Origin: Neocallimastix lanati (nom. inval.)
Taxonomy: Eukaryota; Neocallimastigomycota; Neocallimastigomycetes; Neocallimastigales; Neocallimastigaceae
Direction: 5' to 3'
Assembly (NCBI GenBank): GCA_016946835.1
Contig: JACVTC010000030.1
Location: 112,501-150,000 of the forward strand
Length of the DNA stretch: 37,500 nucleotides
Position 1 is the first letter of the stretch; each line of letters begins with the position of its first letter. This document shows, in pieces, positions 1-37,500 of this stretch. The position numbers and the translations under genes are program-made. Below the pieces are notes generated by a model. It worked only from the letters and a program-made list of their open reading frames with translations. It was not told where the DNA came from and searched no databases.

Positions 1-819
1 GATTCCATAAAATGGACTTTTGATAATATTGACCAATATGGTGGAGATTCTAGTAATATTACCGTTGTAGGTCAATCTTCTAGTGCTCACTTATTAATTT
101 TAACCATTCTTAAGGCATCTCTTGTCAGAAAGAATAATAATGTTTCATTGGCTCCACTTCCGGAAATTAAGCGTGCAGTTTTGTAAATATTTTCATACAT
201 ATATTATATATTTATTAAAGGATAATACCGTAAAAAATATAACATTTTTATATTAATTATGTTTAATATTTTAATTTATTAAATTATTAAATTGATATTA
301 ATATATTATATATATAAGAATAAATGGTCCATATGAATATAATGAATCTTTATTACAAACGGTGACTAATGAAAGCATTGAAGCTTCAAAAAACTTTTTG
401 AAAGAAGTTTGTAAGTATATAGTATAAATTAAATAAGAAATAAACTTTATTTGAATAATAATATATTAATTAATATATTTTTTTTTTTATTTAAAAAAAA
501 AAAAAAAAATTGAATGAAAATAGCTTTAGCTGTTCTTGGTATTAAAGATAATTGTCCAGTAGATCTTTTGAAAGATTATGGTGATAACAGTGTTTCTTCT
601 TTCAATGTTGAAAAATTCAACATTATATATTCTTCATTAGATGTTGACATTGCAGAAACTTCTGCTAATTCATTAATGGAAGAAATGAAACGTGTTTGTC
701 CAAGTGTTAATATTCAATACATTTTCCTTGAAGGTTTAGATCATGACGGTGTTCCAAATGGTATAAGAGAAAAAAATGAATCCATAAGGAATGCCTTCAT
801 TCAAATGATTAGTATTTAA
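1..819 (+). CDS. alpha/beta-hydrolase, esterase-like; 5' end outside window
   Basis: Three exons can be joined in one frame: 1-182, 319-410 and 524-819, giving 189 visible residues. Donors are GTAAAT and GTAAGT. The third exon could instead begin at 530, since both AGs keep frame. The first exon carries WTFDNIDQYGGD followed by GQSSSAHL, which matches the helix and nucleophile elbow of esterases of the BD-FAE/isoprenylcysteine methylesterase type (usually GxSAGAHL); the likely nucleophile is Ser26 of the visible part. The third exon has an SSLDVDI segment (candidate acid Asp131 or Asp133) and LEGLDHDGVP (candidate catalytic His165), the usual order of the triad. The second elbow glycine is replaced by Ser, which is odd. 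Hydrolysis of a carboxylic ester is inferred from the fold; the substrate cannot be told. The N-terminal half, including any signal peptide, lies upstream of base 1. Confidence 0.72.
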
Positions 820-2780
<1,961 letters not shown>

Positions 2781-3175
2781 ATTTCACAAAATTGCATTTC
2801 GGAAAATGTGGCTTTTTAAATTTTTAATAAACAAGTTAATAAATAAATAATTTTGATAAATAATGTCAAGTCAGGATTAAAGATTTTTTTTTTTTTTTTT
2901 ATTCTTTTTTAGGGGATAATGCATTTCACAATGTGACGTATTTTCGTATGTGACTTATTTTTTAATAATTAAATTAATAATATTCAATAATAAAAGTAAT
3001 TTTTTATAAAAAAAATAATTTTTTATTATTCTTTTTTAATAGAATATATTATTATTTATTTTAAAATAATTAAATTTAATTATAAAAATAAATTATTTTT
3101 CTTTTATTAAATTAAATGTATGGCTTAATTTTAAAAGTTTTATAAGCCACATTGCAAAATGCACAATTGAGAAAT
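2781..3175. mobile_element. MITE-like element with ~40-bp imperfect terminal inverted repeats
   Basis: The left end (2781-2820) contains TTGCATTTCGGAAAATGTGG followed by CTTTTTAAA. The right end (3137-3175), read on the opposite strand, gives ATTTCTCAATTGTGCATTTT followed by GCAATGTGGCTTATAAAAC. The two align over about 40 bp with roughly three quarters identity. The interior has no open frame and carries a further related motif (ATGCATTTCACAATGTGAC near 2922). Related ends recur at 6549-6596 and 12733-12785. This suggests a short non-autonomous DNA transposon family. No clear target-site duplication could be fixed, so the exact ends are approximate. Confidence 0.55.
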
Positions 3176-3628
3176 ACATCACATTTCTTTTTTATATTTT
3201 CATTATATATATATTTAAATAGAATATATATATATTCTTGAAATAGATAAAAAATATTTAAAATAAAAGAAAACAAAAATTTAAAAATTAAAAAGGTTTT
3301 TATATCTTAAAAATATAAAAAAATATTCTTTAAGTATTCTTTCAATATTCTTAAAAATATTAAAAAATTCTTAAAGTATTCTTAAAAATATAAAAAAATA
3401 TTTTTTTTAATCTTCATGTTTAATAATTTTATACCTAAAGAAATTGAACTTTTTCTAATTTCATCTTTAATTTTATATTTTACAATTGATATAGATGTAT
3501 CAAATTCTCTTTCAAGATGATTATATAAACTTTAATTATTTTAAAAGATAAAAAGGAAATTTTAAAATATAAAAGAGTTGCATTTATTTAGTGTTTTATA
3601 TTCAATACATCTATATAATTTAGAATTA

Positions 3629-3673
<45 letters not shown>

Positions 3674-3879
3674 AAATGAAAAATTAAATTTATATTTTTT
3701 GGTAATAATAATTTATCGATTAGTTTCACATTTTTTCAATACTTAATATTTTCCTCCATTTATAATAAAATATTTTAATTAAACATCTAAATAAATATAT
3801 TTAATTATATATGCTATTGTTAAAAATCTTTTAAATAAATATTTTAATTTATAATGTTTAAAAAAAGAAAAAATATTTT
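3176..3879. other. gene-free AT-rich spacer
   Basis: AT-rich DNA with AAATATTCTTAAA-like short repeats near 3300-3410 and a poly-T run at about 3631-3669. No gene is recognised. Confidence 0.6.
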
Positions 3880-5240
3880 CATCAACAATTAGTTTGTCAA
3901 AATATTAACAGTATCAGTTATTAAAATCAACATCAATATAACATATATATCAGTCCAAAAAAATAACAGGATATTTGTTATACATAACAGATTAACAATA
4001 ATACTAACAATTTACCAAATATAATATTTATTTTGTCATAACATAACATATAATCATATATATACAATCTATTCAAAAATAGTTTAATTATGTTTTGTTA
4101 AATAATATAACAACATATGTAAAAACGATAATTCTAACATACCCATAAATATACTACTTGATTAATATTAGTTTAAAATACTGGTTATAACAACTTATCA
4201 ACTATAATCCAACGGATTTGTTAAATAAAATACATTTAACACTTATACATAAACAACTTATTATCAAATATCACTTCACATTTTAAAATAACAGTTACAG
4301 TACATTAATATACTTATTATCAAAAACATAAAAACTCATAATATAACATAACGTAACAACACATAAAAACTAAAACCCACCAATAATACAACTCTATTTA
4401 ATAATAATAACAACGCATATAATTGTAGTTTATCATAGTAGCAGTTATAACAACATCTCCAGTTAAAATAAAAAAAAAACAAACAAATAATATAAAACAT
4501 AACATAGAATCACCCCAATAATACAACTTATTCTAGTTTTTTAAATCAATATTACATATACCAGATATAACAAATATATTCTATTAAAATAATAAACTCC
4601 AGTTATAATTCTTAAAATTCCCTATTTAAAAAAATATAAAAACAATATTTGTTATTTTATTTATTGTGGTATTTTTAAAACAATATTTGTTATATTATAT
4701 TGGGATTGTTTTATTTATCTGATATATGGTTGTATTACATAACTGGGATTGTATATATGGTATTTGTAAAATATATATTGGTATGTATGATATTAGTGAA
4801 TAAAATACTATGTAATATATTATTTTGGTTGTTGTATAATATGATAGGTCATTGAATATTTTATGAATTTGGATATTGAATCTAAATTTTATGTTATGTG
4901 TTGTTTGTAACAAATATTGGATGTTAGTTTTATGAATATTTTATGATAAACGAGATGTAGTTTTATGATAGGATATATTTCTACAATTATATTCTGTTGT
5001 TTTTATGATATATTGGTTGTATTGGTTTATAATATCAACCTATATACAACAAGCTAGAAATAGTTTTAGAAATACAATTTTTTTTTAAATCTATTGGTTT
5101 CTAGTTTTTCGGAAGCTAAGAATGTTTTGTTTTATGATTTGAATTGTTTTCAGAATATGTGTAACAAACTACGTATTGGTGTTGTATTATTGTAATCCTA
5201 GAATTATTGTAGAACCTAGAAATATTAGAATGTCTTGTTC
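3880..5240. repeat. strand-skewed bipartite block (A/C-rich half, then T/G-rich half)
   Basis: From about 3880 to 4620 the + strand is rich in A and C and almost free of G. From about 4690 to 5240 it is rich in T and G and almost free of C. The halves share motifs in opposite orientation: CAATAATACAAC at 4381 and 4516 against GTTGTATTATTG at 5181, and CCAGTTAT at 4599 against ATAACTGG at 4739. The junction contains two copies of AACAATATTTGTT. The motif pairs do not share one centre of symmetry, so this is not a simple palindrome; a degraded inverted or foldback repeat is one explanation. No plausible coding region was found in it. Confidence 0.5.
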
Positions 5241-5555
5241 TATATTTTGAATTATTACTTTTTATAATTTTTATTTTAAAAAAAAAAATTTTTTTAATAC
5301 TTTATTATTATTAAATTTATATATTACAAGTTTAAATAAAGTTTTTAAAAATAATTAATAATAATATATATATGTTACATTATTTAATATATTAATAAAC
5401 ATACGGTTAATATTGATTTATTTGAAACTTAAAATAAAATATTTAAAGTTAGAATACAATTCTGGGTTTGAAGCATTAAATTGTAGTTAGGTTTTTTACT
5501 ACTTTTAACTTTAGATATAATATTTTATATCATTATTTAAAAAACAACATTATTT
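5241..5555. other. AT-rich spacer downstream of the Cys-rich membrane protein gene
   Basis: Nothing is recognised here beyond A/T-rich sequence; it includes the 3' flank of the minus-strand gene that ends at 5556. Confidence 0.5.
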
Positions 5556-6206
5556 CTATTCTAAATACTGCATCTTGTTTCTTTTACGATTTTTAAATGC
5601 TATGCAACAACAACATACACAACTTATTATAATACCAATAATAACAATAATACCAAGATAAACTACCCCATATGTCAATCCTTCGCCTTCTTGAGGGCCA
5701 TTGACATATTGCCATGAAAATTTACCATTACTACATGATTGAGATGAACATTCTAAATTTGTTTTGCAAGAAATTTCATAGCCTTTACCACAATACATAT
5801 ATCCACTATAACTCTTAAACCATCTTGTAGGGCTATAAATAACATCGCAATGACTTATTTCCGTATTATTAGTAAATGTGCAAATTCCAGTTGCATGTCC
5901 GTATTGTTTAGATAAATCAGGTCTAATAAAACATTCATTGTATAAACACTCTGAATCTTTATTACAATATCTAACGGTTACACAATTATTACTTTCTATA
6001 TCAGATCTAGAACACATATCTATAATATATTCAATCTCATTTCCATTTACATCTGGAATTTTAATATAATTATAACCTGGTTTATATTGCATACAAATGT
6101 CGTTTTTACAAAAAAATCTAAGATAATATTTATTACGAATTTTCAAAACTTCATTCTTACTAATCGGTCCTATCATCCTATCATTTGATATCCATAAATC
6201 ATACAA
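5556..6206 (-). CDS. cysteine-rich single-pass membrane protein, unknown function; 5' end disturbed
   Basis: The open frame encodes about 216 residues that I do not recognise as a named family. It has 13 cysteines in the outer part, including two related units (CNKDSECLYNEC around 81-92 and CKTNLECSSQSC around 147-158), then a hydrophobic segment at about 179-203, a short CVCCCC cluster and a basic tail (KNRKRNK). This is a type I topology: disulphide-rich outside, short cytoplasmic tail. Palmitoylation of the Cys cluster is only a guess. The frame has no ATG at its beginning: the first codon is TTG, an in-frame TGA lies three codons upstream, and the first in-frame ATG is residue 11. Another frame starting at ATG 6255 reads MIILNNIFYLILCIEMTC, which looks like a signal peptide. 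A frameshift or unrecognised small intron near 6204-6220 probably joins them. Confidence 0.6.
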   Translation of the reverse strand: MYDLWISNDRMIGPISKNEVLKIRNKYYLRFFCKNDICMQYKPGYNYIKIPDVNGNEIEYIIDMCSRSDIESNNCVTVRYCNKDSECLYNECFIRPDLSKQYGHATGICTFTNNTEISHCDVIYSPTRWFKSYSGYMYCGKGYEISCKTNLECSSQSCSNGKFSWQYVNGPQEGEGLTYGVVYLGIIVIIGIIISCVCCCCIAFKNRKRNKMQYLE

Positions 6207-6396
6207 GTCATCTCAATACATAATATTAAATAAAATATATTATTTAAAATTATCATTGTTTAATAATTATATTATTTTTTATTAATAATTTGTTATTTTT
6301 ATTATTTAAAGTTAAATTAATTATTCAGTCTTTTTTGTTGTAAAGTAATTAAGAAAATAAATAATACAGTTTTATTTATATCTGAACTTGATCATA

Positions 6397-6398
6397 AT

Positions 6399-6489
<91 letters not shown>

Positions 6490-6490
6490 T
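6397..6490. repeat. (ATTT)n microsatellite
   Basis: About 94 bp of uninterrupted ATTT units, upstream of the minus-strand Cys-rich membrane protein gene and left of the copia element. Confidence 0.95.
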
Positions 6491-6548
6491 AATTGTATTA
6501 AAAAATATATAAAAAAATTTATGGTATAATATTATAACAATAGGAACG

Positions 6549-6596
6549 CCACATTGAATAATGCAACTTTCTGAAATCATTACATCCATTTTCTAA
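6549..6596. repeat. relic related to the 2781-3175 terminal repeat
   Basis: The segment GCCACATTGAATAATGCAAC followed by TTTCTGAAATCATTACATCC resembles the right end of the 2781-3175 element (GCCACATTGCAAAATGCACA and onward). No partner end was found nearby, so it is probably a fragment. It lies about 70 bp left of the copia LTR. Confidence 0.4.
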
Positions 6597-6664
6597 AAAA
6601 TATTTTAAAAATATTTTATTTTCGAAGAATATTATTTTTATATTTTTTTTAAAATAATTATAAA

Positions 6665-7004
6665 TATTAAAGGAATTTATTTAATTATTAATTATTTATA
6701 CATTTATTTATTTATTATAAAATTACTTATTGACGAAAGTCGCAAATTTTCGTCTATAAAATAAACAATTATTTTTATATAAACTATATTATTATTTCAC
6801 GTGAATAAACAAGAATAAAGAGATTATTTACATGCGCATGATAAATTTAATGATTTACATTTAATTATGTATTAACATAAATAATGTTAATTTACATTTT
6901 AAGTTTAGTTTTTTACATAAATATTTATGATTTATATTTTCTATTATTTAATTATAAACCTAAATTATTAAGTTTATTTATTTATATTATTTAATACTTT
7001 AACA
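6665..7004 (-). repeat. 3' LTR of the copia element, 340 bp
   Basis: On the minus strand it runs from TGTTAAAG to CTTTAATA, a near-perfect inverted-repeat pair of ends; the last base is uncertain by one. It is directly preceded by the polypurine tract. It contains a 7-bp stem GACGAAA/TTTCGTC (6732-6754), a CATGCGCATG palindrome (6831-6840) and a CACGTG box (6798-6803). Confidence 0.85.
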
Positions 7005-7018
7005 CTCCCCCTCAAATC
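7005..7018 (-). other. polypurine tract of the copia element
   Basis: Minus-strand GATTTGAGGGGGAG abuts the TG that opens the 3' LTR, the expected position for plus-strand DNA priming. It overlaps the last bases of the Gag-Pol frame, whose stop codon lies at 7017-7019. Confidence 0.8.
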
Positions 7019-10000
7019 AGTTTTCATTTGTAATGAAAATTTGATTTGCAAAGGTTGTCATTTTAGTACCATTTACACATTTTGTTAATGTGTCAGCTAG
7101 CATTTTATCAGTACTGATATATTTTAATTTAATTAAATTTTTCTCAATATTGTCTCTATTAAAGTGATATTTAATTGAAATATGTTTTAATTTTGGATTT
7201 AATTCTCCATTTTCCATTGAAATTTTACTTGCATTATTGTCTGTGAATAATGTTAGTGGTTTATTAAATTTGAGTAATTCGTATAATATATTTTTAATTC
7301 TTAATAATTTCTTGATACATACTGACGCACTTATGTATTCAGCTTCTGCTGTTGATGTGGCGACAACTGACTGTTTTTTCGAGGTCCAGGATATTGGATT
7401 ATTTCCCATTAAGATAATATTACCTGATGTTGATTTTCTGTCAGTAACGTCACCAGCGAAGTCTGAATCTGTGTAACCTACAATGTTACCAGTGCCATCA
7501 TATTTAATTTTGTAATTTTTGGTATTTTTTAAATATTGTAATATTGCAATAACTTTGTGCCAGTCAGATACTGTTGGATTTTCTGAATTTCTGGCAGCTT
7601 TGTTGACTGAAAATGCAATGTCGGGTCTGGTACATTTTGATAAATAAATTAACATACCAATTGCACTTTTATATTTTGTTTTGTTGAATGGTTGGTTATT
7701 TTCTGATATTGTATTATCACCAACACATGGTGTTTTTCTTAGTCTTTTGTTATTGATATTAAATGTTTTTAAAATATTTTCTATAAATTGTGTTTGAGAT
7801 AATGTATAAGTGTTATTTCTATTTTCAACTTTAATTCCCAATAAGTAGTCTATTGGACCAGATTTTGAGATCTTGAATTTGTTTTTAATTTTATTGAAGA
7901 TTTTGTTAATTTCTTCCTTTTCTCCAGTAACAATCATATCGTCTACGTATAAGCCAATTATACAGACTAATTTTCCATTTACGATTTTCTTAAAAACGCA
8001 ACTTTCAGATTTTAGTTGCTCCATTCCTTGTTCAATTAAAAATTTAGAGATGGTATTATACCATTGTCGGCCAGATTGTTTTAAACCGTATAATGCTTTG
8101 TTCAATTTCCAATATCCCCTCCCAAAGTTAGGATCTCCAGGGGGAATTTTGACATAGATATCTTTGTCTAAATCCGCGTTGAGATACGCAGCTTTGATAT
8201 CTAATTGGAGAATGTCCCATTTAAATTTAGCAGCTAAGGAGATAAGAAGTTTTAAACAATCGATATTAAGGGTAGGAGAGAAAGTCAACTCATAATCAAT
8301 GCCATATTTTTGAGAGAAACCTTTAGCGACAAAACGAGCTTTATGTTTAATAATATGGCCAAGACCATCAGTCTTAAGAGCGTAGACCCATTTGGAAGGA
8401 ATGGGTTTCTTACCATCTGGAATATTGTTCACAAAAGTCATAATTTTATTAGTATAAAGATTATCCAGTTCGTTATCCATAGCTTTTTCCCATAGAACGT
8501 GGTCTTTACAATTTGTGGCTTGGAAAAATGATTGGGGCACAAAATTATCCAAAGTAGCAATAATTTTTGAATTAAAGTTTGATCTACGAAATTTTTGTGA
8601 TTGGGAAGGTGTTAAATCGTCCGAAAGTGACCTTCCGTGTTTTTTAAAATTAAACTGTTTTTTAATATGTAAATAATTATTTTTCTTAATTTTAAAAGGA
8701 TTATTTGAAAATAAATAATCAATATTTCCATTTTCAAAATTTTTATTATTTTTGAAATGAAAATTGCTCCTATGATGAGGTAAATTAATTCTATTGAATG
8801 AATTTGTATTAAAAGAATTTTGGTTATCTATATGTAGTTCTTTAACACTTCTTCTGCCATTAAAAGGGAACTTTTTGTCGATGTAAGAAGAGATAATATT
8901 ATTTCTATTAAACATAGTATTTTCTTGAGAAGAAGAAGGAAAATTATAATAATTTGGGTTTGAAAAATTTTTGGATTTAGATATATTATCAGTAGTACTG
9001 GTAGATATATTATTTTTAATATTTGTTTCAGAAAAATTTTTATTAAAATTTTCTTTAATTATATTAGATTTATTTGAAGACATATTGGTTTGTTCATTAA
9101 CTTTTCCTTGATTATTGGATTTCTTATTAAATAAGGTTTTGTCGTTAATATCAAAAAATTTTTCTTCATCAGTAATTTTATTATTATTTTGAGTTTTAGA
9201 ATTTTTAACCTTATTTATATTTGAATTTTCAGAAAAATTTTTCTCTTGATTAGAATTATTATTCGATAAGGTTTCATTAAAATTTTTGTTTTTGTTTATT
9301 GAATTTTCTTCATTTTTTGAAAAATTTTTATTATCAGAAAAATTTTCATCAGAATGATTTTTGAAATTTTCTTGATTTTTGTAGTTTTGGGTCTCTTCTT
9401 CTGCGATTTTTATTTCTTTGTCCTTACCAATATTATTATTGATATTGGTATCGTTAGAATCCTCAGTCTCTGGGCTTTTCCCTTTATCTCTTTTAGGGGA
9501 ATTGTCCTTATTTAAATTTTCTTGTAAATCATCATTGTTTGTGATAGGTAATGATGAATAATTTTCTTTGGTATTTTTGCTATTTTCTTTGTTGTTGTTA
9601 TTAAATTTATTTTCAGAAGGTTTACTACTATGGTTACCAGCTTTATGATTTTCTCCACCAGATGAGTCTGGTAAATTCTTCGAAAAATAAAAATCAAAAG
9701 TAAGAAATTCCTGATCACCATATTGATTTGATTTATTGTTTGCTAATTTTACATTAGCAGGAGTATCTTCTAAACAGTAAATTTCTCTACAATAATGAAT
9801 TGAATTATCATTGAAATCCATAATAATATAGCTATTAGTTTTTTCACTAAATCCAAGAAAAATTCCTTTCTTAGAATTAGGTGAAAATTTGGATTTATTT
9901 TGGCTTCTGTCAATATAGAAGGTGATACAACCGAATACCTTGATGTGATTAATTTTTACTTTGTTTTTGTAGAATATTTCATCTGGAATTTTGTTATGAA

Positions 10001-12299
10001 TTCCAGAATGAGGAACTTTGTTGTATATATAGTTAGCGTATAATATCGCAAAGTCCCAGAAGTTTTCACTAAGTCCACTCCAATATAACAAGGTTTTCGC
10101 GCAGGAAACAATAGTAAGATTAAATCTTTCACATAGTCCATTATTTTCAGGATTATACGGAGGAGAGAATACTTTTTCAATTCCATTTTCATTGCAAAAG
10201 GAATCAATTTTCTTGTTTTTATATTCCTTTGCGTTATCCGATTTAAAAACTTTAATTTTATGATCCTTATATTTATTATTAAGCATTCTTAAGGTATTGA
10301 TAATAATATCAGTAGCTTCTGATTTACTCTTCATTATAAAAACCCATGATTTTCTAGAAGCTTCATCTAAGATAGTAAGTATAAACCTTTTTCCTGTGTA
10401 TGATGTGTTAATAGGACCAATAATATCTGAATGTATAACTTCTAAGATCTCTTTAGTTCTAGGAGGAGTTTTATTGTGTGGATTGCGTTTCATTTTCGCA
10501 ATTTTGCAATCATCACACTTATCTAAGTTAATTTCATGATTATTTAGATAATTCTTCAAATCTTCTTGGTAGAAATGACCAAGCCGTCGATGCCAAGTTA
10601 ACTCTTCAGCATTCCGAAAATTTTGGATTGCCATAAGATTATTTTTATTATTTCTTTCATTTTCAATATTGAAATGAGTAACTACAATTTTAACTTCATT
10701 GTTATTATTAGCTTGGAATGTGGCAATAATATTATAATTGTTATCTAAAATTCTGAGGATAATATTATTGTGTTTATCCTTTTCTGTCAAGGTTTTAACA
10801 TCTTGTTTTGCCCATTCTATTCCACTAATAATATTTTTAGCTACTTCTTTTGAATATAATACTTTGTTAAATTTAAAATGATAATTATTAATAGTAAATT
10901 CAAATTCACCATGGCCTTCAAAATAGCAATAAGTATTATTGGCACATCTTAACTTTATTTTTTCTTTTTTAAAATTTTTAAGCAGACTTAGATCATTAGT
11001 TATATGTTCACCAGCACCTGAATCATATAACCATTCTGATGTTTCTTTTTTATTGTAATTAATATTAAAAATTTCATTTGTATTATTTGTATTTATTTCC
11101 TTTTTATTAATATTATTTATAAAAATTTCATTAGCTAAATTTAATTTATTTTCTACTCGTGTTATTATATTATTTTTAATTAAAACTTCATTTTTAACGT
11201 CTTCTTTATCATAATTTATGAAACAATTTGATTTTTCAGATTCTTGATATTCATCTGAATCATCATCATCCACATATTTTCCTTTGCTTTTAGGATTATA
11301 ATATTTATAAAACATTGGCTTTATATCATCATAAGATATATTTTCATTATTTTCATCATTTAAATTAATATATCTTATGGGTCTTCCATTATGCCAATTA
11401 TTATTAGTGTGATAATTATTTAATTTTTGTTCATCTTGAATGTAGTATTTATTGTATAATCCATTTGGGTTTCTTGGATTATACCTACATTCTTTGGTAG
11501 AATGACCCCTCCTTTCACAGATTTCGCAGTATTTATTATTATTGTTATATTTATTATTATTAAATTTTTCTTTGTTGTTTTGTTTACTTGGATTTCCTTT
11601 TTTGGAAAAATTTTTATTATTGTTCTTGTTTTTTAAATTTTTCCTATTCTTGTATCCAAGTTTCCCAGCATAGTCGATGTCCATTGGATCATATGATCGT
11701 TGGTCTTTATCTGTTTGTTCATCGACATATAACCAGGTGTTTATATCTTTTACTATAGTTGTTTTTAATTCTTCGGCTGTTTCATTACCATTTAAAGTTA
11801 ATTTCATTTTATAACTTTTTGGTAATGCTCTTAATAAATATTTTACTTTTTCTTTTTCGGAGATAATATTTCCGGAGGAGTTCATGCCATTAAATAATTT
11901 AAAGATTTCCTTAATAGCTGAAGGTATTTCTGTTTCCTTTTCAGCTTTGACATTTTTAAGTTTACTAATCCATTGAGTCATGTCATTCTCACTTAATTTG
12001 TATTCTTCTCTTAGATAATTTATTATGGCATATGGAGTGTTCATGCCAATAATATCTTCATGGATTTTGGAATTTATGGTATTTTTAATAATATAACGGA
12101 CTTTTGTGTTCGTTTTCTTGATTTCCTTTATTTCTTCTTCCTTTTTGGTATTGTCCCTTTTGGCTTCTTCCAATATATCTTTAGTTAGATATTCAGCTAA
12201 GTCACCTTTCTCCAATATGTCCGTTAAATTATCATACCATATATTAAAATTTTTGCCATTCAATATGGCTTCCTTTTTGAACGGGATAAAATCACTCAT
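7017..12299 (-). CDS. copia Gag-Pol polyprotein (1760 aa)
   Basis: A single uninterrupted frame encodes all retrotransposon functions. Residues ~1-190 are a UBN2-type Gag. A CCHC zinc knuckle lies at C258-C261-H266-C271. The aspartic protease motif YDSGAG has its catalytic Asp at 426. Integrase follows: the HHCC zinc site is H570/H575/C595/C598 and the catalytic triad is D625, D688, E724 (a DD35E spacing). Residues ~870-1240 are an unusual Asn/Ser/Lys/Glu-rich spacer with recurring NFS. Reverse transcriptase runs ~1260-1510 with Asp1367 in LDIKAAYLN and YVDD at 1451-1454. RNase H follows with YTDSDFAG (Asp1611) , the TAEAEY motif near 1650 and TDNNA (Asp1687). All key residues appear intact, so the product may be active. 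ATG 12299 is the first codon and lies about 187 bp inside the 5' LTR. Gag and Pol share one frame; no programmed shift is needed. Confidence 0.97.
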   Translation of the reverse strand: MSDFIPFKKEAILNGKNFNIWYDNLTDILEKGDLAEYLTKDILEEAKRDNTKKEEEIKEIKKTNTKVRYIIKNTINSKIHEDIIGMNTPYAIINYLREEYKLSENDMTQWISKLKNVKAEKETEIPSAIKEIFKLFNGMNSSGNIISEKEKVKYLLRALPKSYKMKLTLNGNETAEELKTTIVKDINTWLYVDEQTDKDQRSYDPMDIDYAGKLGYKNRKNLKNKNNNKNFSKKGNPSKQNNKEKFNNNKYNNNNKYCEICERRGHSTKECRYNPRNPNGLYNKYYIQDEQKLNNYHTNNNWHNGRPIRYINLNDENNENISYDDIKPMFYKYYNPKSKGKYVDDDDSDEYQESEKSNCFINYDKEDVKNEVLIKNNIITRVENKLNLANEIFINNINKKEINTNNTNEIFNINYNKKETSEWLYDSGAGEHITNDLSLLKNFKKEKIKLRCANNTYCYFEGHGEFEFTINNYHFKFNKVLYSKEVAKNIISGIEWAKQDVKTLTEKDKHNNIILRILDNNYNIIATFQANNNNEVKIVVTHFNIENERNNKNNLMAIQNFRNAEELTWHRRLGHFYQEDLKNYLNNHEINLDKCDDCKIAKMKRNPHNKTPPRTKEILEVIHSDIIGPINTSYTGKRFILTILDEASRKSWVFIMKSKSEATDIIINTLRMLNNKYKDHKIKVFKSDNAKEYKNKKIDSFCNENGIEKVFSPPYNPENNGLCERFNLTIVSCAKTLLYWSGLSENFWDFAILYANYIYNKVPHSGIHNKIPDEIFYKNKVKINHIKVFGCITFYIDRSQNKSKFSPNSKKGIFLGFSEKTNSYIIMDFNDNSIHYCREIYCLEDTPANVKLANNKSNQYGDQEFLTFDFYFSKNLPDSSGGENHKAGNHSSKPSENKFNNNNKENSKNTKENYSSLPITNNDDLQENLNKDNSPKRDKGKSPETEDSNDTNINNNIGKDKEIKIAEEETQNYKNQENFKNHSDENFSDNKNFSKNEENSINKNKNFNETLSNNNSNQEKNFSENSNINKVKNSKTQNNNKITDEEKFFDINDKTLFNKKSNNQGKVNEQTNMSSNKSNIIKENFNKNFSETNIKNNISTSTTDNISKSKNFSNPNYYNFPSSSQENTMFNRNNIISSYIDKKFPFNGRRSVKELHIDNQNSFNTNSFNRINLPHHRSNFHFKNNKNFENGNIDYLFSNNPFKIKKNNYLHIKKQFNFKKHGRSLSDDLTPSQSQKFRRSNFNSKIIATLDNFVPQSFFQATNCKDHVLWEKAMDNELDNLYTNKIMTFVNNIPDGKKPIPSKWVYALKTDGLGHIIKHKARFVAKGFSQKYGIDYELTFSPTLNIDCLKLLISLAAKFKWDILQLDIKAAYLNADLDKDIYVKIPPGDPNFGRGYWKLNKALYGLKQSGRQWYNTISKFLIEQGMEQLKSESCVFKKIVNGKLVCIIGLYVDDMIVTGEKEEINKIFNKIKNKFKISKSGPIDYLLGIKVENRNNTYTLSQTQFIENILKTFNINNKRLRKTPCVGDNTISENNQPFNKTKYKSAIGMLIYLSKCTRPDIAFSVNKAARNSENPTVSDWHKVIAILQYLKNTKNYKIKYDGTGNIVGYTDSDFAGDVTDRKSTSGNIILMGNNPISWTSKKQSVVATSTAEAEYISASVCIKKLLRIKNILYELLKFNKPLTLFTDNNASKISMENGELNPKLKHISIKYHFNRDNIEKNLIKLKYISTDKMLADTLTKCVNGTKMTTFANQIFITNEN

Positions 12300-12470
12300 T
12301 TAATTGATTTTTAATTTAATAATTAATATTATTATATATTTGGGTTTTAAGAAGATTATTTTGTGTTTTTATTATGTAATTTTATTAATATTTTATTTAA
12401 TTAATATTTTATTTTAATAAAGATATTTTATATTATTTTATCAATATTATATGAGAATGTTAAGAGTACA

Positions 12471-12486
12471 GATGAGACTCTTAATC
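12471..12486 (-). other. candidate primer-binding site matching the tRNA-Lys(CUU) anticodon arm
   Basis: The + strand reads GATGAGACTCTTAATCT right against the LTR. ATGAGACTCTTAATCT equals, from memory of eukaryotic tRNA-Lys(CUU), the anticodon stem and loop with flank (AGA stem, CTCTTAA loop, TCT stem). The element RNA would therefore pair with the inside of that tRNA, as in the half-tRNA priming known for Drosophila copia and the anticodon-arm priming of Ty5, rather than with a tRNA 3' end. The site also forms a TTAAGAGT/ACTCTTAA stem with 12460-12467. Confidence 0.6.
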
Positions 12487-12709
12487 TATTAAAGGAATTT
12501 ATTTAATTATTAATTATTTATACATTTATTTATTTATTATAAAATTACTTATTGACGAAAGTCGCAAATTTTCGTCTATAAAATAAACAATTATTTTTAT
12601 ATAAACTATATTATTATTTCACGTGAATAAACAAGAATAAAGAGATTATTTACATGCGCATGATAAATTTAATGATTTACATTTAATTATGTATTAACAT
12701 AAATAATGT
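12487..12709 (-). repeat. 5' LTR of the copia element, truncated (223 of 340 bp)
   Basis: It matches 6665-6887 without a visible difference or indel, then stops at 12709 within the small inverted repeat ATTAACAT/ATGTTAAT. The missing ~117 bp are the outer end of the LTR, where U3 and the promoter would be expected. Confidence 0.88.
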
Positions 12710-12732
12710 AAATAACAATCAAAGATCAATTT

Positions 12733-12785
12733 AACATTATTTTATTTATTAAAATTTAAAAAAGCCACATTTTCCAAAATATATT
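12733..12785. repeat. relic related to the 2781-3175 element end
   Basis: Read on the minus strand, GGAAAATGTGGCTTTTTTAA and the following AATTTTAATAAA match the left end of the 2781-3175 element nearly base for base. No complete partner end is evident. Confidence 0.45.
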
Positions 12786-12832
12786 TTTTTTATTTTTAGA
12801 AATGTTACTTTTCTATTTATTAATTATAAAGC

Positions 12833-13355
12833 CATTACTAAGGGGAGTGTGCATTTCGAAAATTTTTATTACAAAAATTTGTATTTTGTTGTATGGCTTA
12901 AATATTTTTAATTTTAAACCACTTAATTTTATTAAAAATTTAATGAATAATAATTAATTAATTAAATAAATAAAATTACAATTCTCAAAAATTTTCAAAC
13001 ACGTAATCTTACGTGGGGCGTATATCTAATTGTATCATAATTTTGTGGCTTTTTCTACAATTTTTAAAAAGCCATATATTTACAATATGGCGTGAATAAT
13101 AAATGTGGTGATATTTTATGACGAAAATTTATAAGCCACCAAGAATTTGGCTAAATTCAACTGGACGAAATTCAACTTTTGGCGAAATACAACACTTCAA
13201 TAAATAATAATTAGGTTAGGTATTTCTATTTAACATTGAAAAATAAAATAAAAAATAAACATTTTATTTTTTAATGCTTAAAAAATAAAATAAAAATAAA
13301 TTAACATTTTATTTTTTAATGCAAATTTTCGAAATGACACCCCCCATTACTAATG
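12833..13355. mobile_element. MITE-like element with ~35-bp terminal inverted repeats
   Basis: The left end reads GGGGAGTGTGCATTTCGAAA then ATTTTTATT. The right end (13319-13355) read on the minus strand gives GGGGGGTGTCATTTCGAAAA then TTTGCATT. Flanking bases ATTACTAA and ATTAGTAAT are also similar. The interior includes a GGCTTTTT/AAAAAGCC hairpin at about 13046-13078, the phrase TTCAACTGGACGAAATTCAA near 13160-13180, and a duplicated ATTTTATTTTTTAATGC motif near 13262 and 13303. There is no open frame. It is probably a non-autonomous element, possibly with a second one nested in it. Confidence 0.5.
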
Positions 13356-13482
13356 CATTGATAAATGTATGTGGCTAAAAATTAATAAAAAATACCAAGA
13401 AATAAAAATTTTTTTATTCTTTTTTATATTCAAACATGTGATTTATATTAATTCTGACATAATTAGTCATACTAAATTATTA

Positions 13483-13644
<162 letters not shown>

Positions 13645-13965
13645 ATATAAACAAATTAATGAATAATTTAATTATAACGGATTTAAATTAAATTAAAAAA
13701 AAAAATGCTAATGATTTATATTAAGAAATTTTTATGACTAGCGAATTCCAATAAACAATTATTGTAATATATTGAAACAAAGGATTTAATATATTATTTG
13801 ATAATTAAAATATAATTAAAATAAGAAACTTTTAATAATGAAAGTTTACTACAAGTAAATGAAATTATTTAATAAATTTAATCTATTTATATATTCTTTT
13901 ATATATACAAATTAATTAATAATATATGAAATTAAAATTAAAAAAAAAATTAAAAAAAAATGTAT

Positions 13966-14445
13966 ATAACATAAATAATGTTATAAATAATAAACAATAA
14001 ATAATTAAATAATAAATAATAATAATATATAAATAATAAATAATAAAAATAATTAAATAATAAATAATAAATAATAAATAATAAATAATAAATAATAATA
14101 ATATATAAATAATAAATAATAAAAATAATTAAATAATAAATAATAAATAATAAATAATAAATAATAAATAATAAATAATAAATAAATAAATAATAAATAA
14201 TTGAATAATAAATAATATATAAATAATAAATAATAAAAATAATTAAATAATAAATAATAAATAATAAATAAATAAATAATAAATAATTGAATAATAAATA
14301 ATTGAATAATAAATAATTGAATAATAAATAATAAATAATTGAGTAATAAAATAATTGAATAATTGAATAATAAAATAATTGAATAATTGAATAATAAATA
14401 ATTGAATAATAATTAAATAATAAATAATTGAATAATTGAATAATA
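13966..14445. repeat. degenerate AAT-based minisatellite
   Basis: About 480 bp built from AATAAATAAT units with interspersed AATAATTGAATAAT units, the latter becoming dominant toward the right end. Blocks of roughly 100 bp recur (for example the ATATATAAATAATAAATAAT phrase near 14025, 14101 and 14216), which indicates higher-order duplication. Confidence 0.85.
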
Positions 14446-15142
14446 ATCATGGAAAATAATTACTTAAATAGGAAATAACTTCGAATGATATGATTTTTTT
14501 TTTTTTATATATTAGTAATACAAATAATTTTATTATTAATTATTAAATAAGATTAAAATTTTATTTATTATAAATTTAAATTTTTGTGATACCTTTTTGT
14601 TTATAATGAAAATGATAAATTGCTTTTCTTTATTTTTTTTTTGTAAAATAATAAAATAATAATAATATTAATATAATAATAAAAAATAAAAATTTAAAAA
14701 TTTATAAAAAAGAAAGTGAAATTATTAAAAGAATTTAATAATTGACCATATTATATAAAATAAAAATAATAAAAAGTTAAAAAGGAAATGAAATTGAAAA
14801 AATGATAAATTATGATTGAATTTTTGTATTTAAACGATTGAATGTGAAGTAATTTATACATATATATATTTTATATTTGAAAGTATTCATATTTGATTAA
14901 AAATATTAATTTATATATTAAAAAGTTAATTTAATAAAAGAAATTGTAAAATAGAATAATCATATCAAAGTTTAAATTTTGTTTTATATATTTAAAAGTA
15001 TATATAATATAATATATTATAATTAATTGAATAAAAAATATTATTTGTTTTTTAAGAAATTAGAAGTCAATTCAATAATACTCTCAATTCAAAAATTAAA
15101 AGTATAAAATATAGTAATAAAAATTAAAAAAAAAAAAAAAAA

Positions 15143-15184
15143 ATGTTCTTTTTATTTTTATTTTTTTTTTTTAAATTGAAATAA
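15143..15184 (+). promoter_or_regulatory. possible upstream ORF of the lipase gene
   Basis: An ATG after a poly-A run opens a 13-codon frame of mainly Phe and Leu codons and ends 9 bases before the lipase ATG. If the transcript starts upstream of it, it could lower lipase translation. Chance occurrence is quite possible. Confidence 0.25.
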
Positions 15185-15193
15185 ACTATAACA

Positions 15194-18100
15194 ATGAATA
15201 ATAATGAAGAAAATATAAAATCCTTTGATTATCAGATTGATACAAAGGAGCGTATAGAAAACAATCATTCTAGTATAATTAATATTAATGAAATTGACGG
15301 CAATAAAAATTTTAACAATAATAACAGTAATAGTAACAATTATAGTGAAAATAGCAAAAGTAATAGCAATCATAATAATAATGACAATAGAGATAACAAT
15401 AATAACAACAGTAAAAATAACAAAAATGAAGCAAGAAATAAAAGTTATGCAGAAGGAACAAAACGTAGAAGAAGAATATATATAAGACATAGGAATAAAA
15501 CATTTAATACATTATTAAAGCAATCAGATGCTCTTAAAAAAAAATATAAACCTGGAAAATTTGAAGAAGTTATTAATGGTCCTCGTGGACCTGATGTTCG
15601 TTTACACAGACATAAAGTTATTGTAGGATTATTGAAGCTTTTATTGATTTTATTTATAACGGCTGGTATAGTATTATTAACTGTTATTATGCTCTGTATC
15701 ACTATAAATGTGGGTTATGTATGTGTTCAAATTGATGATGTTAATTCATTTGTTCAGTTGCTGTTTTTCGCCTTTTATTTTGATGCTTTATATTATATTA
15801 TGAGATCATTTTGGAGAACTTATCTCAGAGCAATACATTCGATCATACATTCAAAAATAGGTTCTTCCATTAATGATATTTTTATTAAAAGAGTTTTAGG
15901 TTATTTTTTAAGTCTAAAAATTGCGCAGTGGACTATGCCTGAAAAATATAAGGAACACCCTAAAATTTGGTATGAAAGGGTCAACCTGACAATATTTATT
16001 ATATTTTTAATTTTATGTTTTGCTCCTGTCATTTTAATTGCATGCATTTTTGGCTATTGGAAGCTTACAGGAACAATATGTTTGTTATTTGTTGGAGGAG
16101 GTGCTGTAACCATTGTTACTTTAAATCTTTTTTCCCGCTTAATTCTTTTTATCAAATTTTTTAGAAGATTAGATGAATTTTATTATGATGCTCCATTTTA
16201 TTTAGATATAAATGAACGTATTGATAATCAAACGAGCTATTTACGTTTAACCTATTGTACTACAAATGGTTTAGAAGGGGGTGAAAGTTCCCTCGATTAT
16301 GTATTAGATTTATTAATACACATGATTATTTCTATTGGAGTAGCTGCTTTTATTTTTGGTTCTTTTGATCCCGATGTTTGGAAAATTACTGTCATTATTG
16401 TCGCTCTTGTCATTCTTTTACCAATTCGTTATAGAAAAAGTCTTCGTAAATTTTTAGTTAAATGTCATATTCTTTCCAAGGAAAAGTTGGATAAAAAAAA
16501 TGAAAAAATTAAAAATAAAGTTAATGCTGAAATGGATGCTACTCACAAAAATTATATCGATAATAAGAAAAATAACGATCAAATCGTGAATAAAATAACA
16601 AAAGTTTCTTGGTTGAGTAAATTTAAATCAAAATCTAGTTTGTTTCGTAAAGGTAATTCTAAAACAAACAGTAATATTAATAATAATGATCAGCAACAAG
16701 TTAATGATACCAATTGGAATAAAACAAAAATTGATATAGATAAAGATAATAATGAAAATAGTAACAACGATAATAATATAGATATTAATATTTCTGATGA
16801 AACTATTTCAAATGATGCTAATTCTTTTATCGATATAGAAGAGGCTCCTTCCTCCTCTTCAAATGTTGTCAATATTAATAACATAAATATTAATAATCAA
16901 GTTCCATTTATGGATAATGCTACTACTTCCTTGCAACCTAATTCGATTGAAAACATTAACTCTATTGCTAATGAAAATGAAATTAATAACAAATCCGAAA
17001 AATTAGAAGAGGATAGTTTCAGCTATATTTTGAATTCAAATAAGCCTTTTATTAGACGGAAGGCTCTTTTAACATGGGATATTAAAACTCTTATTACATG
17101 GAAAGGTTGTTTAACGATCTTTATTACTAGATTTATTAAATATGTTGTTGGTATTACTTTTATGGCCTTTTTAAATTATTACAGATATTCAGAAGTTTCA
17201 GATTATGATAAAACTTCAGATAATCTTAATAAAGATGCCGTCACTCATGTTATCTTTATTTTACTTTTATTATGTCAGGATGTTCTATTTTTAATTCCAG
17301 TACCCTTTTTTCAATCCATGAAAGCTAGGAAATTTTTATTTATGACTTTAATCATTATTGAATTTATCTTTGTTATTGGTATGCGTGCTATTATTACCAA
17401 TGGTTATATTCCAATGGCTTTCATTGTGTTAGCTTACGCTAATTTCTTAGTTTATCCAGATCCTCGTTATACATGGGATGATGAAAATGCAACTCGTAAG
17501 ACCTTCTTTGATTTATTTAATCCTAATCTTAATCTCCGTTCTGAAATTGATTACGAACATTATGATAAAAAGAGAGGCTATCACTTTAATAGATCTGATA
17601 GAACCACCTCCTCTAACCGGACCAAAAAATTAAATGAAAATTTAAATAAAAATAATAAAAATAATAAAAATACTACTACTAGTCATAATAATAATAATAA
17701 TAGTAATAATAATAGTAATAATAATGGTAATAATAATAGTAATAATAATGGTAATAATAATAGTAATTATAATAGTTATAATACTACTACTTCTACTTTT
17801 ACTCCTACTGCTACTCCTACTACTACTAATAATAATAATAGTAATAATAATAGTAATGATAATAGTAATAATAATAGTAAAAATAGTAATAAATATCTCA
17901 GTACTTCAAATATTCAAACTATGATTGTTGGTCGTCCTGTTAATGGTGAGAAAATAATCGCTGAATCCAATAATTCCAAATACAATAATATCAGTGACAA
18001 TTACAAGAATAAAGGAAAAAATATGGGAGATCCTGAAATTGCTATTCCATCATTTTATGATACCTCCGATTATATCTTTGGTGGAATGAACGAAGAAATA

Positions 18101-19255
18101 ATAAGTTATGATTCAATAACGGAATTTAATAATGACGATTTACCTAAAAATATATATATTGATATTGATGGTCAGGATTATAAGGTCACTCAGAAGAAAA
18201 AGAATCCAGAATTGGAATTCCAAAAAGCTGTTAAAAATATTAGAAATGAAATGCAATATAGTCGTAATACACGTGCTCGTTATAATAGTACTGCCATTTT
18301 AATGGTAACTATTTTATTTATATTGGCTTCCCTTATTATAGGTATCATGTTTGCAGGTACTGCTGATGAAGATTTCACCAAGGATCGTGAAGTAGATAAA
18401 TTAATATCTCCAAAACCAGCCATCTGTCAATGGCGTGGTGATAATATTACCATTAATGAATTTGCTAGTCTTTCCTGTGCTTGTTATTATAAAACCACTA
18501 AGGATGTCATGTACTCCTGGCTCTATAGTCGTCCATCAACTTCTACTAATAATTTCACCATCGGTGATAATAATATTAATTCAGAATCTGGAGTTCAATT
18601 TGTTGATTTTGTGAATAATGAAACGAACACCATTGTTGTTGCCATTCGTGGTACCAGTACCATGGAGGATATTTTCCAAGATATCTATATCTGGAGTGCT
18701 TCAGCCTTACTTCAACTCTCTGGTTTCTTTGGTACGTTCATTAAATTTTGGCCAAGAGAAACCATAGCTGGATTAGTAAAATTTATTGTTAAACAATTTA
18801 CTAATTTCCAACTTCTTTATTGGGTGGATGTCGAAGAACATATTATTAGCTTGAGAAAGGCTAATCCAACCACTAATATTTATCTTACTGGCCATTCTCT
18901 TGGAGGTGGAGTAGCCGGAGTAATTTCAGCACATTTGAATATTCCAGCAATTACTTTTTCATCACCAGGTCTAGGCTATTCATATAAAACCTACGATATT
19001 GAGCTGAAAAAGTTGATTAATAACTTTGTAAATGTAGTTCCTATGTCGGATCCGGTACCACTATTAGATTCCCAGGTAGGACAAATTCAAAGTATTGAAT
19101 GTAATTCGGAGGAACCTCTTTCATGTCATAGTATCTATAATACAATGGATACCTTGAGTGAGATGTGTCGTGAAAAATCCGTATATCGTTATTGGGATAA
19201 TACCATAGAAGCTAAAATTAATGGAAAAGATATACCCCATGTAATGCCTTACTAA
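15194..19255 (+). CDS. polytopic membrane class-3 lipase (1353 aa)
   Basis: A single exon encodes a lipase of the fungal class-3 (Pfam Lipase_3) fold at its C-terminus. The segment TIVVAIRGTSTMEDIFQD (~1146-1163) gives the oxyanion region, YLTGHSLGGG holds the nucleophile Ser1235, PMSDPVP the Asp1286, and CHSIYNT the His1312, so the triad is complete. Ahead of it lie about eleven hydrophobic segments: near 143-172, 187-203, 264-288, 292-312, 371-391, 397-413, 640-660, 685-703, 713-730, 737-754 and 1033-1054. Residues ~28-80, 490-605 and 815-900 are Asn/Ser-rich loops, the last one encoded by AAT/AGT codon runs. The lipase domain follows the last membrane segment directly. Acylglycerol or phospholipid hydrolysis at a membrane is inferred; diacylglycerol-lipase-like membrane lipases are the nearest analogy, ATG15-like enzymes a weaker one. 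The start is the first ATG in frame and has no upstream competitor in that frame. Confidence 0.88.
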   Translation: MNNNEENIKSFDYQIDTKERIENNHSSIININEIDGNKNFNNNNSNSNNYSENSKSNSNHNNNDNRDNNNNNSKNNKNEARNKSYAEGTKRRRRIYIRHRNKTFNTLLKQSDALKKKYKPGKFEEVINGPRGPDVRLHRHKVIVGLLKLLLILFITAGIVLLTVIMLCITINVGYVCVQIDDVNSFVQLLFFAFYFDALYYIMRSFWRTYLRAIHSIIHSKIGSSINDIFIKRVLGYFLSLKIAQWTMPEKYKEHPKIWYERVNLTIFIIFLILCFAPVILIACIFGYWKLTGTICLLFVGGGAVTIVTLNLFSRLILFIKFFRRLDEFYYDAPFYLDINERIDNQTSYLRLTYCTTNGLEGGESSLDYVLDLLIHMIISIGVAAFIFGSFDPDVWKITVIIVALVILLPIRYRKSLRKFLVKCHILSKEKLDKKNEKIKNKVNAEMDATHKNYIDNKKNNDQIVNKITKVSWLSKFKSKSSLFRKGNSKTNSNINNNDQQQVNDTNWNKTKIDIDKDNNENSNNDNNIDINISDETISNDANSFIDIEEAPSSSSNVVNINNININNQVPFMDNATTSLQPNSIENINSIANENEINNKSEKLEEDSFSYILNSNKPFIRRKALLTWDIKTLITWKGCLTIFITRFIKYVVGITFMAFLNYYRYSEVSDYDKTSDNLNKDAVTHVIFILLLLCQDVLFLIPVPFFQSMKARKFLFMTLIIIEFIFVIGMRAIITNGYIPMAFIVLAYANFLVYPDPRYTWDDENATRKTFFDLFNPNLNLRSEIDYEHYDKKRGYHFNRSDRTTSSNRTKKLNENLNKNNKNNKNTTTSHNNNNNSNNNSNNNGNNNSNNNGNNNSNYNSYNTTTSTFTPTATPTTTNNNNSNNNSNDNSNNNSKNSNKYLSTSNIQTMIVGRPVNGEKIIAESNNSKYNNISDNYKNKGKNMGDPEIAIPSFYDTSDYIFGGMNEEIISYDSITEFNNDDLPKNIYIDIDGQDYKVTQKKKNPELEFQKAVKNIRNEMQYSRNTRARYNSTAILMVTILFILASLIIGIMFAGTADEDFTKDREVDKLISPKPAICQWRGDNITINEFASLSCACYYKTTKDVMYSWLYSRPSTSTNNFTIGDNNINSESGVQFVDFVNNETNTIVVAIRGTSTMEDIFQDIYIWSASALLQLSGFFGTFIKFWPRETIAGLVKFIVKQFTNFQLLYWVDVEEHIISLRKANPTTNIYLTGHSLGGGVAGVISAHLNIPAITFSSPGLGYSYKTYDIELKKLINNFVNVVPMSDPVPLLDSQVGQIQSIECNSEEPLSCHSIYNTMDTLSEMCREKSVYRYWDNTIEAKINGKDIPHVMPY

Positions 19256-19261
19256 TTGATT

Positions 19262-19300
<39 letters not shown>

Positions 19301-19384
19301 AAAAAAAAAAAAAATAAAATAAAACTAAATAAAATCATAATGAAAATACAAAATAATTAAGATAATTTAAATCATTTAAATGAA

Positions 19385-19427
<43 letters not shown>

Positions 19428-20291
19428 CATAAATAATAATACTAATCAAATAAACAAATAATATTAACAATTCTATTCATACTAATAATTAATCATACAC
19501 TATTAAAGACATTCATATCAAAAATACCAATTCATATTCATTATAATATTCATTTTCATTTTCATATATATATATGTTAAAAAAAAAAAAAAAAAAAATT
19601 CATATCTTTAATAATAATCGTAATATTCTAATTCAAAAATAAATTTCATATCTTTAATAATAATTGTATTTATAACAATAATCAAAATCATTATCATAAT
19701 TATTTAATTATTTATATTATATATAAAATGTATATATATATATATAAATGTACTAATTAATTTTTACTTGTACTCTTATTTTATAAATAAAAACATGTTT
19801 TTTTTTTTATTTTTTTATATTTTTATTTTTATATTAAATAAATATATATATATTATTTAAGAAAAAAAAAATTATTTAATTAAAATAATAATTTATTATT
19901 ACAATTTTTTTAATAAAAATAATAATTTGTTATTACAATTTTTTAATAAAAATTTCTATCATATTTTATAAAATATCTTTTTTCTTAATATAGTTTGAAA
20001 CAAAAATAATAATAAAAATATTAATATTATTAAAAAATTATAAAATGTACTTTTTTGATTATTTAATTTATATAGTGAGAAACTTTTTTATATTAAAAGT
20101 TTACATACATTATATATATATATATATATATATATAGAATAAAAGTATTTACAGGTATTTTAATTATTTAAATTGTTCAATATTTCCTTCTAGTTTGTGT
20201 AATGCTTAAAACATAAAAGAAAAATTTTATTTTTATTTTATTTTTATTTTATTTTTATTTTATTTTTATTTTATTTTTATTTTATTTTTAT
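19256..20291. other. gene-free spacer after the lipase gene
   Basis: Poly-A runs occur directly after the lipase stop and again near 19388-19425, followed by AT-rich DNA and a (TTTTA)n tract at about 20226-20299. TCATATCTTTAATAATAAT occurs twice near 19602 and 19647. No gene is seen. Confidence 0.65.
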
Positions 20292-20299
20292 TTTATTAT
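20226..20299. repeat. (TTTTA)n microsatellite
   Basis: Pentamer repeat immediately left of the LINE remnant. It partly overlaps the proposed target-site duplication. Confidence 0.9.
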
Positions 20300-20304
20300 A
20301 TTAT

Positions 20305-21283
20305 TATTAGGCCAGAGCAATTTGGATTTCGTACTAAAGAAGAATGTGTTAGTTTATTTATTTCAATTCGAGAAATTTGTCAAAGGCGTAAAAAATGATA
20401 ATAAAGAAAACTTACCTTGCTTTTCTAGATTTTAAAAAAGGCATATGATTCTGTTCCAATAGGTAATATTTTATATAAATTAGATGCTTTGGGTATTAGA
20501 GGTAAATGTTATCAATTTATAAAAAATCTATATTTGACTTCCAAAGCCAGTGTTAAAATTGATGATCAATATTCGGAATCTTTCAATATTATGAAAGGAG
20601 TTAGACAAGGTTGTCCATTATCACCAATTCTTTTCAATCTTTTTATTAATAACATTTTTAATGATTTTTCAGAACTTGGAATTCCTTTAGGCGAATCTAG
20701 ATGTTGTGGTGATGATATTGTTCTATGTGCACCATCAAGAACTAAGTTAAAAAAAGATGCTTAAGAAGGTAAATGAATGGACTAAATTTAATATGATGAA
20801 TTTTGGAATTAACAAGTGTGCAACGATGGTGATTCGATCAGACACACCTCTTTTTCAAAATAAAAGAGATCCTACTTTTTATCTTGCAGGTCAACCAATC
20901 CCAATAACTAAATGTTATACCTATTTAGGTAATAAAATCAATAATTTTTATTGGAATAGAGATATGAAAAGCAATTCTATTAAAGCTGAGCTTTATGACA
21001 AAAAACAAATTCGAAGAAACATCAAAATTTATAAAACTTTGTTATGAATATCCTGATCTTTCATATGGTTTCTATTGGCTATTGAGAGCACGAAGCGGAT
21101 ATAGATTAGATGCTAGAATTGCTAAAGCTTACAGATATTAATTAAATGAAACTAGAATATATTATACCATTATTTTATTTTATTTTGTGTTTTATTTTTT
21201 GTTTATTTTTTTATCTTTTTTTTATTTTATTACATGTATTTTATCAAATATTTAATTAAAAAAGATGAAACAAGTTTGCTGCC

Positions 21284-21327
<44 letters not shown>
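20305..21327 (+). mobile_element. decayed 5'-truncated LINE (non-LTR retrotransposon) with poly-A tail
   Basis: The segment begins inside a reverse transcriptase and ends in 41 A residues (21287-21327). The 13-mer TTTATTATATTAT occurs directly before it (20292-20304) and directly after the tail (21328-21340), as expected for a target-site duplication, although the sequence is simple. The 3' end before the tail reads AAGTTTGCTGCCGTT. The element is truncated at its 5' side, the usual outcome of incomplete reverse transcription. Confidence 0.75.
20312..21141 (+). pseudogene. LINE reverse transcriptase remnant
   Basis: Recognisable blocks in order are PEQFGFRTKEE (20312), FLDFKK then AYDSVP (near 20430-20456), GVRQGCPLSPILFNLF (near 20596-20643), a GDD site at 20708-20716, and thumb-like KVNEWTKFNMMNFGINKC (near 20766). 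The frame is broken at least three times: a stop after RRKK, an extra base between FKK and AYDSVP, and a shift at about 20757-20764. The catalytic box reads CGDD where FADD or YADD is usual. The last part reads LRARSGYRLDARIAKAYRY before a stop. No activity is expected. Confidence 0.85.
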
Positions 21328-21330
<3 letters not shown>

Positions 21331-21340
21331 ATTATATTAT

Positions 21341-21380
21341 ATTATATTTTATTTTTTTTAAATAATAAAGTACTTTAATA

Positions 21381-21418
<38 letters not shown>

Positions 21419-21503
21419 GATTTTGTATTATTTTATAGAAATAGTAAAAAATGACTATATATTAAAATATTAAATATTATTTTTATTTTTATTTTTATTA
21501 TTA

Positions 21504-21547
<44 letters not shown>

Positions 21548-21873
21548 CTACATAAATAAAAAATTATTAAGAATTCTTTTTAAAAAATTTTAAATTTAAA
21601 AACACATTCATTTTTTTTTATTAAATATTAATTATTATTTCATATTATGTATATACAATTCTATATAAGTTATATAAAATAATATATATACATAATATAC
21701 ATAAATATAATATTTGAATAAAAAAGAAAATTAGATTATATTTTGATTATAAAAAAAAAAAAAAAAATATTTTCTATGAACTTGCATATAATATAAAAAA
21801 TAAAATATAATCTACATACTGTTGTAATAATTATGCGTAAAAAAGAAATGATCAATCATAATATTTTTAACAT
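21341..21873. other. gene-free AT-rich spacer
   Basis: AT dinucleotide runs, a poly-T run near 21510-21541 and nothing that resembles a gene. Confidence 0.6.
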
Positions 21874-22234
21874 TAATAAATTATGAAAAATAAAAATAAA
21901 TTTTAAACTTTTTCTTTTTTGAAAAGGAGTGACACACACACATACACACAAAAAAAAAAAAAAAAAAAAAAAAAAAAAGCGATAGTATTAATAAATAAAA
22001 TGTATATATATATTATGATTTAATGATCGTAATATTGTCTAAATTCGCTTTGGTTGATTTTTTTTTTTTTGAAATAAGATATTGTTTGTCAATTATAAAT
22101 ATGGATTTTCATTAAAGTTCTTTTTTTTCAATGTTAGGATCGTATTTTTTTTTTTTTTTTTGTTTGTGTGTGTGTGTGTGTTACTCCTTTTCAAAAAAAG
22201 AAAAAGTTTAAAATTTATTTTTCATAATTTATTA
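21874..22234. mobile_element. foldback-like element with ~90-bp inverted arms
   Basis: The left arm (about 21874-21978) reads AATAAATTATGAAAAATAAA, then AAACTTTTTCTTTTTTGAAA, AGGAGTGACACACACACATA and a poly-A run. The right arm (about 22140-22234) read on the minus strand gives the same order: AATAAATTATGAAAAATAAA, AAACTTTTTC, TTGAAAAGGAGTAACACACA and poly-A. The arms differ only by small indels and substitutions and enclose about 160 bp of unique DNA. There is no coding capacity. It is either a foldback/MITE-type element or a local inverted duplication. Confidence 0.7.
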
Positions 22235-22396
22235 CAAATATTGCACAAATTTTTTAAAACATTTTTTGTTTTGTTATAATATAGTTTGCATCATCATCAT
22301 CATCTTTATTTAATTTATTATTATATTTATTAACTATATTATTACGTGAACTACCTAATTTTCAAACAGTATATAATTTATCTAAACTAATATCAT

Positions 22397-23612
22397 TACA
22401 TAAAATAAAATAAAATAAATAAATAGTTGAAATATAAATATGAAGTACAGATTGAATAAAATAAAATAAAATAAAATAAAATAAAATAAAATAAAATAAA
22501 ATAAATAAATAGTTGAAATATAAATATGAAGTACAGATTGAATAAAATAAAATAAAATAAAATAAAATAAAATAAAATAAAATAAAATAAAATAAAATAA
22601 AATAAAATAAAATAAATAAATAGTTGAAATATAAATATAAAGTACAGATTGAATAAAATAAAATAAAATAAAATAAAATAAAATAAAATAAAATAAATAA
22701 ATAGTTGAAATATAAATATAAAGTACAGATTGAATAAAATAAAATAAAATAAAATAAAATAAAATAAAATAAAATAAAATAAAATAAAATAAAATAAATA
22801 GTAGAATATAAATATAAGTACAGATTGAATAAAATAAAATAAAATAAAATAAAATAAAATAAAATAAAATAAAATAAAATAAATAGTAGAATATAAATAT
22901 AAGTACAGATTGAATAAAATAAAATAAAATAAAATAAATAGTAGAATATAAATATAAGTACAGATTGAATAAAATAAAATAAAATAAAATAAAATAAAAT
23001 AAAATAAAATAAAATAAAATAAAATAAAATAAAATAAAATAAAATAAATAGTAGAATATAAATATAAGTACAGATTGAATAAAATAAAATAAAATAAAAT
23101 AAAATAAAATAAAATAAATAGTAGAATATAAATATAAGTACAGATTGAATAAAATAAAATAAAATAAAATAAAATAAAATAAAATAAAATAAAATAAAAT
23201 AAAATAAAATAAAATAAAATAAATAAATAGTTGAAATATAAATATAAAGTACAGATTGAATAAAATAAAATAAAATAAAATAAAATAAAATAAAATAAAA
23301 TAAAATAAAATAAAATAAAATAAAATAAAATAAAATAAAATAAAATAAAATAAAATAAAATAAAATAAAATAAAATAAAATAAAATAAAATAAAATAAAA
23401 TAAAATAAAATAAAATAAATAGTAGAATATTAAATAATGAAAGTACAGATTGAATAAAATAAAATAAAATAAAATAAAATAAAATAAAATAAAATAAAAT
23501 AAAATAAATAAATAGTTGAAATATAAATATAAAGTACAGATTGAATAAAATAAAATAAAATAAAATAAAATAAAATAAAATAAAATAAAATAAAATAAAA
23601 TAAAATAAAATT
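22397..23612. repeat. complex minisatellite: AAAAT arrays punctuated by a conserved ~35-bp core
   Basis: Pentamer (AAAAT)n arrays of varying length are interrupted 12 times by a core ending in AGTACAGATTGAAT. Three core types are seen: A, with TAAATAGTTGAAATATAAAT; B, with TAAATAGTAGAATATAAATA; and C, with TAGTAGAATATTAAATAATG. From left to right the order is A A A A B B B B B A C A, which shows blockwise amplification. The long minus-strand open frame across it is a by-product: the pentamer has no stop codon in any frame of that strand. Confidence 0.92.
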
Positions 23613-23741
23613 AATAGTGAAGTAATAAAAAAGATTAAAGTATTAATAAAAATAAAAATAAAGAAATATCTTTCCTTGCCAAAAGAAATTCTTTCGTCCA
23701 TTGAAAATTGTAAAATTTGTATATAAATTATGAATGGAATT

Positions 23742-23797
<56 letters not shown>

Positions 23798-23964
23798 AGT
23801 TCCGCTTCTATCAATCCAAATCATCCTAAAAATGATAGAAGAATTACAAGTTGAATAATTCCGAATTTTCTTTTTAATTGATTTTTATTTATTTATTTAT
23901 TTGTTTATTTATTTATATATTATATTAAAAAATAATAATAAAAAAAAATTCAAAGTTTGAATTA

Positions 23965-23973
23965 TTATTATTA

Positions 23974-24056
<83 letters not shown>

Positions 24057-24072
24057 ATTATTATTATTATTA

Positions 24073-24144
<72 letters not shown>
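23965..24144. repeat. (TTA)n microsatellite
   Basis: About 180 bp of ATT/TTA trinucleotide with two small interruptions. Confidence 0.95.
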
Positions 24145-24145
<1 letters not shown>

Positions 24146-24737
24146 TATAAACTTTTACTTTTTTCGTTTTTAATTATTTTTAAATGTAAAACAAAACAAA
24201 TTAATAATGCTATATATAAATGATAGTTGCATGCATTGTTCAGAAAATGTTTTTATGAATTATTATAATAGTAGTGGATATAGTCAAATAATAAAAATTT
24301 TTTTATGTATTTTCCTTATTTTTTTTTAACCCGTTTTTAATTCATTTACTATAAAAAATAGTAAAGAGAAATAAAAATAAAAAAATTAATTAAAACTCTT
24401 TTTACCAGTTAAAATTTAGAATTGAATTTTAAAAGAAATAATAAAAAAAAAGTATGGACATAATATAACACTAATAAGAAATAAAGAAATAGTAGAGGTA
24501 AACTAATGAATATAGTAAAAGGAGTCCTGTCTTCACACTATCTTATTATATTATAGTTATTTAACCATTCATAAAAGTATTATTTAAATATAAAAATAAC
24601 GAACTATGTTTTTTATTTGGAGTGTAATGACACATTGCTTATAATGATATTCTTACGAAAAAAAAGTGAAATATCTCTATGAACAATTTATAAAAGTGAA
24701 TATTTAAATAAAACTTTTAATGTTAAGAGTATATAAT

Positions 24738-24814
24738 GTAATATAATATAATATAATATAATATAATATAATATAATATAATATAATATAATATAATATA
24801 ATATAATATAATAT
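24738..24814. repeat. (TAATA)n microsatellite
   Basis: About 77 bp of a perfect AATAT pentamer. Confidence 0.95.
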
Positions 24815-25550
24815 AAATTTAGTAAATAGAATAAATATATTTAAATTTATAATGAAAAAAAATTTTTTTTTTTTTTTGGCTTTTAAATTAAAATTTAATT
24901 AATAAATTTAAAAAATTTAAAATACAAATATACTATAATATACACCATAATATAAAATAATATAAAATGTCATGATTATTCTGTAATATAGTGTAAAAAA
25001 TCTTTTTTCTTTTTTTTTTTTATTCTGTTTAATATATATATTATTGTATGAAATAATAAAAGAAATTCTTTCTATACAAAAAGATGATTCGTTTTATCAA
25101 TACTATTGTCCTATATTAAATTTTAATTTTAAAAAAATGAAATATTATAATAGATTTATTGAATATAATATAATACATATTTAATAAAGAGAATAATATT
25201 AACAGATAAAATAAAAAAAAAAAAATCATATTTTTAATAAAAAAAATAAAGTCACATTTTAACATTTAAATAAAATAATATATAGAATATATGAGTAATA
25301 TATAAATAATAGAAAAAATAATATAAAAAATATATGATACAATACATAATAATTTGATATGTCATGATAAAATTTTATTTCTCGTTTTTATTTAATTTTT
25401 CTATATAAATCGATGGAATTTCTTTTTTATTCCCTTTATTAAGGTAATAAAATAAAAATAAAAATAAAAAGTTTTGTAAAGAATATTTAGTTATTAAAAG
25501 GGAATACAAAAAGGAAGTACAAAAAGGAAAACAATAAAGGAAATACTGAA

Positions 25551-25707
25551 ATGTTATTCAAGAACTTATTCAAGATCACAATTGGTTTATTGTCAATTGC
25601 AGCTTTTGCTCAAGCAGACGGCTGTAAAGAAATTGAAAAAAAATTGAAAAATAAGATTGAAGAATGTGTTACTAATGGAGATTTCATTGAATTGTAAAAT
25701 ATAATGA

Positions 25708-25789
<82 letters not shown>

Positions 25790-27915
25790 TAATAATGATT
25801 AACACCATTTTTGATATAATTTAATAGACAAACTCATCATGATTTGGATAAGTCAGAAATTGAATATTTATTCTCTATTGAATCAATTAAAGTTCTGTAA
25901 GTATCAAATATTGTATTATTTTTATTATTATTAAACTAATTTTATTGTTTTCATTGTTAAAGACAAAACAAAATAAAATATTTAAAGTATTAATATAAAT
26001 TGTAACAGTTATTATGAATAATAATATTAATTTTTAGATAGTATATTAATTTTATCTTTCTTTATTTATTTTTTTTTTTTTTAATATTTTTAATTTTATT
26101 TTTTTTATATTTTTAATAGTACATTTAGAGTTGTAGATAATGTTAAAGGTATTGAAAAACTTAAGAACCTTGAAGATCTGTAAATATAGTTATAATATAA
26201 TATATATATAATTTTTTTTATTGTATTAAATTTTTATATTTTTATTTTATTTTAATATTATATTATTATTTTTAAAATATTAATCTATTTTTAAATTTTT
26301 TATTAAAAAAAATAGTACACTTGCTGGTGTTTCTTCTCCTTCTAATCTTGAGGGAATAGGAAAACTTAAAAACTTAAAGAAAATGTAAAAATCATGATCT
26401 CTATTATTAAATATTATATAATGAAATATTATTATTTTAATAAAATTATTAATATCGTATTTAAAATTTATTTAATTTTCGAATTTACAGAAGTTTTGAT
26501 GCAAATAATAATATCACCGAATTTCCAGATGAATTAGGAGAATTAGAAAACCTTGAATATCTGTAAATATATATACATATATATTAAAAAAAATAAGAAA
26601 AATATATTTAAAAATAAAAAAAGAAAGATATATATATATATATATTTAAAAAAAAAAAAAAAAAAAAAAAAGAAAGATAGAAAAGTATGTATATATTTAT
26701 ATAAATGATTGATAACATTTTCCATATATATATATATATATTTAGTGATATTGGAGATAATTATCTTCTTGATTTACCAAAAAGTCTTTCAAAACTTAAG
26801 AAACTTAAGAAGCTGTAAAATATTAATTTTATATTTTTGAAAAAGTTATTTTTAATAATGTAAATAAATGAATTAATAATGTTAACATTTATATATCTAA
26901 ATTATTTAGTGATATGAGAGAAAATAATTTTAAGAAAATTCCTGAAGTAATATTTAATATAACTAGTCTTGAAATTTTGTATGTACTTTAACATTTAATA
27001 ATTTTTTCAGAATTATTTTATATTTGTAGGATGCTCCTAATATATTTTATTTATTTATTATTTTTTTTTAATATATATATATATGTAGTAATGCTGGTTC
27101 CGCTGGTATCACAAGTATTCCAAAGGGAATAAAGAATCTTCAAAATCTAATTGAATTGTAAATATATACACTTATTCGTTTTATTTTATAAAAATTATCA
27201 TTTATTTGTAAATAAATAAATTATAATTATTATTTTTTTTTATTTATCTATATATTTATTATCATTATTTCTAACATTTAATATTATATTATTAATATTA
27301 ATGTTTTTTTTTTGTTTTAAAAAAAAATTGAAACAGTCGTATTGCAAATAACCAAGTTACTGAAGTTTCATCAGAAATTGGAAAACTTAAAAATCTTAAA
27401 ATTTTGTAAATATTTATTTGATAAAAGTATAATATATATATATTAATAAAGTATTGTTATATATAATTGCTAATTATTGATTAACTTTATAGAGTTCTCT
27501 CAAATAATTTACTTACAAAGATCCCAAAAGGTTTAGAAAATCTTAAAAATCTTGAAAAGCTGTAATTATTAAATATAATAATATATAAGCATATATAATT
27601 ATTTTATAATTAAATTTATAAATGATAAAATAAAATTTAAAATTTACTTTATTTTATTTTATTTTATTTTATTTTTTTAATTATTTTATTTTAAATATTA
27701 ATCACTTTTACCTTATTTTATATATAGTTATATGGCTGGTAATTTAATTGACGATGAAATTCCTGAAAGTTTAAATAGTCTTCCAAATCTTAAAGTCTTG
27801 TAAGTATTTAAAGATAATTTTTATATATATAATATATATATATTATATAGTATTATTTTAATTTTTTAAATTTATGTTAATTATTATTATTATTAAATAT
27901 TTTTATTATATTTAT

Positions 27916-27963
<48 letters not shown>

Positions 27964-28635
27964 TTATTTTATTATTTATTTATTTTTTTTTTAATATATC
28001 AATGACAATAAAAAAAAAGTTCCATAGCAGGTAATGAAAAAATTAGAGGAAAGACTTTAACTAATGATAAACTTGAAGAGTGTTACTATGATAAAAATTA
28101 CGATATATGCAAACCAAAAGATATGAAATGTTTAGAAAAAGAAGAATATGAAATTAAACCTTGTAGTGACAATACCCCATCAAGTGATAAAATTTCTACT
28201 AATGGTAAATGTGGTGCTAAAGATGGTAAATGTCCTTCTGGTGAATGCTGTAGTAAATATGGTTGGTGTGGTTCTTCGGATAAGCACTGTAAAGTTGACA
28301 GTGGCTGCCAAGCTAAATATGGAACCTGTAAAACAACTGAAAAAATTTCTACTAATGGAAGATGTGGTGCTGAAGATGGTAAATGTCCATCTGGTGAATG
28401 CTGTAGTAAATATGGTTGGTGTGGTTCTTCCTATAAGCACTGTAATGTTGACAGTGGCTGTCAAGCTAAATATGGAACCTGTAAAACAGCTGAAAAAATT
28501 TCTAAAAATGGTAAATGTGGTACTGAAGATGGTAAATGTCCATCTGGTGAATGCTGTAGTAAATATGGTTGGTGTGGTACTTCCGATAAGCACTGTAAAG
28601 CTGGTTGCCAAAAAGCCTTTGGTAAATGTAAATAA
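25551..28635 (+). CDS. secreted leucine-rich-repeat protein with three C-terminal CBM18 chitin-binding modules (481 aa, 12 exons)
   Basis: Exons: 25551-25693, 25828-25896, 26120-26179, 26316-26384, 26491-26562, 26746-26814, 26910-26978, 27089-27157, 27337-27405, 27493-27561, 27728-27799, 28020-28635. All eleven introns start GTAA or GTAT, end in AG and are phase 2, and the joined frame stays open. Exon 1 gives a signal peptide (MLFKNLFKITIGLLSIAAFA) and an acidic/basic helix. Exons 2-11 are each 60-72 bp and each encode one ~23-residue repeat of the form LxxxxNxxTxIPxxIxxLxNLExL. The last exon gives a linker, then hevein-type CBM18 modules at ~341-380, 392-431 and 443-480, each with CPSGECCSKYGWCG; the third lacks two residues before its last Cys pair. 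Role inferred: extracellular protein that holds an LRR surface to chitin or related glycans, perhaps in the cell wall. The partner of the LRR part is unknown. Confidence 0.85.
25717..25786. repeat. (TAA)n microsatellite inside intron 1
   Basis: About 70 bp of TAA units within the first intron of the LRR-CBM18 gene, close to its donor site; its length may vary between strains. Confidence 0.9.
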
Positions 28636-28886
28636 AAATTTTAATTGCATGGAAAAACATTGATCATTAAAAAAAAAGAAGAAAAAATCACATATATATA
28701 TACATAATTAAATACATAATTAAATATATATAATATTATTAATAATAACAAAAAAAAAAACTATATCTATATATATATATATATATATAAATCAAAACAT
28801 ATATAAGAGAGAAAATAATATAAATAATTATATATATATATATTTTAAATATGAAATATTAATGTGGATAATAATATTATTATCCT

Positions 28887-28919
<33 letters not shown>

Positions 28920-29588
28920 CTAATTCTTTTTTTAAATAAAAGGAAAAGAGGAAAAGAAAAGAAAGGAAAGGAAATAAAAACAATATCTATATTTACAACA
29001 TATTTTATTATAATTTAACCAAAAATCTATTATACATTTTATTAATATATATATTATATTATTAGCAATAATAAATAATTTACTTTATAAAATTATTTTA
29101 AAATTAAAATTTTCTCAATATAAATTCATTCAACTATTATTTTATTCCCTTTATTATACTAAATAATATTATTAATAAAAACTTTTTATATAAATATAAA
29201 AACAATTACTTACTCTCAAAACAATAAAATGTATAAAAATATATTATTTAAGAAATAAAATAATATATATATACATATAAAAAAAAAAAAAAAAAAAAAA
29301 AAAGTGTAAAACTTTTGTATATACATTTTTCATTTTGGTTAAATGAAATAATAAATAGTTTTTACTCTTTATGCAATGTAAACTTTTTTTTTTTTTTTTT
29401 TTTTTTTTTAGTAATAAAAGTAATTTAAAATTGAATAAATTATAAATTATATTTTAAAAAAAAAAAAAAAAACACTTTGAATATAATTTAAAAAATAATG
29501 AAGTGAAATTAATATTTTTAAAGGTGTATTGATTTAAAAAAAATATTTATATATATTTATTTTCTATTTACTTATATGTCTTTATATT

Positions 29589-29646
<58 letters not shown>

Positions 29647-29667
29647 TTTTTTTTTTTTTTGTCATTT
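28636..29667. other. gene-free spacer 3' of the LRR-CBM18 gene
   Basis: Simple AT-rich DNA with poly-T near 28890-28919, poly-A near 29280-29303, poly-T near 29384-29409, and adjoining poly-A and poly-T runs near 29595-29660, just before the LINE insertion. Confidence 0.6.
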
Positions 29668-29680
29668 ATTGTGTACTGGA

Positions 29681-30217
29681 CCTAGTTTTACACACTGGAT
29701 ACTTTTATGTCCAAAATTTGAAGAATTTAGGCAACATTTCATTCCCTTTGTTGATGAAATTTTTATTAATTTTTCTCTTATTGTTCATGAGAAATCATTG
29801 AACATTCCTGATGATAAAGAGGAAGATTTTGATGATAATATCAATTTTTACGTGCTGTGTCTCCTTCTTGGCGGAAATGCAGTATTTGAAATCTTAAAGA
29901 TCGGCTCGGGGGAAAGAAGGCGATATATTAATAATATTTTTCAATCACCTTCGAACGAGTCTTCTTTCCCGATTTCATATTTTGTGGGGCTTGCGGAATT
30001 CCTTACTAACGTTATGCCTATTGTGATTGGTGATTTTTACACCATGATCGATTTGTATAGTGTTAGACCTACCGTTGTCAAGAGCGTCGACGTCGTAACG
30101 ATAAGGCAAAGAAGAAATTCTGATACAGATTCGAATGATAATTTTCATCCACATGGAGTTATCTTCGATGAATGGGAAGAGTTAGAGGCCTTTTCGTCCT
30201 CGAATCTCATAACGTAG
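29681..30217 (+). pseudogene. C-terminal fragment of a LINE ORF2-type protein
   Basis: The open frame reads PSFTHWILLCPKFEEFRQ and onward, which matches the His/Cys half of the C-terminal zinc-knuckle region typical of non-LTR retrotransposon reverse transcriptases (…HxLLxCPxF…). About 178 residues remain to the stop, including NFYVLCLLLGGNAVF and a charged tail. The frame is intact, which agrees with a fairly recent insertion, but the polymerase is missing, so it cannot mobilise itself. Confidence 0.7.
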
Positions 30218-30317
30218 TTTTTTAATATTAATATAAAAAAAAAATTTCATGTATTTAAACTTCATGTATTTTTTTAAAAAAAAAAAAAATATATTATTAA
30301 ATAAAGTTTATTCCTAG

Positions 30318-30356
<39 letters not shown>
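29681..30356 (+). mobile_element. 5'-truncated LINE 3' end with poly-A tail and 13-bp target-site duplication
   Basis: ATTGTGTACTGGA occurs immediately before the element (29668-29680) and immediately after its poly-A tail (30357-30369). This sequence is not simple, so the duplication is convincing. The 3' untranslated part ends in TTTATTCCTAGTCT followed by about 37 A residues. Confidence 0.85.
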
Positions 30357-30360
<4 letters not shown>

Positions 30361-30369
30361 TGTACTGGA

Positions 30370-30531
30370 GAAAAAAAATTTATTTTTTACTATTAACTGA
30401 AATTAAAATAAATTGAGGAAACAAATCCCACAAAAGAGCAAGTACTTAATTATGTAATACGTTGGAAAAATTTTACATACTGATGAACATTGGATAACTG
30501 AATAAGAGTTTAAACGATCCCTTAATCAGAC

Positions 30532-30568
<37 letters not shown>

Positions 30569-30710
30569 TAGTTGAACAAACCCATCTCTACGCTTATTGT
30601 ATGATACCACCAATTCAAAAAAAAAAAAAAAAAGTTGAATTAAGCAAAAACATTTATAAGAGAATGATCAAGAATTAATACAAATAATAACAACGAATTT
30701 AAAACTTTAA
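30370..30710. other. no recognised gene; fragmentary, less simple sequence
   Basis: Unlike the flanks this stretch has mixed composition (for example CCCATCTCTACGCTTATTGT near 30581) cut by poly-A runs at about 30533-30566 and 30616-30633. It may be more of the ankyrin relic to its right, but no repeat can be read in it. Confidence 0.4.
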
Positions 30711-30761
30711 TGTAAGTCTATTAAACAAGGTCATTTAGAATTTGTTAAAATATCTGGTGAA

Positions 30762-30807
<46 letters not shown>

Positions 30808-30875
30808 ACTTAATATTCATGCATGTCGTGATAATAACCCTTTAAGAAAAGCTACTGAAAATAGAAATTGGAACA
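30711..30875 (+). pseudogene. ankyrin-repeat gene relic split by a poly-A run
   Basis: CKSIKQGHLEFVKI (from 30711) and, after a 41-base A run (30764-30804), GLNIHACRDNNPLRKATENR (from 30806) resemble consecutive parts of ankyrin repeats of the form …GHLEIVKYLVENGANIHAxxDxALRxAxENG… found in large fungal and giant-virus ankyrin families. The two pieces are in different frames and no start, stop or intron pattern supports a gene. It is probably a decaying fragment. Confidence 0.6.
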
Positions 30876-30930
30876 ATTTTTTTTTTTTTTTTTTTTAATT
30901 TTCATTTTAAAATATATATATATATATATA

Positions 30931-30973
<43 letters not shown>

Positions 30974-31129
30974 ATTATTATTATTATTATTATTATATAT
31001 ATATTTTTTATAATTAAAATATTTAATTTTAACTTTAATTTATAGATTAAAAAATTTTCACTAATTGATTTATTCATTACATATAATTAACTTTACTAAC
31101 ACTGTATGTAAAGTTAATGATAATACTAA

Positions 31130-31165
<36 letters not shown>

Positions 31166-31641
31166 GGATATTAAATTTTATAATATAAATTATAATAGAT
31201 TTTTTTTATTTATTTTTTTATTAATAATCCTAAATAATTTTTTTTTAAATATTATTAATATATATGTGCAATAAATATTAGTGTATTACTAATATTATAA
31301 ATTTTTTTTTTTTTTTTTTTTTTGATTATTATTATTGTTAATAAATTATTATTAAATAAATAAAAATATTTTTATTTTTAAAATAATATTTTAATTTGGA
31401 AACCTCAATTAATAAATTGTGATTTCTTTAGAAAATAATTATAAAAAAAAAAAAAAAAAAAAAAAAGAAATACATTTCTTTTTTCTAATTTTACTATTTT
31501 TATAATTATTAAATGCATAGGATGGAGTTGAAAATTGTTTTTATCTATTCATTCAACTTTTAAATTAAAAAAAAAAATTTCCCTTTTTTTTTTTTTTTTT
31601 TTTTTTTAGTTATTTCTTTTTTTTTTTTTTTTCCTTTCTAT
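30876..31641. other. gene-free spacer
   Basis: AT runs, (TTA)n near 30931-30994, (AAAT)n near 31129-31163, and poly-T and poly-A runs. It includes the 3' flank of the minus-strand CBM18 gene. No gene is seen. Confidence 0.6.
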
Positions 31642-32735
31642 TTAATTACATTTACCATATAATGATTGACATCCTTTCTTCTTACTACAGTAGGCATCAG
31701 TAGTACCACACCAACCGTATTTACTACAACATTGACCCTTTGGACAAGAACCGTATTCTTCACCACATAATCCATCAGATCTGATAGTTGGAAGAGTTGA
31801 CTTGGTGGTAGTAGTGACTGGAGTAGATTCTTTACATTCACCATATTTTTTCTGACATCCTTGTTCAATACTACAGTATTTACTAGTAGTACCGCACCAA
31901 CCATACTTACTACAACATTGACCCTTTGGACAAGAACCATATTCACTACCACATTCACCAGAAACCTTATTAGATGGAGTAGGTGAAGAAGATTTCGTAG
32001 TTTTAGTGTTCTTAGTTGTGGTTACAGTTTTCTTTGATGTAGAAGACTTGGTAGTCTTAGATCCAGTACCACAATATTTTTCACCTGTACCACAATAACC
32101 ATACTTACTACAACATTGACCTTCTGGACAAGTACAATATTCATCACATTTACCTAATAATTCATAGGTAGAGCAAGTAATCATACGTCTCGTAACTTCA
32201 AGGAAATTTTGATCACAGTCACCACTTTGACAACCAATTTGACAATATTCTTCAGTAGTACCACAATGACCTATTATAAAATAAATATAAATATTAAAAA
32301 TATAAAAAAAAAAAAAGGAAAAGAAAATTAATAATTCATTTTATTAATAGGTTAATTATATTGATTAAATCAATTTTTATATAATAAATATAATATAAAT
32401 AAAAGTAATTCCATACCATAGAAAGAACAACATTCCTTGTATTTACTATATAATTTACTATTTTCTTCTTGAGATAATTCCATACCAGCATCTCTGTATT
32501 CCTCTAATATATATAGAATTTATATAAATAAATATATATATATATATTTTATATAATAAATTAATAAATATTTATGAAATATAACTATATAAAAAAATTT
32601 TATCTAATTTATTGAATATTTACTCTTTAATGGACAATGGTAAATGGCATTACAATGACCCTTTGGTGGTTCATCAAACATTTCAATATTAGCGAAAGCT
32701 AATCCAACGAAAGATAATAAATATAATAATTTCAT
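31642..32735 (-). CDS. secreted protein with four CBM18 (hevein-type) chitin-binding modules (275 aa, 3 exons)
   Basis: Exons on the minus strand are 32735-32624, 32503-32417 and 32270-31642. Donors are GTAAAT and GTATGG, acceptors TTAG and ATAG, and the joined frame is open. Residues 1-16 (MKLLYLLSFVGLAFAN) form a signal peptide. Module 1 (~28-85) is diverged and lacks the usual CPSG start but has CCSFYGHCGTTEEYC, with intron 2 in its core between Tyr66 and His68. Module 2 (~108-133) has CCSKYGYCGTGEKYC. A Ser/Thr/Lys linker at 134-170 is a likely O-glycosylated spacer. Modules 3 (~173-212) and 4 (~235-274) are canonical, with CPKGQCCSKYGWCGTT. No catalytic domain is present. It should bind chitin or GlcNAc polymers outside the cell; protection of the fungus's own wall or wall assembly are possible roles. 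It converges on the LRR-CBM18 gene about 3 kb away. Confidence 0.87.
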
Positions 32736-33440
32736 GTCGACGATATAAAAGTTTAATAAAAATAAAATTCTTTTTAATTTCAATAAAAATATATTAACTT
32801 TTTCTTTTTTTTTTTTTAAATAAATAATTAGTTTATTTTTTTTATTGCACAATTCTTCTCTTTTTATATTATTGATAAACCATTTTTTTTTTTAATTAAT
32901 AAAAATATATTAACTTCATTTATTAATAAATGTATACAAATTTTAATATTAAATTGAAAATATATATATATATATATATATTTTTTTTTTCATATTTGAA
33001 TATTTGAGTATTTTTTTAATTAAAGTTAAAAATTTTAAAAATTTATTTTAATTTTGTTTTTATTTTTATTTTTTATTTTCTTTATTATTATTATTAAAGT
33101 CAAAAATCTTTTTTGCTATTTATGTATTATGTATTCAAATTTATTACTTTATCTTTTTTTTTTTTTTTTTGTTTCTTTTCCATATTTAAGATTATTAATA
33201 AATATATAAAATTAATATTATTTATATATATAAAAAAATCTTTATATGTATTAATTTATTGTATTATAATATTTATACAAAATTAGGAAATAGTATTTTT
33301 TTTAACAAGAGAAATAAAATAAAATATTAATATAATTATAATTAAATATTAAATTATCAGTTTTCAAATCAAAATCAAAATTAATATTGTAATATCTATA
33401 TCATGTACTTTAAAATTTTTTCATGCAATAAATTTATAAG

Positions 33441-33488
<48 letters not shown>

Positions 33489-33490
33489 TT

Positions 33491-33523
<33 letters not shown>

Positions 33524-34971
33524 TTACCATTTTATTATTTTTTTAGTTTTAATTTTTCAATTTTTTTTAATGAGTTACAGTGTTTTCAAACAAATCACGT
33601 GAAACTTTTTTGCAACATAACAATTGATTATGCTCTTTTAAAACTATTATTTTTGTATCCATAAAAAAATTCTGTATTACAAAGAATAGGTTCAACGTTT
33701 ATTATTTCTGTAAATTCTTACAATTTTTATTTATGAATACTATATTATATTATCCTTTTATTTTATTTAATTTTTATTTTTAATTTTTTATTTTTTTTCA
33801 ATTATCTAATAAATATTTTTTTTAAAATTTTTATTTTTATTTTTATTTTTATTTTTTTAGTTATAGTATTACTCACTTAAAAAAAAAAAATATTATATTA
33901 TATTATATATATATATGGTTTTATTTTGTGTTCAAAAAATATTTAATTTATTTTTTTAATTATAAACATTTACATATAAATTTACTTTTTTTTTTTACTT
34001 TATTTTTTTTTTTTTTTTTAAATTAATTATTTTCTAGCTATTTCATTTATAAATATAATTATTAATACCATAAATATATTTTTTCATATTTTATTTTATT
34101 AATGATAAGAACTATATCATTTTAATTTCCCTTTCTCTCTTTTTTTTTTTATTTTTTTTTTTTTAATTTAGTTAAATATATATCTAATTTATTATATCTA
34201 TGCATGAATTAAAACTTGACAAGTACTACTACAACTACAACTAATAGTTATTATTATTATTATTATTACAGTTTTTTTTTTAATTTTTTTTAAAAAAAAA
34301 AGAAGTTTGTATTAAAATTTTAATGTATAATTTAGCATAATTTTATATAACTGAAATAAAAATATCTATTATTGTTTTTTATTTGTTTATACAAAGTATT
34401 AATTTCAAATAATTGATAATTAATTATTTCAATAAATTTCATTACTTTATATTCTATTTAGACGTTTGGAAATTCAATAAAATTTTTAAAATAATAAAAA
34501 TTTTAAAATAACGCATATATAATTATAAATATATATTTATATTTATTTATAAGAAAACATGGAAATAATATTTAAATCTTATTCAACTCAATATTAAAAT
34601 ATATATATTTTTTATAACAGACAATGAAAAAAAAAAAAAAAAAAAAAAAAAGTATATTTATTGAAAATAAAATAGTTTTTAATATTATTAATTATTTTTA
34701 TATATGCATATATATATATATTTTTTTATTCATAACTCAAAATTATTGTATTTTATAGTTTGTAATAATAATAATAATAATAATAATTATAATAATTAAA
34801 TAATAATAATTATAATAATTAAATAATAATAATTATAATAATTAAATAATAATAATTATAATGTCTAAAATATATATATATATTTTACAATATATCAATG
34901 TTTGATATTTAAACTTTTAAATTAAAAAAAAAATGATTTATATTAATACATTGATAATTCATTAAAATATA

Positions 34972-35003
<32 letters not shown>

Positions 35004-36882
35004 GAAAATGATATTATCATTTTAGTTTTTTCTATTTCATATTATTATTTAAATAGAATTATTAAAAATTTATTTAAATATTATTATGAATTTTAATAAA
35101 AAAACAAAAAAAAAAAAGGGTAAACTACACATGAATATACACATTAACGAATTTCAATATCAAAAAAGAAAATTGAAAAAAGGAAAAAAAATTTTTTTTT
35201 TAATTTTACTCAATAAAAATAAATATCTTATGCATGTTTTATAATTTATTTTTTTTTTTTTTATTTTATTTTTTTTTATTTTAAAAATAAAATATTATAA
35301 TAAACCTTATTAATATATATTGATATTATATATTATACTAGTCAATAAATTATTATTATAAAAGGAAAAAGTTACATTACAGTTACCATCTAACATTGCC
35401 CTTGAAAAAATATATAAATTAAATTAAATATTATAAAAATTATATTAAAATTTTATACTTTTTTTTTTTTTTTTTTTTTTTTTATTTTTATTTATTATTT
35501 TTTTTAGTTAAATTAAATTAAATTAAAAAAATGATAAATATGAGGATAGTGAATCGCAATTCATTTATACTTCAATTAAAATTTTTTACCCGTTTTTTTT
35601 ATAATATAAACAATTATTGTTTCAAAGATTAAAAGTCAAAATTTAATTTAAATTAAAATAAATAACATTATTAATTGAGGTTGAATTTTATTACTATTTT
35701 CATTTATATTTTTAAAATTTATATTTTGGATATATTCCATTATTTTAGTACCAACTAAATAAAAAAAAAAGTCATCTTTTATTTAATTATTTTATTTCTT
35801 TACTATTTGTATTATAATTAAGGAAAATCAAAACTTCTTCATTGTACTGTTTGATGATGCGACTTTTCCTGTAATTCGTAGTAGATAATACCATACAGTT
35901 TTAGTGAATAAATTTTGATGATAATTTCAAATAAAATTTATGAATTGAATTGATGATTAAAAAAAAATAAGCTTTTTTTTTTATTTTTAAAAAAGTTTAA
36001 ATTTAATTAAAAAATAAATTAAAAAATAAATTAAAAAAAAAAATAAAAAGAAAAAAAAATAAAAAAAAATGAAAAGAAATGAAAAGAAAATAAAAAAAAA
36101 AAAAATGAAAAGAAAAGAAAAAAATCAACAAGATGATTAACACTTAATAGTTTGTAATTAAATTAAATTCAATTAAATTCAATTAAATTGTTATATAATT
36201 AAAATGTTGAGGATATAATAAAATAAAAAAAGATGAATATATATTTTCATTATTTTTATTTTTTATTAATATTTTTGATTCAAAATTGGAAATAGTATTA
36301 AAAAAATATTAACCTAATTAATATATAAATATTGATATGTTATTATCTATTGAAGAAGGATTCATCTATTTAATAATTATTTTAAATAAATATTTTTTTA
36401 TTTGATATTATTTCAATTTTTTTAAAAATTTGACATTTTCTCTATATTAAAAAAAAAAAAAAAAAAAGAGAGAGATTTACAGTTAATGATAGTAAATAGA
36501 TAATTATAAAAGATTATATATTAGGTATTAATTATTTATATATGAATTTTATTATAAATGGTTAAATAAAAAATTGATATATTTGATAAAAAAAAATAAT
36601 AATAATATTTATATTTATATTTATATTTAATTATATTTTTTTTTATTTAAATAGACTTTTTTTTATTAGGCGTAAACTTTTTTTTAAAAAAAAAAAACAA
36701 GGAATCGTTTATTTTATTGTTATTATTATTATTATTATTTTTTTTTTTTTTTTTTTTTTGCTAATTTTTTAGATTTTATTTATATACATATATATATATT
36801 TGATATTTATTTGAATTAATAATAAAATATGTTAAATTCTAATTAATATATTTTTTTATTCATATTAAATTAAAAAGAAGGG

Positions 36883-36939
<57 letters not shown>

Positions 36940-36994
36940 GGCAATAAAAAAAATATTATGTATATAAAAAAGAAACAAAATTAGATTTAATTGT

Positions 36995-37037
<43 letters not shown>

Positions 37038-37500
37038 AAGAAAATAAGAATATCTAGAATTAAGATTTATTTATTTATTAAATTAAATATGCTTTTTCAT
37101 AATTTTGTATAATGTAAAATATTATGAGGCGTATTAATGATGTACATCATATATTTTCAATTATAACTAATATAGTTAAATTTTATTAATGTATATACAT
37201 TTTATAAAGAATTATGATAATTAATCCTATAATCAAAAATATTTAAAAATATGGTTATTAAAATAATAATAAAAAATAAATAAATGAAGTGATCACATAT
37301 TAAAACTAAAATAAAGTATCATAATATTTAAAAATATCTGATAATAATTATTAGGTTTATTAAAATTTTTTTCTTTTTCTTTTTTTTTTTTTTTTAAAAA
37401 AAAAGGAATTTATATAAATATATATATATGATTATATTTTTAATAACATATTTTAATACATATATGAAAATAGTTTTTAATTTTTAAAAATTAACTTTTT
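32736..37500. other. 4.8 kb of gene-free A/T-rich DNA
   Basis: No coding region, tRNA or transposon end could be supported. It carries many AT runs, (TTA)n at about 33440-33488, a tandem repeat at 34764-34862, A/G-rich AAAAGAAAAGAAA patches near 36050-36120, and very long poly-A runs near 36884-36938 and 37000-37035. The part nearest 32735 must include the promoter of the CBM18 gene. Mixed-composition islands near 33570-33660 and 35820-35910 show no readable protein. Confidence 0.6.
34764..34862. repeat. 23-bp tandem repeat, about four copies
   Basis: The unit AATAATAATTATAATAATTA plus AAT repeats head to tail with almost no variation. Confidence 0.85.

Follow-up and report, generated by a model that had tools for sequence, protein, structure and literature searches.

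A predicted leucine-rich repeat gene with one exon per repeat and a CBM18 tail, and its family, in Neocallimastix lanati

The locus and its predicted product

The window, that is, the whole stretch of 37,500 nucleotides of Neocallimastix lanati DNA analysed here, contains on its forward strand a leucine-rich repeat (LRR) gene (25551–28635) whose 12 predicted exons give a stop-free product of 481 aa. Its features are as follows (window positions).

25551..25693, +, exon 1: signal-peptide-like start (by eye) and LRR N-cap; homologues aligned
25828..25896, +, exon 2: 69 bp, first LRR unit, degenerate
26120..26179, +, exon 3: 60 bp, LRR unit, short
26316..26384, +, exon 4: 69 bp, single LRR
26491..26562, +, exon 5: 72 bp, single LRR
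26746..26814, +, exon 6: 69 bp, single LRR
26881..26937, +, equivalent of the stretch deleted in paralogue C90: end of intron 6 with its acceptor and first 28 bp of exon 7
26910..26978, +, exon 7: 69 bp, single LRR; unit missing from C90
27089..27157, +, exon 8: 69 bp, single LRR
27337..27405, +, exon 9: 69 bp, single LRR
27493..27561, +, exon 10: 69 bp, single LRR
27728..27799, +, exon 11: 72 bp, single LRR
28020..28180, +, first part of exon 12 (28020–28635): final LRR strand, Cys-rich cap, and linker
28181..28333, +, CBM18 module 1 (exon 12; Pfam and module comparison)
28334..28486, +, CBM18 module 2 (exon 12; 93% identical to module 1)
28487..28635, +, CBM18 module 3 and stop (exon 12; Pfam and module comparison)

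With a strict penalty on gene starts, a gene finder that had no phase preference and was trained on three other open reading frames from the window reproduced this 12-exon model exactly; its default setting split the gene in two and gave a wrong 5′ end. The exon structure described by the first-pass annotation is confirmed at the level of prediction: the translation and the gene finder both bear out (i) ten internal exons of 60, 69, or 72 bp (in order 69, 60, 69, 72, 69, 69, 69, 69, 69, and 72 bp), each encoding one LRR unit, and (ii) 11 introns that are all in phase 2 and interrupt the repeat at the same position. All 11 (87–223 bp, 4–14% GC) have GT-AG ends, and each cuts the codon of a conserved hydrophobic residue midway along the concave β-strand. 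The rule of one LRR per exon holds overall, but exon 2 is degenerate and exon 3 encodes only 20 residues; the last exon does supply three CBM18 modules, as had been claimed, but the final LRR strand and the Cys-rich cap also lie there. The acceptor of exon 12 is AAG, a type found in 27 of the 128 introns modelled in the family.

The product is probably secreted; its N-terminus is hydrophobic and its C-terminus has no hydrophobic stretch (both read from the sequence by eye). Pfam matches above the cut-off were LRR_4, LRR_14, LRR_8, LRR_1, and three PF00187 stretches (83.2 bits against a cut-off of 27.8), and no kinase or nucleotide-binding domain was matched by Pfam in the 481 residues. The Cys-rich cap has the sequence GKTLTND..LEECYY. 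In the AlphaFold model of the homologue P0002 (mean pLDDT 87.8, with blocks of 92–99 across residues 101–320), all 11 introns of the window gene map within a β-strand, and Foldseek listed 50 matches with E values from 4e-13 to 2e-9 and an LRR solenoid fold.

The CBM18 modules carry CCSKYGWCG-SD-HC, a core shared with pokeweed lectin-D, which makes it likely that they bind chitin; the nearest chitin would be that of the fungus's own wall. Modules 1 and 2 are 93% identical at the DNA level, and module 3 is 75% identical in an ungapped comparison. The modules had been read as recent duplicates; the close identity of modules 1 and 2 stands, but their duplication predates the split between the window gene and C90. 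In modules 1 and 2 of these two genes, 4 sites are shared within each gene, 4 are module-specific, and 9 follow other patterns, which indicates a module duplication older than the split and some later conversion. Wholesale recent duplication was rejected on these counts, and modules 1 and 2 appear to have been partly homogenised within each gene.

Other features of the window are (i) a second chitin-binding gene (31642–32184, reverse strand), an open frame with three PF00187 stretches, whose finder-guessed introns are in phase 1, unlike those of the LRR gene; (ii) a copia-type retroelement polyprotein (7017–12299, reverse strand) in an open frame of 1760 aa, identified with Pfam; (iii) a 1353-aa frame (15194–19255, forward strand) with a class 3 lipase domain close to the C-terminus; (iv) a high-copy repeat (20298–21129), of which 20298–20931 is 95% identical at at least 41 other places (best 40 candidates scored) and whose translation resembles, by eye, a piece of reverse transcriptase; and (v) a 680-bp sequence (29680–30357), 98–99% identical at at least 39 other places (best 40 candidates scored), which overlaps a 213-aa frame without a Pfam match and represents a young repeat beside the LRR gene.

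The LRR-CBM18 family and its introns

A protein search with the window product gave 741 matches from 7,989 scored candidates, and a count of the Pfam column revealed both an LRR family and PF00187 in 91 of the 120 listed matches. The combination sought among gut-fungus proteins is that of a large family. The species listed are Piromyces, Anaeromyces, Neocallimastix, and an Orpinomyces-type code, all of which we take to be Neocallimastigomycetes. The nearest database proteins listed, P0001 and P0002, align over the full length with 62% identity to the window product and have no LRR-sized gap across the array. In the genome assembly (199 Mb, 762 contigs), a query with the cap gave 65 matches from 69 candidates, all of which were scored, and several of the matches are near-identical copies. 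More than one cap match was found on each of contigs C23, C21, C1, and C357; these may represent longer chains or gene clusters. In P0017, P0081, P0109, and P0118, judged by their Pfam codes, similar CBM18 cassettes accompany deacetylase, serpin, CotH, and GH18 domains in fusion proteins; the cassette appears to be a general tail of secreted proteins.

Twelve intron-bearing genes were modelled: the window gene, C90, C124a, C124b, C759, C2b, C740, C479, C750, C732, C223a, and C223b, the last with its 5′ end cut. All of their 128 introns are in phase 2, and the split codon encodes L, I, F, V, or M at 127 of them. This clean tally leaves out trailing pieces of C479 and C750 past the sequence end; the raw tally, finder artefacts included, is 134 of 141. 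In 53 finder-predicted non-LRR genes, many of them possibly spurious, 76 of 180 introns are in phase 2, so the finder has some preference for phase 2 in its output but does not impose it on every intron. At its default setting, the finder ended genes early within an intron, often at XXG TAA (the window gene, C90, C740, C750, and some end-cut loci); stricter start penalties produced false upstream exons in some models and fused the two C223 genes.

Splicing is supported for C124a, predicted to encode 527 aa with nine introns over 3,209 bp from start to stop. Its product is 99.8% identical without gaps to P0010, whose longest database contig has 1,929 nt, into which an unspliced copy would not fit. 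The annotated N. lanati protein P0055 equals P0010 minus one CBM18 stretch and the last residues. The donor is GTAA in 102 of the 128 family introns, and in phase 2 this sequence means that a retained intron halts translation immediately; intron retention would yield an LRR protein minus its chitin anchor.

The family also contains longer arrangements. C223a (C223:451801–469300; L080/L081) has 27 exons, 26 phase-2 introns, and two LRR solenoids linked by a 267-bp hinge exon that is flanked by phase-2 introns and corresponds to a C-cap plus an N-cap. Hinge exons with a CBM18 inside are present in L052, L064, and L079 (384, 414, and 423 bp), and L074 has one of 288 bp without CBM18. In C223a, exons 8–15 and exons 19–26 have residue identities of 0.32–0.62 in register, against out-of-register means of 0.20–0.30, which indicates that the exon block was duplicated together with its introns, long ago.

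The paralogue C90 and the pattern of substitution

C90 is the nearest paralogue of the window gene. Homology covers the gene and its near flanks, from about 24731 to about 29093 of the window, and only homologous pieces are found farther downstream, where 1,544 bp of C90 were compared. C90 as an allele is contradicted by the end of homology at about 24731 upstream and its continuity only to about 29093 downstream, and these limited flanks point to a dispersed segmental copy; flank searches of the genome (best 40 candidates scored) were dominated by repeats and do not themselves settle whether C90 is an allele or a paralogue.

In C90, a 57-bp deletion took the intron 6 acceptor together with the initial 28 bp of exon 7. 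The remaining 41 bp of that exon lie unused inside a 198-bp intron, with 38 of 41 positions identical, and the sole AG before the end of this remnant runs straight into a stop. The predicted protein (458 aa, nine internal exons) is in frame; the alignment was used to set by hand the boundaries of its exons 2 and 3, with a GTTAG donor, and the point where its tenth exon begins. Because P0001 and P0002 possess exon 7, the C90 state, known from the sequence of one assembly, is a loss. The proposal that symmetric phase-2 exons can be removed without loss of frame is borne out by this gene, which is direct evidence that the symmetric exon layout tolerates repeat loss.

The two genes were compared over 458 codons with exon 7 excluded, so the following values describe one gene pair. 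The LRR exons have a dN/dS of 0.80, against 0.12 for the CBM18 part. By convention, the exposed positions of an LRR strand are those of the pattern xxLxLxx, and five positions per strand were taken as the exposed set. At these positions, dN is 0.197, dS is 0.181, and dN/dS is 1.09, not clearly above 1, with an intron divergence of 0.141; a strand set picked earlier, after viewing the alignment, gave a dN/dS of 1.27, which is not relied on. Nonsynonymous changes concentrate at the exposed positions, where 45 of the 188 codons hold 18.5 of the 41.2 changes (p = 0.006). Fisher tests separated both the strand and the other LRR positions from CBM18 (p = 0.002 and p = 0.012) but detected no difference between the strand and the rest of the LRR (p = 0.52). 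Substitution at the exposed residues of the strands thus runs near the neutral rate or above it, and the CBM18 part is conserved.

This pattern fits a conserved anchor with a free or diversifying binding face, and it helps the proposal that the protein is anchored to chitin and serves in recognition. That the fast evolution of the LRRs instead reflects relaxed constraint in redundant copies, with the loss in C90 as early decay and with no recognition role, we consider unlikely. An exposed-strand dN/dS close to 1 and not above it, and the presence of many paralogues in one genome, agree with relaxation, but the window gene and C90 are both stop-free, their CBM18 part keeps its low dN/dS, and the clustering of changes on the exposed strand counts against plain relaxation because relaxation does not predict clustering.

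Plant polygalacturonase-inhibiting proteins are LRR proteins that block enzymes. The gut-fungus proteins could likewise be wall-bound inhibitors, in which the LRR part would block hostile chitinases or other enzymes and CBM18 would shield chitin; we give this reading a small share of the probability. The LRR plus CBM18 architecture itself and the reported protection of a chytrid from chitinases by fungal CBM18 proteins (PMC4471660, in part) speak for it. We think it distinctly improbable that CBM18 holds these proteins on the fungal wall as adhesins for methanogens or other prokaryotic partners. In favour of this reading, the genes most strongly induced in Caecomyces churrovis with a methanogen include CBM18 genes, and a CBM18 gene heads the list for N. 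californiae in co-culture on reed canary grass (both PMC8665504, in part). Against it, an "LRR receptor-like" gene and a "chitin binding protein, partial" rank with the most strongly down-regulated genes of a Pecoramyces F1 co-culture (PMC6414434, in part). None of the genes named in these studies is identified there as LRR-CBM18. The CBM18 induction in some fungus–methanogen co-cultures suggests a role, which the Pecoramyces F1 result contests.

Repeat number, interpretation, and known systems

The exon layout had been taken as a sign that the gene is built to vary its LRR number. To follow repeat gain, we used the self-match, defined as the best identity that a 69-nt window of the LRR coding sequence reaches with another such window. 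It is 0.58–0.725 in all ten split genes, against averages of 0.56–0.60 for codon-shuffled sequence, which indicates no recent repeat duplication; seven more partial split loci gave at most 0.70, and three others had too few exons. The single-exon LRR types gave 0.93 (C732, which retains only the first intron), 0.84–0.99 (C23, C748, C135, C746, and C2, where the sole intron found is the last one, before the cap, in phase 2; L053–L056 and L062), 0.84 (C101, with neither introns nor CBM18), and 0.62 (C37, without introns). The C37 sequence was cut at its first CBM18 and that of C732 was extended into CBM18, because their caps do not fit the cap pattern used; the best self-match of C732 lies within the LRRs. 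L062 has gained two LRRs in frame relative to four close copies, with a best 69-nt window of 98.6% identity. In total, a self-match of at least 0.84, that is, a recent gain, was found in none of the ten split genes and in three of four single-exon lineages (Fisher p = 0.011). A rank test by lineage gave p = 0.075, and without lumping close copies (10 split against 8 single-exon genes) it gave p = 0.004.

On each of contigs C2, C23, C748, C135, and C746, a second cap match lies 1.8–2.1 kb away. About 800 bp upstream of the intron-free LRR-CBM18 gene of C37 (L046, C37:395001–398000), a Ty3-like integrase C-terminal fragment was recognised by eye, a hint that this gene could be of retrocopy origin.

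Recent exon duplication was also rejected by direct comparison. Among 1083 within-gene exon pairs, part of which come from finder output merging adjacent C223 genes, none exceeded 75% identity, and the best pair, at 75%, itself derives from such merged output. Exon number does differ between paralogues, C90 having one exon fewer than the window gene and C740 and C2b one 69-bp internal exon more than C124a and C124b, but recent gain was not seen.

Retention of symmetric exons in order to let the LRR number vary, by exon shuffling or alternative splicing as suggested for the brown-algal ROCO genes, is therefore hard to sustain as an explanation, and we hold it very doubtful. The universal phase 2 of the sampled family introns, the clean single loss in C90, the one-exon difference of C740 and C2b from C124a and C124b, and the block duplication within C223a favour it; the exon-pair comparison, the gap-free arrays of P0001 and P0002, and self-matches of at most 0.725 in split arrays against 0.84–0.99 in single-exon ones oppose it. 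The claim of a gene built to vary its repeat number is thus not supported by the split genes. Repeats that adjoin one another seem to change in number more readily than repeats parted by introns, a contrast that comes from four single-exon lineages, one of which (C37) has no recent duplication, and that coexists with an exon lost from the split gene C90. The introns may stabilise the array, and it may be that the single-exon arrays grew up inside a single exon instead of through intron loss.

The explanation that we favour, and regard as rather probable, is that of a secreted LRR-CBM18 protein whose array is old and whose introns keep the repeat number steady. The product would consist of an LRR solenoid (N-cap, ten LRR units, and Cys-rich cap) followed by three CBM18 modules, and the family array would have been built long ago by duplication of exons flanked by phase-2 introns. 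CBM18 would anchor the protein to chitin, most likely that of the fungus's own wall, and the concave LRR face would bind a changing partner, which could be another microbe, a protein of the host or of a plant, or a hostile enzyme. With diverged AT-rich introns on both sides of each repeat, a split array would resist slippage and unequal exchange; its repeat number would shift rarely, through loss or gain of whole exons, and single repeats would diverge. The paralogues with single-exon arrays are those seen altering repeat number by tandem duplication.

More speculatively, and with little likelihood at present, gut fungi may display an outward LRR repertoire on chitin-binding tails, in which one exon per repeat fixes the number, introns block slippage, exposed residues diversify, and fused arrays change fast; the scale of such a repertoire is given by the 65 cap matches of this single genome, although near-identical copies are included in that number. 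Fungal NLR sensors mostly use WD40 or TPR repeats instead of LRRs (PMC10197012, in part), and for a fungus a repertoire of outward binding proteins built on LRRs would therefore be unusual.

Brown algae and hormone receptors already provide arrays of one exon per LRR with phase-2 introns, and Tetrahymena has a related arrangement; no such array in fungi or with CBM18 came up in our literature search. That search, outside which most subscription papers lie, found no report of LRR-CBM18 proteins in anaerobic fungi and none of exon-per-LRR genes in fungi; the nearest case is a gut-fungus dockerin protein annotated with LRR (PMC12421816, in part). Hevein, wheat germ agglutinin, and the pokeweed lectins share CBM18 with the gut-fungus family but have no LRR, and Leptospira LIC10831, internalins, and plant receptor ectodomains share the LRR solenoid but have other anchors and no CBM18.

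The gut-fungus family has an LRR per exon, and its introns all cut the repeat at a single point and in phase 2 (128 of 128 introns, 12 genes). Gonadotropin receptors are animal proteins that also have one exon per LRR, with a 7TM part in place of CBM18 and the effector part on a large last exon. Their introns are likewise in phase 2 (PMC11378527, in part). The brown-algal ROCO (LRR-ROC-COR) genes resemble the family in having an LRR per exon (72-bp exons), phase-2 introns, and a proposed role in recognition; they differ in encoding ROC-COR GTPases with strong exon shuffling and alternative splicing, and the available part of the source reports no chitin binding (PMC11378527). By contrast, the gut-fungus genes have LRR exons of 48–108 bp, a CBM18 tail, and no recent exon duplication that we could see. 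Tetrahymena has symmetric arrays of LRR exons with an extreme phase-2 bias in very large families; its exons are exactly 90 bp, with recent clonal expansions and one possible exon fusion only (PMC6564038, in part). The gut-fungus split genes gave no sign that their LRR exons were recently shuffled or clonally expanded (1083 pairs, 10 genes), and at least four lineages of the family have fused arrays. The exon-per-repeat layout is usually read as a shuffling device; this first look points to stability instead, and the split and single-exon versions of one LRR array in one genome constitute a natural side-by-side test of the effect of introns on repeat number.
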